Under the pieces are notes generated by a model. That model saw only the letters and a program-made list of their open reading frames with translations. It did not search any database and was not told where the DNA came from. Of a stretch of DNA of 64,000 nucleotides, positions 1 to 64,000 are shown piece after piece (position 1 is the first letter of the stretch; each line of letters begins with the position of its first letter). The DNA comes from Oscillospiraceae bacterium. Lineage in GTDB: Bacteria; Bacillota; Clostridia; Oscillospirales; Oscillospiraceae. Made by a program: the position numbers and the translations under genes. The stretch covers positions 1 to 64,000 of the forward strand of contig JAFTXW010000011.1 of the NCBI GenBank assembly GCA_017461445.1. The letters are read 5' to 3'.

Positions 1-530
1 GGCTGGAAGATGGTCATCTGTATCTCGTCGATGTCGTAGAGATAGTCGATGATCTCCAGCGCGCCCAGCGCATACAGCTTCATCTGGGAGTTATCGACTG
101 CGGAGACTTCCACACCCTGTCCGTGCTTGTAGTCCACGATGTTCAGGATGTGGTCGGCGATCACGATACAGTCGGCGGTACCGAAGCCGGACTCGACCCA
201 GCGGGAGAAGTCAACCCTCTGCTCGATCAGCACCGTGGGGGTGCTGCCGGACTGCTTGGCGGCTTCCACCAGCTCCATCACGTAGGTGGTGTATGCGGCG
301 GCACATTCCTCCATCTCCTCGTTGTACCAGCCCAGGTCTTCGATGGGGTTCTTGGTGGGAAGCCCCAGAGCCAGCTTCAGACGGTACTCGCAGAGGGTGT
401 GGGCATCGGTGCCTTCGGCGGCGTAGTCGCTTCCCTTGTCGGGGTAGTTCTCACACAGCCGTGCGGAGGGCGGGCAGTTGATCCAGCGTTCCGAAGAGGA
501 CGCGGATAGGATTGCGTGCTTACCCGCCAT
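1..530 (-). CDS. DUF2800-family phage/ICE protein, PD-(D/E)XK-like (C-terminus beyond window)
   Basis: The frame starts at an ATG at 530 and stays open to base 1, so about 176 N-terminal residues are visible and the C-terminus lies outside the window. The N-terminus MAGKHAILSASSSERWINCP and the later stretch GTADCIVIADHILNIVDYK match my recollection of the DUF2800 family. This family is found in Clostridial prophage and integrative-element replication modules, usually beside DUF2815 and a family A DNA polymerase. The D...DYK spacing is the PD-(D/E)XK nuclease signature, so a DNA-end processing role is inferred. The start ATG overlaps the stop of the upstream gene by 11 bases, implying translational coupling. 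Confidence 0.75.
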   Translation of the reverse strand, partial: MAGKHAILSASSSERWINCPPSARLCENYPDKGSDYAAEGTDAHTLCEYRLKLALGLPTKNPIEDLGWYNEEMEECAAAYTTYVMELVEAAKQSGSTPTVLIEQRVDFSRWVESGFGTADCIVIADHILNIVDYKHGQGVEVSAVDNSQMKLYALGALEIIDYLYDIDEIQMTIFQ

Positions 531-852
531 TTCTGATTACCTCCGCTTCAGCCAGGATGGCTTCGTAGTGTTCAGGGGCAACCTCGGACAGCTTGTGGGC
601 ACCGTACTTACGGATAAGGTCACGGAGCTTCTGGCTGTGCGCCCTGCTGATGCGGGAGATGCCCATGAGGATGTTGCTTACCTCGTCCTTGGTCAGCGGC
701 TGCTTTTCCTCGACGGGTGCTTCGGCAGCGCTGGGTTCGGCAGTATCCTCGCTGCTGAACATCTCTGCCAGGGTGTTTGCCACATCGTTAATAGTGGACG
801 CAGCGCTGCGCAGGTCGCTGATTGCCAGTTCCAATTCGCTGATTTTGCCCAT
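520..852 (-). CDS. Small phage-module protein upstream of the DUF2800 gene
   Basis: A 110-residue protein starting MGKISELELAISDLRSAAST. The start at 852 is chosen because AAGGAAGGAGG lies just upstream; longer in-frame extensions lack such a site. It is hydrophilic, with a predicted N-terminal helix, an acidic Pro/Ala-rich linker (about residues 45-60) and a charged C-terminal half ending in VIRNGG. I recognise no catalytic motif. Proteins of this size commonly precede DUF2800 genes in Clostridial phage replication modules, so a replication or recombination accessory role is inferred from position only. It overlaps the genes on both sides. Confidence 0.7.
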   Translation of the reverse strand: MGKISELELAISDLRSAASTINDVANTLAEMFSSEDTAEPSAAEAPVEEKQPLTKDEVSNILMGISRISRAHSQKLRDLIRKYGAHKLSEVAPEHYEAILAEAEVIRNGG

Positions 853-1000
853 TGACGGTGCCTCCTTCCTTGATTTGCTTCTGCTTGATGGTGCGGTTGA
901 CGCTCTTTGCCAGGTTTGCGGATACGATGATGAAGTCCAGGAGCAGGTCAACCAGCTCTTCCTCGGGCATCATCGCCGCAGTGTTCTCGAACTCGTGCAT
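788..1000 (-). CDS. Small hypothetical protein (70 aa) of the phage module
   Basis: The start MHEFENTAAMMPEEELVDLL at 1000 is preceded by CCGGAGGTGAAAACAA, a good ribosome-binding site. The N-terminal 45 residues look like a real helical acidic protein. The final part runs 65 bases into the following gene in another frame, a long overlap for a bacterial gene pair. No family is recognised. Its place between the sigma-like gene and the DUF2800 cluster fits a phage or integrative-element early operon. Confidence 0.55.
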   Translation of the reverse strand: MHEFENTAAMMPEEELVDLLLDFIIVSANLAKSVNRTIKQKQIKEGGTVNGQNQRIGTGNQRPAQRCVHY

Positions 1001-1020
1001 TTGTTTTCACCTCCGGGAAA

Positions 1021-1052
1021 GGGGTAGTGTCGGTTGCCCTTTCTACTACCCC
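1021..1052 (-). other. Short inverted repeat in the intergenic gap
   Basis: GGGGTAGT at 1021-1028 pairs with ACTACCCC at 1045-1052 (8 bp, 16-base loop). It lies between the sigma-like gene and the MHEF gene on the minus strand. No T-run follows, so it is more likely an mRNA structure than a terminator. Confidence 0.4.
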
Positions 1053-1095
1053 CTGCGGATAAGGAGGCCGTTTTGGAAAAACGGAGAAAACTTTT

Positions 1096-1605
1096 TTAGA
1101 AATATTCCGGGAATTCAGAGGCCAGGGTCGCCTTGAGTTTTTTGAGTCGGTAGGCGAAGGTCTTACGGCCCACACCGATTTCGGTAGCAATAGCCTCGTC
1201 GGTGTATCCCAGCTGACGGAGCTGACCGATCTGGATGGCCTGGGGCATCAGCTCATTGATCCTGTGGAGGATCTGGTCGAGCTGCATCTTGTTGGCAACG
1301 GTGTCCTCTACCAGGGGTGCGGGGTCTTCCAGGTCATCGACCCAGGACTTCTCGCTGCCATCTTCGTCGGTGACGGTGTAGTCGAGGGAGAGGTTGTCCC
1401 CGGCACGAACAAAGGGACAGGTGGCGCAGTCCATATCGCAGTCGAGAATCTTGCTCTTGGGACAAACGCAGCGACCGTGGTACTGCTGCTTCTGGCGGTA
1501 GGCGTTGATGTCACGGTAGAAGCTGTCGAACTCCTCCTTGGTGACGGGGATGCGTTCCTTGGTGGCGCGGAGATAGATGTAGTGCTGCTTGTCATTGTTT
1601 TTCAT
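1096..1605 (-). CDS. Sigma-70 region-4-like helix-turn-helix regulator with N-terminal cysteine cluster
   Basis: A 169-residue protein. Its C-terminal part (about residues 125-160) has the helix-turn-helix pattern LGYTDEAIATEIGVGRKTF, like sigma region 4 or phage late regulators. The N-terminal half holds a cysteine cluster (C46, C48, C56, C60, C63) that could bind zinc or an Fe-S cluster. Similar proteins occur in Clostridial phages and conjugative elements, where they are thought to control operon expression. GAAAGGAGCCAATCTA precedes the ATG at 1605. The upstream region carries a large nested hairpin (1632-1740). Which promoters it acts on cannot be told from sequence. Confidence 0.65.
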   Translation of the reverse strand: MKNNDKQHYIYLRATKERIPVTKEEFDSFYRDINAYRQKQQYHGRCVCPKSKILDCDMDCATCPFVRAGDNLSLDYTVTDEDGSEKSWVDDLEDPAPLVEDTVANKMQLDQILHRINELMPQAIQIGQLRQLGYTDEAIATEIGVGRKTFAYRLKKLKATLASEFPEYF

Positions 1606-1631
1606 TAGATTGGCTCCTTTCAGATTCGTGA

Positions 1632-1740
1632 GAATCCGCAGGAGCCGACCATCCGTAGAGACAAAAAAAGACGGCCAGGATATAGTTCACCCATAGCGGG
1701 TTTGAACTAAATCCAGGCCGTCTCGCAGCTCTGCGGATTC
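1632..1740. repeat. Nested inverted repeats (two-tier stem) upstream of the sigma-like gene
   Basis: The inner arms 1669-1689 and 1703-1723 match at 19 of 21 positions around a 13-base loop. The outer arms 1632-1645 (GAATCCGCAGGAGC) and 1728-1740 (GCTCTGCGGATTC) pair with one bulge. In RNA this would form a long, very stable stem with an internal loop. It lies on the minus-strand path between the 72-residue gene and the sigma-like gene, so it may act as a terminator/attenuator or processing site. A protein-binding site in DNA is equally possible. Confidence 0.75.
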
Positions 1741-1753
1741 TATTGTTTTGTAA

Positions 1754-1972
1754 TTAAGCGGCGATGCTGTCCGCCACAGTGAAATATGTTGCTGTCCGTG
1801 TGACCAGGGAAACCACATTATCACGGACTACGGTAAATGTGCCGCCAATCGGGATACTGAAACAGTAGCTGGACTTGTGCGGTCCCTGGGTTTCGACCTC
1901 GCCTGTGCCATCGTTGGCGATGCACAGGAGCTGTCGGTTGCGGTTACGTAATTCTCTGAAGCCCTCTCTCAT
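1754..1972 (-). CDS. Small hypothetical phage protein (72 aa)
   Basis: The start MREGFRELRNRNRQLLCIAN at 1972 follows GAAAGGAGGATGGCCT. The basic N-terminus is followed by a beta-rich part with the phrase IPIGGTFTVVRDN, which resembles short conserved hypothetical proteins of Clostridial phages. No catalytic or metal-binding motif is visible. Strong hairpins lie on both sides (2036-2093 upstream, 1632-1740 downstream), so this gene may be expressed as its own unit. Confidence 0.6.
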   Translation of the reverse strand: MREGFRELRNRNRQLLCIANDGTGEVETQGPHKSSYCFSIPIGGTFTVVRDNVVSLVTRTATYFTVADSIAA

Positions 1973-2035
1973 AGGCCATCCTCCTTTCTTTGGTACTGAT
2001 AGGCATCACCTCCATTTTCTCTCCCAAAAACGATA

Positions 2036-2093
2036 AAAAGGCCGAGGCAGACTCCGCAGCTGGTATTGCTGCGGTAATCCACCTCGGCCTTTT
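2036..2093 (-). terminator. Strong two-tier hairpin, likely terminator or attenuator
   Basis: The perfect 12-bp arms AAAAGGCCGAGG (2036-2047) and CCTCGGCCTTTT (2082-2093) enclose the perfect 7-bp arms CCGCAGC (2054-2060) and GCTGCGG (2068-2074). An A/T run at each end makes it usable as an intrinsic terminator on either strand. It lies downstream of the 88-residue gene that ends at 2143. Confidence 0.8.
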
Positions 2094-2142
2094 ACATCAT
2101 GAACGGCACGTCCAGGGGGAGAGAGTAATTATTGACTGGCCG

Positions 2143-2409
2143 TCACGCCCTCGGACGGTCAAGTGCTTCATTGGTTTTTGTGTTGAACACCATGTAGGGG
2201 CCAGAGTACATCTGGCGATTGACCGACTCCCACGGTTCGTGGGCGATGAGTTTCCCATCCTTGACATAGGCGGCGGAGAGAACTCCGTCGACCATTGCCT
2301 TGTAGAACAGAGGCTTCTCATCTTCGTGGGTCGTATAGATAGCTTCGGGCTTGCGCTTAGCAGAGCGGTTGGTAGTTTTCAGGTCAGCAGTTCTCTGATA
2401 TCCGGACAT
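2143..2409 (-). CDS. Small hypothetical protein (88 aa)
   Basis: The start MSGYQRTADLKTTNRSAKRK at 2409 is preceded by GAGGAGGATTTTGA inside the 3' end of the upstream regulator gene, with a 31-base overlap. This indicates translational coupling to that regulator. The protein has a basic N-terminus and a compact alpha/beta C-terminal part, with no recognised family. It may be a partner of the upstream DNA-binding protein, which is inference from coupling alone. Confidence 0.6.
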   Translation of the reverse strand: MSGYQRTADLKTTNRSAKRKPEAIYTTHEDEKPLFYKAMVDGVLSAAYVKDGKLIAHEPWESVNRQMYSGPYMVFNTKTNEALDRPRA

Positions 2410-3269
2410 TCAAAATCCTCCTCAAATTCATCCTCAAAATAATCATCTTCACTCACATTCTCTACAACTTCGTCCGGGATCGGCAGGGACAGTACACTGG
2501 GAATTTCGGGGCGAGTAGACAGCCAGGTTTCTTCTATGACCCGCTCAGCATCTATGTCGATCAAGATGGCGGAGAAGGCGTTCTGTATAGGGGCGTTCCG
2601 GTATCGTTCGACAAACTGTTCATACAGTAGTCGGTACTGAAACAGGAAACTGGTTTTCTGACCCCGGAAGTAGTAGGGGTCCCAAGCATCAATCAGGAAC
2701 AGCTGGTTGGCGCTTATGGTGGCTCGGCCAGACTGCGGTAATGACTTGGTGCCACCCACGGTTTCAAAGTACCAAAGCGGCAGTTGTTCACCGGGTAGAT
2801 AGAAGTCAAAGTCATAGGGGGCCTGCATTCCGTTGCTGGGTCTACGCTTTCTGGTGTTCAGATTGTCTGGAATGCTCTGAACCGCGAAGCCCCGGTCAAG
2901 AAGGGCATTCATAATGGCGTTTTTCATGTGGCGTTCCAGCTGACGACCTTCATCACGCTTGGAGAAGAGCTTCTGAACGTAGTCCTGACCTCTATCCACC
3001 ATGGCGGTATCGACCATACCGTTAGCGGCGAGCAACGATCCGTAGGAAAAATCTGCGCTTTCGCACCTGGCATCATATATTTTCGTTAGAAGATCCTGTG
3101 AAAGGGCGTTGTTGATCTTCCCATTTACAATTCTGGACAGGGTCGGCGCACTGATTCCAGTATCTGTAGCGAACTGAGCCATGGTTCGCTCTGTTCCCTT
3201 GGCCTTCATGACCAACTCGGACAGCCGCTTCCGATCCACAGCAAACACCTGAGAAATTTTAGTATCCAT
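2379..3269 (-). CDS. XRE-type helix-turn-helix regulator with unknown C-terminal domain
   Basis: A 296-residue protein. Residues about 25-55 (TMAQFATDTGISAPTLSRIV) form a Cro/CI-type helix-turn-helix. Residues 110-290 form a second domain with phrases such as YDFDFYLPGEQLPLWYFE that I do not recognise; it may sense a ligand or be nuclease-like. The C-terminus is very acidic (SEDDYFEDEFEEDFE). The ATG at 3269 follows GGAGGTTTTCCGAAA. The promoter upstream is flanked by four copies of a 16-bp operator, so autoregulation is likely. The downstream 88-residue gene is coupled. Confidence 0.7.
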   Translation of the reverse strand: MDTKISQVFAVDRKRLSELVMKAKGTERTMAQFATDTGISAPTLSRIVNGKINNALSQDLLTKIYDARCESADFSYGSLLAANGMVDTAMVDRGQDYVQKLFSKRDEGRQLERHMKNAIMNALLDRGFAVQSIPDNLNTRKRRPSNGMQAPYDFDFYLPGEQLPLWYFETVGGTKSLPQSGRATISANQLFLIDAWDPYYFRGQKTSFLFQYRLLYEQFVERYRNAPIQNAFSAILIDIDAERVIEETWLSTRPEIPSVLSLPIPDEVVENVSEDDYFEDEFEEDFECPDIRELLT

Positions 3270-3285
3270 TTTCGGAAAACCTCCG

Positions 3286-3395
3286 TTTCAAGTTCGTGAA
3301 ATTTCTTTCTGTATCGTGAAATCATTGTATCAGTCGGGATGGCATTTGTCAAGAGCGAATTTCAAAACCGCGAAAGAAATTTCAACGCCGTGAAA
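3286..3395 (-). promoter_or_regulatory. Promoter with four 16-bp operator copies
   Basis: On the minus strand, TTGACA (3347-3352) and TACAAT (3324-3329) are 17 bases apart. Four 16-mers of the form TTTC(A/G)CG-N5-GAAA lie at 3286-3301, 3306-3321, 3360-3375 and 3380-3395. They form two pairs, each with 20-base spacing, one pair just downstream of the -10 and one just upstream of the -35. This is a repressor operator layout for the regulator starting at 3269. Confidence 0.8.
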
Positions 3396-3396
3396 T

Positions 3397-4431
3397 TCAG
3401 TTGCCGTTTAGGGTGTTATCAAATGCAGTGAGCCAGTCTAAAATGCTATCAACAGAAATGGTTCCTTCCTCTTTCTGCTGTTTCCTGGCCTTCATCCCCT
3501 CGGTCAGTTCCGTGAAACGCTTCTTCAATACCTCATCGTCCGGATGGCGTTTAATGGCCATCTTCAGCCGCATATACAGACGGCGGTACTCTTGGGTCAT
3601 AGTATCGTTCTTCATTTTTCTGGCTCTGGTAGCATTGGCACCGACTACCCGGCATTCCTTGGTCTCATCCTGGGGAGATGGGTATCCGCAATAAACGGAA
3701 TCTGATCTGCCCACTGGAACAAAGTAGTTCCCACAATTCTTACACTTCACAAATTTTGTCCCGGCATCCATAGCGTGGGCTGCTTCAAACAGAATGAGCG
3801 ACATGGAGGACTTAATCGTGTAGATGGAATGAAAGGAATTATCATAGAACATAATGTGAAAGTCGATGTGCTGAAAATCTATGTTGGATGCATACAGCCC
3901 CCAGAATCCCATTACTTGATTTTCCTCGTACTCCTCACCGGATACCAGCATATTGAACGAGTGCTTAAACACTACGTAAGAATCCGCATAGGCTGCATAG
4001 GCACTCAGCATAGCCTGACCGATGGTAGCGATACCGAAATCATCGTAGCCAGACTCTTTCAGGATGAAAGACTTAATCTGGTTCGTATCTTTATCTGCAT
4101 TCAGCGGGTCGATCAGCCCTTTCAGCTCGTCTTCATTGGCACGATTAAAATCTGCCATAAAACTTGAAAAATCTGTGAGGATCATTACTGCGGTGATTAC
4201 GCCGAATTTCGCAAGGCATGCCTCGTATAACTCCGAAAGAGCGTGACCACCATTCTCCCGCAGATCGGCATCTTGAAAGAATGTGTTACTCAGAATGAGG
4301 GGCTTTATCTCCGTAGGACGAAGCCTGGCATATTCACAAGCCATACCGCCAATCGGGTACTCCTTAATGACATCACCTTCCAGAACGGTATTCTTCTTAC
4401 CGTCAAAATCTACATTCAAACCGATATCCAT
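3397..4431 (-). CDS. DUF6076-like protein with four-cysteine zinc motif
   Basis: A 344-residue protein. The first about 220 residues are mostly helical and unlike any enzyme I know. Then comes a probable zinc knuckle with C230, C233, C248 and C260 in the context CKNCGNYFVPVGRSDSVYC, followed by a basic Arg/Lys-rich tail. This pattern matches the DUF6076 family of unknown function, common in Firmicutes mobile elements. AACAGGAGGTACATATT precedes the ATG. It has its own promoter at 4520-4547, and its stop lies 2 bases from the operator array of the next gene. Confidence 0.65.
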   Translation of the reverse strand: MDIGLNVDFDGKKNTVLEGDVIKEYPIGGMACEYARLRPTEIKPLILSNTFFQDADLRENGGHALSELYEACLAKFGVITAVMILTDFSSFMADFNRANEDELKGLIDPLNADKDTNQIKSFILKESGYDDFGIATIGQAMLSAYAAYADSYVVFKHSFNMLVSGEEYEENQVMGFWGLYASNIDFQHIDFHIMFYDNSFHSIYTIKSSMSLILFEAAHAMDAGTKFVKCKNCGNYFVPVGRSDSVYCGYPSPQDETKECRVVGANATRARKMKNDTMTQEYRRLYMRLKMAIKRHPDDEVLKKRFTELTEGMKARKQQKEEGTISVDSILDWLTAFDNTLNGN

Positions 4432-4443
4432 AATATGTACCTC

Positions 4444-4547
4444 CTGTTATCAATCGTTATCGGGCACCACAAATCGGGCGACTGTAAACAATCGTTGTTT
4501 GCAAATAACTGTTGATAACATTATACAGGATCGCAATGTGTTGTCAA
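4444..4547 (-). promoter_or_regulatory. Promoter and direct-repeat operators of the DUF6076-like gene
   Basis: On the minus strand, TTGACA (4542-4547) and TATAAT (4520-4525) are separated by 16 bases. Two direct repeats, AACGATTGATAACAG (4444-4458) and AACGATTGTTTACAG (4482-4496), lie in the leader between this promoter and the start codon at 4431. They differ from the operators at 3286-3395, so a different regulator is expected. Confidence 0.65.
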
Positions 4548-4593
4548 TAGTTGCTCTAAATATCGCTTGCTAACATTTTTGCGGTATTGATTG

Positions 4594-5829
4594 TTAACGA
4601 GCCATAAGCCCAGGCATCTTTACGCTGTGGCGACCATCGTCCGGCATTTTAAGGTCGCCCAGGAGGATTCCGTAGGTGATGGCGTGCTTGCCGAAACGGC
4701 GACGCAGGTCCTCCACGGCATCTTCCAGGCGCTCCCTCCGTTCCAGACGGGCTGCGTCCACAAACAACGAAAGCTGGTCGGGATCTTTCTGGGGAACGAG
4801 GTCAATCGCTCTGACGCAGACAGCCCGGACTTTGCTCCCCCAGCGGTAACGTTCCTGGAACAGCCTATGGGCGGCAGCACCAATCTCAGAGGGGAGCTGG
4901 GTCTTGAATGGCAGCTTGCACTGAAACTGGCTGCCACCGAGGTCGTGACCCCGGACAAAGAGCTGAACCCCTCGTGCCGACAGCTCATGCACCCTGAGTC
5001 GGTGTCCGACATCTTGGCTCAACTCCAGAATGACCTTCCAGACCTCCTCGTCGTTTTCTAAATCGGCGGTGCAGGTTATGCCATGACCGATGGACTTGAC
5101 TGGAGAAACGAAGTCCCGGTGCATGACCCTGGACTGGTCGGTGCCGTTGGCATACCGCCAGAGCGCCACACCATTGACACCCAGTAGTCGCTTAAGGAAA
5201 GCCGGGTCGGTGGCGGCAACCTCACCGATGGTGTGTATGCCGTACTTGGCCAGCTTTGCTGTGGTGGCTCGTCCGCAGTAGATCATCTCGCTGCAATCCA
5301 GAGGCCAGATCTGCTCTTGATAGGTATCCCTGCGGATTTCGGTGATGGCATCCGGCTTCTTAAGGTCGCTGCCCAACTTGGCGAAGATTTTATTGTAGGA
5401 TACACCGATGCTGACGGTCAGTCCCAGTTCCTCCCGGCAAGAGCGCCGGATCTTCTCTGCGATTTCCACACCATTGCCGTACACGCTGCTGCCGGTTACA
5501 TCCAGCCAGCACTCGTCCATGCCAAAAGGCTCAATGAGGTCGGTATAGCGCTGGTAGATGGACTGGGTCAGCTTACTGTATTTAAGGTACTGGTCATAGT
5601 GGGGCGGTACCATGATCAGATCCTTGCATAACTGCTTTGCTTCCCAGTTTACCATACCGGTTTTCACACCGGCCTTCTTCGCCAGATCGGACTTCGCCAG
5701 AACAATGCCGTGCCGATCCTCAGTGGCACCGCACACTGCCACAGCCTTTCCACGGAGGCTGGGGTCCAGCATCATCTCCACGGAAGCGTAGAAGCTGTTC
5801 AGGTCGCTGTGAAGAATTGTCCGTTCCAT
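4594..5829 (-). CDS. Y-family DNA polymerase (UmuC/DinB type)
   Basis: A 411-residue error-prone translesion polymerase. The start at 5829 (MERTILHSDLNSFYASVE) is preferred to an upstream ATG because AGAGGTG precedes it. Catalytic carboxylates are visible: D9 in HSDLNSFYASVE, and D105/E106 in FGMDECWLDVTG. A sliding-clamp binding motif QLSLF is at 352-356. Length and motifs fit full activity. Such polymerases on phages and conjugative elements assist SOS-type mutagenesis. Here the gene is transcribed from a promoter embedded in the phage-type operator array at 5871-6002, so it is probably repressed by the adjacent ImmR-like protein and released with element induction. Confidence 0.9.
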   Translation of the reverse strand: MERTILHSDLNSFYASVEMMLDPSLRGKAVAVCGATEDRHGIVLAKSDLAKKAGVKTGMVNWEAKQLCKDLIMVPPHYDQYLKYSKLTQSIYQRYTDLIEPFGMDECWLDVTGSSVYGNGVEIAEKIRRSCREELGLTVSIGVSYNKIFAKLGSDLKKPDAITEIRRDTYQEQIWPLDCSEMIYCGRATTAKLAKYGIHTIGEVAATDPAFLKRLLGVNGVALWRYANGTDQSRVMHRDFVSPVKSIGHGITCTADLENDEEVWKVILELSQDVGHRLRVHELSARGVQLFVRGHDLGGSQFQCKLPFKTQLPSEIGAAAHRLFQERYRWGSKVRAVCVRAIDLVPQKDPDQLSLFVDAARLERRERLEDAVEDLRRRFGKHAITYGILLGDLKMPDDGRHSVKMPGLMAR

Positions 5830-5870
5830 CAAAAACACCTCTTTTTCGCCATATTTCTCACATTTACCTA

Positions 5871-6002
5871 TTGACAATGAGAAGTTCGTGCCATATAATG
5901 AACACAAACTTCTCAAACTTCACACCAAGATAATAGCAACAACGAGAAGTTCTGTCAATGCAAAATGAGAAGTTTGAGAAATTAAAATTCGAGAAAATTT
6001 TC
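5871..6002. promoter_or_regulatory. Face-to-face promoters with repeated GAGAAGTT operators
   Basis: The rightward promoter is TTGACA (5871-5876), 17 bases, TATAAT (5894-5899). The leftward promoter is TTGACA (5953-5958 on the minus strand), 17 bases, TATTAT (5930-5935). The promoters point at each other and their transcripts overlap. Operator-like 10-mers GAGAAGTT(T/C)(G/T) lie at 5879-5888, 5905-5914 (inverted), 5944-5953 and 5967-5976, with weaker copies at 5914-5923 and 5976-5985 and a GAAAATTTTC palindrome at 5993-6002. Two copies sit in the promoter spacers. Confidence 0.85.
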
Positions 6003-6016
6003 TGGAGGAGATATAC

Positions 6017-6442
6017 ATGACATTTTCCGAGAAAATCCGCTCTTCCCGTGAGATGTTAGAAATTAGCCAGACCGAACTTGCCGAGCAGGTTGGTGTTTCC
6101 CGCCGTACCATTGTTGCCTATGAAGCAGGCGAAGCCACTGCCCGGAAGTCCACCATCGCCAAGTTGGCCCGAGTCCTGAAGGTGTCCACGAAGTTCCTCT
6201 CTGATGAGAACTGCAATGATCCGCTGGCAGACATTGAAAAGGACCCCTATGTGGAGCAGGCTCGTGCATTGTACGGCGGTACCGGTGCCCGTGACATGGA
6301 AGCTCTACTGCGTGATAATACCGCACTCTTTGCCGGTGGCGAACTGTCCCAGGATGAGAAGGATGCTTTTTTTGAGGCCATCACCCAGGCCTATTTTGCC
6401 AGCAAGAACGAGGCAAGACGCAAATTCGGCCCCAAGGGATAA
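6017..6442 (+). CDS. ImmR-like XRE-family phage repressor
   Basis: A 141-residue protein with an N-terminal helix-turn-helix (about residues 17-36, SQTELAEQVGVSRRTIVAYE) of the lambda Cro/CI fold. A C-terminal helical segment rich in acidic residues could mediate oligomerisation. GGAGGAGATATAC precedes the ATG. It is followed by an ImmA-type metalloprotease gene, the same pairing as ImmR/ImmA of ICEBs1, where the protease cleaves the repressor on induction. The upstream array of repeated GAGAAGTT sites is its probable operator set, controlling both itself and the divergent polymerase gene. Confidence 0.85.
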   Translation: MTFSEKIRSSREMLEISQTELAEQVGVSRRTIVAYEAGEATARKSTIAKLARVLKVSTKFLSDENCNDPLADIEKDPYVEQARALYGGTGARDMEALLRDNTALFAGGELSQDEKDAFFEAITQAYFASKNEARRKFGPKG

Positions 6443-6511
6443 CAGTCCAGTTTAATGGACCTTACATCAGATACACTTGTCGTGAAATAGACTCGGAAAG
6501 GAGGGGTGAAG

Positions 6512-7066
6512 GTGACCTATGCTGATATTTGTGCGTCCGTGCAGCATCTAAAACGGCAGTACGACGAGACAGACCCATTTCGATTGTGTAAGGCCATGGG
6601 GGTCTTGCTGCTGTTCAAACCCATGGGCAAGCACGAGACTGCCATTAAGGGCTTCTCTATGAAGTTCAAACGCATCCGTTCCATTACTGTAAACAGCGAC
6701 CTTCCGGAGATCATCCAGAAGATCATTGTTGCCCATGAGCTGGGCCACGTGACACTCCATGATGCAACCGGCATCCAAGCGTTCCATGAAGTAGCCCTGT
6801 TTGACCAGGCTTCCGATTTGGAGCGAGAAGCGAACCTTTTCGCTGCCGAGTATCTTATGGAGGATGAAGAGGTACTGGATGTGCTGAACCAGGACACCAC
6901 CTTCTTTGGCGCGGCAGCGATCCTCCGGGTTCCGATGGAAATGCTGGACTTCAAGTTCCGGTTGATGAAGTGGAAGGGCTACAAGCTGATGGAGCCGCCG
7001 ATCCGAGCAAGGGGCGACTTCATGAAGAACATGGAGGTTCCCGATGATGCAGACTACTACAGTTAA
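6512..7066 (+). CDS. ImmA/IrrE-family metallo-endopeptidase (anti-repressor)
   Basis: A 184-residue zinc peptidase with the HExxH motif as HELGH (residues 75-79) and the downstream helix EREANLFAAEYLM that supplies the third ligand in this family. In ICEBs1 and related elements ImmA cleaves the ImmR repressor to start excision or lytic genes. The start GTG at 6512 is preferred because AGGAGG (6499-6504) lies 7 bases upstream; an in-frame GTG at 6506 sits too close to it. It is cotranscribed with the repressor. The last 23 bases overlap the next gene. Confidence 0.88.
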   Translation: MTYADICASVQHLKRQYDETDPFRLCKAMGVLLLFKPMGKHETAIKGFSMKFKRIRSITVNSDLPEIIQKIIVAHELGHVTLHDATGIQAFHEVALFDQASDLEREANLFAAEYLMEDEEVLDVLNQDTTFFGAAAILRVPMEMLDFKFRLMKWKGYKLMEPPIRARGDFMKNMEVPDDADYYS

Positions 7067-7334
7067 ACCGATAAAGGTATATGTGGCAGTGAAGGCGGAC
7101 TTCGCTGCTGACGGTACGCTGCTTCCCCGGGTGATCACCTGGGAGGATGGAACAAATTTTGAGATCGACCGTGTGCTGGATATCCGGCAGGCCGCAGCAA
7201 TGAAGGCCGGTGGCCAAGGAGACCGGTACACCGTGCGGATCGGTGGAAAGCAGAGCTATCTGTTCTTTGAACGCAGCACGAGCCTGACCGGCAACAACAT
7301 CGGTCGCTGGTTCGTGGAGAGACGAGTCTCATGA
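7044..7334 (+). CDS. Conserved hypothetical protein of UmuC/ImmA clusters
   Basis: A 96-residue protein, mainly beta-strand, with phrases KVYVAVKADFAADGTLLPR, ITWEDGTNFEIDRVLD and NIGRWFVERR. I recall this small protein next to Y-family polymerase genes in many Firmicutes elements, but no function is known to me. GGAGGTTCCCG precedes the ATG at 7044 within the 3' end of the ImmA-like gene, so the two are coupled. A role in the damage-response module is inferred from context only. Confidence 0.65.
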   Translation: MMQTTTVKPIKVYVAVKADFAADGTLLPRVITWEDGTNFEIDRVLDIRQAAAMKAGGQGDRYTVRIGGKQSYLFFERSTSLTGNNIGRWFVERRVS

Positions 7335-7402
7335 CAGGTAACACCTAAAATTTGCAGCTATTATTTCCGGCCAAAGAACTGAGAAGGGAGTTAGGTGCCG
7401 AT

Positions 7403-7762
7403 ATGATTACTTGGGACGAGTTGGTCTATGATCTGAACGAATTATGTAAACTCGAAAACGGGGGCGGGGCTGAAATTGAATTTGGGTACGCGGGGGCCGA
7501 GTATATAATCGTTTGCTACAAAGACTGGTGTTCCCTCGCGGCTGCAACGGAGCATGGTGTCGAAAAAACATACCGCTCACTTGGTGAGCTGGGGGCTTCT
7601 CAGGACTTCGGTTTCCGGCTGAGTGAAGTTTGGGACCAGATTTCGTTTCTTGAATGTAGGCCTGACTTTGAGAGCTTCCACTTACAGGAGATACTGGATG
7701 CTTACCGAGCCGCTTGGAACGAGCGTAAAGAGGGCAAAGCGCTACAGAACGGGGTGAAATAG
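7403..7762 (+). CDS. Hypothetical protein (119 aa) of the repressor operon
   Basis: The start MITWDELVYDLNELCKLENG at 7403 is taken as the first ATG. An upstream in-frame TTG at 7352 lacks a ribosome-binding site, while GAAGGGAG lies about 12 bases before 7403. The protein is acidic and aromatic-rich, with no recognised domain. It is packed tightly before the nuclease-like gene (3-base gap to 7766), suggesting joint function with that gene, possibly as an immunity or regulatory partner. That role is not shown by the sequence. Confidence 0.6.
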   Translation: MITWDELVYDLNELCKLENGGGAEIEFGYAGAEYIIVCYKDWCSLAAATEHGVEKTYRSLGELGASQDFGFRLSEVWDQISFLECRPDFESFHLQEILDAYRAAWNERKEGKALQNGVK

Positions 7763-7765
7763 CGA

Positions 7766-8736
7766 ATGGCAACATTAAAATCATACGGTCGCGAGGTTCG
7801 AAGTGTTTTCCAGCTCCTTGGCGACAAGGAAAACGACATCACCAGTAGTATATGCTGGGCGCTTGTCAAATGTCCTCAGTTCTTGAAGAGAATTGTAAAA
7901 AAGGTGTGTGGCGTGGAGGCTGATCCAGAAGAGGTCACTATCCTGAACCAGCAGTACGATGCGGCAACGGGCATCACGGACATTGAGGTGACGGACGACC
8001 AAGCCTTCCATATTATTTTCGAAGCCAAGAGAGGTTGGCTGCTGCCTGGTGCAGAACAGTTGACGAAGTATTCGACCCGGGAGGATTTCGTACAGAAGGC
8101 GGTGGCGCATAAACACATCGTTTCTCTTTCCGAATGCACCCAGACCTATGCGGACCTATACTTACCGTTCCACGAAGTAAATGGGGTCCCGGTATCCCAC
8201 CTTTCGCTGGCTGAAGTTTTCCAGATAGCGAAGGACGCACGGCTGTGTCTAACCATGAGCAGAAGCATCTGCTCGATGAATTTACCGAGTACCTGGGAGG
8301 CGTTATGACAATGCAGAATAAAACATCCAATTGGGTATATGTCGTGGCGCTGAGCCACGGTCACTACGAAGGCTGCGAGTTGTCTTGGATTGATATCGTC
8401 AAGAAGCATAACAAGTATTTTTGCCCGGTTGGTGGTAATGGCTGGCCCAAAGAGCCGCCGAACTACATCGCGTTCCGCTATGACGGTCGCCTCCAGGCGA
8501 TCCACCATATCGAAGGCTACACCGTGACCCGGAATGTGCACGAGCAGATCCCGGAGATGCCTGATGAAGAGTGGACGGAGAACCATTTTGTATATTTCCT
8601 TGGTCCCGCTATCATTCCGGGAAAGACGGTAAAGACGGGTAACATTTATCGGAGCGGTCGCGTTTGGGCCATGCTGGATACTCTCTTGACCAGCGAGACG
8701 ATCAGCGAAGCCCGCGACATCAGCTATCAGCGGTAA
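7766..8736 (+). pseudogene. PD-(D/E)XK nuclease-like gene split by a frameshift near 8243
   Basis: The first frame runs 7766-8308 and the second 8245-8736. Read as one protein of about 322 residues, the joint becomes DAR-(A)-VSNHEQKHLLDEFTEYL if one G is restored in CGGCT at 8241-8244, giving continuous sense. The N-terminal part has the nuclease-core pattern D...FEAKRGW (GITDIEVTDDQAFHIIFEAK), typical of PD-(D/E)XK enzymes. The gene may be inactivated, programmed to frameshift, or affected by a sequence error. The second part could be translated separately from the ATG at 8305 after GGGAGGCGTT. It sits in the repressor operon, a common place for phage accessory or defence genes. Confidence 0.65.
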
Positions 8737-8747
8737 GAGGTGCGCCC

Positions 8748-9683
8748 ATGGCAAGTAAGTACGCAGCATTGCAGACATGGCTGGAGCAGCAAGCTCCGAC
8801 GCAGATCCGCTTGACAATTTCAGAGTTGGAACACACAATTGGTTTGGAGTTCCCGCCATTTGTACATAAGTATTTATGGGGCAATGATAGAACCCACACC
8901 TTGGCGAGGGCTTTCATGGGGGCCGGGTACCTGGTATCCCAGCCGGAAAGAGATAAGGAAGTGTTGGTGTTCCGATACGATCCCAAACGGAGTGCAGAAC
9001 TTCTGGGAGGCAGCAGCACAAAGAGTCGCCGGAGAAAAAACAAGGAGCGCAGGCAGGATGTACCGCGCCCCTGTGCAGCGGAGGTTGAGAAATACCTGGC
9101 AGCTTGGGACGAACAGGACAGCTACCGTTTACAGGAGAAAGCCCTGGACAAGCTCTTTTTTGAGGTCTACCCGGAAAACACCTGCATTGAGGATGTTCTC
9201 ATTAAAGTGACCTGCCTGAACGCCCTTTACAGCACGAATATCTTCTCACCGTTCACCGTGGCAATGCACATTTTGAAATTGGGCATTGATGAACGGCTCA
9301 AGGTTGGTGACCCTACCTTGGTCGAGGACATTGCTCTGGTCACCATGGGCAACGACGAAATGAAGAATTTTTATTCTTTCGCCACAAAATACTGCTCCCA
9401 CCATCAGCCCCGTCAGTACGCTATCTGGGACAGCTATGTAGACGAGGTCTTGAAATACTTCCGGGATGTGGATGGGTTTGCAGAGTTCACCGACGCGGAT
9501 TTGAAGGTACAGTCGAGCTTCAAGAGCATACTTTATCAGTTTGCTGAATTCTATGGGATCCCCCAGTACAGTCTCAAGGACCTGGATCGTTACCTCTGGC
9601 AGCTCGGCAAGGATAAGTTCCCACAGAAGCGCTATCAAAAGAACGCCGGGGATAGCCGTGAGCAAAAGGAGATGTCCAAATAA
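8748..9683 (+). CDS. Two-domain protein: DUF7662-like N-terminus plus conserved unknown C-terminal domain
   Basis: A 311-residue protein starting MASKYAALQTWLEQQAPTQI at 8748, chosen because AGAGGTG precedes it. Residues 1-80 resemble the DUF7662 pattern (KY..L..WL, lsisELE, aGyLVsq, VFRY). A basic linker (KSRRRKNKERR) follows. Residues 110-300 form a helical domain with NALYSTNIFSP, GDPTLVEDIA and ATKYCSHHQPRQYAIWDSYV, which recurs in unannotated proteins of defence-rich regions. Its function is unknown to me. It is the last gene before the terminator at 9771 and appears cotranscribed with the repressor genes. Confidence 0.6.
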   Translation: MASKYAALQTWLEQQAPTQIRLTISELEHTIGLEFPPFVHKYLWGNDRTHTLARAFMGAGYLVSQPERDKEVLVFRYDPKRSAELLGGSSTKSRRRKNKERRQDVPRPCAAEVEKYLAAWDEQDSYRLQEKALDKLFFEVYPENTCIEDVLIKVTCLNALYSTNIFSPFTVAMHILKLGIDERLKVGDPTLVEDIALVTMGNDEMKNFYSFATKYCSHHQPRQYAIWDSYVDEVLKYFRDVDGFAEFTDADLKVQSSFKSILYQFAEFYGIPQYSLKDLDRYLWQLGKDKFPQKRYQKNAGDSREQKEMSK

Positions 9684-9770
9684 AGCAAGCTGGAATAAGG
9701 AATACTACCGGAAGATATAGTGGAGAAGCGCGTTGTGGCATGATGCCAGAAAACATCATTAAGAAATGAG

Positions 9771-9807
9771 AAATGCCGGACTGATAGCAAGTATCAGCCC
9801 GGCATTT
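9771..9807 (+). terminator. Intrinsic terminator of the repressor operon
   Basis: AAATGCCGG (9771-9779) pairs with CCGGCATTT (9799-9807). Inner arms CTGATA and TATCAG extend the stem, and the T-rich end is TTTTTA. It closes the plus-strand operon that begins at 6017. Confidence 0.85.
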
Positions 9808-9851
9808 TTATTGACCAGCGTTCTTATTCAATTATGTGTGTTTTACTGAGG

Positions 9852-10994
9852 TTACTCCGATAAGAATTCGAACTTCAAATTCAACGCCCGCTTGATCTGG
9901 GATCGGACACTGACAGACAGCACTTTATAGTCTTCCTGCTGTTCCAATGTAAACAAATAAAACGCATCCGGCTTTTCCATACAAGGAAGGATCTTTTCTG
10001 CCCGCTTGCAGCGAGATACGACATCCTTAGCTGAGCGAACAGAATAGTTCTTTTGGGTGAGTAGCCATTCTTCAAAGCCTAACTCAACGGTTGACGGGGG
10101 GCCTTGAGAAATGTATTCCAAGAGGCACGATGCTACGAATTCAGCCAGCTTCACAGGGACGGCGTTACCAATCATCTGTTCTGTGTCAGTTTTGTTTCCA
10201 TCCCAGATGAAGGATTTAGGGAAAGTTTGAACCATTGCTCGTTCCATAGTGGTCAGCGCCCTAACACTCTCATTGAGTGGGCAGGCATCATTGGGGTGGC
10301 CTGGATATCCTTTGGGTACGGGCCTGTTGACACCTCGCATCGTGGGTGCTGGTTCATCGATGGAGAAAATTGCGCGCCGGCTATAGTTTCTCGGATGACG
10401 GTAGTAAAACTCAAAGCCCAGGGTGTCGCCATAATAATCACGTAAGGTCATATGCTTGTCCGAGATGCGATCCTCAATAATGGAGGAGAGTTCGTTGTCT
10501 TGTGTATCAAGGACACCAATACAGAAGAAACGCTTTCTCTTTTGCGGTACACCACAGAGACTGGCATCCAGCACCACTTCGGTTAGGCCATAGTTCGCAC
10601 TCTTAAACACCGAACGCGCATAGGCATAAGCATTGCTCTTCTGGGCGCGATCAACATTCTCCATCACGAAATATTTAGGACGAATTGCACTAATAATGTC
10701 AGCGAATGCTCCGGTCAAACTGGCACGACCGGCCTCGATTCGTTTGCCTGCGTGGGAGAAATCCTGGCAGGGAGGCCCTCCTATAATCAAAGATGGATTT
10801 AATGCGGAAATGGTCTTAATAGCTGTTTCCGTGTCGGATAAATCATGGCGATGAACTGGGTGGGAGAAATTCTTCTCATAACAATTTGCTGCAACATCCC
10901 AGTATTCAAAGGCAGCACAAATGTTTATTCCGGCATTCTGGAATCCCAATGAAAGGCCTCCACATCCGGCAAATAAATCAACTGCACGAATCAT
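9852..10994 (-). CDS. Type II DNA (cytosine-5) methyltransferase
   Basis: A 380-residue C5-methyltransferase with all hallmark motifs: I DLFAGCGGLSLG (6-17), IV GGPPCQDFS with catalytic C76, VI ENV (112-114), VIII QKRKR (151-155) and X GNAVP (275-279). The target-recognition region lies between VIII and X. A C-terminal extension of about 75 residues follows motif X and may take part in DNA or partner binding. It is divergent from a HindVP-like restriction gene, together forming a type II system that protects the host from incoming DNA. Its -35 box lies inside a palindrome (11100-11119), suggesting autoregulation. Confidence 0.93.
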   Translation of the reverse strand: MIRAVDLFAGCGGLSLGFQNAGINICAAFEYWDVAANCYEKNFSHPVHRHDLSDTETAIKTISALNPSLIIGGPPCQDFSHAGKRIEAGRASLTGAFADIISAIRPKYFVMENVDRAQKSNAYAYARSVFKSANYGLTEVVLDASLCGVPQKRKRFFCIGVLDTQDNELSSIIEDRISDKHMTLRDYYGDTLGFEFYYRHPRNYSRRAIFSIDEPAPTMRGVNRPVPKGYPGHPNDACPLNESVRALTTMERAMVQTFPKSFIWDGNKTDTEQMIGNAVPVKLAEFVASCLLEYISQGPPSTVELGFEEWLLTQKNYSVRSAKDVVSRCKRAEKILPCMEKPDAFYLFTLEQQEDYKVLSVSVRSQIKRALNLKFEFLSE

Positions 10995-11078
10995 TTATTT
11001 AATCCCCCTATCCAAAATAGGAAATGTGTGATATACTTTATGTGAGTAAAGATGCTGTGCGGATAATTAACCTTTGTC

Positions 11079-11119
11079 ATTATACTGCAACAGCGACAAG
11101 ACGTCAAGTAGTTGACGTC
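11079..11119. promoter_or_regulatory. Methyltransferase promoter overlapping a GACGTC palindrome
   Basis: On the minus strand, TTGACG (11102-11107) and TATAAT (11079-11084) are 17 bases apart and would drive the methyltransferase. The -35 lies within the perfect palindrome GACGTCAA-gtag-TTGACGTC (11100-11119). Each arm contains GACGTC, which fits GRCGYC, the site of known HindVP/HgiDI-type enzymes. Binding or methylation here could balance methyltransferase and restriction enzyme expression. Confidence 0.7.
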
Positions 11120-11150
11120 AAAATACCCTGAGGATTTGGAGGCGGAGCAA

Positions 11151-12209
11151 ATGGCAAGCGGTCTTTTTGGAATTGAACATTCCAACCGTTCACGGGATGA
11201 TCATTGGGGAAAGAACTGTTTTAATTCCAGTTTCCCTGCTGCGACAGCAAACTATATGCTTGAGAATGATATCCCTGCAATTTACATTAAGCTGGATATC
11301 ATTGATGGTGCGCCCAAGGTGGTTGCGACCGAAATACCGCTGAAGGATGTATTTCGCTGTGGTGACCGACATCCCGAAGACCTGTACTTTGCCTTTGAAA
11401 GTGTCTACGAACCCTATCAGGAGTATTCCTTTGATGCCATTGATGGTATTGACCTTGTGATTAAGGATCTGGAGGGTAATTTCTTGTCTCCGCTCGAAGT
11501 AAAACTTACCGTATTACCCGACAATACTACATATAAAAAGAGTGAAAACCTTTGGGGATCTGAAATGGTTGTCCGATCAGCCACCACCTCATACTGTGCA
11601 TTGGGGATGTATGATGCGGTTAAAGATGATGCACGTGCGGTGCGGGAAATCTTTGAAGCCGCCTGCTCTTCTATCCAGGGCTGGGATAATGATTTTGAAA
11701 TGACACACAAAATCCCTACTTTGGCTGCAAGTATCGATGAATTTCAACGCCGGTACTATACCAGACAGAAACCGCTTCTGATGCAGACATTGTGGAAGAC
11801 CCAGGGAAAGTCTCCGCTCCTTGCCGATCAGGCCTTTGACATTGTTATTTGGAGTGACTATGCCTTTTCCAGACTCTTTGTAGATAGTTCGTATTCTGTC
11901 TCTCCGACAATGAGCAGGCCGATGCGAGCCTCCGCTCGTTTGGCCCGTTGCCTATGGGAACTCAGCAAATCTGGGAAAATCCGTGTGGTAGACATTTACC
12001 GTCAGATGGCTTTCGGAAATCAGACGGATAAGGAATTCTCTATTCCGGGCAACAAGTGGAAAACTTATGTGCAGTCCGGTCGCACTACAACCCCAATTCT
12101 TCCTAAAGATGCCGTTAATCAGATTATTGAAGATGGGTACATCGAACTTCTAAGCCCTGAACGGCGTTTTGATCAGACCCTTTATTTCACAGTGCGCAAT
12201 CAAGGATAA
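11151..12209 (+). CDS. Type II restriction endonuclease, HindVP-like
   Basis: A 352-residue protein. The start ATG at 11151 is selected because GGAGG (11138-11142) lies 8 bases upstream; an earlier TTG at 11112 lies inside the operator palindrome. The N-terminus GLFGIEHSNRSRDDHWGKNC and FNSSFPAATANYM resemble the HindVP family, whose known members cut GRCGYC. A PLEVKL stretch near residue 120 could supply the E-x-K of a PD-(D/E)XK active site. The family call is from memory of its conserved N-terminus and needs a profile search. Pairing with the divergent C5 methyltransferase makes a restriction role very likely. Confidence 0.75.
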   Translation: MASGLFGIEHSNRSRDDHWGKNCFNSSFPAATANYMLENDIPAIYIKLDIIDGAPKVVATEIPLKDVFRCGDRHPEDLYFAFESVYEPYQEYSFDAIDGIDLVIKDLEGNFLSPLEVKLTVLPDNTTYKKSENLWGSEMVVRSATTSYCALGMYDAVKDDARAVREIFEAACSSIQGWDNDFEMTHKIPTLAASIDEFQRRYYTRQKPLLMQTLWKTQGKSPLLADQAFDIVIWSDYAFSRLFVDSSYSVSPTMSRPMRASARLARCLWELSKSGKIRVVDIYRQMAFGNQTDKEFSIPGNKWKTYVQSGRTTTPILPKDAVNQIIEDGYIELLSPERRFDQTLYFTVRNQG

Positions 12210-12230
12210 GGTCAGTAATTATGTATTGAA

Positions 12231-12277
12231 CAAGGCCACCAGCTGGAGCTATCTCCAGACTGGTGGCCTTGTTTTTT
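12231..12277 (+). terminator. Intrinsic terminator of the restriction gene
   Basis: CAAGGCCACCAG (12231-12242) pairs perfectly with CTGGTGGCCTTG (12260-12271). An inner GGAG/CTCC stem is present and TTTTTT follows (12272-12277). Confidence 0.9.
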
Positions 12278-12308
12278 GAATGAAAATAGCCTTATGGCGT
12301 GATACCCC

Positions 12309-12340
12309 CAAAAAAATAAGAAGCCCGAAGGCTTCCTATT
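12309..12340 (-). terminator. Intrinsic terminator of the XRE gene
   Basis: On the minus strand GAAGCC-TTCG-GGCTTC (12320-12335) is followed by TTATTTTTTT. The UUCG tetraloop gives a very stable hairpin directly after the stop of the XRE gene. Confidence 0.85.
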
Positions 12341-12653
12341 ATTCGTTATCATGGCTCATTGCTTTGAGCATTTGAATTGCTGCGGTTTTCTGGCTCGGTG
12401 TCAGACAGACCCAACAGTCAAACAGTTCTTTCATATCAGGGGTTAATTCCACCATGTCGGTGGTAGCAAAGAACTGTGACAGGGTGATGCCGAATCCATT
12501 GCAGATCGTCTCAAGGGTGGCAACGGAAGGTACTGTGTTTCTTCTGAAGATATTACCAATGGTAGACTGCGCCAAACCGCACTCCTTTGAAAGTTTGTAC
12601 TCCGTCCATCCGCGTTCCCGCAATAATTGCTGGAGACGAGCGTGCGTATCCAT
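12339..12653 (-). CDS. XRE-family transcriptional regulator
   Basis: A 104-residue protein starting MDTHARLQQLLRERGWTEYK. The helix-turn-helix is at about residues 18-40 (LSKECGLAQSTIGNIFRRN), followed by the NGFGITLSQFFA continuation typical of the Cro/CI fold and a short C-terminal tail. AAAGGTGGTGATGCT precedes the ATG. It is transcribed away from the SLOG operon and shares its upstream region, where two 14-bp direct repeats probably form its operators. It likely regulates itself and the SLOG genes. Confidence 0.85.
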   Translation of the reverse strand: MDTHARLQQLLRERGWTEYKLSKECGLAQSTIGNIFRRNTVPSVATLETICNGFGITLSQFFATTDMVELTPDMKELFDCWVCLTPSQKTAAIQMLKAMSHDNE

Positions 12654-12681
12654 AGCATCACCACCTTTCTCATAACTATTT

Positions 12682-12743
12682 TACTTCCAAGTTGAGCAAT
12701 AAAATACTTACGAGTTGAAACGAAAGTAGGTATGTGCTATGAT
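12682..12743. promoter_or_regulatory. Promoter of the SLOG operon with two direct-repeat operators
   Basis: Rightward promoter TTGAAA (12715-12720), 17 bases, TATGAT (12738-12743). The repeats TACTTCCAAGTTGA (12682-12695) and TACTTACGAGTTGA (12705-12718) match at 12 of 14 positions with 23-base spacing. The second overlaps the -35, as expected for a repressor site. Confidence 0.65.
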
Positions 12744-12784
12744 GTATTATGTATGTTCAAATGGTATTCCAGGGGGAAGCGGAT

Positions 12785-13219
12785 ATGAAAGTTACCTTTT
12801 GCGGCCACAGCGATGTAGCTCATCCAGAGGAAGTTCGCAGGTGGTTATCCGAAACGGTAGAGAAGCTGATTCAGCAGGATGCGGATATGTTCTTGCTCGG
12901 CGGATACGGGGCTTTTGACCGTATGGCAGCTTCCGTCGTATGGAATCTGAAACAAAAATATCCGCAGATACAATCCGTCCTTGTAAAGCCGTATCTTGAT
13001 AGGAAGATGGACGAGAGTCAATATGACTGGACTGTATACCCCGGACTGGAAACAGTTCCTCCACGGTATGCCATCACCCATAGAAACCGCTACATGGTAG
13101 AGGAAGCTGATCTCATTGTAGCCTATGTCCTACACGGCTGGGGCGGTGCTGCACAGACGCTGGAACACGCAAAAAGGAAGAAGAAACGCATCATTCTATA
13201 TAAGAGGGACGACCAATGA
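12785..13219 (+). CDS. SLOG-family (Rossmann-like nucleotide-binding) protein
   Basis: A 144-residue protein with MKVTFCGHSDV at the N-terminus and the glycine-rich loop LLGGYGAFDRMAASVV (about residues 37-52). The later segments ITHRNRYMVEEADLIVAYV and GWGGAAQTLEHAKRKKK are typical of the small SLOG/DUF1273-related fold. SLOG domains bind nucleotides or nucleotide-derived signals and are common in phage-defence and stress modules; the ligand here is unknown. The ATG at 12785 follows CAGGGGGAAGCGGAT. The stop overlaps the next gene by 4 bases. Confidence 0.8.
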   Translation: MKVTFCGHSDVAHPEEVRRWLSETVEKLIQQDADMFLLGGYGAFDRMAASVVWNLKQKYPQIQSVLVKPYLDRKMDESQYDWTVYPGLETVPPRYAITHRNRYMVEEADLIVAYVLHGWGGAAQTLEHAKRKKKRIILYKRDDQ

Positions 13220-13869
13220 AAAAATGTATATTGTCTGCAATCGCCGGTGCGCTTACCATGCTCATTGCAATCATAATTGCTGCAAACATCAGTGCCGCCC
13301 AGAAGCAAGCACCGCAAGAATATGAACATCTTGATTATGTGTCCACCATCACGGAGGCGGAGTGCTATGTGTGCGGCAACGGCGGTGACTTTATCGTGTC
13401 AGCCCACTGGGGCGAGGACAATGTGGGCATTGTCAATCTGAATACATTTGAGATGATGTGGCTGGAGATCAACCGCTACGACGAACACGGAGAACTGATT
13501 GAGGAAAAGGCTGGATATATGTCCAGCATAGGGCTGAGTGACAAGGACGCGGAATCCTATGCCCATGCCTATGTCTTCCCGGATCGCGCCTATGCCAGCG
13601 TTCAGATAACCGGGGTGCAGTATTCCATTGATCGGGAAATGATCCAGAACAGGCTCTGTCAGACCTGCCTTGACTCCATCAACGACCTGTGGTTCACCGA
13701 TCAGCCTCCGGCAGAGTATGCTGTGATCAGCTTTGAGGAACGGACGATCCAGCCGCTGCTGAATGCCCACCCCTGGTTCTCTGCTGGCAATTTTGGTGTT
13801 GATTGCGAATTTAGGGACAACGGCGAAATCAATCTGCTGATTCATTATTGTCCGAATAGATATGCATAG
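13216..13869 (+). CDS. Membrane-anchored protein with two CxxC motifs
   Basis: A 217-residue protein with an N-terminal membrane segment (about residues 5-27) and a soluble outer domain. Two CxxC pairs, C50/C53 (CYVC) and C148/C151 (CQTC), could together bind zinc or form disulfides. No family is recognised. The 4-base overlap with the SLOG gene (ATGA) shows translational coupling, so the two probably act together as a cytosolic nucleotide-binding part and a membrane part. The last residues, HYCPNRYA, are not unusual. A gap of 180 bases with no gene follows. Confidence 0.65.
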   Translation: MKKCILSAIAGALTMLIAIIIAANISAAQKQAPQEYEHLDYVSTITEAECYVCGNGGDFIVSAHWGEDNVGIVNLNTFEMMWLEINRYDEHGELIEEKAGYMSSIGLSDKDAESYAHAYVFPDRAYASVQITGVQYSIDREMIQNRLCQTCLDSINDLWFTDQPPAEYAVISFEERTIQPLLNAHPWFSAGNFGVDCEFRDNGEINLLIHYCPNRYA

Positions 13870-14049
13870 TTTTTCGTTGAAAATAGGCGTAAGGCTGTAC
13901 TGTGGTGTGACTGTTGTGACATAATGCACAACTTTTTACAGTTAATTCACATTTTATTGTTAAAGTTGAATTATAATTTAAGTGGTTATGGTATACCACT
14001 GTAATCTGTTGCACAAGTACAAGTCCGGATATGTAAAGGAGGAATAACC

Positions 14050-15396
14050 ATGTGGAAATCAGTACAAAGAATAATTTCAACCGTATTGACTGTATGTTTA
14101 CTCATTACAATTTGCCCCGCCCGTGCCTTTGCATCCGAAGTAGAGCAGGAGGTCCCTGCTCCTGCCGCTGAAAGCTCAACTCCAATCATCACGCTGAAGA
14201 ACTATGATGGTTCTGCAACACTTACAACTATTGAAACAACAGCAGGAACAGTTTTTACGCAGGCGGCTCTTTCAGCTGAGGTTGATTTGCTGGATGCCGT
14301 CCGTGGTGGATATAAGTTTGTCGGATGGTCCACGACTGTTGGCGAAGTAACTTCAAGCTATGTTCCTACCGAATCTTTTACCGTAAATGAATCTATGACA
14401 TTGTATGCCGTGCACCGCCCACTTGTTGCAAGTGATGTAAATGCAGATATCGGTTCAGACTTTTTAACAAGTATTGAGACATTTGATACAGTTGTTGGAG
14501 ATTTTGGCTTTTCAGCTGATACCTTAGCCAGCGCAAGTGTACGTTCATCTGACTTTTATTCCTATATTGATGAATATGTTGATACCACTTTGGCAGATGA
14601 GACCACTGTAGCATTATCGATTGCAGCCGCTGACAGTTCGTCTCCCACTATCAGTGCTCAGCGATTTGAACATGCATTCCAGGATGCTGTTTGGAGCAAG
14701 AACCAGCGTGCTGATGTACATTTCGCAAAAGAAGTTGTTTATATGTTCACATCTCATTACATCGATGTAGCTGAACCGCTATCAGGGACAACTATCAATC
14801 ATGATCAAACATTGTATCAACTCTATATCACTGACTTGGATCGGCGCACTTATGAGACTTTCTATCAGAATGGTAGCCATCTGGATTTGTATGAAAGTAT
14901 GTTTTCTTTTGTTTCGGCGCTCTGTGATGTTCCCGGCTTTGTAGAGAATGCAAGTTTGGCTTTGAACAGCAGAAAAGATAAACTCACCCGTGTCAAGGGT
15001 GCATTAGATGCTGTTATAGATGGTGTTGGCATTGCCGAAGATACCCTTTTAGCTGAAATCAACGACGCTTATTTGGATATAAGTCTTATGACTTACGTTG
15101 ATAAAGCAGATCTTCACACTCAGTTGGATGATCTTGTGGAGAGCGTATACAACAATCTATCCGTGGATTATACAGATATGACAATTTCTGCCGCTACTTC
15201 TATTGTAACGGCGGCCCTGTTGCTGACAGGAAGTACATTGACCTTATCCTCAGTTTTTGGCCTTGTTGGTTTTTATTCAGACTTCTTCGCAACACTTTTT
15301 GACCGCGCTTATTATGTTACAATGCGAGCCTATATACAGACCCGTGTTGGTGAGCGCATGATGTATGCACTTGGTATGTCCGACGGAAGGAATTAA
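14050..15396 (+). CDS. Large secreted protein with InlB-type repeat motif
   Basis: A 448-residue protein with a clear signal peptide (hydrophobic core about residues 8-22, cleavage likely after RAFA). An early beta domain contains GGYKFVGWSTT...SFTVNESMTLYAV, matching the InlB B-repeat/Listeria-Bacteroides repeat pattern of surface proteins. The rest is helical, with a hydrophobic C-terminal stretch around residues 380-425. AAAGGAGGAATAACC precedes the ATG. Base composition is visibly more AT-rich than the core genes from 16305 onward, consistent with transfer. It forms an operon with the following membrane protein (3-base gap). Function unknown. Confidence 0.7.
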   Translation: MWKSVQRIISTVLTVCLLITICPARAFASEVEQEVPAPAAESSTPIITLKNYDGSATLTTIETTAGTVFTQAALSAEVDLLDAVRGGYKFVGWSTTVGEVTSSYVPTESFTVNESMTLYAVHRPLVASDVNADIGSDFLTSIETFDTVVGDFGFSADTLASASVRSSDFYSYIDEYVDTTLADETTVALSIAAADSSSPTISAQRFEHAFQDAVWSKNQRADVHFAKEVVYMFTSHYIDVAEPLSGTTINHDQTLYQLYITDLDRRTYETFYQNGSHLDLYESMFSFVSALCDVPGFVENASLALNSRKDKLTRVKGALDAVIDGVGIAEDTLLAEINDAYLDISLMTYVDKADLHTQLDDLVESVYNNLSVDYTDMTISAATSIVTAALLLTGSTLTLSSVFGLVGFYSDFFATLFDRAYYVTMRAYIQTRVGERMMYALGMSDGRN

Positions 15397-15399
15397 CAA

Positions 15400-16038
15400 A
15401 TGAAGTATACTAATCATCACGGCATTTCGAATTATTCCGACCACGAGGAAACGTTTTGGGACTGTTGTCTCGAACTGATCCCGATTCTTTACATCTGCAT
15501 CATGACTTTGGGCGTTTGCTTTCTTTGTCGATATGGACTATATATGCAGGGTGATCCTGCTTTAGGCGCTGAAATACACACACCGGGAAGAGTATCCAAA
15601 TACTACCTTGTTGTGGCTGCATTGTATTATGTCTTTTTAGGATTAGCATTACTTTTCCCCATTCGAAGAGGGTGGGAAGGTGCTACTGGTTACTCAGATG
15701 AGCATAGCACTGATGATTGGCGACTTTCTGTAAAAAAGATTTTGCTACTCGGAATATCTATTATTGGAGCAATTTTGATCTGCAAAACACGATTCTATGT
15801 TTTATGGGATGAACAAATAGCCAGCCAATGCCGTACTATCTTATTAGTCGGTGGTGCTCTTTTGGCAATTCTGGGGCATATCATTATTCGCATCGCTATC
15901 TGGAGAAAAGTAGAACCTGAACAGTGTCTCTCTTATACCGCCGCATCTGTATGCGAAATCATTACAAAGATTTGTTATGTATTGATGATAATCGGTGCGG
16001 TTATCTCTGTTCTTCTTATCCCAACAGATACCTTTTAA
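15400..16038 (+). CDS. Polytopic membrane protein, partner of the secreted protein
   Basis: A 212-residue protein with about five predicted membrane segments (roughly residues 25-45, 65-85, 115-130, 145-165, 185-205). The N-terminus is polar and His/Asn-rich, and no catalytic motif is visible. It starts 3 bases after the stop of the secreted-protein gene and shares its AT-rich composition, so the two probably form a transferred unit. Function not recognised; an anchoring or export partner is one possibility. Confidence 0.65.
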   Translation: MKYTNHHGISNYSDHEETFWDCCLELIPILYICIMTLGVCFLCRYGLYMQGDPALGAEIHTPGRVSKYYLVVAALYYVFLGLALLFPIRRGWEGATGYSDEHSTDDWRLSVKKILLLGISIIGAILICKTRFYVLWDEQIASQCRTILLVGGALLAILGHIIIRIAIWRKVEPEQCLSYTAASVCEIITKICYVLMIIGAVISVLLIPTDTF

Positions 16039-16111
16039 TTATTCCCCTTATCTTTTAACGAAAGGTCGGAGGTATGTTCACTTCGTATTAAAGTAGGTCA
16101 CAGTTTTCAAA

Positions 16112-16146
16112 AATCGGCTACCCCTTACGGGGTGGCCGATATTTTT
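16112..16146 (+). terminator. Intrinsic terminator at the end of the accessory region
   Basis: ATCGGC-ta-CCCC-ttac-GGGG-tg-GCCGAT (16113-16140) is followed by ATTTTT. It closes the 14050-16038 operon. Confidence 0.85.
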
Positions 16147-16158
16147 ATGCTCGAGATG

Positions 16159-16236
16159 GGACTCGAAAGCCCGGCCCGAGCAAAGCGAGGGTATAAAACA
16201 GTCCGGTGGACTGTTTTATAGGGCGTGGGAGAGTCC
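16159..16236. repeat. Structured repeat-like block with nested palindromes
   Basis: Outer arms GGACTC (16159-16164) and GAGTCC (16231-16236), and middle arms GCCC (16169-16172) and GGGC (16221-16224), enclose a perfect 12-bp hairpin, ATAAAACAGTCC (16193-16204) against GGACTGTTTTAT (16208-16219). It looks like a dispersed intergenic repeat of this bacterial group and lies between accessory and core genes, so it may mark the element edge. The rest of 16039-16304 holds no gene that I can see. Confidence 0.55.
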
Positions 16237-16304
16237 TTCAACTTTCAGACGCATTCCGTAGGAATGTGGATTGATTTGGAACATGTCCGATGCCGAAATA
16301 GGCG

Positions 16305-16862
16305 TTATTTTCCCTCACTCTTCCCCCTTTCCACCGCCGCGCAGCCCATGAGCCCCATTCCGCTGACCAGCATCAGCCCCACAGCCAGCGGAAGGCCCAT
16401 CCCCTGCCCGGTTTTCGGGCTTTCCTCGGTGCCTTCCTCCGTTCTGGGCCTTGTGCGGATGGACCACTGGTCACCATCCCAGGGAATGGTCACCAGGAAG
16501 GGGCTGAAGGGATAGTGCCCCACCTCCGTGGTGGTCTGAACCAGCAGGTAAAGCCCCTGTTCCAGGCCGTCGAAGGTCACAAGGCAATCCACCGATTCCC
16601 GGGTGGTGCCTCCCTCCGCTTCCTGGGCCAGCCAGGAGGCCATATCCGGGGACAGAATATCGTCAAAGCTCAGTTCAAGGCCACCGTACCGTTCCAGCAG
16701 CCTGCACCCCTCCGCCGTCATGTCCCCGACCCGGTACAGCGTCACTTCCCCCTCCCGGTCCAGCATAATGCCGATGGTCCCGGTCTCCGCTGCCGCCATG
16801 GCAGAAACACTCCCCAGGAGCACCCCCAGACAAAACAGCACCGCAAAAACCTTCCGCAGCAT
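16305..16862 (-). CDS. Secreted surface protein with LPxTG-like sorting signal
   Basis: A 185-residue protein starting MLRKVFAVLFCLGVLLGSVS at 16862, with a signal peptide ending near AMAAAE. The central part (VTLYRVGDM, LEQGLYLLVQT, PFLVTIPWDG) resembles pilin or SpaA-type beta domains. The C-terminus has SPKTGQ, a variant sortase motif, followed by a hydrophobic stretch and a charged tail (ERGKSEGK). It is probably anchored to peptidoglycan by a sortase; none is encoded nearby. It lies 120 bases downstream of the aminotransferase terminator and is monocistronic. Confidence 0.7.
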   Translation of the reverse strand: MLRKVFAVLFCLGVLLGSVSAMAAAETGTIGIMLDREGEVTLYRVGDMTAEGCRLLERYGGLELSFDDILSPDMASWLAQEAEGGTTRESVDCLVTFDGLEQGLYLLVQTTTEVGHYPFSPFLVTIPWDGDQWSIRTRPRTEEGTEESPKTGQGMGLPLAVGLMLVSGMGLMGCAAVERGKSEGK

Positions 16863-16946
16863 ATTCCCACATCCTTTCGTAAATTTCTTCCAGTATACAT
16901 CGAATACCCGGCAGAAATTGGCGAAAGGACGAATATACACAAAAAA

Positions 16947-16969
16947 AGAGGTGCCACAATGGCACCTCT
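16947..16969 (-). terminator. Intrinsic terminator of the aminotransferase gene
   Basis: AGAGGTGCCA (16947-16956) pairs perfectly with TGGCACCTCT (16960-16969). On the minus strand TTTTTTT follows. Confidence 0.9.
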
Positions 16970-16982
16970 TTCCTTATTTGGT

Positions 16983-18206
16983 TCAATCCACAGCGTGCGC
17001 CTTCACATTCATAACCTGACGCTGATACAGAGAAATGCCCTTTGCCAGTACATCCATGGCCCGCTCCAGATCCTCCTGCTTCAGAACATAGGCAATACGC
17101 ACCTCATTGATGCCCTTGCCGGGGGTCTCGTAGAAGGGCGCGCCGGGGGCGAACATGACCGTATCGCCCCGGTCGGAGAACTTTTCCAGCAGCCAACGCT
17201 GGAATTTATCCGCATTGTCCACAGGCAGGCTTGCCATCACATAGAAGGCACCCATAGGCTCCTCCACCACCACGCCGGGGATTTGGCGCAGCTTGGTGAC
17301 GACGGTATCCCGGCGGCGGCGGTATTCCTCCTTGCAGATGCGGAAGAACTCATGGTCAACGGAATACAGCGCGGCCGCGCCCACCTGATCAACGGTAGCC
17401 ACCGCCAGACGGGACTGGCAGAACTTCAGCAGCGCAGCCTGCAGCTGCTTGTTCCGGGTGACCACGCAGCCCACACGGGCACCGCAGGCGGAGAACCGCT
17501 TGGAAACGGAATCGATGATGACCAGGTTCTCGTCAATGTCCCGGAAATGGGCCATGGTGGGAACGCCGAACTTATCGTCGTAGCAGAATTCCCGGTACAC
17601 CTCGTCGCAGATCAGGAACAGGTTGTGCTCCTTGGCGATGTCCGCGATCATCCGCATTTCCTTCTGATCCAGCACAACACCGGTGGGATTGCCGGGGTTG
17701 GTGATCATAATGGCCCGGGTGTTGGGAGTGATCAGGCTCTCGATCCTCTCCCGGTTGGCGTAGCGGTAGCCCTCCCAGGGATTGGTGGGCAGAGCCCGGA
17801 TAACACCGCCCGCCGCATGGACGAAGGTGGTGTAGTTGGGATAGTAGGGCTCGGGGATAATGACTTCGGTGTAGGGATCCAGAATGGACAGGCAGGTAAA
17901 GAGCAGTGCCTCGCTGCCGCCGGTGGTGATGAGGATGTCATTGTCCTCCAGAGAGACGCCCAGCTCCTTATAGTAGTTCTTCACGGCATCGATCAGGATG
18001 GGCCGTCCGGGAGAAGCCTCGTATTCCAGCGTCCTGTCACAAAAGTCATGGACGGCCTCATAAAAGGCAGGAGGGGTGGGCAGGTCGGGCTGACCAATGT
18101 TGAGATGATAGATCTTCTTGCCCTCCTTCTTGGCAGCTACGGCCAGAGGGTGGAATTTCCGCATGGGAGAAGGCTCACAGCGGTTGGCGTTGATGGAAAT
18201 CTGCAT
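16983..18206 (-). CDS. Class I/II pyridoxal-phosphate aminotransferase
   Basis: A 407-residue fold-type I aminotransferase. Visible hallmarks are NIGQPDLPTP near the N-terminus, the phosphate/ring region TTGGSEALLF, NPGNPTG, CDEVYREF and the PLP-lysine context SVSKRFSACGARVG. It probably transfers amino groups from aspartate, alanine or aromatic amino acids to 2-oxoglutarate; the exact substrate cannot be read. The start at 18206 (MQISINANRCEPSPM) follows GTGGAGGTAATT. It begins inside the last 32 bases of the upstream amino-acid symporter gene, suggesting uptake and transamination of the same amino acid, perhaps alanine. Confidence 0.9.
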   Translation of the reverse strand: MQISINANRCEPSPMRKFHPLAVAAKKEGKKIYHLNIGQPDLPTPPAFYEAVHDFCDRTLEYEASPGRPILIDAVKNYYKELGVSLEDNDILITTGGSEALLFTCLSILDPYTEVIIPEPYYPNYTTFVHAAGGVIRALPTNPWEGYRYANRERIESLITPNTRAIMITNPGNPTGVVLDQKEMRMIADIAKEHNLFLICDEVYREFCYDDKFGVPTMAHFRDIDENLVIIDSVSKRFSACGARVGCVVTRNKQLQAALLKFCQSRLAVATVDQVGAAALYSVDHEFFRICKEEYRRRRDTVVTKLRQIPGVVVEEPMGAFYVMASLPVDNADKFQRWLLEKFSDRGDTVMFAPGAPFYETPGKGINEVRIAYVLKQEDLERAMDVLAKGISLYQRQVMNVKAHAVD

Positions 18207-19581
18207 AATTACCTCCACTGACGGCGGTTCCGTCAGGTTTTTCTTTGAATTCTATGGTCAGGCGGCGCAGCTCAGGGCTCAGGGCCGCCAATGCGATCAA
18301 ATTGGGAATGGCCATCAGGCCGTTGACCGTCTCCGCCAGAAGCCAGACGGTTTCGGTATTCAAAACCGCGCCGAGAACCACCGTAACGGTCTGCAACAGG
18401 GCAAAGGCGTTCCAGGCGTTGCCGCCAAAGAGAAACTGGGCGCACCTTGCGCCATACAGCCCCCAGCCCAGCACCGTGGCAAAGGCAAAGCAGCACAGGG
18501 CCGCCGCCAGAAACAGGGAAACCCAGCCGCCGCAGACGGCTGTAAAGGCATCCATGGTCAGCTTGCCTCCCAGATCCTCCCCATAGGGAATAGGGATGCC
18601 GCTCACAAGGATCACAAGAGCTGTCAGGGTGCAGATGAGGATGGTGTCCAGGAACACCTCCATAATGCCCATCAGCCCCTGCTCCGCCGGGTGGGATGTA
18701 TTGGCAGACGCATGGGCGATGGATGCGGTGCCCATGCCTGCTTCATTGGTAAACACGCCCCGTGAGCAGCCCACCTTCAATGCCTGAAAGGCGGAACCCA
18801 GCATCCCGCCGGTGACGGCCCGGGGAGAAAAGGCACCCCGAAAAATGGCACCGAAGGCCCCGGGAACCGCCTCATGCCGGGCAGCCAACACCGCCATACA
18901 CAGCAGGATATAGGCCCCGGATACAAAGGGCACCAGAAATTCCGCCGCCCTGCCGATCCGCTTGGCCCCACCCAACAGCACGGCCCCGATCAGCACCGCC
19001 AGGATCAGCCCCAGCAGAAGATTCCGGGATAGGGATGCTTCCCGGGAAAGCACAGCATTGATGCCGGTGATCACCGCGTTGACCTGGGTGGCGTTCCCCA
19101 CACCAAAGGCCGCGGCCACTCCGAAAAAGCTGTAAAGGCTCGCCAGCCACCGCCATTTTTCTCCCATGCCCCGAGAGATCATGTACATGGGGCCGCCGAG
19201 GTATTCGCCCTTCACCCGGGTGCGGTAGCGCACCGCCAGAGTCACTTCGGCAAATTTGGTCACCATCCCCAGCAGACCGCAGATCCACATCCAGAAGATT
19301 GCCCCCGGCCCACCGAGACAGATGGCCCCGGCCACGCCCACCAGATTCCCGGTGCCCACCGTCGCCGCCAGGGCGGTACACAGGGCCTGAAAGGGCGATA
19401 CGCCCTCTCCCCCGCCGTCTTTTCCCCGGAGCTTCCGCAGGAAATCCCGCAGTGCCCTGGGAAACAGGGTCACCTGTGCGAAGCCTGTCCGCACCGTCAG
19501 GAAGATGCCCACCCCCAGGATCAGCACCAGTGCGGGCGCGCCCCAGAGGAGGCTGTGAACTCGGGTCAGGAATTTGGTCAT
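18175..19581 (-). CDS. Sodium:alanine (AGCS family) symporter
   Basis: A 468-residue membrane transporter with about eleven segments and AGCS signatures: ALAATVGTGNLVGVAGAI, KGEYLGGPMYMISRGMG, CSRGVFTNEAGMGTASIAHA and VFLDTILICTLTALVIL. It imports alanine or glycine with sodium. Length is normal. GGAGGACAACATG marks the start. The 3' end overlaps the aminotransferase start, so they form a coupled operon. The last about 20 residues are polar and may be read-over from the overlap. Confidence 0.92.
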   Translation of the reverse strand: MTKFLTRVHSLLWGAPALVLILGVGIFLTVRTGFAQVTLFPRALRDFLRKLRGKDGGGEGVSPFQALCTALAATVGTGNLVGVAGAICLGGPGAIFWMWICGLLGMVTKFAEVTLAVRYRTRVKGEYLGGPMYMISRGMGEKWRWLASLYSFFGVAAAFGVGNATQVNAVITGINAVLSREASLSRNLLLGLILAVLIGAVLLGGAKRIGRAAEFLVPFVSGAYILLCMAVLAARHEAVPGAFGAIFRGAFSPRAVTGGMLGSAFQALKVGCSRGVFTNEAGMGTASIAHASANTSHPAEQGLMGIMEVFLDTILICTLTALVILVSGIPIPYGEDLGGKLTMDAFTAVCGGWVSLFLAAALCCFAFATVLGWGLYGARCAQFLFGGNAWNAFALLQTVTVVLGAVLNTETVWLLAETVNGLMAIPNLIALAALSPELRRLTIEFKEKPDGTAVSGGNYADFHQRQPL

Positions 19582-19647
19582 GTTGTCCTCCTAGAATACC
19601 ACTTTTTTATGCAGAGTGCAAGATAAATCTTACATAAAATACAAAAA

Positions 19648-19674
19648 AGCAGCCCCTTTTTTAAAGGAACTGCT
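19648..19674 (-). terminator. Intrinsic terminator of the truA/ArsC-like operon
   Basis: AGCAGCCCCTTT (19648-19659) pairs with AAAGGAACTGCT (19663-19674) with two non-Watson-Crick positions. On the minus strand TTTTTTG follows. Confidence 0.75.
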
Positions 19675-19691
19675 TTTGTTAACTGAATCTT

Positions 19692-20033
19692 TTATTCCCA
19701 GCTTGCCCAAATCTCGGGACAGTAGCCCACAGTGGCCTGCTTGCCGTTTCGGACGACGGGGGTCTTCATCAGGGTAGGGTCGTCAAAAACCTTGTCCTCC
19801 TTGGCCCGCTTGTCGTCCATGTACTTCATCAGGGTAATATCGGGAGCTTTGCCCTCCCAGTCGATAAGGTTGTCGATGCCGCCCACCGCCCGGAGGACGC
19901 TGTCAAATTCCTTGCCGGACATGCCGTACTTTTTTAGATCAATGGACTGGAATTTGATCCGCCGCTCCTTGAAATACCGCTCGGCCTTCTTGGTATCAAA
20001 ACATTTGCTTTTGCCGAAGATCTGAATGTTCAA
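19692..20033 (-). CDS. ArsC/Spx-family thioredoxin-fold protein
   Basis: A 113-residue protein from a TTG start at 20033, chosen because TGGAGGTATACTA precedes it and the longer open frame is only the shadow of truA. The start overlaps the truA stop (TTGA). The N-terminus NIQIFGKSKCFDTKKAERYF has the single conserved cysteine of the arsenate-reductase-like family. TPVVRNGKQATVGY near the C-terminus is the usual cis-Pro and substrate loop region. Family members are arsenate reductases or Spx-like regulators. Without ars genes nearby, a redox or regulatory role is more likely. Confidence 0.82.
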   Translation of the reverse strand: MNIQIFGKSKCFDTKKAERYFKERRIKFQSIDLKKYGMSGKEFDSVLRAVGGIDNLIDWEGKAPDITLMKYMDDKRAKEDKVFDDPTLMKTPVVRNGKQATVGYCPEIWASWE

Positions 20034-20764
20034 TAGTATACCTCCATAAGGCACAGCCCCTGGGCCGGAGCCAGAAAGCCCGCTTCCGCTCGCTTTCCGC
20101 CGAAGAGGGCCGGGATGCTGTCCCCGCTCCGTTCTCCCCTGCCCACTTCGATCAGTGTCCCCACGATAATGCGCACCATGTTGTGGAGGAATCCGTTTCC
20201 CGTGACGGTGATCTGAATTTCCTCCCCCACCCGCGCAATTTCCAAAGAGCGAATGTAGCGGACTGTGGATTTTTTCATTTTGGCATTGCCGCAGAAGGCG
20301 GAGAAATCGTGCTGTCCCACAAAATGGGCCGCTGCCCGCTCCATGGCATGGATATCCAGTTCCTCCGGCAGCACCGTTACGAACCGCCGCACAAAAACAC
20401 AGGGCTGCTCGCTGCTCCAGATGCGGTAGCGGTAGGTCTTTTCCCGGGCGTTCAGCCGGGCATGGAACCGGGGAGACACGTCCCTGCAGGAGTATATGCC
20501 GATATCCTCCGGCAGATACCTGCGCAGCTGCTCCAGAATTTCGGCGGCAGGCATGGTGCTTTCGCAATGGAAACTCGCCACCTGCCCCCGGGCATGAACC
20601 CCCGCGTCGGTACGGCCGCTGCCGCTGATCTCGATGGGTTCCCCCAAAATCCGGGAGAGGGCCGTTTCGATTTTCCCCTGGATGGTATCGTCCTTCCCGG
20701 GCAGCCGCTGCCAGCCCCGGTACCGGGTGCCGTCGTAGCAGATATCAAGCCGCAGATTCCGCAT
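20030..20764 (-). CDS. truA: tRNA pseudouridine(38-40) synthase TruA
   Basis: A 244-residue enzyme that isomerises uridines 38-40 of tRNA anticodon stems. The N-terminal RLDICYDGTRYRGWQ and the catalytic motif SGSGRTDAGVHARGQVASF (catalytic Asp in RTDAGVHA) are clear, as are HDFSAFCG and NGFLHNMVRIIVGTL. Length is typical. The start overlaps the 3' end of a 42-residue gene and the stop overlaps the ArsC-like gene, giving a three-gene coupled operon. Confidence 0.96.
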   Translation of the reverse strand: MRNLRLDICYDGTRYRGWQRLPGKDDTIQGKIETALSRILGEPIEISGSGRTDAGVHARGQVASFHCESTMPAAEILEQLRRYLPEDIGIYSCRDVSPRFHARLNAREKTYRYRIWSSEQPCVFVRRFVTVLPEELDIHAMERAAAHFVGQHDFSAFCGNAKMKKSTVRYIRSLEIARVGEEIQITVTGNGFLHNMVRIIVGTLIEVGRGERSGDSIPALFGGKRAEAGFLAPAQGLCLMEVYY

Positions 20765-20873
20765 AATCTCTCAATTCCTCTCTGGCCTCCCGCTCGCTGT
20801 CCGCAGAGAACAGGAAGTTCCCTTTCCAATCATAAACCTGAATGTGTCCCCGAACATAACGCATGGTATACAT
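20745..20873 (-). CDS. Small conserved protein (42 aa) upstream of truA
   Basis: The frame begins MYTMRYVRGHIQVYDWKGNF and ends ELRDYAESAA, overlapping the truA start by 20 bases. The ATG at 20873 has AAAGG 9 bases upstream; an ATG two codons earlier is closer to it. The pattern VRGH-x-VYD-x-x-G-x-F-x-x-SAD-x-x-x-EA recurs, as I recall, in tiny Clostridial proteins. Function is unknown. Its coupling to truA argues that it is translated. Confidence 0.6.
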   Translation of the reverse strand: MYTMRYVRGHIQVYDWKGNFLFSADSEREAREELRDYAESAA

Positions 20874-20950
20874 AGTCATCAACCTTTCCGGGCAAGCCCT
20901 TTTGTTTGTGACTACAGTATAGCAAGCGTTAAGTCCAATAAATCGGACAG

Positions 20951-21868
20951 TTATAGCTTATTTTCGATCCATTCCGCCACATCCCCGTAGATCTCCGTTT
21001 TATTGATCTCATTGAGGATCTCATGGCGGCACAGGGGATAAATTTTTACGGACACATCCGTCATACCCGCCCTGCGGAATTCCTCCGCCGCCTGGCGGAC
21101 ACCCCTGCCGTAATTGCCCACAGGATCATCCCCGCCGGCGATAAAAAATACAGGAAGATCCTTACGCATATTGGCAAGGTTCTTCGGCTGCTGGATGTAG
21201 TGGATGCCCACCATCATGTCCCGCAGCAGTCCGGTAGTAGCCGTAAAGCCGCAGAGGGGATGGGCAACGTAGAAGTCAACGCTTTTGGGATCCCGGGAAG
21301 TCCAGTCGTAGGCCGTCCGGGGATGCTCCACTTTTGCATTGTAGGTACCAAAAATCATGTTCTGGAGCCTTTCACTGGTGTTGGTCTCCCCCACCCTTTG
21401 GGCAACAGCCTGGGTAAACTTCACCAGCGCGGGCATAGCGAAAGTGGGCTGCCAGGCAGTGCCGCAGATGACGGCAGCAGTGATGCCGCTGTCAGGGTAC
21501 TTGCACAGGATGGTCCGGGCCATGAAGGAGCCCATGGAGTGCCCGAATAGGATGTAGGGAAGATCAGGATATTCCTTCTTCGTATCCGTCAGCAGCCGGT
21601 AGGTATCCGCCACGCCGTTGAACCAGCCGCCGTGGAAATGGCCCTGGATGCTGCCGCCGTCGATGGACTGTCCATGGCCCATGTGATCCTCCGCCACCAC
21701 CAGGAAGCCCCGCTCCGTCAGGTAATTGGCAAAGCCGTCATACCGCTCCGCGAAGTCCGCAATGCCGTGAACTACCTGCACAACTGCCTTCGGCTCCCCC
21801 TCCGGGGCCCATTTCCAGCAATGGATCTTTCCCTGTCCGCAGGAATCAAACCAGAATTCGCTGCGCAT
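20951..21868 (-). CDS. Alpha/beta hydrolase, monoacylglycerol-lipase type
   Basis: A 305-residue serine hydrolase. The nucleophile elbow is GHSMGSF, the oxyanion region VVQVVHGIADFAERYDGFA, and the acid/base residues lie in FIAGGDDPVG and YPLCRHEILNE. The pattern HGIADFAERY...EDHMGHGQS is typical of lysophospholipase/monoglyceride lipase-like proteins of Firmicutes. It acts in the cytosol (no signal peptide). It lies 5 bases downstream of copA, so it could be cotranscribed, though no functional link is obvious. Confidence 0.88.
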   Translation of the reverse strand: MRSEFWFDSCGQGKIHCWKWAPEGEPKAVVQVVHGIADFAERYDGFANYLTERGFLVVAEDHMGHGQSIDGGSIQGHFHGGWFNGVADTYRLLTDTKKEYPDLPYILFGHSMGSFMARTILCKYPDSGITAAVICGTAWQPTFAMPALVKFTQAVAQRVGETNTSERLQNMIFGTYNAKVEHPRTAYDWTSRDPKSVDFYVAHPLCGFTATTGLLRDMMVGIHYIQQPKNLANMRKDLPVFFIAGGDDPVGNYGRGVRQAAEEFRRAGMTDVSVKIYPLCRHEILNEINKTEIYGDVAEWIENKL

Positions 21869-21873
21869 GGGAG

Positions 21874-22074
21874 TTACTCCACCACTTCGTAATCCGCGTC
21901 GGTGATGGCCTGCTTCAGTGCCGCCACATCGGCGTTGCCGGTAACGGTGACAGTCTTAGCAGCCAGATCCACGACGGCGTCCTGGGTGCCGGGAACAGCC
22001 TTACAGACCTTCTCCACCCGTGCCTTGCAGTGATTGCACATCATGCCATTGACCTTGATAACAACAGTTTCCAT
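21874..22074 (-). CDS. Possible free copper chaperone made by internal start within copA
   Basis: An in-frame ATG at 22074 ([20 protein letters not shown]) begins a complete 66-residue HMA domain. It is preceded by GAGGAGG (22083-22089) at an 8-base spacing, a near-ideal Shine-Dalgarno. The product would equal a CopZ-like chaperone with the CNHC copper site. E. coli copA also yields a free chaperone, but by ribosomal frameshifting from its N-terminal domain. Here an internal start is inferred from sequence only. Confidence 0.5.
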
Positions 22075-24378
22075 AGTAGTTTCCTCCTCAAGAATGATTT
22101 CTTCGGTAATGATTTCCTCCGTCCCGGAAGTGACCGGGGCAGTTTTCGGCTTAAAGAACCGCAGCCGCAGGGCGTTGGTGACCACGAACACGCTGCTCAT
22201 ACTCATGGCCGCAGCACCCAGCATGGGGCTCAGCTGCAAACCGAAGGGCAGGAACAGCACCCCCGCCGCAACAGGAATGCCCAGCGTGTTATAGAAGAAG
22301 GCCCAGAACAGGTTCTGACGGATATTACGGATCGTTGCCTTGCTCAGCTCGATGGCAGAGCTGACAGCTGCCAGGGAGCTGTTCATCAGCACCACATCGG
22401 CAGACTCCATGGCAATATCCGTACCCGCACCAATAGCCATGCCCACATCAGCGTTGACCAGGGCAGGCGCGTCGTTGATGCCATCGCCCACCATCAGCAC
22501 CCGGTGGCCCTCGCTGCGCAGCTTCTCCACGGCACTGGCCTTATCAGTGGGCAGCACATCGGAAATCACATGGGTGATCCCCGCCTTGGCGGCAATGGCC
22601 TTCGCCGTAACTTCATTATCGCCTGTCAGCATCACTACGTCAAGCTTTAATTTCTGCATAGCCCGGATCGCCGCTTCGGAATCGGCTTTCAGCACATCCG
22701 CCGCGGCAATGGTGCCAAGATACCGGCCTTTTTCGTCCGCAAAATGCAGAGGGGTCTTGCCCTCCCGGGACAGTGCGGACAGATCAGGAACGGTCACCCC
22801 CAGCTCCTCCATCAGCCGCCCGTTGCCGCCGTAGCAGCGCACACCGTTGACGGTACCCGCCACACCCCTGCCGGGGAGGGTCTCAAAATCCACGGCAGCG
22901 GGATAGGCGTTTTTCCCCATCTTTTTCAGGATTGCCCTGGCAAAGGGATGCTCGGACTTACTTTCGAGACTTGCTGCAGTACGCATCAGCTCGGAAAGGC
23001 TGGCTTCGCCGGGCAGGATATCGGTGACCTCCGGCTTGCCGGTGGTGAGGGTTCCGGTCTTATCCAGCACCACGGTATCGATGTGGTGGAGGTTTTCCAA
23101 AGACTCGGCGTTCTTAAACAGCACGCCCAGCTGTGCCCCCCGTCCTGTCCCCACCATGATGGCAACGGGAGTAGCCAGACCCAGGGCGCAGGGACAGGAA
23201 ATAACCAGCACGGAAATGGCGCAGTTCAGGCTGAATTCCAGCCCATACCCCGCGATCATCCAGACAGCGAACGTGATCGCAGCGATGGTCATGACCACAG
23301 GCACGAACACGCCCGCGATCTTGTCCGCCAGCCGGGCAATGGGGGCCTTGGAGCCGCCGGCCTCCTCCACCATGCGGATGACCTGGGCCAGGGTGGTATC
23401 CTCGCCCACCTTGTCGGCCCGGAATTCCAGATAGCCCTCCGTGTTGATGGTAGCTGCCGCCACCGTATCCCCGGGAACCTTCTCAACAGGAACGCTCTCG
23501 CCGGTCAGCGCACTCTGATCCACAGAGGCACGGCCTTCCATAACCGTTCCGTCCACGGGAATGCTGCCGCCGGAGCGAACCACCACGATATCGCCCACCC
23601 GGACATCCTCCACAGGAATTTCTTCCAGGTTCTCTCCCCGCTTGACAGTTGCCGTCTTGGGGCTTAAGTCCATTAGAGCCCGGATGGCGTCGCCGGTTCT
23701 GCCTTTGGCCCGGGTCTCCAGGAATTTGCCCAGAGTGATCAGGGTCAAAATCATGGCTGCGGACTCAAAGTAGAGATTTTCACTGTACTGCTTCACCAGC
23801 TCCCAGTCCCCGTGTCCCATACCCCAGGCCATGCGGAACAGAGCCGCCACACCGTAGAGCAGAGCCGCCAGAGAGCCCACGGCAATCAGCGAATCCATAT
23901 TGGGACTGCGGTGCCACAGAGCCTTCAGGCCCCGGCTGTAATACACCCGGTTCAGATACACCACAGGCAGCGTCAGGAAGAATTGCAGCAGTGCCCCCAC
24001 CAGGGCATTTTCCACCCCATGATACCAGTGGGGCGCAGGCAGACCTACCATATGTCCCATGGTAAAGTACATCAGCACCGCAAGGCAAACAGCCGACCCG
24101 ATGATACGCTTCTTCATTTCTTTCAGCGCATCCTCCACGGGAGCCTTTTCTTCTTTCTTTTCTTTCTTTTCGCCGGGAACAAAGGCATTGTAGCCCGCGT
24201 TCTGAACGGCGGTAATGATGGCAGCGGCCACATCGGCGTTCTCCGCCTCCACCTGCATGGTGCCCGCCAGCAGATTTACCTCCGCCTTCTTCACCCCGGG
24301 CACAGCACCCGTGACCTTCTCCACCCGTGCAGAGCAGGCCGCACAGGTCATGCCGGTCACATTGAATTTCAATTTCAT
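21874..24378 (-). CDS. copA: Copper-exporting P1B-type ATPase with N- and C-terminal HMA domains
   Basis: An 834-residue pump that exports Cu(I). The start at 24378 ([20 protein letters not shown]) follows AAAAGGGGGGTATTCCC. Domains in order: N-terminal HMA (C12, C15), membrane segments, actuator ([11 protein letters not shown]), CPC ion-path motif in [13 protein letters not shown], phosphorylation motif [17 protein letters not shown], the last membrane pair ([16 protein letters not shown]), an acidic linker, then a second HMA (about 769-834, CxxC at 781/784). A C-terminal HMA is unusual. It has its own internal ribosome-binding site and start. Divergent from an HxlR regulator. Confidence 0.93.
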
Positions 24379-24492
24379 GGGAATACCCCCCTTTTGTCGA
24401 TTCTCGCCCAGAAAATCAGCAGGAGATTTGTACACGCCGCGAGCCACAACATTAACAATTCTTTAACAAACTCCCCTGTTCTCTGTGCTACT

Positions 24493-24560
24493 ATTCTATC
24501 ACATGATGCCAAAAACGCAAGTATGCACTATTTAGTGCCATACTATCCTTTTGGATACTA
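24493..24560. promoter_or_regulatory. Divergent copA / hxlR control region
   Basis: The copA promoter on the minus strand is TTGCGT (24515-24520), 16 bases, TAGAAT (24493-24498). Directly upstream lies the imperfect palindrome AGTATGCACTA (24520-24530) / TAGTGCCATACT (24533-24544). A second one follows, TACTATCC / GGATACTA (24541-24560), just before the hxlR start. HxlR-type dimers bind such palindromes, so joint control of copA and hxlR is inferred. Confidence 0.55.
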
Positions 24561-24572
24561 TAGGAGGACACC

Positions 24573-24941
24573 ATGGATAAGAGAGAAATCTGCCCTGTGG
24601 AAGCAACGCTGGAAATGATTGGCGGGAAATACAAGGCCCTGATCCTGTGGCACCTATCGGAGGATAAGCTGCGCTTTTCCGAGCTTCGGAAGGCCATCAA
24701 GTCTGCCACCCCCAAGATGCTGACCCAGCAGCTGCGGGAACTGGAAGCACACAACCTGATCCACCGGGAGGTCTATCCCGTAATCCCGCCCAAGGTGGAA
24801 TATTCCCTGACCGACACCGGCCGCAGTCTCATGCCCATTCTGGTGGCTATGCGGGACTGGGGTGCCAATTACCTGCGCAAGAAGGATATGGAACCCTGCT
24901 GCTTTATGATGGACACCGATCCCATCGCCCAAACCAACTGA
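24573..24941 (+). CDS. HxlR-family winged-helix regulator
   Basis: A 122-residue protein with the family signature CPVEATLEMIGGKYKALILW, then RFSELRKAIKSATPKMLTQQ (winged helix) and YSLTDTGRSLMPIL. HxlR proteins respond to electrophiles, oxidants or metals. The conserved N-terminal cysteine (C7) and the C-terminal CC pair could be the sensor. GGAGGACACC precedes the ATG. Being divergent from copA with palindromes between, it may regulate the pump. It is followed by degV after 15 bases. Confidence 0.87.
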   Translation: MDKREICPVEATLEMIGGKYKALILWHLSEDKLRFSELRKAIKSATPKMLTQQLRELEAHNLIHREVYPVIPPKVEYSLTDTGRSLMPILVAMRDWGANYLRKKDMEPCCFMMDTDPIAQTN

Positions 24942-24956
24942 CATAGGAGGATCTTT

Positions 24957-25799
24957 ATGAAAATCAAGATCATTTCCGACAGCACCTGCGACCTGTCGGA
25001 GGAACTCATTCGTGAGCACGATATTGCCATCACGCCCCTGATCGTTATGAAGAACGGCGAGGAATTCCTGGACGGCGTTACCATCACCCCCGCCGATATC
25101 TTCGCCCATGTGGACGCAGGCGGTGCCCTGTGTACCACCGCTGCCCGGAGTGTGGGCATTTATCAGGAAGCATTCGCAAAATACGCCAGCGACTACGACG
25201 GCATCCTCCACATCAGCATCGGCTCCGGCTTTTCTTCCAGCTATCAGAATGCCAGCCTGGCTGCGGAGGAATTCGAGAATGTCCGGGTCATTGATTCCCA
25301 AAACCTGTCCACCGGTCAGGGACTGGTGGTGCTGAAGGCCTGCCAGCTGGCAAAGACCGCCGAAAGCCTGGACGCTCTGGCAGAAGAATTGCGTGCCTTC
25401 ACCGCAAAGGTGGAATCCAGCTTCGTTGTGGACAAGCTGGATTATCTGGTCAAGGGCGGCCGCTGCTCCTCCGTTGCGGCTCTGGGCGCAAATCTGCTGA
25501 ACCTGAAGCCCTGCATTGAGGTGAAGGACGGCAAAATGGTGGTGGTCAAAAAGTACCGGGGCAGCTATGCCAAGTGCCTGGCAAACTACGTCAAGGATCG
25601 GCTGGAGAACCGGGAGGATGTGGACAGGGGCACCCTGTTCGTGACCAAGACCACCGTAAGCGACGAATGCTATGAGGTCGTCATGAACGCTGTCCACGCC
25701 TGCGGCAGCTTTGAGAACACCTATGAGACCAACGCCGGCTGCACTGTTTCCTGCCACTGCGGCCCCGGCACCCTGGGCGTACTGTTTGTCAGGAAGTAA
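24957..25799 (+). CDS. DegV-family fatty-acid-binding protein
   Basis: A 280-residue DegV protein. The start KIKIISDSTCDLSEELI contains the STCDL motif at the lipid carboxylate site. HISIGSGFSSSYQNASLA, DSQNLSTGQGLVVL and KLDYLVKGGRCSS are also family hallmarks, the last preceding a KPCIEVKDG stretch. Homologues (FakB) present fatty acids to the FakA kinase for phospholipid synthesis. ATAGGAGGATCTTT gives a good ribosome-binding site. It is cotranscribed with the HxlR gene. Confidence 0.9.
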   Translation: MKIKIISDSTCDLSEELIREHDIAITPLIVMKNGEEFLDGVTITPADIFAHVDAGGALCTTAARSVGIYQEAFAKYASDYDGILHISIGSGFSSSYQNASLAAEEFENVRVIDSQNLSTGQGLVVLKACQLAKTAESLDALAEELRAFTAKVESSFVVDKLDYLVKGGRCSSVAALGANLLNLKPCIEVKDGKMVVVKKYRGSYAKCLANYVKDRLENREDVDRGTLFVTKTTVSDECYEVVMNAVHACGSFENTYETNAGCTVSCHCGPGTLGVLFVRK

Positions 25800-25803
25800 G
25801 CAT

Positions 25804-25838
25804 AAATGCAGAATGTGATTTGCATTCTGCATTTTTTC
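25804..25838 (+). terminator. Intrinsic terminator after degV
   Basis: AATGCAGAATG (25805-25815) pairs perfectly with CATTCTGCATT (25823-25833). TTTTTCTT follows. Confidence 0.85.
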
Positions 25839-25895
25839 TTGTTTTTTCCGCATAATGTGATATACTGTTTCCATCCTGATTTTCGAGGTATCCTT

Positions 25896-27122
25896 ATGGA
25901 TTACAATACACTACTGGACATGGCCACGGATCTTGGCTATGAGCTTGCCATGAGCGGTGCGGAGACCTTCCGCGTGGAGGAAAGCATCAGCCGGGTGCTC
26001 GCCAGCTACGGCGTACAGTCCGAGGTCTTTGCCATCCCCAACTATCTGATCGTCAGCATCCTGACGGAGGACGGAACCCCCATCACCCGGATGCGCCGCA
26101 TCGGAACGCACGGCAACAATATGGATGCCGTAGAGAAATTCAGCGGCCTCAGCCGTGCCTTCTGCAACCGCAGGCCGGAACCCAAGGTCGGTATCACATG
26201 GCTGGACATTGTCAGGGGTCAGCTGGAAAACTACCCCACCCATATCGAATACCTGGGCGATTTTATCGGCGCGGGAGGCTTCGGCCTTCTGTTCGGCGGA
26301 AACTGGGTGGACGGCCTCTGCGCGGGCATCTGCGGCATTCTGGTGGGCTTTATCAGCAAAATTTTGGAGGGCCACAACGCCAACCCCTTCTTCCGTACCA
26401 TCGCCACCTCCTTTGTGATGGCACTGGTGGCCTACGCCTTTGGCGCAATGGGCATCGCCCCCAATCCCGATGCCGTCACCATCGGTGCGCTGATGATCCT
26501 GGTGCCAGGCCTGCTGTTCACCAACGCCATGCGGGACATCATCTACGGCGACACCAATTCCGGCATCAACCGCATCGTCCAGGTGATCCTGACGGCAATC
26601 GCCATCGCCCTGGGCACCGCCGTGGTCTGGAGGCTCGCCAGTGGTCTTTGGGGCACCCCCGTATCCGCCCCGGCCATCGACTATTCCATCCCCGCCCACT
26701 GCCTGTTCTCCTTTGTGGGCTGTGTGGGCTTTGCCATCCTGTTCAACATCCACGGCCCCGGCGGAATGCTCTGCGCGCTGGGCGGAATGCTGTCCTGGGC
26801 GGTGTACCTGGTGGTGCTGCGGCTGGGCTACAGCGATATTCTGGCCTACTTCTGGTCAGCCCTGTTTGCCTCGGTCTATTCGGAGACCATGGCACGCATC
26901 CGCAAATACCCCGCCATCTCCTACCTGGTGGTGGCCATCTTCCCCATGATCCCCGGCGCGGGTGCCTACTACACCATGAACTACGCCATCCGGGGCGAAA
27001 TGGAGCTCTTCGCCTCCCAGGGCATGCACACCGCCGCCATCGCCGGCATCCTTGCAGTAGGCATCCTCCTGGGCTCCACCAGCTTCCGCATGTACTCCGA
27101 TTGGAAAGCCAAAAAGATATAA
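25896..27122 (+). CDS. Threonine/serine exporter family protein (ThrE, fused form)
   Basis: A 408-residue membrane protein. The start at 25896 (MDYNTLLDMATDLGYELAMS) follows CGAGGTATCCTT. The N-terminal about 115 residues contain the SGAETFRVEESI motif of the ThrE/DUF1212 domain. Then follow about ten membrane segments, with NPDAVTIGALMILVPGLLFT and, in the second half, the DUF3815-like domain (FNIHGPGGMLCALGGMLSW, MIPGAGAYY). In many bacteria these halves are two genes; here they are one. It exports threonine and serine. A terminator follows. Confidence 0.88.
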   Translation: MDYNTLLDMATDLGYELAMSGAETFRVEESISRVLASYGVQSEVFAIPNYLIVSILTEDGTPITRMRRIGTHGNNMDAVEKFSGLSRAFCNRRPEPKVGITWLDIVRGQLENYPTHIEYLGDFIGAGGFGLLFGGNWVDGLCAGICGILVGFISKILEGHNANPFFRTIATSFVMALVAYAFGAMGIAPNPDAVTIGALMILVPGLLFTNAMRDIIYGDTNSGINRIVQVILTAIAIALGTAVVWRLASGLWGTPVSAPAIDYSIPAHCLFSFVGCVGFAILFNIHGPGGMLCALGGMLSWAVYLVVLRLGYSDILAYFWSALFASVYSETMARIRKYPAISYLVVAIFPMIPGAGAYYTMNYAIRGEMELFASQGMHTAAIAGILAVGILLGSTSFRMYSDWKAKKI

Positions 27123-27125
27123 TCT

Positions 27126-27156
27126 AAGGGGAAAACCATCCGGTTTTCCCCTTTTT
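27126..27156 (+). terminator. Intrinsic terminator after thrE
   Basis: GGGGAAAACC (27128-27137) pairs perfectly with GGTTTTCCCC (27142-27151). TTTTT follows. Confidence 0.92.
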
Positions 27157-27234
27157 GATTGTCATAAACTTGTGGCGCGGGAGACCACCGGGCAACCACA
27201 ATGGGTGCGATGGCGAATGCTTAGTTCTGTGGAT

Positions 27235-27600
27235 TTAATCTGCAATAGGCTTTCCGGTCTCGTCTGTCTTGTAAATGGAAAGTGCTTCTAACCGTTCAGC
27301 AGCGGCATTTTCCGTATTCCGCGCCATAAGTACCCGCGCGCATTCGTCAACTACAAACTCAGGACAACCCGCAGCAGCCGTAACTTCTGTGGACACCTCT
27401 ACTATTGCTCCGTCTAATAAGTTGGTGTTGCCAATGTCAAAAACCTCTAGCATCAGATATTCCTCACCAATTTCAAGAACCTTTGCAGTAAAAAAATATT
27501 GCATCTTGTTGTCACCTTGCTCCAGCGGCTCTTGGTCGCCACAACCGGCCGAACCCAACACACAGACCAATGCAAAAACGAATGCTATGTATTTTCTCAT
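27235..27600 (-). CDS. Small lipoprotein, unknown function
   Basis: A 121-residue protein starting MRKYIAFVFALVCVLGSAGC at 27600, preceded by GAGGAGGTAATTTGT. The lipobox LGSAGC is clear, so the mature protein is tethered through Cys20. The outer part is beta-rich (FFTAKVLEIGEEYLMLEVFD), like small OB-fold domains of unknown lipoproteins. It is 31 bases downstream of the sirtuin gene and may share its transcript. No substrate is evident. Confidence 0.72.
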   Translation of the reverse strand: MRKYIAFVFALVCVLGSAGCGDQEPLEQGDNKMQYFFTAKVLEIGEEYLMLEVFDIGNTNLLDGAIVEVSTEVTAAAGCPEFVVDECARVLMARNTENAAAERLEALSIYKTDETGKPIAD

Positions 27601-27631
27601 ACAAATTACCTCCTCATAAAACGGCCTTTTC

Positions 27632-28345
27632 TTACAGCTGCGAAAACACCATCCCCAAACTCTCATGGAGCACCAGATCTGCCTGTCCATCATAAGGTGT
27701 CGCGTCCCGGTTAATCAGAACAAGCCGGTTCCCTCGGTAGTAGTTGATCAGTCCCGCAGCAGGATACACCGTCAGGCTGGTGCCTGCCACGATCAGCAGA
27801 TCGGCGTTATGGATGGCCCGGACGCTTTTCTCAATGGTGTCCTGATCCAGCCCCTCCTCATAAAGCACCACATCCGGCTTCACGATGCCGCCGCAATCGC
27901 ACCGGGGCACCCCAACGGATTCCTTTACAAATTCCGCGCTGTGGAATTTTCCGCAGCGGGTACAGTAGTTCCGCAGGACAGAGCCGTGAAGCTCATAGAC
28001 CCGTTTGCTTCCCGCTTTCTGGTGCAGGCCGTCGATGTTCTGGGTCACCACAGCAGAGAGCTTCCCCTCCTGCTCCCACCTTGCCAGCACCTTATGGGTG
28101 ATGTTGGGCGCAAACCCCAGGGGCAGCATCTTCTCCCGGTAAAACCGGAAGAAATACTCGGGCCTGCGCTCATAAAAGCTGTGGCTGATAATGGTCTCCG
28201 GCGGGTAATCAAACTTCTGATTGTACAGCCCGTCTACGCTGCGAAAATCCGGAATGCCGCTCTCTGTAGATACGCCCGCGCCGCCAAAAAAGACGATGCG
28301 ATTGCTTTCAGAAATCCATTGCTTCAGTGTCTCAACTTTGTCCAT
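27632..28345 (-). CDS. NAD-dependent protein deacylase (sirtuin, CobB type)
   Basis: A 237-residue Sir2 enzyme removing acyl groups from protein lysines with NAD. The NAD loop GGAGVSTESGIPDFRS, VTQNIDGLHQKAG and catalytic ELHGS are all present. The zinc cysteines appear as CTRC (after the catalytic His) and CDC. GTSLTVYPAAG and LINRDATPYD close the fold. Length is typical of bacterial class sirtuins. GGAGGGAATAGC precedes the ATG. No regulatory site is evident. Confidence 0.94.
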   Translation of the reverse strand: MDKVETLKQWISESNRIVFFGGAGVSTESGIPDFRSVDGLYNQKFDYPPETIISHSFYERRPEYFFRFYREKMLPLGFAPNITHKVLARWEQEGKLSAVVTQNIDGLHQKAGSKRVYELHGSVLRNYCTRCGKFHSAEFVKESVGVPRCDCGGIVKPDVVLYEEGLDQDTIEKSVRAIHNADLLIVAGTSLTVYPAAGLINYYRGNRLVLINRDATPYDGQADLVLHESLGMVFSQL

Positions 28346-28384
28346 GCTATTCCCTCCTTGGAATTATTTTACTGCCTTTCCCCC

Positions 28385-28417
28385 AAAAAAGCAACACCCA
28401 CCGCTTCCGATGGGTGT
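28385..28417 (-). terminator. Intrinsic terminator of the trmD operon
   Basis: ACACCCA (28394-28400) pairs with TGGGTGT (28411-28417). On the minus strand GCTTTTTT follows. Confidence 0.8.
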
Positions 28418-28423
28418 AATATG

Positions 28424-29170
28424 TTATTCCGCTGCATCCTCCGCTTCCATTTCCTTCAGCAGCTTCTTATCCTGCTTGGAGCTGAGGTCCAGCTTTGCGT
28501 ACATATCCGGTCTGCGTTCCCGGGTACGGCGGAGGGCCTGCTTTCTGCGCCACTGGCGCACCTTTTCGTGGTTGCCGGAGGTGAGAATGGCGGGAATTTC
28601 CCGTCCGTGCCAGATGGCGGGGCGGGTATACTGGGGATATTCCAGCAGACCGTTGAAGTGGCTCTCGTCCTCGAAGCATTCCGGGTCTGCCAGAACGCCG
28701 GGAACCATGCGGCAGACGGCATCCGTCACCGCCATGGCGGCGATTTCACCGCCGGTGAGGACGAAATCTCCCAGGGAAATTTCCTCGTCCACGCACTCGT
28801 CGATGAACCGCTGGTCGATACCCTCATAATGGCCGCAGACGATGACGATATTTTCCATCTGGCTCAGCCGGATGGCATCGGCCTGTTTGAAGGTGTGTCC
28901 GCAGGGGGACATGTAAATGGTGTGGACAGGGCCGCCTGCCTCATCGCAGACCGCCTCCCAGCAGCGGTACAGCGGATCGGCGGTCATTACCGCGCCCCGG
29001 CCGCCGCCGTAGGGATAGTCGTCCACCTGATTCTGCTTGTTGGCAGTGTAGTCCCGGATCTGGTGGGTGTTGATGCAGATGAAGCCCCGCTCCTGGGCCC
29101 GGCCCAGGATGCTCTCCGACAGCACATCCCCCAGGGTCTCCGGGAAGAGGGTCAGAATATCAATCCTCAT
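28424..29170 (-). CDS. trmD: tRNA (guanine37-N1)-methyltransferase TrmD
   Basis: A 248-residue SPOUT methyltransferase acting on G37 of tRNAs with S-adenosylmethionine. The N-terminus RIDILTLFPETLGDVLSESI and DDYPYGGGRGAVMTADPLY are family signatures. The trefoil-knot motifs VCGHYEGIDQRF and EISLGDFVLTGGE are visible, and RPAIWHGREIPAILTSGNH is conserved. It overlaps rimM by 11 bases and closes the ylxM-ffh-rpsP-khpA-rimM-trmD operon. Confidence 0.97.
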   Translation of the reverse strand: MRIDILTLFPETLGDVLSESILGRAQERGFICINTHQIRDYTANKQNQVDDYPYGGGRGAVMTADPLYRCWEAVCDEAGGPVHTIYMSPCGHTFKQADAIRLSQMENIVIVCGHYEGIDQRFIDECVDEEISLGDFVLTGGEIAAMAVTDAVCRMVPGVLADPECFEDESHFNGLLEYPQYTRPAIWHGREIPAILTSGNHEKVRQWRRKQALRRTRERRPDMYAKLDLSSKQDKKLLKEMEAEDAAE

Positions 29171-29651
29171 CGCTGCGCATCCCTTCGATCAGCTTCACCT
29201 GCATCCGGTTATTTTCCATGTCAGTGTCCAAAATAAAGGCCTTCACGGCGGGGATCATGTACTCATGCTCACCCTTGACCACATACACAGAGTTGCCGGG
29301 ATAGTCCAGCACTTCCTTGATCTTACCGATGCACTTGTCCCCGGCATAGACCTCCACGCCGATCAGCTCGGCGGCGAAGATCACCTCATCGTCGATGTCC
29401 TCCCGGTAAAGCTCCATGGTCTTGCCCCGCATGGCCTGGGCAGCCTCCATGGTATCAATTCCCTCCAGCTTCACCAGATTGCAGGTCTTCTGAACGCGAA
29501 CAGATTCCATGGTATATTCTTTTCCGTCAATACGGCAGCGGTCAAATTCACACAGCACCTCGGGAGAATCCAGCCAGGTCAGCACCTTGACCTCGCCCCG
29601 AACGCCATGGGTGGTGACGATCTCACCGGCTTCAACAAATTGGAGTTTCAT
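29160..29651 (-). CDS. rimM: 16S rRNA processing / 30S maturation factor RimM
   Basis: A 163-residue protein needed for 30S subunit assembly. The start at 29651 (MKLQFVEAGEIVTTHGVRGE) follows TAGGAGGAAAACT. The N-terminal GEIVTTHGVRGEVKVLTW motif and the C-terminal PRC-barrel (IGVEVYAGDKCIGKIKEVL, YMIPAVKAFI) are in order. It binds S19. Gene order rpsP-khpA-rimM-trmD is standard in Firmicutes and supports the call. Confidence 0.96.
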   Translation of the reverse strand: MKLQFVEAGEIVTTHGVRGEVKVLTWLDSPEVLCEFDRCRIDGKEYTMESVRVQKTCNLVKLEGIDTMEAAQAMRGKTMELYREDIDDEVIFAAELIGVEVYAGDKCIGKIKEVLDYPGNSVYVVKGEHEYMIPAVKAFILDTDMENNRMQVKLIEGMRSDED

Positions 29652-29707
29652 AGTTTTCCTCCTACAGTATAACAACGAAAAATGCGTGGCAAAGCCACGC
29701 ATAATCG

Positions 29708-29938
29708 TTAATCCACGATTTCGACCGTGACCTTTTCGCCAGTGCGCTGGGCAACAGTCTTAATAATGGTACGGATCTCCTTGGCGATCCGTCCCTGGCG
29801 GCCGATCACCTTGCCCATGTCGCCCTCGGCCACATGGAGCTCCAGCACCTTGCCGTCCTCGTCATCGATTTCGGTAACGGTGACTGCCTCAGGATCATCC
29901 ACCAGGTTCTTTGCCATATACAGCAAAAGTTCCTTCAT
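29708..29938 (-). CDS. khpA: KH-domain RNA-binding protein KhpA (YlqC)
   Basis: A 76-residue single KH-domain protein. The RNA-binding GxxG loop is VIGRQGRIAKEIRTI. The N-terminal MKELLLYMAKNLVDDPEAV is typical. With KhpB it binds RNA and affects cell division and envelope functions in Firmicutes. It lies between rpsP and rimM, the usual place. AAAGGAGAACCACA precedes the ATG. Confidence 0.94.
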   Translation of the reverse strand: MKELLLYMAKNLVDDPEAVTVTEIDDEDGKVLELHVAEGDMGKVIGRQGRIAKEIRTIIKTVAQRTGEKVTVEIVD

Positions 29939-29959
29939 TGTGGTTCTCCTTTGGGGATC

Positions 29960-30199
29960 TTACAGAACACCAGCGTTCTTCAGCAGGCCACGGACGGTGT
30001 CGGTGGGCTGTGCGCCGTTCTTGATCCAGTTCTGAGCCTTCTCAGCATCAACAGTGATGGTGGCGGGCTGGGTCAGGGGATTGTAAGTGCCGATCTCCTC
30101 GATGCAGCGGCCATCACGGGGAGAACGGGAATCAGCAACAACAATACGGTAGTAAGGAGCCTTCTTAGCACCCATTCTTCTCAGTCTGATCTTAACCAT
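29960..30199 (-). CDS. rpsP: 30S ribosomal protein S16
   Basis: A 79-residue protein starting [20 protein letters not shown] (after Met). [16 protein letters not shown] and the C-terminal [19 protein letters not shown] are S16 hallmarks. The ATG at 30199 follows GGAGGTGATACTCTC. Upstream, 103 bases separate it from ffh, containing a short palindrome near 30248-30262 and a GC-rich hairpin near 30278-30300. These may tune ribosomal-protein expression relative to ffh. Confidence 0.97.
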
Positions 30200-30302
30200 G
30201 AGAGTATCACCTCCATAAATTATCTCTAAATTTGTAAATCTATATCGCAAAGCAATTTGCTTTCAGCGAACCTTTGTAGGGGGCGGCTTCCCCGACGCCC
30301 CA

Positions 30303-31652
30303 TCAGAAGCCCTTGAAGCCTCCGAAGCCGCCCATGCGGCCCATGCGCTTCATCTTCTTGTTCATGCCAGGGCCGGAGAACTGCTTCATCAGCTTGCGCA
30401 TCTGCTCGAAGGATTTTAAGAGCTTGTTGACATCCTCCACCCGAACACCCGCGCCTGCGGCGATGCGTTTCTTACGGCTGGCACCAATGATCTCGGGCTT
30501 TTCCCGCTCCTTGGGTGTCATGGACAGGATAATGGCCTCGGTGTGGGCCATGGCCTTCTCGTCCAGCTTCACGCCCTTCAGGTTGGCACCGCCGGGCATC
30601 TGGGCCAGAATGTCCTCCATGGAACCCATGGACTTCATCTGCACCATCTGGTCGTAGAAATCCTGGAGGGTGAACTTGCTGGATTTCAGCTTCTCCTCCA
30701 TCTCAGCGGCCTTCTTGGCATCAAATGCCTTTTCAGCCTTCTCAATGAGGGTCAGCACATCGCCCATACCCAGGATGCGGCTTGCCATCCGGTCGGGATG
30801 GAAGGGCTCGATATCCTCCAGCTTTTCGCCGATACCGGCGAACTTGATAGGCTTTCCGGTGATGGCCCGGACAGACAGGGCCGCGCCGCCTCTGGCATCG
30901 CCGTCCAGCTTGGAGAGCATCACGGAGTCGATGTCCAGCCACTCGTTGAAGCTCTGGGCCGCGTTCACTGCGTCCTGACCGGTCATGGCATCCACAACCA
31001 GCATGATTTCGTTGGGCTTTACGGTCGCCTTGATCTCCTTCAGCTCGTTCATCAGAGCCTCGTCCACATGCAGGCGGCCTGCGGTGTCCAGGAACACCAT
31101 GTCGTGGCCGTGCTGGCGGGCGTAGAGAACAGCCTCTTTGGCAGTCTCCACAGGGTTCTGGGTGCCCCGGTCAAAGACAGGGATGCCCAGCTTCTCGCCG
31201 CAAACCTTCAGCTGGGTGATGGCGGCGGGACGGTAAATATCGCAGGCCACCAGCAACGGGTTTCTGCCCTGACGCTTCATAAGACCCGCCAGCTTGGAGC
31301 CATTGGTGGTCTTACCTGCGCCCTGCAGGCCTACGAGCATCACAACGGTGGGACCGTTGGGATTGATGGTAATGTGCTTGGTATCGCTGCCCATGAGCTT
31401 TACCAGCTCTTCGTTGACGATCTTTACGATCATCTGGGCAGGGGTGAGCGATTCCAGAACGTCGGTGCCGACGCAGCGTTCGGTGACGGACTTGGTGAAG
31501 TCCTTGCAGACCTTGTAGCTGACGTCCGCTTCCAGCAGTGCCATGCGGATCTCCCGCATCGCCTCCTTCACGTCGCTCTCTTTCAGGCGGCCCTTGCCGC
31601 GAAGCTTTTTGAAGGTGCTGTTGATTTTTTCGGTTAAGCCTTCAAATGCCAT
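30303..31652 (-). CDS. ffh: Signal recognition particle protein Ffh
   Basis: A 449-residue GTPase that targets nascent membrane proteins with 4.5S RNA and FtsY. Order: N-domain (AFEGLTEKINSTFKKLRGKG), G-domain with GLQGAGKTTNGSKLA, DTAGRLHVDE, SKLDGDARGGAALS and FAGIGEKLEDIEPF, then a methionine-rich M-domain ending in a GMNKKMKRMGRMGGFGGF tail. Length is typical. It lies 3 bases after ylxM, its usual partner. No SRP RNA gene was found in the window. Confidence 0.97.
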   Translation of the reverse strand: MAFEGLTEKINSTFKKLRGKGRLKESDVKEAMREIRMALLEADVSYKVCKDFTKSVTERCVGTDVLESLTPAQMIVKIVNEELVKLMGSDTKHITINPNGPTVVMLVGLQGAGKTTNGSKLAGLMKRQGRNPLLVACDIYRPAAITQLKVCGEKLGIPVFDRGTQNPVETAKEAVLYARQHGHDMVFLDTAGRLHVDEALMNELKEIKATVKPNEIMLVVDAMTGQDAVNAAQSFNEWLDIDSVMLSKLDGDARGGAALSVRAITGKPIKFAGIGEKLEDIEPFHPDRMASRILGMGDVLTLIEKAEKAFDAKKAAEMEEKLKSSKFTLQDFYDQMVQMKSMGSMEDILAQMPGGANLKGVKLDEKAMAHTEAIILSMTPKEREKPEIIGASRKKRIAAGAGVRVEDVNKLLKSFEQMRKLMKQFSGPGMNKKMKRMGRMGGFGGFKGF

Positions 31653-31655
31653 TGG

Positions 31656-32000
31656 TTACTCCTCAAGTAAATGTGCCGCAGCCCTGATGCGCTGCGCAGT
31701 GGCGAAAACAGCCGGATCGGAAGAGGCGTCAAGTACGGTCGCAGCGTCCAGAATTTCCTGCACAGCCCTGCGGGTAAGCATATCCCGTTTGACACATCCG
31801 ATATTCTCTTCCATCCGACGCAGGAGGGCCTCGGTGCGGGTCAGGTTGTCGTTCACCGCCTGGCGGCTGACGCCCATGATCTCGCCGATTTCTCCCAAGG
31901 ACAGATCCTGATTGTAACGCATATCGAAGCAGTCGCGCTGCTTGTCCGTCAGCATACCGCCGTAATAATCAAACAGCAGTGCCAGTTCCAATGCGTCCAT
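31656..32000 (-). CDS. ylxM: YlxM-family SRP-associated regulator (UPF0122)
   Basis: A 114-residue helix-turn-helix protein. LELALLFDYYGGMLTDKQRD and LGEIGEIMGVSRQAVNDNLT are the family signature, and it lies immediately upstream of ffh as in most Firmicutes. YlxM modulates SRP GTPase function in streptococci. GGGGAGGACACCG precedes the ATG. A strong promoter at 32042-32070 begins the six-gene operon. Confidence 0.95.
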   Translation of the reverse strand: MDALELALLFDYYGGMLTDKQRDCFDMRYNQDLSLGEIGEIMGVSRQAVNDNLTRTEALLRRMEENIGCVKRDMLTRRAVQEILDAATVLDASSDPAVFATAQRIRAAAHLLEE

Positions 32001-32041
32001 CGGTGTCCTCCCCTATCAAGGCATTTTCCTTGACCTTGGGC

Positions 32042-32070
32042 ATTATAGCATAGCACCCGCCGGATGTCAA
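32042..32070 (-). promoter_or_regulatory. Promoter of the ylxM-ffh-rpsP-khpA-rimM-trmD operon
   Basis: On the minus strand TTGACA (32065-32070), a 17-base spacer and TATAAT (32042-32047) match the housekeeping consensus exactly. Confidence 0.88.
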
Positions 32071-32093
32071 GTATTATTTCTTTACATCACAAA

Positions 32094-32381
32094 TTATTTT
32101 CTTCTTTTTTGTACAAGTTTTACGACACCCCAGATTCCCCAGGCCAGCCCATCCAGTGCAAGAATCATCGCCAACACAACGCCATAAATAAACGCCGCAA
32201 ATGCCGCGCCATAGACATCCGCCCAAAATCCGCCAAAGTAAACCACCCAGCAAAGAAGGTCCGCAGCAGCCACAGCCAGCAGCGGAAGCAGCTTCGCCCA
32301 AAGCCCCCGGGCCTTAAAGCACAGCACCAGCTGAACGGCAAACACAGCCAATGCCATCATCATAACAAACGGTAACGCCAT
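32094..32381 (-). CDS. Small membrane protein (95 aa)
   Basis: Three predicted membrane segments (about residues 3-22, 32-52, 58-86) and a basic tail VKLVQKRRK. No family motif is visible. It lies 15 bases after the acetyltransferase gene on the same strand and is probably cotranscribed with it. AAGGAGAAGCGAT precedes the ATG. Function unknown. Confidence 0.6.
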   Translation of the reverse strand: MALPFVMMMALAVFAVQLVLCFKARGLWAKLLPLLAVAAADLLCWVVYFGGFWADVYGAAFAAFIYGVVLAMILALDGLAWGIWGVVKLVQKRRK

Positions 32382-32396
32382 ATCGCTTCTCCTTAT

Positions 32397-33041
32397 TTAT
32401 AAAACACGATACCACCGGGAAATTTCCCGGCTCTTGAGAAACCCCAGACTTTCATACAGCCGAATAGCCCTCTCATTTGTGGAAGCCACCTCCAATATCA
32501 TGGTCTCCCCTTCCACCAGGGACATCAGCGAGTGCATCACCCGCTCCCCTGCACCCTTCTCCGCAGCGGCCACCGCCAGAAGCTTTGTATCTTCCACCCA
32601 GCCGATGCCCAGCAGCTTTCCGTTTTCATGAACGAAGTAAGCCCCGCCCGATTCCAGAATGGTTTTCTCGTCCCGGCTTTCCAGCGTCCCGGCGTTATCC
32701 ACCCGGGCCATCCGCTCATTGTAAATTTCCCGCCAGCGGCCTACGGTCTGCTCCGTCACCGGGAACAAACTGCACAGCTTCTCCCGGTCCACCCAGGCAT
32801 CGCCCCGCATTTCCACCACAGCAGTATAGAGGGGATATTGCTCCAATTCCCCGTTTCCGGTGGCATAAATTGTCTCCGCCCCCGCCATTCTGCAGAAACC
32901 AACACATTCTTTCAAATGTTCCCGAAAAAAACCTTCCTGAACGTCCCGGATACGGATATAGGCCTCTTTTTTGTAGGGAATCTCCTTTAAAACCAGGCTG
33001 GACACCCCATATTCCGTTGTAAAAATTGGAAAATCCCGCAT
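32397..33041 (-). CDS. GNAT-family N-acetyltransferase
   Basis: A 214-residue protein. The start at 33041 (MRDFPIFTTEYGVSSLVLKE) has GGAG 8 bases upstream, while an earlier GTG overlaps that site. The C-terminal half carries the acetyl-CoA fold: LLGIGWVEDTKLLAVAAAEK, GAGERVMHSLMSLV (the Q/RxxGxG/A-like loop) and NERAIRLYESLGF. The N-terminal half may be a diverged second GNAT domain. The substrate cannot be read from sequence. Confidence 0.82.
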   Translation of the reverse strand: MRDFPIFTTEYGVSSLVLKEIPYKKEAYIRIRDVQEGFFREHLKECVGFCRMAGAETIYATGNGELEQYPLYTAVVEMRGDAWVDREKLCSLFPVTEQTVGRWREIYNERMARVDNAGTLESRDEKTILESGGAYFVHENGKLLGIGWVEDTKLLAVAAAEKGAGERVMHSLMSLVEGETMILEVASTNERAIRLYESLGFLKSREISRWYRVL

Positions 33042-33221
33042 TTTTACCACTCCTTTTCAGACTATGATACCATGGATCGTTTCGCAGTGCAAGGCCAATT
33101 TTACCCTCACAGGCCAATTTTCTTTGTTGATTTTGCACATAGAAAAACGGCTCATTCCCAATATAATATTGATTCTTCGTCCAATCTTTTCCGAAATGTT
33201 TTCATTTTTCTTGTTTAGGAC

Positions 33222-33249
33222 TTGATTTCCAGACAAAAATGTGTATAAT
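33222..33249 (+). promoter_or_regulatory. Promoter of the small protein gene at 33296
   Basis: TTGATT (33222-33227), a 16-base spacer and TATAAT (33244-33249). The start codon lies 47 bases further on, after AAAGGAGG. Confidence 0.7.
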
Positions 33250-33295
33250 TGCACTCATGCAAAAAAATGTTATCAAACGAAAGGAGGTTCATTCC

Positions 33296-33526
33296 ATGAA
33301 GAAGATCATCTGCAAGAAGGAGTACGACACCGAGACCGCTACCCTGATCAAGGCCTATTCCTTCGGCGAGCTGGGCGATCCCGCTGGTTACGAAGAGGAC
33401 CTGTACCAGACCCCCGAGGGCCTGTACTTCCTGCACGTCGGCGGCGGCGAGGCTTCCAAGTATCCCACCGAGGACATTCAGCGTCTGGCTAAGACCAAGG
33501 TCAAGGATTGGATGGAGAACCACTAA
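33296..33526 (+). CDS. Small conserved acidic protein (76 aa)
   Basis: The start MKKIICKKEYDTETATLIKA at 33296 has AAAGGAGG upstream. The rest reads as one compact domain (GYEEDLYQTPEGLYFLHVGG, KYPTEDIQRLAKTKVKDW). No function is known to me; similar short proteins occur in Oscillospiraceae. It has its own promoter and a good terminator (33541-33571), so it is a monocistronic and probably well-expressed gene. Confidence 0.7.
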   Translation: MKKIICKKEYDTETATLIKAYSFGELGDPAGYEEDLYQTPEGLYFLHVGGGEASKYPTEDIQRLAKTKVKDWMENH

Positions 33527-33540
33527 TTTCTTACATAAAT

Positions 33541-33571
33541 AAGGAGTCTGCATTTTGCAGGCTCCTTTTTA
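33541..33571 (+). terminator. Intrinsic terminator of the 76-aa gene
   Basis: AGGAG-t-CTGCA pairs with TGCAG-g-CTCCT across a TTT loop, and TTTTTAT follows. Confidence 0.85.
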
Positions 33572-33636
33572 TTTGCATTCTCTTGACAGATATGGTATGC
33601 TAAAAGGTAGAAAACCTTTTTTACAGGACGGTATCC

Positions 33637-34524
33637 ATGAAAAAAATACTCATATCCATTCTTTTGCTGTTGCTTCTATCCGGCTGCGCCGCCCAGGAAC
33701 CGGCGCAGGTGGCTGCCACCACCCTGCCCGTGTACGAATTCACCTCCCTTCTGTGTGAGGGGACAGGCATCACCGTCACCCGTCTGGTGACCGAGGAGGT
33801 CTCCTGCCTCCATGACTACTCCCTGAATGTCCGGCAGGTCAAGTCCGCCGAAGCCGCCGAGCTGATCGTCCTCAGCGGCGCGGGGCTGGAAGAATTTCTG
33901 GACGACATGCTCCTGGGCAAAGAAGCCATCGACGCCTCCCAGGGCATCGAGCTGCTCTGCCCCGAAGAAGAACATGACCACGATCACGAAGAAGAACACG
34001 ATCACGAACACGAGGGCCACCACCACGACCAGGATCCCCACATCTGGCTCTCCCCCGAAAACGCCAAAATCATGGCCCGGAACATCCACGCCGGTCTCTG
34101 CGCCAAATATCCTGAATATGCGGACACCTTCGCCGCCAATCTGGACACCCTCCTTGCCCGCCTGGATGAACTGAAAATTTACGGCGAGGAGACCCTGAAC
34201 GGCCTAAGCTGCCGGGAGCTCATCACCTTCCACGACGGCTTTGCCTACTTTGCGGAAGCCTTCGATCTGACCATTCTGGAAGCTGTAGAGGAGGAATCCG
34301 GCAGTGAAGCCTCCGCCAAGGAGCTGATCCACTTAATCGAGGAAGTGGAGCACCATTCCCTCCCCGCCATCTTCACCGAAACCAACGGCAGCACCTCCGC
34401 CGCCGACATCATTTCCCGGGAAACCGGGGCAACCTGCCATTCTCTGGACATGGCCATGTCCGGCGACAGCTATTTTACCGCCATGTACCACAACATCGAC
34501 ACCATAAAGGAGGCACTCCAATGA
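33637..34524 (+). CDS. znuA: Zinc ABC transporter substrate-binding lipoprotein
   Basis: A 295-residue cluster A-I metal-binding protein. The lipobox LLSGC is at 13-17. A His/Asp/Glu-rich loop at 113-130 (repeated HDH and HEH) is characteristic of zinc-specific members. DPHIWLSP (133-140), ITFHDGFAYFAEAF and FTETNGSTSAADI carry the metal ligands. It captures zinc outside the membrane and delivers it to the permease at 35270. The stop overlaps the ATPase gene start (ATGA). Confidence 0.92.
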   Translation: MKKILISILLLLLLSGCAAQEPAQVAATTLPVYEFTSLLCEGTGITVTRLVTEEVSCLHDYSLNVRQVKSAEAAELIVLSGAGLEEFLDDMLLGKEAIDASQGIELLCPEEEHDHDHEEEHDHEHEGHHHDQDPHIWLSPENAKIMARNIHAGLCAKYPEYADTFAANLDTLLARLDELKIYGEETLNGLSCRELITFHDGFAYFAEAFDLTILEAVEEESGSEASAKELIHLIEEVEHHSLPAIFTETNGSTSAADIISRETGATCHSLDMAMSGDSYFTAMYHNIDTIKEALQ

Positions 34525-35273
34525 GATTTGCACCCCACGGGGGCTCCTGCGGCCATTCCTGCTGCCTGCGGGTGGAAAACGTATCCGTCAGGATCGGCAG
34601 CGATTCCATTTTAAAGGACGTAAATCTCCACGTCCACTGCGGCGAGATGGTGGCCCTCATCGGCCCCAACGGCGCAGGCAAGTCCACCTTTCTGAAAACC
34701 GTTCTGGGCGAACGGGAATACGAGGGCATCATCGCCTTTTCCGAGCCGGGCCAGCGGAGCAAGAAGCCCCGGATTGGCTACGTCCCCCAAAGCCCCAATT
34801 TTGACCCCAGCGACCCGGTATCCGTAGCCGACCTGTTTGCCTGCTGTATGAGCAAGCGGCCCGCCTTCCTTGGCCTGTCCAAGTCCATGCGGGAAACAGT
34901 TCTGGAATGCCTGGAGCGTGTCCACGGCACCGACCTGATCGACAAGCGGGTGGGCACCCTCTCCGGCGGCGAGCTGCAGCGTGTCCTGCTTGCCCTGGCC
35001 CTGGAGCCCATGCCCAACATCCTGATCCTGGACGAACCCCTCTCCGGCGTGGATGTGGAGGGCATGGAGACCCTGATGGACATGCTGGACGAGATCCGCA
35101 AGACCTACGATCTGTCCATCCTGATGACCACCCACGACTTTTCCATGCTGCCCCGGTATGCCGACCAAGTGGTGCTGATCGACCACGCGGTTCTCATTAA
35201 GGGCAGCCCCGAAACCGTGCTGAATTCCGAGGAATTCAGCCGCGCGTTCCACATGAAAGGAGGCCGGGCATGA
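34521..35273 (+). CDS. znuC: Zinc ABC transporter ATP-binding protein
   Basis: A 250-residue ATPase with Walker A GPNGAGKST, Q-loop VPQSPNF, signature LSGGELQRVLLALAL, Walker B ILILDEPLSGVD and H-loop THDF. The N-terminus APHGGSCGHSCCL is unusually rich in Cys and His before the first strand, which may bind zinc and give feedback control; that is inference. Overlaps of 4 bases on both sides show a tightly coupled operon. Confidence 0.93.
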   Translation: MRFAPHGGSCGHSCCLRVENVSVRIGSDSILKDVNLHVHCGEMVALIGPNGAGKSTFLKTVLGEREYEGIIAFSEPGQRSKKPRIGYVPQSPNFDPSDPVSVADLFACCMSKRPAFLGLSKSMRETVLECLERVHGTDLIDKRVGTLSGGELQRVLLALALEPMPNILILDEPLSGVDVEGMETLMDMLDEIRKTYDLSILMTTHDFSMLPRYADQVVLIDHAVLIKGSPETVLNSEEFSRAFHMKGGRA

Positions 35274-36109
35274 GTATTTGGTACATGATCTGCAACGCTC
35301 TCCCCATTGAAATGCTCCACTGGGACTTTATGAAGAACGCCCTGCTGGCACTGCTCCTCATGGCCCCCCTCTTCGGTCTCATGTCCACCATGATCGTCAC
35401 AGGACGCATGAGCTTCTTCTCCGATGCCCTGGGCCACTCCGCCTTTACCGGCATCGCCATCGGCTCCATTTTCGGCCTGGCGGCCCCCACCTGGGCAGCG
35501 GTGTTGTTCAGCGTGGCATTCGCCCTGCTGTTCTCCTATGTCCGCAGTAAGTCAAACCAGGCGGCAGACACCATCATCGGTGTCTTTTCCAGCAGCGCAG
35601 TCGCCCTTGGTATCTTTGTTGCTACCCTGGGCGGCGGCAGCTTTACAAAATATAATAAGTACCTGATCGGTGACATTCTCTCCGTCACCCCCGCTGAGAT
35701 CGGTATGCTGGCCCTGACGCTGGTGGCCGTGGTGATTTTCTGGATACTGTTCTCCAACCGCCTGAGCCTGACCGCCATCCATCCCCAGCTGGCCTCCTCC
35801 CGGGGCATTCCCGTGGGCCTGTCCCAAACCCTGTTCACCGCCGCCATCGCCGTGGTAGTGACCCTCAGCATTTCCAGTGTAGGCCTGCTGATCCTCAATT
35901 CCCTGCTTGTGCTGCCTGCCGCCTCCGCGAGAAATATCGCCCGGAACCTGCGGCAATACCATGGCTTCTCCGTGCTGTTTGCCCTGTTCGCGGGCATCGG
36001 CGGCCTGACGGTCTCCTATTATTTGGGCTGTTCCGCAGGCGCGGCCATCAGCCTGATCCTGGCGGCTATCTTCGCAGTCACTTTCTGTTTCCGAAAAGCG
36101 AGGGCCTGA
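35270..36109 (+). CDS. znuB: Zinc ABC transporter permease
   Basis: A 279-residue permease of the ABC-3 family with about eight membrane segments. Family phrases include DALGHSAFTGIAIGSIFGL, SSAVALGIFVATLGGG, LGGGSFTKYNKYLIGDIL, LLVLPAASARNIARNL and GGLTVSYYLG. It forms the membrane channel for zinc with the ATPase and lipoprotein upstream. The trmO-like gene begins 1 base after its stop, so it may be transcribed with this operon. Confidence 0.93.
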   Translation: MSIWYMICNALPIEMLHWDFMKNALLALLLMAPLFGLMSTMIVTGRMSFFSDALGHSAFTGIAIGSIFGLAAPTWAAVLFSVAFALLFSYVRSKSNQAADTIIGVFSSSAVALGIFVATLGGGSFTKYNKYLIGDILSVTPAEIGMLALTLVAVVIFWILFSNRLSLTAIHPQLASSRGIPVGLSQTLFTAAIAVVVTLSISSVGLLILNSLLVLPAASARNIARNLRQYHGFSVLFALFAGIGGLTVSYYLGCSAGAAISLILAAIFAVTFCFRKARA

Positions 36110-36110
36110 T

Positions 36111-36797
36111 ATGGATGTGAACATTCAGGTCATCGCCCGGATGCGCAGTGATTTCGCCACCAAATTCGGCATCCCCCGGCAGAGCGGCCTTGTGGAAGAA
36201 CTGCGCTCCACCATCGTCTTTGAGCCGGAGTTCCGCAATCCCGACGCTCTCCGGGGTATCGAAGATTTCTCCCACCTGTGGATCATCTGGCAGTTTTCCG
36301 AAGCCGTCCGCCAGGGCTGGTCTCCCACAGTGCGCCCGCCCCGCCTGGGTGGCAACACCCGCATGGGCGTTTTCGCAACCCGCTCCCCCTTCCGTCCCAA
36401 CAACCTGGGCCTATCCAGCGTACGCCTGCTGGGGGTAGAGCACACCCAGGAATTCGGCACCGTCCTCCATGTGGGCGGTGCGGATCTGATGGACGGCACG
36501 CCCATCTTCGATATCAAGCCCTACATCCCCTACGGCGACTGCCACCCGGAAGCCACCGGCGGCTTCACAGACACCGCAGGCGAATTTCTTTTGCAGGTAA
36601 ACTTCCCCGACCAGCTGCTTGCCGTTCTTCCCCAGGATAAGCGGGAAGCCGCCATCGGTGTCCTTTCCCACGACCCCCGGCCCTCCTACCAGCGTAAGCC
36701 CGACCGGGTCTACGGCCTGACCTTTGCGGGCTTCGACATCCGTTTTCAGGTCAAAGAGGATGTCCTCACCGTCCTGGAGGTCTGCTCCCCCGAATAA
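36111..36797 (+). CDS. TrmO/YaeB-family tRNA (t6A37) methyltransferase
   Basis: A 228-residue SAM-dependent enzyme of the TsaA/VirR family. Signatures: KFGIPRQSGLV, EDFSHLWIIWQFSE, RMGVFATRSPFRPNN, DLMDGTPIFDIKPYIPYGD. TrmO methylates N6-threonylcarbamoyladenosine at position 37 of tRNA. The C-terminal domain is shorter or diverged relative to E. coli TrmO as far as I can tell. It lies directly behind the zinc permease, though no functional link is known. Confidence 0.88.
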   Translation: MDVNIQVIARMRSDFATKFGIPRQSGLVEELRSTIVFEPEFRNPDALRGIEDFSHLWIIWQFSEAVRQGWSPTVRPPRLGGNTRMGVFATRSPFRPNNLGLSSVRLLGVEHTQEFGTVLHVGGADLMDGTPIFDIKPYIPYGDCHPEATGGFTDTAGEFLLQVNFPDQLLAVLPQDKREAAIGVLSHDPRPSYQRKPDRVYGLTFAGFDIRFQVKEDVLTVLEVCSPE

Positions 36798-36831
36798 ATC
36801 TGCAGTTTTACCAAAAATATCCGCCCTGCTA

Positions 36832-36860
36832 TTGACAAGCGGGGCGGAATTTTGTATAAT
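36832..36860 (+). promoter_or_regulatory. Promoter of the AbrB-like / methionine gamma-lyase operon
   Basis: TTGACA (36832-36837), a 17-base spacer and TATAAT (36855-36860), a full consensus match. The first gene starts at 36918 after AAGAAGG. Confidence 0.88.
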
Positions 36861-36917
36861 CCGCTGGTGTGAAAAGTATGAAAAATGTGATTTTCCATCA
36901 ATGAAAGAAGGTATGAT

Positions 36918-37157
36918 ATGCCTGGAGGCAAACACATTCTGGGCAAGCAGAATGCCCAGCGGGTATTCGGCACCGCCAAGGTGGGCGACCGGGGACAGAT
37001 CGTGATCCCCAAGGAGGCCCGGGAGCTGTTCGGCATCAAGCCGGGTGACACGCTCCTGATCCTGGGCGAAGCGGATACGGGCCTGATCGTTTCCCGTCCC
37101 GAGGTACTGAATAATCTGGCAAACGAGCTATTGAATAATGTAAAAAAAGAGGACTGA
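36918..37157 (+). CDS. AbrB/SpoVT-type DNA-binding regulator
   Basis: A 79-residue protein. The swapped-hairpin AbrB fold is visible as VGDRGQIVIPKEARELFGIK followed by PGDTLLILGEADTGLIV. The C-terminal helix (NNLANELLNNVKKED) probably dimerises. It lies 2 bases before the PLP-lyase gene and likely regulates that operon and itself. No repeats that would identify its operator are obvious around the promoter. Confidence 0.85.
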   Translation: MPGGKHILGKQNAQRVFGTAKVGDRGQIVIPKEARELFGIKPGDTLLILGEADTGLIVSRPEVLNNLANELLNNVKKED

Positions 37158-37159
37158 AT

Positions 37160-38443
37160 ATGGAAGAATTACTGGAACTGTATCAGACCATGGGCGTTTC
37201 CCCCGCGGTCTACGAATATGGCGAGAAAGCCATCAAAAAGCTGGAAGACCGCTTCAAGGCCATCGACCAGGTCGCCGAGCACAACCAGGCCAAGGTTCTG
37301 TGGGCCATGCAGAAAAACCGTGTCTCCGCTGCCTGCTTCGCCGCCTCCAGCGGCTACGGCTACGACGACTTTGGCCGTGACAACTTAGAGCGGGTCTACG
37401 CCGATGTATTCCACACGGAAGCCGCCCTTGTCCGTCCCCAGATCACCTGCGGCACCCACGCCCTGACCATCGCCCTCAGTGCCAACCTGCTGCCCGGCGA
37501 CGAGCTGCTGTCCCCCGTAGGCCTGCCCTATGACACCCTGCAGGAGGTCATCGGCATCCGCCCCAGCCCCTGCTCCCTGGCGGAGTACGGCGTGACCTAT
37601 AATCAGGTTGACCTGCTGCCCGACGGCACCTTCGACTACGAGGGCATCCGCAAGGCCATTAACCCCAAGACCAAGATGGTCACCATCCAGCGCTCCAAGG
37701 GCTACGCCACCCGCCCCACCTTCTCCGTCAAGCAGATCGGCGAGCTGATCGCCTTCTGCAAAGAGATCAAGCCCGACCTGATCGTGATGGTGGACAACTG
37801 CTACGGTGAGTTTGTGGAGACCATCGAGCCCTCCGACGTAGGCGCGGATATGACCGTGGGCTCTCTCATCAAGAACCCCGGCGGCGGTCTGGCCCCCATC
37901 GGCGGCTATATTGCGGGTACCCAGGAGTGCGTGGATCGCTGCGCTTACCGCCTGTCCGCCCCCGGTCTTGGCAAGGAGGTCGGTGCCAACCTGGGCCTGA
38001 TGACCTCCCTCTATCAGGGCTTCTTCCTGGCCCCCACCGTCACCGCAGGCGCGGAGAAGGGCGCGATCTTCGCCGCCAATCTCTATGAGCCCCTGGGCTT
38101 CCGCTGTGTACCCAACGCCGAGGAGAGCCGTCACGACATCATCCAGGCCGTGGAGCTGCGCAGCGAGGAGGGCATGATCGCCTTCTGCAAGGGCATCCAG
38201 GCCGCAGCCCCCGTGGACAGCTTCGCCACTCCCTGGCCCAGCGACATGCCCGGCTACAATGACAAGGTCATCATGGCCGCCGGTGCCTTCGTCCAGGGCA
38301 GCTCCATCGAGCTTTCCGCCGACGGCCCCATCCGTCCCCCATACGCCGTCTATTTCCAGGGCGGCCTGACCTGGTACCACGCCAAGCTGGGCATTCTCAT
38401 GTCCCTGCAAAAAATGGTAGACGCGGGACTGGTGACTCTGTAA
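37160..38443 (+). CDS. Methionine gamma-lyase family PLP enzyme (YnbB / aluminium-resistance type)
   Basis: A 427-residue fold-type I PLP enzyme of the Firmicutes family annotated as methionine gamma-lyase or aluminium-resistance protein. Signatures: SGYGYDDFGRDNLERVYAD, TCGTHALTIALSANL, VMVDNCYGEFVE and the PLP-lysine context GSLIKNPGGGLAPIGGYI. The true substrate is not settled for this family. Length is normal. It follows an AbrB-type regulator in the same operon. Confidence 0.9.
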   Translation: MEELLELYQTMGVSPAVYEYGEKAIKKLEDRFKAIDQVAEHNQAKVLWAMQKNRVSAACFAASSGYGYDDFGRDNLERVYADVFHTEAALVRPQITCGTHALTIALSANLLPGDELLSPVGLPYDTLQEVIGIRPSPCSLAEYGVTYNQVDLLPDGTFDYEGIRKAINPKTKMVTIQRSKGYATRPTFSVKQIGELIAFCKEIKPDLIVMVDNCYGEFVETIEPSDVGADMTVGSLIKNPGGGLAPIGGYIAGTQECVDRCAYRLSAPGLGKEVGANLGLMTSLYQGFFLAPTVTAGAEKGAIFAANLYEPLGFRCVPNAEESRHDIIQAVELRSEEGMIAFCKGIQAAAPVDSFATPWPSDMPGYNDKVIMAAGAFVQGSSIELSADGPIRPPYAVYFQGGLTWYHAKLGILMSLQKMVDAGLVTL

Positions 38444-38449
38444 GTGAAA

Positions 38450-38505
38450 ATTCAGAATGCTGAATGCAGAACTGCCCCATCACTCTGCATTTTGCATTCT
38501 GCATT
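38450..38505. repeat. Imperfect inverted repeat with CATTCTGCATT motif
   Basis: ATTCAGAATGC...ATGCAGA at 38451-38470 faces TCTGCATTTTGCATTCTGCA at 38484-38503. The 11-mer CATTCTGCATT (38495-38505) is the same as the right arm of the terminator at 25823-25833, so both may belong to one small dispersed repeat family. It may stop or slow transcription after the PLP-lyase gene. Confidence 0.45.
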
Positions 38506-38539
38506 ATAGAAATCCAAAAGAAACAAAGAGGTAAAAATT

Positions 38540-39448
38540 ATGGGTTGGTTTATTTTCTCCATCATCACACTGCTCTGCTGGTCCGGTTCCGATTTCTTCT
38601 CCAAGATCGGCTGCCGGGACGGCAAGGACAAGTACAGCCAGTTCAAAATGGTCATGGCCGTTGGCCTGGTCATGGGCATCCACGCCATGTTTGAGATTTT
38701 TGTCAACGGCGTTGAGATCAACATGGATGTGATCCTCACCTATCTCCCCGTCTCCCTGCTGTACATCGGCTCCATGACCCTGGGCTATGTGGGCCTGCGT
38801 TACATTGAGCTTTCCATTTCCTCCCCCATCTGCAATGCTTCCGGTGCCCTGGTAGCCATCATCGCCATTATCTCCGGCACTGCCGATCCCATGGAGCTGC
38901 CCCAGTATCTGGCCATCGCCCTGGCCTGTGCGGGTGTTATCGGTCTTGGCTTCGTGGAAGCCAACGAGGACGAGGAGCTGCGCGCTGCCCGTCAGGAGGC
39001 CTCTAACTACAAGTACGCCAAGTCCTGGCTGGCCCTGGCCCTGCCCATCGCCTACTGCTTGCTGGATGCCGCCGGCACCTTTGCCGACGACCTGGTGCTG
39101 GAAACTCTGAACGAGGACTCCGCCAACGTGGCCTACGAGCTGACCTTCCTGGCAGCGGGCATCGTCTGCTTCATCTACACTGTCGTCATTAAGAAGCAGA
39201 AGCTGGTACCCAAGCTGGAAGCTCCCAAGTATGTGGGTGCCGTCTTTGAGACCATCGGCCAGTTCACCTACATCATGGCCCTCGCCAGCGGTGAAGCCGC
39301 CCTGGCCGCTCCCATCATCTCCTCCTACTGCATGGCCTCCGTCCTGTGGAGCCGCCTGTTCCTGAAGGAGAAGCTCAGCTGGAAGCACTACGCCTGCATC
39401 GCCGTCACCTTCGCTGGCATCCTCATCATGGGGATCTACGACATGTAA
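38540..39448 (+). CDS. EamA/DMT-superfamily transporter
   Basis: A 302-residue protein with ten predicted membrane segments in two repeated halves. The N-terminal WFIFSIITLLCWSGSDFFSK and the second-half end FLKEKLSWKHYACIAVTFAG are typical of the drug/metabolite transporter superfamily. The substrate is unknown. AAAGAGGTAAAAATT precedes the ATG. A GCCCG/CGGGC hairpin (39450-39464) follows the stop. Confidence 0.88.
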   Translation: MGWFIFSIITLLCWSGSDFFSKIGCRDGKDKYSQFKMVMAVGLVMGIHAMFEIFVNGVEINMDVILTYLPVSLLYIGSMTLGYVGLRYIELSISSPICNASGALVAIIAIISGTADPMELPQYLAIALACAGVIGLGFVEANEDEELRAARQEASNYKYAKSWLALALPIAYCLLDAAGTFADDLVLETLNEDSANVAYELTFLAAGIVCFIYTVVIKKQKLVPKLEAPKYVGAVFETIGQFTYIMALASGEAALAAPIISSYCMASVLWSRLFLKEKLSWKHYACIAVTFAGILIMGIYDM

Positions 39449-39449
39449 G

Positions 39450-39562
39450 CCCGCAAGACGGGCAGCTAATACGTGCCCGGCTGGTCTGTAGTCGTTACAC
39501 CATTGGGTACCGCTCGATTCGATACCATACATAAAATTCAGGCCACGGCAACTGCCGTGGCC
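39450..39562. terminator. Two hairpins after the DMT transporter
   Basis: GCCCG (39450-39454) pairs with CGGGC (39460-39464). A perfect 10-bp stem, GGCCACGGCA (39541-39550) with TGCCGTGGCC (39553-39562), lies further on. T-runs are weak, so these are low-certainty terminators. The rest of 39465-39655 holds no gene that I can see. Confidence 0.5.
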
Positions 39563-39659
39563 TGTCTTGCTGTAAAAATGTCCTGTAGGGCGAGCGGCAT
39601 GCCCCCGAAGCCCTCCGATAAAGAAACCCTGTCGAACGATGTTTCCCTCCACAAGAAAA

Positions 39660-39685
39660 GGCGTGACCCCCGAAGGGGTCACGCC
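39660..39685 (-). terminator. Intrinsic terminator of the feoB operon
   Basis: GGCGTGACCCC (39660-39670) and GGGGTCACGCC (39675-39685) form a perfect 11-bp stem with a TTCG loop on the minus strand, followed by TTTTC. Confidence 0.9.
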
Positions 39686-39691
39686 AAAACC

Positions 39692-39856
39692 TTATTCTTT
39701 CGTACCGCCGCAGCCATTCCCGCTGCAGCCGCCATTGCAGGAGCCTGCATAAGGACAGCCGATGCACTTTTTTCCGCTTTTCTTTTCCTTGTAGATATAG
39801 AAGGCGGACAGGCCCAGGATCAGGACCAATATGACGATTACGATGATATCCTTCAT
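39692..39856 (-). CDS. FeoB-associated Cys-rich membrane protein
   Basis: A 54-residue protein (MKDIIVIVILVLILGLSAFY at the N-terminus) with one membrane helix, a basic patch (KEKKSGKK) and a C-terminal cysteine-rich tail in which CIGCPYAGSC, GGC and GCGG supply six cysteines in all. This layout is the known FeoB-associated small protein, thought to help FeoB handle Fe(II). GAAAGGAGCTTTC precedes the ATG at 39856. It lies 21 bases downstream of feoB, ahead of a strong terminator. Confidence 0.88.
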   Translation of the reverse strand: MKDIIVIVILVLILGLSAFYIYKEKKSGKKCIGCPYAGSCNGGCSGNGCGGTKE

Positions 39857-39877
39857 GGAAAGCTCCTTTCGTGAAAA

Positions 39878-41911
39878 TTACTTTTTCAGAGCATACTCCT
39901 GTGCCAGCTTCTTGTCCGCGTTGACACACAGGTAAACCACGATGCCAACCATAACAGCCACAACGATCAGACCAGGCAGGAAGCCTGCGCCCAGGGAACC
40001 GGTGGTGATCAAGGTACCGACCTGGTAGACCAGGAAGCCCAGCGTATAGCCAACGCCCAGCTGCAGACAGATGCCGCCGACCAGCCACTTCTTCTGCTTG
40101 ATCTCAGAGTTCATGGCACCCATTGCCGCGAAGCAGGGAGGGGTAAACAGGTTGAACATCAGGTAAGCCAGGGCAGCAACCTTGGTCAGGCCGAAGATAG
40201 CGGCGACCTCGGTACCCGCACCCTCCACCAGCTCCAGAGCCTCGGTGTCGATCAGGTTGGAGATGCCGTAGCAGACAGCCAGCGTGCCAACAACATTTTC
40301 CTTTGCGATGAAGCCGGTGACAGCGGCAGCAGCCAGCTGCCATGCCTTCACGCCGATGACGGGCACCAGAATGGCGGCGATGGGACCGGCAATGGTAGCC
40401 AGGATGGAGCTGTTCTCAGCACCCTCCTCTACCAGCTGCAGCTGGAAGTTGAAGGACTGCATGATGTAAACCGCAGCGTTGCACAGCAGGATGATGGTAC
40501 CGGCCTTAACGATATAAGCCCAGCCGCGGCTGCACATATCCATGAAGGCACGCTTCAGAGAGGGCACCTTGTATTCCGGCAGCTCCATAATGAAGAAGGA
40601 CTTACGGTTCTTGTGGCCTGCGATCTTGTTGACCATCAGAGCACACAGCAGGATCAGGACGATACCCACGAAGTACATCAGGGTGCCCACCCACTCGGCA
40701 CCGTCGAAGAAAGCACCGGCGAACAGAGCAATAACGGGCAGCTTCGCGCCGCAGGGCATGAAGGGGGTCAGCATGGCGGTAGCATTGCGCTCCCGCTCAT
40801 TGCGGATGGTACGGGCAGCCATAACGCCGGGGATGGCGCAGCCGGTGCCGATGATGAAGGGAATAACGGACTTACCGGAGAGGCCCACCTTCTTGAAGAT
40901 GGGATCCAGAACCACGGTAGCGCGGGCCATGTAGCCGCAGTCCTCCAGCAGGGAGATCAGGAAGTACATGACCATGACCAGAGGCAGGAAGCCAACGACA
41001 GCACTGACGCCGCCGATGATGCCCTCAGTCAGCAGAGCCACCAGGAAGGGATTGCCGCCCTCCAGCATACCTGCGACCCATTCCTTGAACATATCGATCA
41101 GGGTGACCAGGCCGGGAATCACCAGGCCGCTCTCAAACTCGTAGCCCTCGGCGATCCAAGGACCAACCCAGGCCTGGGAGATCTGGAACACCAGGAACAT
41201 GACCACGGCGAAAATGCCAATGCCCAGAACAGGATGGGTCAGGATATCGTCGATCTTATCCTGCACGTTGCGCTCGTTGGTGAACACCTTACGGGTCTCC
41301 ACGGAGGCGACGATCTTATTGACAAACTCAAAACGCTTGCGGTCGGCTGCCTCCACGGCGGCCTTGCTGGTCAGATCCACATTGCCCTGATTGTAGGGAG
41401 CCTTCTGGCCCTTGCCATTCTGGGCAACAGCGGCATTGACCACCTCAGTCAGGCCCTCATGGCCGGAGGAAGTGGAAATGGTCTCCACAACGGGGCAGCC
41501 CAGCTTCTTGGACAGAGCGGCTACGTCGATGATGGTCTCCTTCTTCTCGTTGATGTCAGCCTTGTTCAGGGCCACAACAACGGGGATGCCCAGCTCCAGC
41601 AGCTGAGTGGTGAAGAACAGAGAACGGCTCAGATTCGTAGCGTCCACGATGTTGATGATAGCATCGGGGTTCTCGTTCTTGACATAGGAGCTGGTGATGC
41701 TCTCTTCGGACGTGAAGGGAGACATGGAATAGGCACCGGGCAGATCGACTGCGATCAGTTCCTGATTTCCTGCGTAGGCCTTTTTGATAAGTGCCTCTTT
41801 CTTGTCCACGGTAACACCCGCCCAGTTACCGACCTTTTCATTGCGGCCGGTCAGGGCATTATACATGGTGGTCTTACCGGAGTTTGGATTGCCTGTAAAA
41901 GCAATTCTCAT
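39878..41911 (-). CDS. feoB: Ferrous iron transporter FeoB
   Basis: A 677-residue Fe(II) uptake protein. The start at 41911 (MRIAFTGNPNSGKTTMYNAL) follows AAGGAGGAAACTCAA. The cytosolic G-domain shows GNPNSGKTT, GNWAGVTVD, DLPGAYS and NKAD. Then comes the membrane part with about eight or more segments (GTGCAIPGVMAARTIRNERE, TPFMPCGAKLPVIALFAGA, GFIAKENVVGTLAV). No feoA is seen next to it. Three GTTAG-N6-CTAAC palindromes lie upstream (41974-42094), so iron-dependent repression is likely. Confidence 0.95.
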   Translation of the reverse strand: MRIAFTGNPNSGKTTMYNALTGRNEKVGNWAGVTVDKKEALIKKAYAGNQELIAVDLPGAYSMSPFTSEESITSSYVKNENPDAIINIVDATNLSRSLFFTTQLLELGIPVVVALNKADINEKKETIIDVAALSKKLGCPVVETISTSSGHEGLTEVVNAAVAQNGKGQKAPYNQGNVDLTSKAAVEAADRKRFEFVNKIVASVETRKVFTNERNVQDKIDDILTHPVLGIGIFAVVMFLVFQISQAWVGPWIAEGYEFESGLVIPGLVTLIDMFKEWVAGMLEGGNPFLVALLTEGIIGGVSAVVGFLPLVMVMYFLISLLEDCGYMARATVVLDPIFKKVGLSGKSVIPFIIGTGCAIPGVMAARTIRNERERNATAMLTPFMPCGAKLPVIALFAGAFFDGAEWVGTLMYFVGIVLILLCALMVNKIAGHKNRKSFFIMELPEYKVPSLKRAFMDMCSRGWAYIVKAGTIILLCNAAVYIMQSFNFQLQLVEEGAENSSILATIAGPIAAILVPVIGVKAWQLAAAAVTGFIAKENVVGTLAVCYGISNLIDTEALELVEGAGTEVAAIFGLTKVAALAYLMFNLFTPPCFAAMGAMNSEIKQKKWLVGGICLQLGVGYTLGFLVYQVGTLITTGSLGAGFLPGLIVVAVMVGIVVYLCVNADKKLAQEYALKK

Positions 41912-41973
41912 TTGAGTTTCCTCCTTATTCATTCGATATCCTTAATGTGGGTATCATTTTTTTACAAATATCG

Positions 41974-42094
41974 GTTATCTGATGCTAACCGGATGGTAAA
42001 AACAACCGCTCCGGCTTTTCTGGGGAGCTCAGACACACCTTGCAGTTAGATGCAGCTAACGCAAGCTTTGTAAAATCGATTAGCATTCGCTAAC
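41974..42094. promoter_or_regulatory. Three DtxR-type operator palindromes upstream of feoB
   Basis: 16-bp sites of the form GTTAG-N6-CTAAC: GTTATCTGATGCTAAC (41974-41989), GTTAGATGCAGCTAAC (42045-42060) and ATTAGCATTCGCTAAC (42079-42094). Two have a single mismatch and one is perfect. Such palindromes are typical iron-repressor (DtxR/IdeR family) targets. They share the pattern with the sites at 42565-42762. Confidence 0.75.
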
Positions 42095-42191
42095 CACCTA
42101 CATATAATATCTCCATGTCCATAATTTGTCAATACCCTTTATGAACTTTTTATGAAAATATTTATCCCGCTGATAGAACACCGCATAAATG

Positions 42192-42545
42192 TTATCGAAT
42201 CCCGGTAACCTGGTAGCCCAGCCTCTCAACGGTCTCCTTCAACGCATCGTCGGACACCTCCACGCTGTAGGACACCACTGCGGTTTTCTTTTTCAGGTTC
42301 ACTCTGCATACCACGCCGTCCAGCCGGTTCAAAGCATTCTCCACCCGGACCGCGCAGTTTTCGCAGTGCATCCCCTCAACGGTCAGCATCTTCTCCCCCA
42401 GCTTCGGTCCTTCCAGCTTTTTCTTAGAGCGGACAGTAGTGCTCCCGCTTCCGCAGCATCCACCGCCCCTGAAATGCTTCTTTGTTCGAATAACAGCGAA
42501 TGCAATGACAACAAGCAGAATACCAATAATAATGTAGTTCTCCAA
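42192..42545 (-). CDS. Membrane-anchored HMA (heavy-metal-associated) domain protein
   Basis: A 117-residue protein from a TTG start at 42545, favoured because AAGGAGAGAAGGATT precedes it. An upstream ATG at 42572 lies inside an operator palindrome. One membrane helix (about residues 3-19) is followed by a Gly/Cys patch (C30, C31), a basic linker and an HMA domain with the metal site GMHCENCAVRV (C61, C64). It may pass copper or another soft metal to a membrane partner. The operator next to it ties it to the iron regulon. Confidence 0.78.
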   Translation of the reverse strand: MENYIIIGILLVVIAFAVIRTKKHFRGGGCCGSGSTTVRSKKKLEGPKLGEKMLTVEGMHCENCAVRVENALNRLDGVVCRVNLKKKTAVVSYSVEVSDDALKETVERLGYQVTGIR

Positions 42546-42564
42546 AATCCTTCTCTCCTTTCCG

Positions 42565-42762
42565 GTTAGCATTCTCTAACATTTTACTAAAATAATCATA
42601 CCATGCTCTTTTTTCCTTGTCAATGCTGTAAAAACCCCGGTCTGCCAATATTTCCACAATTGACATTTTCCCACTTCTATGATATTCTATCCCAGAAGTT
42701 AGCTATCGCTAACACTCATTGTGTTAGCGTACTTTTTATGCACGTAGTTAGCCACATCTAAC
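42565..42762. promoter_or_regulatory. Three DtxR-type operator palindromes between the HMA and CydDC-like genes
   Basis: GTTAGCATTCTCTAAC (42565-42580), GTTAGCTATCGCTAAC (42698-42713) and GTTAGCCACATCTAAC (42747-42762) are perfect GTTAG-N6-CTAAC palindromes. The first overlaps the leader of the HMA gene. The other two lie within 100 bases upstream of the exporter operon start at 42792. Confidence 0.78.
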
Positions 42763-42791
42763 CGCAGACACTTAGAAAGGACACAACGCCC

Positions 42792-44522
42792 ATGATGATA
42801 AACAAACGGCTGATCGGCACAGTCGGGGAAAGCAAAAAATACATTGCCGGGAACGTGGCCTGCCAGTGGGTCTCCCTGGCAGCCAATATTACCATGATGG
42901 GGGCCATTGCCAACCTCCTGCAAAGCCTTTATGAAGGAACCCGGTCCGGCCTTGCGGCCACCGCGGTCACCGCGGCCATTGCGGTAACCATCCGTTATGC
43001 CTGCGCTGTGGGTTCCAGCCGGATGGGATATCTCTCCTCCAAAACGGTCAAGAAAATCCTCCGGGAAATGATTTACGGGAAGCTCCTGCGGCTGGGTGCG
43101 TCCTATAAGGAACAGGCAAACACCTCGGAGGTCGTTCAGGTGGCCGTGGAAGGCGTTGACCAGCTGGAAACCTACTTCGGAGCCTATCTCCCCCAGTTTT
43201 TCTACGCCATGCTGGCTCCCCTGACCCTCTTCGTGGTGCTGAGCTTTGTAAACCTCCCCTCCGCCATTGTGCTGCTGGTCTGCGTGCCCCTGATCCCCGT
43301 AACAATTATAGCCATCCAGCGGTGGGCAAAGAAGCTCCTGGCAAAATACTGGGGCCAGTACACCGCTCTGGGCGATACCTTCCTTGAAAATTTACAGGGC
43401 CTGACCACCACAAAAATCTATCAGACCGACGCATTTAAGCACCGGGAAATGAACGAACAGTCCGAGCATTTCCGAAAGATCACCATGAAGGTGCTGACCA
43501 TGCAGCTGAACTCCATCACCATCATGGACCTGATCGCCTACGGCGGTGCGGCTCTGGGCGTGATCCTGGCGACCACCCAGTTCCGGGCGGGCCATGTGGA
43601 TCTGGCGGGCTGCATTCTGATCATCCTGCTGGCGGCGGATTTCTTCCTGCCCATGCGGATGCTGGGAAGCTACTTCCACATCGCCATGAACGGAATGGCC
43701 GCATCGGATAAAATTTTCCGCCTGTTGGACCTGCCCGAAGCGGGGCAGAAAACCGAGACAGTCCCGGCGGAGCATTCCATTGAATGCAAAGACCTTCGTT
43801 TCTCCTACGAAGCAGACCGGGAGATCCTTCACGGCGTTTCCATGACCTTCCCCAAGGGCAGCTTTACCGCCATCGTGGGCGAAAGCGGCTGCGGCAAGTC
43901 TACCATCGCTTCCATCCTGATGGGCAGAAACAAGGGCTATACCGGCAGTCTCACTGTCGGCAGCATGCCTCTGTCGGAAATTTCCGAAGCCAGCCTGATG
44001 GAGAATTTCACCTATATCAGCCACCAGAGCTACCTCTTCAAGGGCACCGTCCGGGAAAATCTACTGATGGCCCGGCCCAATGCGGGTGAGGATACCCTGT
44101 GGCAGGTACTGGAGCAGGTGAAGCTGGCGGATTTTCTGCGCAATGAAAAGGGCCTGGACACCATGCTGAACGAAAAAGCCTCCAACCTCTCCGGCGGCCA
44201 GTGCCAGCGGCTGGCTTTGGCAAGGGCCCTGCTCCATGACAGCCCCGTTTACATCTTTGACGAGGCCACCTCCAACATCGATGTGGAGAGCGAAAACGAT
44301 ATTATGGCCCAAATCCACGCCCTGGCCAAAGAGAAGACCGTCATTCTGATCTCCCACCGCCTAGCCAACGTGGCGAACGCGGATAACATCTATGTCCTGG
44401 AAAACGGAACCGTCGCCGAAAGCGGCACCCATGTCCACCTGCTGACCCAAAATGGCACCTACGCCAAGCTCTGGAACGCCCAGCAGGAGCTGGAACACTA
44501 CACGAAAGGAGACGCGGAATGA
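42792..44522 (+). CDS. ABC exporter half, CydD-like
   Basis: A 576-residue fused membrane/ATPase protein with six membrane segments (1-310) and an ATPase domain: Walker A GESGCGKST, signature LSGGQCQRLALARALL, Walker B VYIFDEATSNID, H-loop ISHR. LETYFGAYLPQFFYAMLAPL in the membrane part is the CydD-type phrase. CydDC moves thiols or heme across the membrane. Here no cytochrome bd genes are seen, and iron operators precede the gene, so a heme or iron-linked role is inferred. The partner half starts at 44519. Confidence 0.82.
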   Translation: MMINKRLIGTVGESKKYIAGNVACQWVSLAANITMMGAIANLLQSLYEGTRSGLAATAVTAAIAVTIRYACAVGSSRMGYLSSKTVKKILREMIYGKLLRLGASYKEQANTSEVVQVAVEGVDQLETYFGAYLPQFFYAMLAPLTLFVVLSFVNLPSAIVLLVCVPLIPVTIIAIQRWAKKLLAKYWGQYTALGDTFLENLQGLTTTKIYQTDAFKHREMNEQSEHFRKITMKVLTMQLNSITIMDLIAYGGAALGVILATTQFRAGHVDLAGCILIILLAADFFLPMRMLGSYFHIAMNGMAASDKIFRLLDLPEAGQKTETVPAEHSIECKDLRFSYEADREILHGVSMTFPKGSFTAIVGESGCGKSTIASILMGRNKGYTGSLTVGSMPLSEISEASLMENFTYISHQSYLFKGTVRENLLMARPNAGEDTLWQVLEQVKLADFLRNEKGLDTMLNEKASNLSGGQCQRLALARALLHDSPVYIFDEATSNIDVESENDIMAQIHALAKEKTVILISHRLANVANADNIYVLENGTVAESGTHVHLLTQNGTYAKLWNAQQELEHYTKGDAE

Positions 44523-46159
44523 AACGAACCGGATTTCAGATCATGGCCCGTCTGGTGGGTCTTGTAAAGCCCCTGGCAGGCTACATGCTCCTCGCCATCA
44601 CCATGGGTCTCATCGGCCACCTCTGCGCCGCCTTTATCACCGTCTTCGGCGGCTTCGCTGTTCTGAATGTTCTGGGACTGGACACCGCCCTTTCCCTGCC
44701 CTTCCTTTTTGCCTGCCTGATTCTCTTCGCGCTGGTGCGGGGCTTCCTGCGCTACGCCGAGCAGGCCTGCAACCACTTCATCGCCTTCAAGCTGCTGGCC
44801 CTGATCCGGGATCAGGTTTTCGGTGCCCTGCGCCGTCTATGCCCCGCCAAGCTGGAGGGCAAGGACAAGGGCGACCTGATTTCCATCATCACCTCCGACA
44901 TCGAGCTGCTGGAAGTGTTCTACGCCCACACCATCTCCCCCATCTGTATCGCATTCCTGTTCTGCATCGTGATGGTGGCATTTATCGGCTCCTACAATAT
45001 CTCCCTCGGTATTCTTGCCTTTGCCGCTTATGTGGCCGTAGGTATCCTCATCCCCCTGGTCACCTCCAAACTCAGCGGCGACACCGGTCTTAAATTCCGC
45101 ACCAAGTCCGGCCTGCTTTCCTCCTTTGTCCTGGACGGCCTCCGGGGCCTGTCCGAAACCATCCAGTACGGCCAGGGCCAAAAGCGGATGGCAGATATGA
45201 ACGCCCAGACCGATGCCCTGTCCCAGGTGGAGGAAGCCATGAAGCGCACCACAGGCCGCAACACTGCCGTCACCAACACCGTCATCCTGATCTTCGACCT
45301 TGCCATGCTGTTCCTCTCTGCCTCTCTCTGCGGCTTTGAAGGCTGCCTTGTCACGACCCTGGCCCTGATGAGCTCCTTCGGCCCCGTGGTGGCACTGGCC
45401 GCCTTGGGCAGCACCCTCCAGAATACCTTCGCCGCAGGCAACCGCGTCCTGGATATTCTGGACGAATCTCCCGTTGTGGAAGAAGTCACAGGCAAGCCCG
45501 AAACCACCTTCCACGGTGCCGCCGCCGACCATGTGACCTTCGCCTACGGCGACGAAACCATTCTGGATGACTTCTCTGTCACCATCCCCGAAAATCACAT
45601 CATCGGCATTAACGGCCGTTCCGGCTCCGGAAAATCCACCCTTCTGAAGCTCTTCATGCGTTTCTGGCAGGTGCGCCAGGGCCAAATAACGGTCTCCGGC
45701 CGGAACGTAGAGGACATCAACACCACAAATCTTCGGAACCTGGAAAGCTTCGTCACCCAGGAGACCCACCTATTCCACGACTCCATTCGCAGCAACCTGC
45801 GCATCGCAAAACTTGACGCCACCGACGAAGAAATCACCGCCGCCTGCAAAAAAGCGTCCGTCCACGACTTCATTATGAACCTCCCCAAGGGCTATGACAC
45901 TGAGGTAGGCGAGTTGGGCGACACCCTCTCCGGCGGCGAGCGGCAGCGTCTGGGCCTTGCCCGGGCCTTCCTCCATGACGCCCCCTTCCTCCTGCTGGAC
46001 GAGCCCACCTCCAACCTGGACAGCCTGAACGAGGCCGTAATCCTCCGCTCTCTCCACCGGGAGCGGAGCGGCAAGACCGTAGTTCTGGTCTCCCACCGCA
46101 AATCCACCATGGGCATAGCCGACACAGTCTATTCCGTAGAGCATGGGAGGATGAGCTGA
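44519..46159 (+). CDS. ABC exporter half, CydC-like
   Basis: A 546-residue fused permease/ATPase protein. Walker A is NGRSGSGKSTLLKLF, the signature LSGGERQRLGLARAF, Walker B PFLLLDEPTSNLD and the H-loop VSHR. FVTQETHLFHDSIRSNLRIA is typical of this exporter group. It overlaps the first half by 4 bases and would form a heterodimer with it. The stop overlaps the YgbA-like gene start by one base, so translation is coupled along the operon. Confidence 0.85.
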   Translation: MKRTGFQIMARLVGLVKPLAGYMLLAITMGLIGHLCAAFITVFGGFAVLNVLGLDTALSLPFLFACLILFALVRGFLRYAEQACNHFIAFKLLALIRDQVFGALRRLCPAKLEGKDKGDLISIITSDIELLEVFYAHTISPICIAFLFCIVMVAFIGSYNISLGILAFAAYVAVGILIPLVTSKLSGDTGLKFRTKSGLLSSFVLDGLRGLSETIQYGQGQKRMADMNAQTDALSQVEEAMKRTTGRNTAVTNTVILIFDLAMLFLSASLCGFEGCLVTTLALMSSFGPVVALAALGSTLQNTFAAGNRVLDILDESPVVEEVTGKPETTFHGAAADHVTFAYGDETILDDFSVTIPENHIIGINGRSGSGKSTLLKLFMRFWQVRQGQITVSGRNVEDINTTNLRNLESFVTQETHLFHDSIRSNLRIAKLDATDEEITAACKKASVHDFIMNLPKGYDTEVGELGDTLSGGERQRLGLARAFLHDAPFLLLDEPTSNLDSLNEAVILRSLHRERSGKTVVLVSHRKSTMGIADTVYSVEHGRMS

Positions 46160-46494
46160 TGGACGTGAAAACCAAACGGGAGCGGGAAAAAGAAACCGTC
46201 TCCCTGATGATCGCCATTTACTGCCGCCATCACCACGGCGGCAGCCCCCTCTGTCCCGACTGTGCCGCGCTGGATGCCTACGCAAGGCAGCGCAGCGACA
46301 AATGTCCCTTCATGGAAACCAAAACCTTCTGTTCCAACTGTAAGGTGCACTGTTATAAAAAAGACATGCGGGAAAAGATTCGGGCCGTCATGCGCTATTC
46401 CGGCCCCCGGATGCTCTTCCACCATCCCGTCATGGCAATCCGCCATGTGATCGAAACAAAAAAAGAGAAAAAAAGATTGGAGAATGCACAATGA
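46159..46494 (+). CDS. Nitrous-oxide-stimulated promoter family protein (YgbA-like)
   Basis: A 111-residue protein with REKETVSLMIAIYCRHHHGG, then CPDCAALDAYARQRSDKCPF and TFCSNCKVHCYKKDMREKIR, the conserved pattern of the YgbA family. Multiple Cys and His residues suggest metal or Fe-S binding. In E. coli ygbA is NO-responsive and linked to nitrosative stress recovery. Being in an iron-controlled operon after CydDC-like exporters fits a link between iron/heme and NO. That link is inference. Confidence 0.85.
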   Translation: MDVKTKREREKETVSLMIAIYCRHHHGGSPLCPDCAALDAYARQRSDKCPFMETKTFCSNCKVHCYKKDMREKIRAVMRYSGPRMLFHHPVMAIRHVIETKKEKKRLENAQ

Positions 46495-46886
46495 ATCTGA
46501 AAAAGATCCTCTATATCCTCCTGGGCTGCATCGGCCTGGGCATCGGTGCCGTGGGCGCGGTGGTGCCCATGCTGCCCGCCTTCCCCTTCCTGCTGCTGGC
46601 CGCCTTCTGCTTCGCCCGCTCCTCCGAAAAGCTCCACAACTGGTTTGTCAATACGAAGCTCTATAAGGACAATCTGGAAGACTATGTGGCAGGCCGGGGC
46701 ATGACCAAAAAGACAAAGGTACGCATTATGGTCACCGTCACCCTGCTGATGTCCATCGGCTTTGCCATGATGGGTGCCGTCCCCGTGGGGCGCATCGTGC
46801 TGGCCTGTGTGTGGGTATTCCACATTGTCTACTTCCTCTTTGGCATCAAGACGATCCCCGCAAACTCCACGGAGGCCGCCGCATGA
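46491..46886 (+). CDS. YbaN-like inner-membrane protein (DUF454)
   Basis: A 131-residue protein with KKILYILLGCIGLGIGAVGA, VVPMLPAFPFLLLAAFCFAR and SSEKLHNWFVNTKLYKDNL, which are DUF454 hallmarks. About four membrane segments are present. Function unknown; family members often occur in iron- or heme-linked operons in Firmicutes. It overlaps both neighbours by 4 bases, so it is cotranslated with the YgbA-like and cytochrome-like proteins. Confidence 0.85.
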   Translation: MNLKKILYILLGCIGLGIGAVGAVVPMLPAFPFLLLAAFCFARSSEKLHNWFVNTKLYKDNLEDYVAGRGMTKKTKVRIMVTVTLLMSIGFAMMGAVPVGRIVLACVWVFHIVYFLFGIKTIPANSTEAAA

Positions 46887-47215
46887 AGAAAGTCCTGAAT
46901 GCTGCCCTGCTGATTTGTTTCCTCATCACCATTCTTGTACCGCTGACCGGCGTACATATTCACAAGCTGGCATCGACCCTCTTCCTGCTGCTGAGCATTG
47001 TTCACACCGTCGTCTACCGCAGGAAGCTGGGTGTCAAGCGATATCTTCTGCTGGCCCTGGTCATCACTTCCTTTGCTACAGGCATCGCCGGGATGATCCT
47101 GGACCAGTATCCCTTGGTTCTGATCCTCCACAGGCTGCTTTCCATCGCCGTCGTTTTCTTTATGGCCATCCACATTTTTGTCTATCACAAAAGGCTTCGG
47201 TCAAAATCCGTTTAA
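46883..47215 (+). CDS. Small four-helix membrane protein (cytochrome b-like, DUF4405 type)
   Basis: A 110-residue protein starting MKKVLNAALLICFLITILVP at 46883. Four membrane helices carry histidines (VHIHKLASTLF, VHTVVYRR, ILHRLLSIAVVFFMAIHIFV) spaced like heme ligands of small cytochrome b-type proteins. This supports a heme or quinone link but does not prove it. It ends the operon begun at 42792, before the terminator at 47221-47256. Confidence 0.72.
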   Translation: MKKVLNAALLICFLITILVPLTGVHIHKLASTLFLLLSIVHTVVYRRKLGVKRYLLLALVITSFATGIAGMILDQYPLVLILHRLLSIAVVFFMAIHIFVYHKRLRSKSV

Positions 47216-47220
47216 GCAGA

Positions 47221-47256
47221 AAAGTGCCCTGTCCGAGCCGGACAGGGCACTTTTTT
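47221..47256 (+). terminator. Intrinsic terminator of the exporter operon
   Basis: AAAGTGCCCTGTCC (47221-47234) pairs perfectly with GGACAGGGCACTTT (47240-47253). The T-run continues to 47256. Confidence 0.93.
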
Positions 47257-47280
47257 CATGTTACAGATTTAAAAATCCTT

Positions 47281-47447
47281 TCAGAAATTCACACCGAAGG
47301 ACTCCGCCAGCTCCACCATCTGGTCATCCCGGATGGTGTTGAACCGGTGCAGATGGGAGGAGAGCATATAATTTGTGTAGGCTTTTCCACCGTCTCGATC
47401 AGGCCGCAGGTCTCGTCCATGGTCTTGCCTGCACCATAGATGCCGTG
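47281..47447 (-). pseudogene. Remnant of rhamnulose-1-phosphate aldolase (rhaD) 3' end
   Basis: On the minus strand HGIYGAGKTMDETCGLIETV, then after a -1 shift in an A-run (near 47389) KAYTNYMLSSHLHRFNTI and DDQMVELAESFGVNF, then a stop at 47281. This matches the RhaD C-terminus ([20 protein letters not shown]...ALGKRFGV in E. coli). A TGA lies three codons upstream of the first His, so the gene is truncated and frameshifted. The 140 bases to its right (47448-47587) hold nothing that I can identify. Confidence 0.7.
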
Positions 47448-47587
47448 TATTCCTCAGAATTCCGGAAGACGTCTCAAGTGCTCACAGAAAAAGCCCGTAG
47501 GTTTCGACGGCATTCGATGGTAATTGGCATGGGGTTTCCTGTAAGCTGGTAGAAGGCAGGCGATCCCCCAAAAGCGACAGCTTGCCC

Positions 47588-47622
47588 AAAAAAGGCCGCC
47601 CCGGCTCTCCCCCGGGGCGGCT
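47588..47622 (-). terminator. Intrinsic terminator of the SPOCS/LysM gene
   Basis: On the minus strand GCCGCCCCGG and CCGGGGCGGC form a 10-bp GC stem, followed by CTTTTTT. Confidence 0.85.
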
Positions 47623-47630
47623 GATTTTGT

Positions 47631-49130
47631 TCACGAAACCGGGATCAAAAGCATCTGATCCGCTGCCGGCTCTCCTTCTAAGTGGTTGGCCTTCCGAATG
47701 GCCTCCATGGTGGAGCCGCTTTCCCGGGCGATGTCCCACAGCCGGTTTTGTCCCGCCCGGCGCAGGATCAGGGAGGGCCGTCCCGGATCCGGTGCTGTCT
47801 GCTCTCCCAATGTCAGGGCGGTTACCATGGGGATACGGGTGCGGCCTGTTGTGGTCAGCTGCAGCGGGAGGTCGGCCCTTACCGTCATACTGCCGCTGCC
47901 CAGGGCAAGCTGGGGCTCCCCGGCAGGCATGGGGACCGCTGAAACGCGGCTGTTTTCGTCCGCACGCAAGTCCAGCCTGCCCTCCCACCGGGCACCCACG
48001 GATTGCAGGGCACTGTCCTCCCCATAATAGAGCACCTGATACATACCGGGAAGTTCTAAGGAAATGCCCTCTTCCGTGGGCCGCTGCCGGGGAAAATCCG
48101 GCAGGAATTGGATGTCGGCCGCCAGATTGGCTTCCACCGGAATGTTCTGCTCGCTGTGAACCGTCTCCCGGCGGGTCTCCAGGATGGCGGGCAGCTCCAG
48201 CAGTTCCCGCTCCATACGCAGCTCCCGGCAGGGGCTGTAGGCATCCTCGGCTACCTCCACCATTTCCATATCGTCGATGAGGTACTGCCCTACCAGACCG
48301 CATTTGATCCGCAGGTGCCCCTCGTCGTCCAGATCCGGCTCTAAATTGGTAACACACATCTGGGTGTCCGCCTGGGCTTCCGCGGAGTGGCTTCCTTCCA
48401 GATCCGCAAACTGGGAGAAGGACATGGGAAAATCCCAGCTGTGGAGCTGTCCCTCCTCGGAAAGGTACAGGATATGGGCGTTGGCGTTGCCCCGGAATAC
48501 CACTTTGTTTGCCAGCACCTTCTGCTCCGTCACCTCCGGGCGCAGCTGACAGTAGACCAGCTTTTCCGGCTGGGGCATGGACTCGGGCAGTGTAAGATCC
48601 TCGTCCAGCAGGAAGGTCTTCTCCCCCGCTTCCTTTGGCAGTCGGACGGGATACCGGGAGCGGAGCAGCTCCACCCCCTCCGGCATGTCCTCCGGGATGT
48701 ACACCGCCGTTTCCTGTGGAGCCAACGCCTGGGCCAGTGCCGCCAGTCCCGCCCGGATCAGAATGCGCCGGGCAGAGGTTGACCGTGCATCCACGAACCG
48801 GGGCAGGCACTGGATGCTGATACTCCCCTCAGGAGTACCGTCCGGCAGATCCCAGCGCAGCTGGAAGGGAATCCAGGTTTCCAGGCACTGGTAGGGCCCT
48901 CCATCCTCCGGGGCATAGAGCACCCACACCATCATTCCGGCAGACAGGGCGATCTCATCCCCCCGCCATTCCTTTCCCCGTACCACTGCCTGTCCCCAGG
49001 CTCCCAGCACCCGCCCCACGTCGCTCATACCCTCGGTCAGCTTGATTTCCTGGGTCTGCTCCATATTCCGAACCTCCCGCAGTCTGGTATCCAGACCGCA
49101 AAGGGCCGTTCTGTTGAATTGCAATTCCAT
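47631..49130 (-). CDS. SPOCS (DUF3794) and LysM domain protein, SipL-like
   Basis: A 499-residue protein. It starts MELQFNRTALCGLDTRLREV, typical of DUF3794 proteins. Three SPOCS-like repeats follow (for example EKLVYCQLRPEVTEQKVLAN and SEQNIPVEANLAADIQFL), then a C-terminal LysM (about 455-499; RAGQNRLWDIARESGSTMEA, NHLEGEPAADQMLLIPV). In C. difficile SipL binds SpoIVA and tethers the spore coat. This gene supports a spore-forming host. It is transcribed alone, after a short membrane-protein gene. Confidence 0.88.
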   Translation of the reverse strand: MELQFNRTALCGLDTRLREVRNMEQTQEIKLTEGMSDVGRVLGAWGQAVVRGKEWRGDEIALSAGMMVWVLYAPEDGGPYQCLETWIPFQLRWDLPDGTPEGSISIQCLPRFVDARSTSARRILIRAGLAALAQALAPQETAVYIPEDMPEGVELLRSRYPVRLPKEAGEKTFLLDEDLTLPESMPQPEKLVYCQLRPEVTEQKVLANKVVFRGNANAHILYLSEEGQLHSWDFPMSFSQFADLEGSHSAEAQADTQMCVTNLEPDLDDEGHLRIKCGLVGQYLIDDMEMVEVAEDAYSPCRELRMERELLELPAILETRRETVHSEQNIPVEANLAADIQFLPDFPRQRPTEEGISLELPGMYQVLYYGEDSALQSVGARWEGRLDLRADENSRVSAVPMPAGEPQLALGSGSMTVRADLPLQLTTTGRTRIPMVTALTLGEQTAPDPGRPSLILRRAGQNRLWDIARESGSTMEAIRKANHLEGEPAADQMLLIPVS

Positions 49131-49194
49131 TTGGGCTCACTCCTTCTCCTGCGTTGCTGATAAAGCATATTCCTGCCATGGGCAAAATATTCCC

Positions 49195-49344
49195 CTATCT
49201 TCGGCGCATGACGCAAAATCCCAGAATCACCAGCACCAGTCCCCCAAAGCCGCAGAAAAACCAGGTATTCACACAATGGCCGATCATCAGACCCAGGCCA
49301 AAGCAAACCAGACACCAGCCATGGAGCTGCTTCTTTCTGCACAT
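49195..49344 (-). CDS. Small membrane protein (49 aa)
   Basis: The frame begins MCRKKQLHGWCLVCFGLGLM at 49344 and ends LGFCVMRRR. It has two membrane helices and five cysteines. GGGGGTG precedes the ATG within the liv terminator hairpin. I recall similar tiny proteins in Clostridia, but know no function. It lies between the liv operon terminator and the SPOCS/LysM gene. Confidence 0.6.
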   Translation of the reverse strand: MCRKKQLHGWCLVCFGLGLMIGHCVNTWFFCGFGGLVLVILGFCVMRRR

Positions 49345-49348
49345 AAAA

Positions 49349-49379
49349 ACACCCCCTGCACAGTGTATGCAGAGGGTGT
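49349..49379 (-). terminator. Intrinsic terminator of the liv operon
   Basis: ACACCCCCTGCA (49349-49360) pairs with TGCAGAGGGTGT (49368-49379), one mismatch. On the minus strand TTTTTA follows. The stem also carries the ribosome-binding site of the 49-aa gene. Confidence 0.82.
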
Positions 49380-49386
49380 ATCGTTA

Positions 49387-50085
49387 TTAACCGCCCAGAT
49401 AGGCTTTTTTGACGGCATCGGAGCTTGCCAGCTCCGCGCCGGTGCCTGCCAGGGTGATGCTGCCGGTTTCCAGAACGTAGGCCCGGTCAGCCACCTGCAG
49501 AGCCTTGCGTGCATTCTGCTCGACCAGCAGAATGGTGGTGCCTGCCTTGTGCAGCTCCTTGATGATATCGAAGATCTGATCCACCAGGATGGGAGCCAGA
49601 CCCATGGAGGGCTCGTCCAGCATCATCAGCTTAGGATGGGACATCAGTGCCCGGGACATGGCAAGCATCTGCTGCTCGCCGCCGGAGAGGGTGCCCGCGA
49701 TCTGCTTGCGCCGCTCCTTCAGGCGGGGGAAGTAGTTGAATACCATTTCCAGATCCTTCTGGGAGACTTCCTTATTGATGTACGCACCCATTTCCAGGTT
49801 CTCCTGAACGGTCATCTGCAGGAAGATGCGCCGTCCCTCGGGGACGTGGGCAAGGCCGGTGCGCAGCAGCTTATAGGCTTCGGCATGGGCAATATCCTGG
49901 CCGCAGAAGCTGATCTTACCGCTGCGGGGGTGCATCAAGCCGGAAACGGTTTTCAGAATGGTGCTCTTGCCCGCGCCGTTGGCACCGATCAGGGCGACGA
50001 TCTCGCCCTCACCCACCTCAAAGGAAACGCCCTTGATGGCGTGGATGGCACCGTAGTACACATGGATATCTTCAATTTTCAGCAT
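49387..50085 (-). CDS. livF: Branched-chain amino acid ABC transporter ATPase LivF
   Basis: A 232-residue ATPase with Walker A GANGAGKST, LSGGEQQMLAMSRALM, Walker B LMMLDEPSMGLAP and H-loop VEQN, the LivF-specific variant. HVPEGRRIFLQMTVQENLEM is typical of the family. It powers uptake of leucine, isoleucine and valine with LivG. It lies 2 bases after livG and ends the operon before the terminator at 49349. Confidence 0.96.
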   Translation of the reverse strand: MLKIEDIHVYYGAIHAIKGVSFEVGEGEIVALIGANGAGKSTILKTVSGLMHPRSGKISFCGQDIAHAEAYKLLRTGLAHVPEGRRIFLQMTVQENLEMGAYINKEVSQKDLEMVFNYFPRLKERRKQIAGTLSGGEQQMLAMSRALMSHPKLMMLDEPSMGLAPILVDQIFDIIKELHKAGTTILLVEQNARKALQVADRAYVLETGSITLAGTGAELASSDAVKKAYLGG

Positions 50086-50087
50086 AC

Positions 50088-50930
50088 TTACTCACCATCC
50101 TCCTTGCCCAGGTAGGCTTCAATAACGGCAGGATTCTGCCGGATCTCTTCGGGGGTGCCCTTGGCGATGATACGGCCGTAGTTGACCACCGCGATGGCCT
50201 CACAGACGTTCATAACCAGGTTCATATCGTGCTCGATCAGGAAAATCGCAATGTGGAAGGTATCCCGGATGCGGCGGATCTGGTGCATCAGCTCCATAGT
50301 CTCGCTGGGGTTCATGCCTGCAGCGGGCTCGTCCAGCAGGATGATGGAGGGATTGGTCGCCAGGGCACGGACGATCTCCAGACGACGTTGAACGCCGTAA
50401 GGAAGGCTGCCCGCCTTCACATTGGCAACATCCGCCAGGCCCATGAAATCCAGCAGCTCCATTGCCTTCTCATTGGCTGCCTTTTCTGCCTTATGATAAG
50501 AGGGCAGGTGCAGCAGGCTGGATACGAAGGAGCACTTGATCTCGTTGTGCATACCCACCTTTACGTTGTCCAGAGCGGTCATCTCAGAGAACAGGCGGAT
50601 ATTCTGGAAGGTACGGGCGATGCCCAGCTTGTTCACCTTGTGGGTGGGCATACCCTTGGTATCGATGCCGTTGATCAGCACAGAACCGCGGGTAGGCTGG
50701 TACACGCCGGTCAGCAGGTTAAAGATGGTGGTTTTGCCCGCGCCGTTGGGGCCAATGAGGCCGGAGATCTCGGTGGGGCCGATGGTGATGTTGAAGCTGT
50801 CCACAGCGGTCAGGCCGCCGAAGTCGATGCCCAGGTTGCGGACATCCAGAACGGGCAGCTTGCCCATATCCTGCTCGCGCAGCAGGTTATAGGTGGGGAC
50901 CTTCAGCATTTTTCTGCTGTATTCATTCAT
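50088..50930 (-). CDS. livG: Branched-chain amino acid ABC transporter ATPase LivG
   Basis: A 280-residue ATPase with GPNGAGKTT, LPYGVQRRLEIVRALA (the LivG form of the signature), Walker B IILLDEPAAGMNP and H-loop IEHD. The about 30-residue N-terminal lead (NEYSRKMLKVPTYNLL) is longer than in E. coli, but the ATG at 50930 has AAGGAGG 9 bases upstream, so it is kept. It overlaps the livM stop by 8 bases. Confidence 0.95.
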   Translation of the reverse strand: MNEYSRKMLKVPTYNLLREQDMGKLPVLDVRNLGIDFGGLTAVDSFNITIGPTEISGLIGPNGAGKTTIFNLLTGVYQPTRGSVLINGIDTKGMPTHKVNKLGIARTFQNIRLFSEMTALDNVKVGMHNEIKCSFVSSLLHLPSYHKAEKAANEKAMELLDFMGLADVANVKAGSLPYGVQRRLEIVRALATNPSIILLDEPAAGMNPSETMELMHQIRRIRDTFHIAIFLIEHDMNLVMNVCEAIAVVNYGRIIAKGTPEEIRQNPAVIEAYLGKEDGE

Positions 50931-51996
50931 TGGTGCCCACCTCCTTCTTCTTGAAAATGCCGCCGAGCTTAGCGGTAACCACGGACATGATTTCCTTCAC
51001 CTTGGGAGACCAGGTGAACAGCATGACGAGGATCAGGACAACGGCGTACAGGATCATGCGGTAGTCCGCAAGGCCGCGCATGGCCTCAGGCAGGACATAC
51101 AGCACCGTCGCGGAAATGACGGAGCCCAGGATGTTGCCCATGCCGCCAAGAACAACGAACACCAGAATGTCGATGGAGGTATTGAAGCCGAACTTGGAGG
51201 CAGAGACGGCGGAGTAGTTCAGGCCGTACAGCGCGCCTGCCATGCCTGCCAGGAACGCGGAGACCACGAAGGCCTTCATACGGAAGGCGGTAACATTGAT
51301 GCCAACGGATTCAGCAGCAATACGGTTATCCCGGACAGCCTTGATGGCGCGGCCCTCCTTGGAGTTGATCAGATTCAGCACCACGAACAGGGTGAAGAGG
51401 ATCAGCAGAAAGCCGGCGAAGAAGGTGGAGAGCTTCTGGACACCGGTGGCACCCAGCGCGCCGCTGAGGATCACCTTGCCGCCTGCACCCAGGTGCAGCT
51501 CCGCCTGGCTCAGGGCCACGCGGATACCGGTTTCATCCTTGCCGATATACAGGTTGCCGATGATGTTTTTCAGGATCTCGCCAAAGGCCAGGGTGACGAT
51601 CGCAAGATAGTCGCCACGCAGGCGGAGAACAGGCACACCGACGATCACGCCCGCGATACCGGCCACCACGCCGCCCACCAGGAGGGCAGCCATCAGACGG
51701 CCGAAGTCACTGTCCACCACGCCCTGAAGGCAGGCGGCGGTGACGATACCCGCAAAGGCACCGACGCCCATGAAGCCTGCATGGCCCAGGCTCAGCTCGC
51801 CGGAGATGCCGACCACCAGGTTCAATGACACGGCCAGCACAATGTAAGCGCAGATGGGAACCAGGTAGCCGTTAACGCTGCGGGACAGCATATCCGCATT
51901 GGACAGATATTGCATGACCACATAAGCGATGATAACGATGCCATAGGTGGCGATGTTATAGGAATGGGTTTTGAAATACTGTTTGATCTTATTCAT
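50923..51996 (-). CDS. livM: Branched-chain amino acid ABC transporter permease LivM
   Basis: A 357-residue permease with about nine membrane segments. SLNLVVGISGELSLGHAGFM, LRLRGDYLAIVTLAFGEI, GRAIKAVRDNRIAAESVGIN and LGGMGNILGSVISATVLYVL are LivM hallmarks. It forms the membrane channel with LivH. The start lies 10 bases after the livH stop on the shared transcript. Confidence 0.95.
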   Translation of the reverse strand: MNKIKQYFKTHSYNIATYGIVIIAYVVMQYLSNADMLSRSVNGYLVPICAYIVLAVSLNLVVGISGELSLGHAGFMGVGAFAGIVTAACLQGVVDSDFGRLMAALLVGGVVAGIAGVIVGVPVLRLRGDYLAIVTLAFGEILKNIIGNLYIGKDETGIRVALSQAELHLGAGGKVILSGALGATGVQKLSTFFAGFLLILFTLFVVLNLINSKEGRAIKAVRDNRIAAESVGINVTAFRMKAFVVSAFLAGMAGALYGLNYSAVSASKFGFNTSIDILVFVVLGGMGNILGSVISATVLYVLPEAMRGLADYRMILYAVVLILVMLFTWSPKVKEIMSVVTAKLGGIFKKKEVGTNE

Positions 51997-52005
51997 ATGG
52001 CCACC

Positions 52006-52887
52006 TTACACTTTCTCCTGCACGACCTTGCCCATCAGACCGGCGGGCTTGACCAGCAGAACAACGATCAGCACCAGGAACACGATGGCATCGCTGAACT
52101 GGGTGGAGAGATAGGCCTTGGTCATGGTCTCGATGATACCGAGCAAAATGCCGCCCAGCATAGCACCGGGGATGGAGCCGATACCGCCAAAAACAGCTGC
52201 GGTAAAGGCGCGGATACCGGGCATGGAGCCGGTGGTAGGCTGGAGGGTAGGCACCGTAGAGCACAGCAGCACGCCCGCGATGGCAGCCAGAGCAGAGCCG
52301 ATGGCAAAGGTCATGGAAATGGTCTGGTTCACGTTGATGCCCATCAGCTGGGCAGCAGCCCGGTCCTCGGACACGGCACGCATGGCCTTGCCCATCCGGG
52401 TCTTGCCGGTGAACAGGGTCAAGGCAACCATGATGACGACAGAGGCAAGGATGGTAATGATGACCTCACCGGTGATGGTCAGCTGGCCGCCGAAGAGCTT
52501 GATAGGGGCAAAGGTGACGATGCTGGTGAAATTCTTGGGTGCGGAACCCCAGATCAGCTGGGCAGCGTTCTGCAGGAAGTAGCTGACACCGATGGCAGTA
52601 ATCAGAACTGCCAGGCTGGATGCGCCCCGGAGGGGCTTGTAGGCCAGGCCCTCGATGATGATGCCCAGAACGGTACACACCACCATAGCCACCAAGATGC
52701 CCACAACAGCAGGCAGGCCTAAGTAATTGGTCACACAGAAGGACATGTACGCACCCACCATGATAACGTCACCGTGGGCGAAGTTCAGCATCTTGGCAAT
52801 GCCATAGACCATGGTATAGCCCAAGGCGATGATGGCATAGACGGAACCGATGCTGATGCCGTTGATTAAGTATTGAAGAAAACCCAC
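52006..52887 (-). CDS. livH: Branched-chain amino acid ABC transporter permease LivH
   Basis: A 293-residue permease. The start is taken as GTG at 52887 (MGFLQYLINGISIGSVYAII) because GAGAGGGAAG precedes it; the longer open frame upstream runs through strong hairpins and looks non-coding. ALGYTMVYGIAKMLNFAHGD, RAVSEDRAAAQLMGINVNQT and FGGIGSIPGAMLGGILLG are LivH signatures. About eight membrane segments. Confidence 0.93.
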   Translation of the reverse strand: MGFLQYLINGISIGSVYAIIALGYTMVYGIAKMLNFAHGDVIMVGAYMSFCVTNYLGLPAVVGILVAMVVCTVLGIIIEGLAYKPLRGASSLAVLITAIGVSYFLQNAAQLIWGSAPKNFTSIVTFAPIKLFGGQLTITGEVIITILASVVIMVALTLFTGKTRMGKAMRAVSEDRAAAQLMGINVNQTISMTFAIGSALAAIAGVLLCSTVPTLQPTTGSMPGIRAFTAAVFGGIGSIPGAMLGGILLGIIETMTKAYLSTQFSDAIVFLVLIVVLLVKPAGLMGKVVQEKV

Positions 52888-52906
52888 TTTTCTTCCCTCT
52901 CTTTCC

Positions 52907-52993
52907 CGACAGTCTATGACAGCACCCCGTCTTGGGGATGCTCTCATGGACTGTCGATAGTAACACAGGAGCCGGATGGGGTTTCCCCCATCC
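52907..52993 (-). other. Two strong hairpins between livJ and livH
   Basis: CGACAGTC (52907-52914) pairs with GACTGTCG (52949-52956), with inner ATGA/TCAT and AGCACCCC/GGGG-TGCT arms, giving a long imperfect stem. GGATGGGG (52974-52981) pairs with CCCCATCC (52986-52993). Neither is followed by a T-run. They may protect the livJ mRNA end and so raise binding-protein levels over the permeases. Confidence 0.65.
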
Positions 52994-53038
52994 AGCTGCC
53001 GTGAATTCATGTATTTCAGTATACCATATCCTGTCGGA

Positions 53039-54232
53039 TTATTCAACACCAACGTACACGCCGTTCTCAATCTTGACAGCCATGGGCAGCTTGGAAACCG
53101 CGCCGTCAGCAGCCCAGGTCATGCCGTCGCCGGTCAGGCCATCAAAGCTCATAGAGGTGAACTGGGCGATCATAGTCTCGCAGATCTCCTCTGCGCTCAT
53201 GTCAGCAGTGACACCGGCAGCGGTGCAGGCCTGGTAGATGGCGTAAGCAACGTCGTAAGCGTCAGCAGCAAACTGGTTGGGCTCCAGGCCGAACTTTGCG
53301 GTGTAGTTCGCTACGAATTCCTGGGTCTGGGGATCGGAGGAGCTGGCGTCGAAGGGAGTCAGCAGCATAACGCCTTCAGCCAGAGCAGGGTCAAAGCCCT
53401 CGGTTGCCAGGATGCCGTCCAGGCCGTCGCAGCCGAAGAAGGCGGGGTTGTAGTCGATCTTGTCAGCGCAGGTCAGAACCTGAGCAGCCTCAGCGGCATA
53501 GATGGGCAGGAATACCAGATCGCAGCCAGCCTCCTGGCACTTGGTGACCTGAGTGGACAGGTCGGCCTTGTTGTCAGCGGTGAAAGCTTCCTCAGCAACA
53601 ACTTCCAGACCGACGACAGCAGCCTGCTCCATGAACTTGGTATAGATGCCGACGGAGTAGGGGTTGGAGGAATCGTAGATAACGCCAACCTTGGTAGCCA
53701 GGTTGTGGGAAGAAATGAAGTCTGCGGAGCCGACGCCCTGGTTGGGGTCGGTGAAGCAAATCTGGAACACGTTGTCACCGGCGGTGATAACGGCAGCATC
53801 GGATGCGGAGGGAGTCAGCATGAACACACCATCAGCGGCGCACTCAGCAGCGGCAGCGGCAGCGGAGCCGGAGGTGGTGGGGCCGGCCATGATCTGCATG
53901 CCCCAGTCCATCAGGGTGTTGTAGGCGTTGACGGCCATCTCAGCGTCAGCCTCGTCGTCCTCGACACGCAGTTCGAACTGCAAACCGCCCAGAGCGTTGA
54001 TCTCTTCAAAGGCCAGGGTCAGGCCGTACTCAACAGCCTTGCCATAAACAGCGTAGTCGTTGGTCAGGGGGCCGCTGGAGCCGATCTTGATGGTACCGGC
54101 AGTGGGAGCGGCATCGGTAGCGGGGGCTTCGCCACCGGCAGCATCGGTAGCGGGGGTCTCGGCGGAGCCGCAGCCAGCGAACATGGTGACCACCATCAGG
54201 GCAGCCATCAGCAGAGCAAATAACTTCTTCAT
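53039..54232 (-). CDS. livJ: Branched-chain amino acid ABC transporter substrate-binding lipoprotein LivJ
   Basis: A 397-residue periplasmic-binding-fold type I protein. The signal and lipobox end in MFAGC (Cys21). An Ala/Thr/Asp-rich linker precedes the domain, which begins IKIGSSGPLTNDYAVYGKAV. QFELRVEDDEADAEMAVNAY and GVIYDSSNPYSVGIYTKFME are typical. It captures Leu/Ile/Val outside the membrane. AAAGGAGACCTAATT precedes the ATG. Only 32 bases separate it from a terminator hairpin, so transcription must read through that hairpin from the promoter at 54512-54540. Confidence 0.95.
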   Translation of the reverse strand: MKKLFALLMAALMVVTMFAGCGSAETPATDAAGGEAPATDAAPTAGTIKIGSSGPLTNDYAVYGKAVEYGLTLAFEEINALGGLQFELRVEDDEADAEMAVNAYNTLMDWGMQIMAGPTTSGSAAAAAAECAADGVFMLTPSASDAAVITAGDNVFQICFTDPNQGVGSADFISSHNLATKVGVIYDSSNPYSVGIYTKFMEQAAVVGLEVVAEEAFTADNKADLSTQVTKCQEAGCDLVFLPIYAAEAAQVLTCADKIDYNPAFFGCDGLDGILATEGFDPALAEGVMLLTPFDASSSDPQTQEFVANYTAKFGLEPNQFAADAYDVAYAIYQACTAAGVTADMSAEEICETMIAQFTSMSFDGLTGDGMTWAADGAVSKLPMAVKIENGVYVGVE

Positions 54233-54264
54233 AATTAGGTCTCCTTTTTCATTCTTCTTACTAT

Positions 54265-54327
54265 AAAAAAGCGGTCACGGGAATTTCCGTAACCGTTTTT
54301 CCATACAAAATTGGATTCCCGGTTACG
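54265..54327 (-). promoter_or_regulatory. Terminator/antiterminator attenuator upstream of livJ
   Basis: On the minus strand CGGTTACGG (54287-54295) pairs with CCGTGACCG (54272-54280), followed by TTTTTT (54265-54270), forming a terminator. Just after the leader ORF stop, CGTAACCG (54320-54327) is complementary to the terminator's left arm (CGGTTACG). The overlapping CGGGAAT (54315-54321) is complementary to ATTCCCG (54278-54284) in its loop and right arm. Either pairing would block the terminator. Confidence 0.65.
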
Positions 54328-54480
54328 TTACAGCGGAATAACTCGCAGGCAAATAACGCAAATGGACACTACCGCAATAATGGCAGTGTCCAGAATGGGA
54401 ATAATTCGCGCAGAGGAACATGCCGCTGCGCAGGAACAGCAGTTGGCGGTGAACTTGTGAGAAGAAAACCGTGCAGCCAT
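54328..54480 (-). CDS. Probable leader peptide of the liv operon (50 aa), rich in Ile/Val/Leu
   Basis: The frame begins MAARFSSHKFTANCCSCAAA at 54480 (AAGGAGG 9 bases upstream; an ATG two codons earlier is too close). Of the last 25 residues, 15 are Ile, Val or Leu. It stops exactly where the antiterminator strand begins. This resembles the leader peptides of ilv/leu operons, whose translation senses charged tRNA for branched-chain amino acids. The alternative is a small Cys-rich membrane protein, since a membrane helix is also rich in these residues. The position directly before a terminator and livJ favours the first view. Confidence 0.55.
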   Translation of the reverse strand: MAARFSSHKFTANCCSCAAACSSARIIPILDTAIIAVVSICVICLRVIPL

Positions 54481-54511
54481 GGTCATGTACCTCCTTGTTG
54501 AATGTGTCCAT

Positions 54512-54540
54512 ATTGTATCTCTCAGAAAGACATTTGTCAA
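54512..54540 (-). promoter_or_regulatory. Promoter of the liv leader and operon
   Basis: On the minus strand TTGACA (54535-54540), a 17-base spacer and TACAAT (54512-54517). The start point would be near 54505, about 25 bases before the leader ATG. Confidence 0.85.
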
Positions 54541-54621
54541 CGAGAAAAATACGACAACTTAACCGCAGCTTTTTTTCTTTTTTTGTGCAGAAAGTACAAA
54601 GCAGTCTTTCGGGTGCAAAAA

Positions 54622-54655
54622 AGCACCCCGAAACGTCGATACGTTTCGGAGTGCT
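54622..54655 (-). terminator. Intrinsic terminator of the PBP / FtsW-like operon
   Basis: AGCACCCCGAAACGT (54622-54636) pairs with ACGTTTCGGAGTGCT (54641-54655), one mismatch. On the minus strand TTTTTTG follows. Confidence 0.9.
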
Positions 54656-54660
54656 GAGAA

Positions 54661-56034
54661 TCATTCTCCGTCCATGACAGCCTTGCATTCGGTCAGGACC
54701 TTGGACAGGATGGGCACGCAGGTGGACGCGCCGTAGCCGCCGTTCTCCACCACCACGATGAAGGCCAGGGGATAGCTTTCATCCGCCACAAAGCCAGCGA
54801 ACATGGCGTTGGAGGTTTGTCCGCCGCCCAGCTGGCTGGTGCCGGACTTGGCGCAGACATTCAGCCCGGGGAAATTCCAGTCGCCGTAGACGGACTGGAC
54901 ATTATTGCGCATAAAGGACTTGACCGTTTCCGCCGTCTCGCCGGACATAAGGCGGTCCGTTTTGGTGGTCTTGGCCTCGTAGGTCACATCCTCCCCTACT
55001 GACACCTTGGAAACAATGTAAGGTTCCGCCGCCTGGCCTCCTCCAGCAATGGCACCCATGAGGGTCATATACCGGGCGGGGTTGATCTGGTCGGTATACT
55101 GGCCGATGCAGCTCCAAGCAAAGGAAACTGGAGCAGTTTTGGACACATCGTAGTTGCCCCGGGCCGTGGTGACGCCGTCGAACGCCAGCGGCTCCGTCAC
55201 TTGGAACCTTTCTACATATTTCACCATGTTTTGCTTTCCCACCAGCTCCGCAATCTGGGCAAAAGCGCAGTTACAGGATTTGGCCAGAGCGGTCTTTAAG
55301 GTGACCTTGCCGTGTGCCGTTTCACAGGTGACGCTTTCCTCGCCGTATTCTACCTTGCCGTAGCAAGTGAAGGTCTTGTCCAGAATGTCGGGCACGCACT
55401 CCAATGCTGCTGAAGTGGTTACCACCTTGAAGATGGAGCCGGGGATATAGGTGGACTGAAGGAAGCGGTTCAGGTAGATGCCCTCGTATTCGCCGCCGGG
55501 GTTTTCTCCGATGTCCGGCACATTGTCCGGGTCGTAGGTGGGTGTAGTGACAGCACAGAGGATCTCACCGGTTTTGTAATTGTACACGCCGATGGTGCCC
55601 TTGCGGCCTGCCATGGCATTGAGGGCAGCATTCTGGACCCTGGCGGAGAGGGTCAGGGTCGCCGTGCCGCCTGTACCGGAGGTATCGTAAATGCCGTTTA
55701 CAAGGTCAAAGCCGGACATTTCCGCCGCGTAGTGGGACACCGCCGAGGCACTGATGAAGCCCTTCCGGTCGCCCAGCCAGTGGAGGGTGGATTTCCGGGT
55801 GGTCGTATCGGAAGCATAGGTCCGCTTCTCACCGATATCCAGGAGCATGGTAGCAGAACGGTCCGTGACGGTGCCCGCGCCGATGTTGGTGTTGTTGTAC
55901 AAATGAGGGGAACCAGTGAAGGATACCCAATCGTCGCCATTCCTGGCATAGTCCCACAGAAAGAGCACCAGGCCCCCCAGCAGGATGAAAATAAACAGGC
56001 CCATGAGCCAGGTTCTCTTGGTGACTCGATTCAT
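54661..56034 (-). CDS. Penicillin-binding protein, transpeptidase domain (PbpA/FtsI type)
   Basis: A 457-residue membrane-anchored enzyme (one helix, about residues 9-27). Active-site motifs: SIFK with the nucleophile S200 (SxxK), SCN (253-255) and KSG (396-398, in place of the usual KTG). The N-terminal dimerisation region is short, as in PbpA-like enzymes paired with FtsW/RodA proteins. It cross-links peptidoglycan with the glycosyltransferase encoded upstream, whose stop overlaps its start by 4 bases. Confidence 0.92.
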   Translation of the reverse strand: MNRVTKRTWLMGLFIFILLGGLVLFLWDYARNGDDWVSFTGSPHLYNNTNIGAGTVTDRSATMLLDIGEKRTYASDTTTRKSTLHWLGDRKGFISASAVSHYAAEMSGFDLVNGIYDTSGTGGTATLTLSARVQNAALNAMAGRKGTIGVYNYKTGEILCAVTTPTYDPDNVPDIGENPGGEYEGIYLNRFLQSTYIPGSIFKVVTTSAALECVPDILDKTFTCYGKVEYGEESVTCETAHGKVTLKTALAKSCNCAFAQIAELVGKQNMVKYVERFQVTEPLAFDGVTTARGNYDVSKTAPVSFAWSCIGQYTDQINPARYMTLMGAIAGGGQAAEPYIVSKVSVGEDVTYEAKTTKTDRLMSGETAETVKSFMRNNVQSVYGDWNFPGLNVCAKSGTSQLGGGQTSNAMFAGFVADESYPLAFIVVVENGGYGASTCVPILSKVLTECKAVMDGE

Positions 56035-57746
56035 GCGACCTCACTTCCCTTCTGCATCCGCACAGCAAAGCTGGCGTTCTGGCGGGTGTCCGATGCCTTG
56101 ACGAAGGCCAGCAGGCCCCAGGCACCGATCATACTGGTGCCGCCGTTGGAAAGGAAGGGGAACGTAACGCCGGTAAAGGGCAGTACATCCACCGTTCCCA
56201 GACAATTCAGCATAGTCTGGATCACCAGCACGCTGGCAGCGGTACAGGCACCGATGGAATAGAAGCTGCTCCGGGCAACCCGGGCGGTGCGGATGGAGAA
56301 GAAGCCGAACACAGCAATGCACAGCACGCTCATCACCGCCAGGATCAGGCCCCATTCCTCCGCGATGGTGGCAAAGGCGATATCGGAATCCGCCGCAAAC
56401 ACATACTGCAGCAGTCCCTGCTCCGGGCCGAGGCCCAGCAGGCCGCCGGAGGCAATGCACATCAGGGCCCGGGTCTGCTGGTAGCCGGTGTACAGAGGGT
56501 CCTCCCAGATATGCCGCCAGGTGGTGAAGCGTTGGAGGGCGTGGGGTGCGATCTGAAAGGCCAGGACCCCCGCAAAGGCCAGGGCGGTGATGGCCAGGGC
56601 TACGGTTCCCACGCTGCCGGAACGGAGGTAGGCGATCACCAGGAAGGCGCAGAAGAAGATCAGCGCGGCACCAAAGTCATTCATCAGGGCAAGACAGCCG
56701 CAGATCAGGACGGAATACACGATAAACAAAATCAGATTCCGCTTGGTCATGATCCGGTCCATGGTGGAGGCTCCCGCGAAGACGAAGCAGACCTTGGTCA
56801 GCTCCGAGGGCTGCAATGACATACCGCCGATAATCAGCCAGTTTTTCGCGCCGTAATACTCGGTGCCAAACACCAGCGTCACCAGCAGAAAGCCCACGCC
56901 TGCCACCACCGCCACATAGCGGAAGATCTTGGCCCGTTCCAGATCCCGCAGCGACCAGCCGATGGCAAGGAAGGTCACCACGCCCAGGAACATGGCCATC
57001 AGCTGCTTCACGGTCTCCCCCGGCTTTACGGTGGCGATGGCAGCCATGCCCAGGGTACACAGGAAAAAGGCTATGGTCTCCAGCTCAAAGGAGCTGCGGT
57101 GGATGGTGGCATAGAATATGTACAGCAGCCACTGGCACAGGATGATGCCGCCGAAGCCCTCCAATATGGAGGAAAAATGCTCCTTCTGTCCGGTAAGCAG
57201 ATACCCCAGCACCATCACGCACTGGAAAATGGTCAAAATCAGCAGGTTCGCAACGGTATCCCAGCCGCTGGCGGCTTTCGTCCGCAGCTGGGACTGGCGG
57301 ATCTCCTGCTTTTCCGTAATGGGCTGCAGCTTCATTTCCACGCCGCCGATGGAGATCCTGTCCCGCTCCTTCAGAGCGCAGATCTGCACAGGCTTGCCGT
57401 TTACCAGCACGCCGTCCTTGGAGCCGGCATCGGAGATGGTCCAGCTGCCGTCGTCATAGCGGGTCAGAACGGCATGGTTCCGGGAGACCGTGGGGAAATT
57501 GATGCAGACATCACTGGATTTGCTGCGGCCAATGACATTTTCCCAATGGGTAATGGGGATCTGGCTGCCGTCTTTTAAATTCAGCCAGGCCCAGATCTCC
57601 GGCTCCCGCTTAAAGGTCAGCAGAGGCAAGACACAGCGCAGCAGCAGCACTGCCGCCAAAATCGGTACGGCATAGCGCAGAAAGCCGATATAATCGGCGG
57701 CATAGGTATCCCGGGAGGCGATAAACAGTTCCAGCATATCCTCCAT
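56031..57746 (-). CDS. FtsW/RodA/SpoVE-family glycosyltransferase with N-terminal FHA domain
   Basis: A 571-residue protein. One membrane helix (about 20-42) is followed by an FHA domain (GRSKSSDV 73-80, SRNH 88-91, VNGKPV 116-121), then about ten helices of a SEDS glycosyltransferase (GGMSLQPSELTKVCFVFAGA, MNDFGAALIFFCAFLVIAYL, FLSNGGTSMIGAWGLLA). SEDS proteins polymerise peptidoglycan. An FHA domain binds phosphothreonine, so control by a Ser/Thr kinase is likely. It is coupled to the downstream PBP. Such FHA-SEDS-PBP units occur in Actinobacteria and some Clostridia. Confidence 0.9.
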   Translation of the reverse strand: MEDMLELFIASRDTYAADYIGFLRYAVPILAAVLLLRCVLPLLTFKREPEIWAWLNLKDGSQIPITHWENVIGRSKSSDVCINFPTVSRNHAVLTRYDDGSWTISDAGSKDGVLVNGKPVQICALKERDRISIGGVEMKLQPITEKQEIRQSQLRTKAASGWDTVANLLILTIFQCVMVLGYLLTGQKEHFSSILEGFGGIILCQWLLYIFYATIHRSSFELETIAFFLCTLGMAAIATVKPGETVKQLMAMFLGVVTFLAIGWSLRDLERAKIFRYVAVVAGVGFLLVTLVFGTEYYGAKNWLIIGGMSLQPSELTKVCFVFAGASTMDRIMTKRNLILFIVYSVLICGCLALMNDFGAALIFFCAFLVIAYLRSGSVGTVALAITALAFAGVLAFQIAPHALQRFTTWRHIWEDPLYTGYQQTRALMCIASGGLLGLGPEQGLLQYVFAADSDIAFATIAEEWGLILAVMSVLCIAVFGFFSIRTARVARSSFYSIGACTAASVLVIQTMLNCLGTVDVLPFTGVTFPFLSNGGTSMIGAWGLLAFVKASDTRQNASFAVRMQKGSEVA

Positions 57747-57815
57747 GCCATCACCGTCCTTTCTTTTTCTTTATAAGATGACACACTTTTTTCCGTATGT
57801 CAAATGAACTTTTTC

Positions 57816-58643
57816 TTAAGATTCCAGACTGCGCAGAAGATTGATCTCCCTTTGGTAGCCGGGAAGCTCGTTGGGGGTCTCCATGATCATGGGCTTGTCC
57901 TTCAACGCCGGGTGGTTTACGACGGCCCGGAAGGTTTCGATCCCCAGGCTGCCCTGACCCAGGCATTCGTGCCGGTCCTTGTGGCTGGCGAAGGGGTTCT
58001 TGGAATCGTTCAGATGGAGGGCTTTCAGACGGTCGAGGCCGATAATCCGGTCAAATTCTGCCAGAACACCGTCCAGGTCATTTACGATGTCGTAGCCCCC
58101 GTCGTACACATGGCAGGTATCCAGGCAGACGCCAAGGCTGTCGCTCCCTACGGCATCGATAATGGCTTTCAGCTCTTCAAATCGTCCGCCGATCTCGCTG
58201 CCCTTGCCTGCCATGGTTTCCAGCAGCACCGTCACGGGATAGCCGTGAGACAAGGCCTGCTTCAGCGCGGCGGAAATGTATTCGATGCCCACGTCCGTAC
58301 CCTGGCCCACATGGGAGCCGGGATGGAAATTGTAGAAATTCCCCGGCAGGCCGGTCATACGCCGCAGGTCGTCAGCCAACACCTCCGCCGCGAAAGCCCG
58401 GGCTTCGGGGTCGGCGGTGCACAGATTCATGGTATAGGCCCCGTGGGCCACCAGCTTTCCAAAGCCGTTCTCTTTCAGCATAGCGGCGGCTTTTGCCGCG
58501 TCGGCGGGATCTTCCTTTTTGGCCTTGCTGCCCCGGGGATTCCGGGTGAAGAAGGCGAAGGTATTGGCCCCGATGGAAAGGGCTGTCTTCACCATGGCGG
58601 TATTTCCATTGGCGGCAGACAGGTGGCATCCCAGATTCAGCAT
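57816..58643 (-). CDS. nfo: Deoxyribonuclease IV (AP endonuclease, Nfo)
   Basis: A 275-residue TIM-barrel enzyme cutting at abasic sites. Three-zinc ligands lie in FHPGSHVGQG, LLETMAGKG, CLDTCHVYDGGYD, LHLNDSKNPF and IMETPNEL. Length is typical of Firmicutes Nfo. GGAGGAAACGCT precedes the ATG. It is transcribed alone; the 3' side is followed by the SEDS gene on the same strand after about 70 bases containing no clear terminator. Confidence 0.95.
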   Translation of the reverse strand: MLNLGCHLSAANGNTAMVKTALSIGANTFAFFTRNPRGSKAKKEDPADAAKAAAMLKENGFGKLVAHGAYTMNLCTADPEARAFAAEVLADDLRRMTGLPGNFYNFHPGSHVGQGTDVGIEYISAALKQALSHGYPVTVLLETMAGKGSEIGGRFEELKAIIDAVGSDSLGVCLDTCHVYDGGYDIVNDLDGVLAEFDRIIGLDRLKALHLNDSKNPFASHKDRHECLGQGSLGIETFRAVVNHPALKDKPMIMETPNELPGYQREINLLRSLES

Positions 58644-58769
58644 AGCGTTTCCTCCTCTTGCGTTATTGGGGTATCATAGCATATTTCCACCGAAAATGCA
58701 AATTTACCATTTCCCATCCGGGGAAGATATGCTATAATATGGGGGAATTTCCCGTTTCGGAGGTAGACT

Positions 58770-59747
58770 ATGCCAAAATCCGACAATCAGAAGCTGAAAA
58801 TCTTCTATATTCTCGACTATTTAAAACAATACTCCCACCAGGAGCACCCGGTGAGAGCGGCGGAGCTTATGAATATGCTGGAACGGCAGCATAATATTTC
58901 CTGCGACCGCAAGACAGTCTATTCCGACATCACCGCCCTGCAGGACTATGGCGTGGATATTGTGTCCATCCCCGGCAAGAACGGCGGCTATTACATTGCC
59001 TCCCGGAACTTTGAGCTGCCGGAATTGAAGCTGCTGATCGACGCAGTGCTGTCCAGCCGCTTCCTGACGGAAAAGAAATCCCGGGAACTGATCGAGAAGC
59101 TGTGCCGGGAGTGCAGCGTCCACGATGCCCAGCTGATGCGGCGGGATGTGCTGGTCTCCGGCCGGGTCAAGAGTATGAACGAGACCATCTATTATAATGT
59201 GGACGCCATTCAGGATGCCATCGGTCAGAACCGGCAGATCGTGTTCCGGTATTTCGACTGGGGTATCGACGGTCAGCGGAAATACCGGGACAGGGACTAC
59301 CAGGCCAGTCCCTACGGCCTGTGCCAGGACAACGAAAACTGCTATCTTCTGGCCCACTCCCCCCGCCATGGGGCCACCTCCTACCGTGTTGACCGGATGC
59401 AGGACATCCGGTTGACGGAGGAGACTCGTACCCCCTGCCCGGAGCTGACGGGAAAGGCCCTGACGGAGCACGCCAACAAACTGTTCCAGATGTTCGCCGG
59501 CGACACCACCGCGGTGAAGCTGCGGTTCCACCGGAGCCTTACCAACGCGGTCATGGACAAGTTTGGCCGGGACACCATGCTGATCCCCGACGGGGAGGAT
59601 CATTTTGTCTTCACCGTCAATGTGGCCGTCTCCCCCATGTTCCTCAGCTGGGTCATCGGCTTTGGATGGAAGGCAAAGATTTTGCACCCCCAGAGCGTCA
59701 TCGATGCCTGCAGGGATATGTGCCGGGAAGCACTGGAACAATACTAA
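58770..59747 (+). CDS. WYL-domain transcriptional regulator (DeoR-like HTH)
   Basis: A 325-residue protein. Residues about 8-70 form a winged helix (LKIFYILDYLKQYSHQEHPV, DRKTVYSDITALQDYG). The WYL domain (about 145-240) includes RQIVFRYFDWG, QASPYGLCQDNENCYLLAHS and TSYRVDRMQDIRL. A WCX-like C-terminal part follows. WYL regulators sense nucleotides or DNA damage products. CGGAGGTAGACT precedes the ATG. It is divergent from nfo, which suggests a DNA-repair link; that is inference. Confidence 0.9.
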   Translation: MPKSDNQKLKIFYILDYLKQYSHQEHPVRAAELMNMLERQHNISCDRKTVYSDITALQDYGVDIVSIPGKNGGYYIASRNFELPELKLLIDAVLSSRFLTEKKSRELIEKLCRECSVHDAQLMRRDVLVSGRVKSMNETIYYNVDAIQDAIGQNRQIVFRYFDWGIDGQRKYRDRDYQASPYGLCQDNENCYLLAHSPRHGATSYRVDRMQDIRLTEETRTPCPELTGKALTEHANKLFQMFAGDTTAVKLRFHRSLTNAVMDKFGRDTMLIPDGEDHFVFTVNVAVSPMFLSWVIGFGWKAKILHPQSVIDACRDMCREALEQY

Positions 59748-60232
59748 CTGACGGCAAAAGAGCTGAAAATATCATCCCAGGAGATCTGGGAGGTTTCGGT
59801 GGTGGCTTCGTCCCGCAGGATGGTGAGGGTATAATGGTAGCTGCCGTCGTCCAGAACCACCGCCCGGCCGATCCGCTCCCCCATCTCCCCAGCGGAGGCC
59901 CAGACAAATTCATAACGCTTCAGGCCCTCCTGCTCCGTTTCCATCACCGTCAGGCTGTCCTTCTCGTAGCCCGAGAGGGTCTGTACCGTGGCGTTCATAT
60001 CCCCGCCCTCCAGGGTTTGCACATAGATCTCATAATCCTGGCACAGGTAAGCCCGTCCGTTGTCACTTTCCATGGCAGGCAGAGCCGCCTCCCCCGGCAG
60101 GTTTACGGTGATCTCCCTGGGCTGGGCCATAGCGGGCACCAGAAGCTCATCGGAAATGGTCTCATAGGTCTCCTCCGCGGCACAGCCGGAAAGCAGCAGA
60201 GCCGCCGCGATCAATAGCACAAGCTTTTTCAT
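59744..60232 (-). CDS. Lipoprotein of unknown function
   Basis: A 162-residue protein with the signal MKKLVLLIAAALLLSGCAAE and lipobox LLSGC. The mature part is beta-rich with GYEKDSLTVMETEQEGLKRY, resembling PsbP/MOG-type domains of small lipoproteins, although I do not recognise a specific family. Its 3' end overlaps that of the WYL gene by 4 bases, tail to tail. GGAGGGGAAAC precedes the ATG. Confidence 0.75.
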   Translation of the reverse strand: MKKLVLLIAAALLLSGCAAEETYETISDELLVPAMAQPREITVNLPGEAALPAMESDNGRAYLCQDYEIYVQTLEGGDMNATVQTLSGYEKDSLTVMETEQEGLKRYEFVWASAGEMGERIGRAVVLDDGSYHYTLTILRDEATTETSQISWDDIFSSFAVS

Positions 60233-60258
60233 GTTTCCCCTCCTGAAAGGATTTGAAT

Positions 60259-60522
60259 ATGAAGTTTTTTCTGATTTACCTCCTTATAGTCAATGCGGCA
60301 GGGTTCCTGCTTATGCTTGCGGACAAGCAGAAAGCAAAGAAAAACCTCTGGCGCATCCCGGAATCCACGCTGATGACGGTGGCACTGATCGGCGGCAGTA
60401 TCGGCTCCCTGATCGGAATGTACACCGTACGGCACAAGACGAAGCACTTAAAATTCACCATTGGCATCCCGGCGATCCTGATCTTACAGATCGCTCTTGC
60501 GGTATGTTTGCTGATGCGCTGA
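60259..60522 (+). CDS. DUF1294 membrane protein
   Basis: An 87-residue protein starting MKFFLIYLLIVNAAGFLLML at 60259. DKQKAKKNLWRIPESTLMTV and GGSIGSLIGMYTVRHKTKH are the DUF1294 signature. It has about three membrane segments and unknown function. The ATG is preferred to a TTG two codons upstream because GAAAGG lies 8 bases before it. It is divergent from the lipoprotein gene. Confidence 0.85.
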   Translation: MKFFLIYLLIVNAAGFLLMLADKQKAKKNLWRIPESTLMTVALIGGSIGSLIGMYTVRHKTKHLKFTIGIPAILILQIALAVCLLMR

Positions 60523-60530
60523 CAAAATCG

Positions 60531-60555
60531 CCCCCGGTTCTTTGGGAACCGGGGG
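60531..60555. terminator. Bidirectional hairpin between converging genes
   Basis: CCCCCGGTTC (60531-60540) pairs perfectly with GAACCGGGGG (60546-60555). The T content downstream is modest on both strands (GATTTTG leftward), but its position between the DUF1294 and CPBP genes fits a shared terminator. Confidence 0.75.
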
Positions 60556-60577
60556 CTGCTTGATTCTGTTGTCTGCA

Positions 60578-61537
60578 TCACACACCGGAGAGCATCATCA
60601 GCATATTGACGACCATGATGACCGTCAGGACGATGACACCGGAATTCAGGAAGAAGCAGCGCACGGCCCGGCGGTCGGTCTGCTCGCTGTCCAGCCAGGC
60701 CCGGATGGCATGGCGTTTGGTGATCAGCACCACGACGGCGGCAATGGCGAAGCCCAGCAGGATCACGAACTGAACCGCCGCTCCCAGCATTTCCGGCATC
60801 AGCGAGGTGAGCCGGGTCAGCAGGTCCGCCAGCACCAGATTGTTGAACATATGCAGCGCAATGGCCCAGCCAATGGAATACTCCACCGTAACATAGCCCA
60901 GCACAAGACCGATCAGGAAGGCATAGGGGGCCTGAATGAGATTTCCGTGGAAGATTCCGAACAGGAAGGCGGAGCCGAAAATGGCGAACTTCTTGCCAAA
61001 GGGCCGCAAAGTCCGCAGGGCAAAGCCCCGGAAGATCAACTCCTCGGCGATGGGAGCCATAAGGGAAGCATAGAGGAACATGCTGAAGCTGTCCGTCTGG
61101 CCGGAGACCTGCTCCAGAATGCCCACAGCGGAAAGGCCGAACAGGTTCAGGAGCATTTCCAGCACCATGACCCACAAACTGTTCACCAGCTGGCTGCCAA
61201 CACACAGGCACAGGACACCAAAGAACACCGTGGCGGTCATTTTCTTTTCCTTCGCCAGGATCTCGTCATAGAGGAAATCCCCGCCCTTCCAGGCATAGAG
61301 GATCAGAAAGCCCACGCCGATGGTGGCAAGATAGCCCCAACCGTTGTTCATCAGGGCATTTTCGTCCACAACAAAATTGTAGTTTCCCGCCTGATGGGCT
61401 TCCAGCTGCTGGGCAAGGCCTTCCGCGAATATCGCCAGAACAGCCAGGATATTCATAATAAGATAGTAGCCCACCAGCGACCAGCCTACAGGGCTGAATT
61501 GGCGGCGCAGATACCGTCTTGCGGTTTTTTCATCCAT
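60578..61537 (-). CDS. CPBP-family intramembrane glutamic protease
   Basis: A 319-residue membrane protein with about eight segments. The protease motifs are PIAEELIFRGFAL (EE-x3-R), FGIFHGN and HMFNN, the Abi/CAAX-processing layout. Bacterial members cleave membrane peptides or bacteriocin precursors; the substrate here is unknown. It lies 12 bases downstream of the oxidoreductase gene and is probably cotranscribed with it. Confidence 0.88.
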   Translation of the reverse strand: MDEKTARRYLRRQFSPVGWSLVGYYLIMNILAVLAIFAEGLAQQLEAHQAGNYNFVVDENALMNNGWGYLATIGVGFLILYAWKGGDFLYDEILAKEKKMTATVFFGVLCLCVGSQLVNSLWVMVLEMLLNLFGLSAVGILEQVSGQTDSFSMFLYASLMAPIAEELIFRGFALRTLRPFGKKFAIFGSAFLFGIFHGNLIQAPYAFLIGLVLGYVTVEYSIGWAIALHMFNNLVLADLLTRLTSLMPEMLGAAVQFVILLGFAIAAVVVLITKRHAIRAWLDSEQTDRRAVRCFFLNSGVIVLTVIMVVNMLMMLSGV

Positions 61538-61549
61538 GGAAATACCTCC

Positions 61550-63121
61550 TTACAGGGACTCGATAATGGCTTCGGCGGTCTGGATGCCATCGATGGCGGC
61601 GGACATGATGCCGCCGGCATAGCCCGCCCCCTCGCCGGTGGGGTACAGGCCCCGGATCATGGACTGGCGGCTTTCATCCCGGAGGATGCGGACGGGAGAG
61701 GAGCTGCGGGTCTCGGGAGCGGTCAGGATGCCTTCGGGATCCGCAAAGCCATGGAGCTTCTGATCCAGCTGGGGCAGGGCTTCTTTTAACGCGCCGGTGA
61801 TCTTCGCAGGCAGAACTTCGTGCAGGTCGCACCAGGTGACACCGGGGCGGTAGGTGGGTTTGACACCCCCGGCTTCTACGGTGGGGATACCCTTGAGGAA
61901 GTCGCCCACCTTCTGGGCAGGGGCGCGGTAGGAGCCGCTGACCTGATAGGCCTTTTCCTCGATCTCCCGCTGCCATTTCATACCGCCCAGGGTGCCCTCA
62001 TAGGGGAAATCGGCGGGGTTCACGGTGACAAGGAGGGCTGCGTTGGCGTTTTCGCCGTCCCGGTCGGCATAGCTCATGCCGTTGGTGACGATGCGGCCCT
62101 CCTCGCTGGCTGCCGCCACCACATAGCCGCCGGGGCACATGCAGAAGGTATAAACGGTCTCATTGTCCAGATGCTGCACCAGCTTATAATCCGCCGGGGG
62201 CAGCACGGGACTGACCATGCCATACTGGGCCATATCAACGGTGGCCTGCTTCTGCTCGATGCGGACACCCATGGCGAAGGGCTTGAGCTCCATGGGGATG
62301 CCCGTGGCTTCCAGCATTTCAAAGGTATCCCGTGCACTGTGGCCGATGGCGAGAACGGCATGGGAGCAGGGAATTTCTTCCCCGTCGGCGGTTTTCAGAC
62401 CCACCAGCCTGTCGCCATCCATCAGAAGGCCCGTGACCTGGGTGTTGAAGCGAACCTCGCCGCCGAGGGAAAGAATACGGTTTCGCAGATTCTGCACCAC
62501 CGTCAGCAATACGTCGGTGCCCACATGGGGCTTGGCGTCGTAGAGGATGTTTTCTCTGGCTCCCGCCTTCACGAACTGCTCCAAAATCCAGCCGATGCGG
62601 GGGTTATTCACGCCGGTATTCAGCTTGCCATCGGAGAAGGTGCCTGCGCCGCCTTCGCCGAACTGGACATTGCTTTTGGTATCCAATTCTCCGGTTTCAA
62701 AGAATTTCCGTACCTTTTTATGACGGGATGCCGCATCCTCGCCCCGTTCCAGGACGAGAGGCTTCAGGCCTGCCAGGGCCAAAATCAGAGCAGCGAACAT
62801 GCCCGCGGGGCCGAAGCCGATGACCACAGGACGATGCTGGGGCCGGGCGTCGGTTTTGGGGACTTTATAGTAGGAAATGGGGGCAACGGATGCCCGCTTG
62901 CAGCCGCTTTGGCGGAGAATCTTCTTTTCGTTGCCATCTACCGCCACGTCGATGGTGTAGATGATTTTTACGTCCGGCTTTTTTCTTGCGTCCACGCTGC
63001 GGCGGACGATCTTTAGCTGCCGGATTTTGGAATTGGAAACCCGCAGCAGTTGGGCTGCTTCAAATTGCAGCTGGTGGGCGTTGTGCTCCGGGGGCAGGGA
63101 AATGTCCCGTATTCTGATCAT
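61550..63121 (-). CDS. FAD-dependent oxidoreductase (FAD-dependent protein C-terminal type)
   Basis: A 523-residue flavoprotein. The start at 63121 (MIRIRDISLPPEHNAHQLQF) follows CGGGAGGAATACT. The N-terminal about 90 residues form a small accessory domain. The FAD-binding GxGxxG is VIGFGPAGMFAALILA, followed by LVLERGEDAASRHKKV and AVLAIGHSARDTFEMLEATG. CMCPGGYVVAAASEEGRIVT and LYPTGEGAGYAGGIMSAAID are family-specific. The substrate is not known. It overlaps the upstream oxidoreductase gene by 4 bases. Confidence 0.88.
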   Translation of the reverse strand: MIRIRDISLPPEHNAHQLQFEAAQLLRVSNSKIRQLKIVRRSVDARKKPDVKIIYTIDVAVDGNEKKILRQSGCKRASVAPISYYKVPKTDARPQHRPVVIGFGPAGMFAALILALAGLKPLVLERGEDAASRHKKVRKFFETGELDTKSNVQFGEGGAGTFSDGKLNTGVNNPRIGWILEQFVKAGARENILYDAKPHVGTDVLLTVVQNLRNRILSLGGEVRFNTQVTGLLMDGDRLVGLKTADGEEIPCSHAVLAIGHSARDTFEMLEATGIPMELKPFAMGVRIEQKQATVDMAQYGMVSPVLPPADYKLVQHLDNETVYTFCMCPGGYVVAAASEEGRIVTNGMSYADRDGENANAALLVTVNPADFPYEGTLGGMKWQREIEEKAYQVSGSYRAPAQKVGDFLKGIPTVEAGGVKPTYRPGVTWCDLHEVLPAKITGALKEALPQLDQKLHGFADPEGILTAPETRSSSPVRILRDESRQSMIRGLYPTGEGAGYAGGIMSAAIDGIQTAEAIIESL

Positions 63122-64000
63122 AGTATTCCTCCCGCATGAAGCCCGGCTAACCGCCCGGAGCTCCATGCCCATTGTAGATTATAGCCGCCGCAGTCGCCGT
63201 CGATGTCCAGCACTTCGCCGCAGGCATAGAGCCCCGGCACGATGCGGCTTTCCATAGTCTTTTCGTCAAATTCTTTTGTCAGGATGCCGCCCGCCGTCAC
63301 TTGGGCACTGTCCATGCCCATGGGCTCCGTCAGGGCCACATCGAAGAACTTCACCGCCCGGACTGCTTCCCCGATTTCCATTTCGGATAATTCTGAAATG
63401 CTCCGCTGGGCAGAGATGCCCGCCGCCTGGGTCAGGACACGGCCAAGGCGGTTATGGAGAATGCCTGTCAGCAGCTCGGAAGCGGGCAGACCGGTGGTTT
63501 TTCTGCGGAAAAGCTCCGATTTCAGGACTTCTTCCCCGATTTCAGGAAGGAAATCCAGGCGGCATTTCCAGTCACCGCTTCCCTGGCAGGCATCCCGTGA
63601 GACCTCAAAAATCACGGGGCCAGACAGGCCGTATTCGGTGAACTGCAATTCTCCCGTGCTTTCGCTGTGGAGAACCTCATTGTGGTAGATCGCTGCGTGG
63701 CAGTTGGCCCGGACGCCTTTCAGGCCCCCGACACCGCCCCAGCCGGATTTCAGCTGGACGAGGGTGGGGCGCAGCTTTGTGCAGTGGTGGCCCAGGCTCC
63801 GCAGGAGCTTGTAGCCGGACATGGTGCCGCCCAGCTTGGTACCTGCCAAACCGCCGCAGGCGATGATGAGTTTGTCGCATTCCACCGTTTCCTCTTTGCA
63901 TTCCAGGCGGAAGCCGCCGGCGGTTTTCTTCACCTTTTCCACCTCGAAGCCCAGCTTTTGGGTGATATTGGGCTTTTCCAGAGCAAAACGCAGCACATCC
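63118..64000 (-). CDS. BaiN/HI0933-type FAD-dependent oxidoreductase (N-terminus beyond window)
   Basis: At least 293 residues are visible; the start lies beyond base 64000. Family stretches: KLIIACGGLAGTKLGGTMSG, LRPTLVQLKSGWGGVGGLKG, ELQFTEYGLSGPVIFEVSRD, EPMGMDSAQVTAGGI, and at the C-terminus GLYACGEVLDIDGDCGGYNL. The FAD-binding N-terminal part is missing from this view. Members reduce flavin-bound substrates; BaiN acts on bile acid intermediates, but most homologues are uncharacterised. Confidence 0.88.
   Translation of the reverse strand, partial: DVLRFALEKPNITQKLGFEVEKVKKTAGGFRLECKEETVECDKLIIACGGLAGTKLGGTMSGYKLLRSLGHHCTKLRPTLVQLKSGWGGVGGLKGVRANCHAAIYHNEVLHSESTGELQFTEYGLSGPVIFEVSRDACQGSGDWKCRLDFLPEIGEEVLKSELFRRKTTGLPASELLTGILHNRLGRVLTQAAGISAQRSISELSEMEIGEAVRAVKFFDVALTEPMGMDSAQVTAGGILTKEFDEKTMESRIVPGLYACGEVLDIDGDCGGYNLQWAWSSGRLAGLHAGGIL

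Follow-up and report, generated by a model that had tools for sequence, protein, structure and literature searches.

The minus strand of the window (the whole 64,000-nucleotide stretch of DNA analyzed here) contains, in this order, a sigma-A-type promoter, a ribosome-binding site (RBS), a leader open reading frame (ORF), a terminator, and a livJ-like gene. The genome that contains the window (2.66 Mb, 61 contigs) is, as we infer, close to Faecousia, a genus of Oscillospiraceae (Clostridia). The features are as follows.

54535..54540, minus strand: -35 box, TTGACA
54512..54517, minus strand: -10 box, TACAAT, with a 17-base spacer from the -35 box; conserved in relatives
54490..54496, minus strand: RBS of the leader ORF, AAGGAGG; RBS and start retained in relatives
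54328..54486, minus strand: leader peptide ORF, 52 amino acids (aa) from the first ATG, with a tail rich in isoleucine, leucine, and valine (I/L/V)
54363..54392, minus strand: in-ORF hairpin P2, 11 bp, TGGACACTGCC-8 nt-GGTAGTGTCCA; conserved in the genus
54312..54327, minus strand: antiterminator strand 2, composed of CGTAACCG (54320-54327) and an apical TCCA (54312-54315)
54287..54303, minus strand: apical TGGA (54300-54303) and strand 3, CGGTTACGG (54287-54295), common to the antiterminator and the terminator
54265..54280, minus strand: terminator strand 4, CCGTGACCG (54272-54280), and six T (54265-54270)
53039..54232, minus strand: livJ-like substrate-binding protein gene (NCBIfam NF011933, E 2.5e-27, under the curated cut-off)
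52006..52887, minus strand: livH-like permease gene (NF008011, E 3.4e-74, under the curated cut-off)
50923..51996, minus strand: livM-like permease gene (NF008450, E 2.4e-51, under the curated cut-off)
50088..50930, minus strand: livG-like ATPase gene (NF008449, E 1.1e-95, under the curated cut-off)
49387..50085, minus strand: livF-like ATPase gene (NF008626, E 2.6e-86, under the curated cut-off)

A sequence-only reading of this DNA had proposed a leader-peptide attenuator upstream of livJ. The consensus promoter on which it relied was borne out (TTGACA, 17 bases, TACAAT), and a recount confirmed that 15 of the last 25 leader residues are I, L, or V. The terminator was likewise found as described, with arms CGGTTACGG (54295-54287) and CCGTGACCG (54280-54272) and a six-T run ending 32 bases 5' of the livJ ATG at 54232. 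The ORF had been given 50 codons, which is correct from the ATG at 54480 and becomes 52 aa from the first ATG. Immediately 3' of the leader TAA lies CGTAACCG, fully complementary to CGGTTACG; the pairing claimed for CGTAACCG and the left terminator arm thus stands, whereas that of CGGGAAT with the loop and right arm is not the shared helix. In relatives, a second helix closes the antiterminator itself, and it corresponds in the window to TCCA (54315-54312) with TGGA (54303-54300) and mostly to TTC/GAA elsewhere. Fold z-scores of -6.5 for the terminator and -6.1 for the 139-nt leader, together with the recurrence in relatives, place this layout beyond chance. We also observed that the promoter spacer is conserved besides the -35 and -10 boxes (TTGACAAATGTccttcnntGaGATACAAT; window 54512-54540 and relatives, partly also in loci lacking the leader); it is possibly an operator.

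The best models for the downstream genes were those of livJ, livH, livM, livG, and livF, in the order livJHMGF. Since these models matched best but all below their curated cut-offs, we call the genes liv-type, with a presumed branched-chain substrate. In the livJ-livH gap (window 52890-53036, about 150 bases), inverted repeats are visible by eye (GGATGGGG...CCCCATCC and GACAGTC...GACTGTC) and are perhaps an mRNA-stability element. A search of the whole window with Rfam at gathering thresholds gave no match, hence none to RF00230, and on this ground we rejected a T-box, a riboswitch, or another known RNA at the leader. Elsewhere in the genome we found 12 T-box matches, 5 of them above the curated cut-off and some duplicated across contigs, with none on the contig of the window. 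Among the genes identified 3' of these T-boxes are valS, ilvA (threonine ammonia-lyase), and a partial gene whose best match is ileS; ilvC is also present in the genome. With T-boxes at ileS, valS, and ilvA in the same genome, the liv leader appears to be a different solution, with a different sensor.

We then looked into the occurrence of the leader within the genus. A blastn search recovered it from 17 of 61 same-genus genomes, its own included, and a covariance model built from 16 of the loci found in this way matched in 51 of 136 genus genomes, 65 of which carry livJ at E ≤ 1e-60. Both a leader match and livJ were present in 48 genomes, and the module is counted in 47/65 once G514, whose leader (L089) has a broken ORF, is excluded. 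The 18 livJ genomes without a counted module comprise 11 leaderless loci with the same promoter, the broken ORF of G514/L089, one locus at a contig edge (L148), two with another I/L/V-rich ORF (L154 and L157), and three where nothing was recognized (L152, L156, and L158). The promoter block TTGACAAATGT...GATACAAT recurs in 43/43 leaders with no more than two changes, 273 to 346 bases from livJ, and the 11 leaderless loci have the same promoter 88 to 165 bases from livJ, no leader ORF, and in some cases terminator remnants (L145 and L149). As the promoter is constant and the leader present or absent, the leader comes and goes between promoter and livJ, not always cleanly. In L145, the leader ORF is gone and a terminator-like hairpin with a T-run persists upstream of livJ, on the livJ side of the promoter; this livJ might therefore be under permanent attenuation. 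A pattern search for P2 over genome contigs returned 24 stretches. livJ accompanies 23 of these, among them L109, which is identical with locus L037; the remaining stretch, L108, is at a sequence edge and counts neither way. The records include "Candidatus Faecousia intestinavium," "Candidatus F. faecavium," and metagenome-assembled genomes titled Oscillospiraceae, Clostridia, Eubacteriales, or other broad names, and these titles are the ground on which we place the window near Faecousia. Three matches within the genus lie without livJ (L090, L091, and L092, from G052, the second match of G453, and G488, respectively).

Each of the 43 distinct leaders that contain P2 has an ORF with its own RBS-like motif, running in the reading frame that P2 sets. 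The loop of P2 is 8 nt long in 31 of them and 5 nt in 12, a difference of exactly one codon. The peptide continues after P2 with a tail of 7 to 16 residues in same-genus leaders. The 43-leader counts leave out L034, L037, and L042 (out-of-genus loci described below), L059/L160 (livJ start not parsed; the aligned leader region equals L005), and L081 (livJ start mis-parsed, leader present). After grouping at 75% identity into 32 clusters, I/L/V codons make up 178/365 (48.8%) of the tails, compared with 21.4% over six largely soluble window proteins and 30.9% over three membrane ones, these nine being the source of all background compositions. The two other forward frames of the tails contain 15.8% and 9.7% I/L/V. 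Base-shuffled tails had 96 ± 8 such codons, and 0/2,000 shuffles attained 178, a significance that, like that of the Fisher test reported below, is overstated since the sequences are related and the 75% clustering merely lessens this effect. Methionine, tryptophan, alanine, and glycine, for which a membrane peptide would have room as well, are not enriched in the tails and phenylalanine barely so (4.1 versus 3.5%), whereas cysteine (7.4%) and arginine (7.9%) exceed their shares in the soluble proteins of the window (1.6% and 4.3%), the cysteine excess being due in part to a conserved ATTTGCG. A few tails are poor in I/L/V (L006, 3/9; L014, 2/10; L017, 1/6; L018, 3/12; L078, 2/8). ATT, GTA, and TTG are commoner in the tails than in the genes of the window, which make little use of GTA and ATT, in a comparison that pools species and that base composition may partly explain.

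We examined how the peptide evolves in 11 close pairs from 7 groups and obtained pN/pS values of 0.69 before P2, 0.52 over P2, and 0.91 in the tail, which implies that the tail is not preserved as a protein sequence. Conservation of the peptide for reasons other than its I/L/V content, which had been named beforehand as an argument against attenuation, was thus not seen in this genus. These data bear on the view that the leader ORF encodes a small functional protein, perhaps in the membrane, and that the hairpin is an ordinary partial terminator before livJ. The end of the peptide is indeed hydrophobic, and ORFs upstream of livJ in other genera reach 67 to 98 aa with a 30-residue stretch averaging 62% I/L/V. 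However, the tail in this genus is merely 7 to 16 residues long and includes arginine in 31/43 leaders, its pN/pS is close to 1, its apolar excess lies in I, L, and V, the stop codon falls on or near the antiterminator strand, and a Pfam search with the 52-aa peptide gave no match at E ≤ 1. We regard a small membrane protein as a weak explanation in this genus, and a very improbable one for the window, and as a possible one for the longer ORFs of other genera.

Next to the peptide, the RNA is conserved. In an alignment of 44 distinct sequences, P2 is paired in 98.1% of cells and the terminator in 92.9%, and the two together have 48 doubly changed cells versus 7.5 in shuffles, above all 500 shuffles. 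For the antiterminator helix, the paired share is 88.8%, with some divergent rows misaligned in this region. Its covariation, which the sequence-only reading had proposed as a check, came out positive by score (0.244 versus 0.197) and by doubly changed cells (15 versus 7.9), both above all 500 shuffles, but not by doubly changed pairs, with no excess over shuffles (3 versus 2.9); we consider the covariation of this helix modest. In 40 of 45 aligned leaders, the lowest-energy fold pairs strand 3 with the post-stop region through at least four core pairs, the five with fewer being L018, L019, L053, L064, and L070. On average, the antiterminator stretch folds at -11.0 kcal/mol and the terminator at -13.6 kcal/mol. 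In 40 leaders, pairing begins at a base between -4 and +10 relative to the stop, where the lower limit is set by our folds, which start 4 nt before the stop, and where the first pair of L017 belongs to another small hairpin and the fold of L071 is cut short; L082, L083, and L085 were left out of this count. The stop is thus on or near the antiterminator strand. Taken together, a frame and an I/L/V content kept while the peptide drifts, the antiterminator fold, and the placement of the stop argue in favor of the proposed attenuator, as far as sequence comparison can tell.

P2 is conserved in sequence besides its pairing, with changes on both sides in just 3/11 pairs, as might be expected if a ligand or an RNA-binding protein recognized P2 and its neighbors and the ORF were incidental. 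Against such a switch, P2 lies within an ORF that is kept in frame, and it is absent from L079, L080, and L087, which retain the ORF, the I/L/V-rich tail, and the antiterminator; P2 is therefore dispensable. As Rfam also gave no family in the window, we give a riboswitch or protein-operated switch scarcely any weight, slightly less than a small membrane protein.

We then modeled how the position of a ribosome would affect the switch. The quantity scored was the probability, by RNA folding, of the antiterminator before strand 4 exists. For the window, the antiterminator probability was 0.99 with no ribosome, 0.95 to 1.00 for stalls at codons -16 to -4 relative to the stop with 1.00 at -6, 0.87 at -3, 0.48 at -2, and 0 with the ribosome at -1 or on the stop. 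Across 42 leaders (L085 being left out, as it has no pair with the terminator arm under our rule), a ribosome at codon -6 left the antiterminator at 0.5 or more in 36, and a ribosome on the stop did so in 1 (L017, unresponsive); the six below 0.5 at codon -6 were L053, L064, L070, L075, L076, and L083. The claim that stalling frees the antiterminator strand and that translation to the stop covers it is thus supported as a predicted behavior of most leaders. With no ribosome, at least 0.5 was reached in 31/42, so that read-through is the predicted default. Attenuators of the trp type have a protector (1:2) hairpin, through which untranslated transcripts terminate by default; the folds without a ribosome indicate that no such hairpin is conserved in the liv leader, and untranslated transcripts should, according to the model, read through. 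At full length and at equilibrium, the terminator of the window wins at every ribosome position tested, which means that the switch must be kinetic and decided during transcription.

The I/L/V codons are positioned in accordance with this prediction. From codon -1 to codon -11, their share is 19, 31, 34, 44, 59, 72, 39, 74, 52, 68, and 70%, which amounts to 123/200 at -5 to -11 versus 41/128 at -1 to -4 (Fisher 2.8e-7, overstated as noted above). I/L/V is richer at -5 to -11 than at -1 to -4 in 25 of the 32 clusters, and 7 have the opposite. If the leading edge of the ribosome is placed 12 nt 3' of the first base in the A site, as in E. coli toeprints, a stall at -5 or earlier would free a strand that begins at the stop, and a stall closer to the stop would start to mask it. 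The profile tracks this limit, which was set independently of it. The window's own ORF has two I/V codons at -3 and -4, close to the limit. At -7, we noticed an arginine codon in 13/31 clusters (L003 and relatives, often as CTGCGAATT by eye), resembling CGCGAATT before P2; CTGCGAATT and CGCGAATT could pair with the ATTTGCG after P2. An attenuator sensing another signal, such as cysteine, arginine, or the general rate of translation, would draw on the cysteine and arginine excesses and on the arginine at -7, but I/L/V codons outnumber these by far in their excess and follow the ribosome geometry, the downstream operon looks like a branched-chain transporter, and the cysteine excess partly reflects ATTTGCG, which makes this the least probable of the alternatives.

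We consider it very probable that the leader is a ribosome-mediated transcription attenuator that couples expression of the liv operon to the charging of tRNA-Ile, tRNA-Leu, and tRNA-Val. Sequence comparison shows the ORF, its codon bias, both hairpins, and their placement relative to the stop; that the ORF is translated, that ribosomes stall on it, and which way the operon responds are inferred. Transcription would begin upstream of the 52-codon leader ORF. When branched-chain amino acids (BCAA) are short, a ribosome would stall on I/L/V codons about five or more codons before the stop, leaving strand 2 free to pair with strand 3 upon its transcription and allowing read-through into livJHMGF. 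When they are ample, the ribosome at the stop would mask strand 2, and the terminator 3:4 would form. P2 would probably act as a pause hairpin, holding the polymerase in register with the ribosome.

We also searched beyond the genus, with filters in the multi-genome searches that are stricter and lose weak matches. At E ≤ 0.001, model R1 gave matches from 12 of 400 family genomes, including three that share the genus of the window; at E ≤ 1e-4, the matches came from 5 of 295 order genomes, including two of that genus. Among the nine out-of-genus family matches, three (L034, L037, and L042) precede a livJ homologue; L037 and L042 have a P2-like hairpin by pattern and L034 by eye, and their ORFs are unlike that of the Faecousia leader. 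The loci of the other six (L036 and L038 to L041, and L043) contain no livJ homologue. On inspection, L036, L230, and L231 resemble plain terminators or coding sequence and were rejected as leaders, and the inspected out-of-genus matches other than L034, L037, and L042 look like chance.

A survey of other genera covered 67 livJ upstream regions, top matches first and then picked down the list, from 148 livJ-bearing genomes among 300 family genomes. In 17 clear cases and a weak one (L214), a long ORF of 67 to 98 aa, extremely rich in I/L/V in the clear cases, ends before a strong terminator (L164, L168, L171, L172, L174, L179, L183, L184, L187 to L190, L194, L196, L202, L220, and L225), six of these loci being from one genus. 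The best 30-residue stretch of the 17 long ORFs averages 62% I/L/V versus 45% for the 15 best stretches of the three window membrane proteins. By eye, the long ORFs have in common with the Faecousia leader a front rich in serine, alanine, and cysteine as well as a D(A/T)..(A)S motif; inspection by eye and folding revealed no common 2:3 antiterminator pairing among them. They may be attenuator leaders of greater length, or small proteins of the membrane. One could go further and picture the Faecousia leader as the trimmed form of an Oscillospiraceae-wide device, in which the nascent chain of the long peptide is possibly inserted in the membrane, stalling reads both tRNA charging and the state of the membrane or transporter, and P2 is a second, RNA-level input; we think this unlikely. 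In another genus, three loci (L199, L207, and L210) have an unrelated-looking ORF of 39 to 40 aa upstream of livJ, followed by a terminator; these ORFs are alike and share the C terminus VGVxAxxPF.

The 43 distinct leaders offer an unusually direct test of attenuation theory, as the control codons stand where the predicted footprint of the ribosome would place them, and leaderless relatives with the same promoter, found in nature, are available for comparison. The leaders also provide an annotation clue, I/L/V-rich peptides favoring BCAA as what these liv-type transporters carry. In the portions of the literature available to us, leader-peptide attenuation of BCAA genes concerns biosynthesis operons and leuS; here, an attenuator appears to govern uptake with high affinity in gut Clostridia.

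We found no description of a liv leader peptide in the open-access literature, in agreement with the earlier statement that none is described in Clostridia. Leader-peptide attenuation of ilv/leu biosynthesis, Gram-positive cases included, is covered by six papers available to us in part (PMC5794164, PMC6123439, PMC10272879, PMC1262725, PMC2494555, and PMC8632094), which also contain candidate trp, cys, and leuS leaders in Actinobacteria and upstream ORF (uORF) motifs at other genes. The E. coli leaders of ilvGMEDA, ilvBN, and leuABCD, as reviewed in the accessible part of PMC6123439, share with the liv leader a BCAA-rich peptide and mutually exclusive hairpins but precede biosynthesis operons in a Gram-negative bacterium. 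The Corynebacterium ilvB-II uORF motif, in the sections at hand of PMC10272879, likewise combines an I/L/V-enriched uORF, an antiterminator, a terminator, and length changes by whole codons; unlike the liv leader, it is actinobacterial, belongs to a biosynthesis gene (ilvB), and has a peptide of usually 15 to 17 aa. T-boxes at BCAA genes, as well as at symporters and transporters, occur in Firmicutes including Clostridia according to the available text of PMC2494555; like the liv leader, they let a tRNA-charging signal control a terminator before BCAA genes, but they read the tRNA directly. The leucine-rich attenuator peptide of Staphylococcus aureus ilvD-leu, as presented in the available text of PMC5794164, differs from the liv leader in controlling biosynthesis instead of uptake and in coming from another bacterial family, and a P2-like hairpin within the ORF goes unmentioned in that text; as here, it belongs to the Bacillota and has a BCAA-rich leader ORF, a terminator, and a predicted antiterminator, for which regulation by ribosome stalling was likewise proposed.
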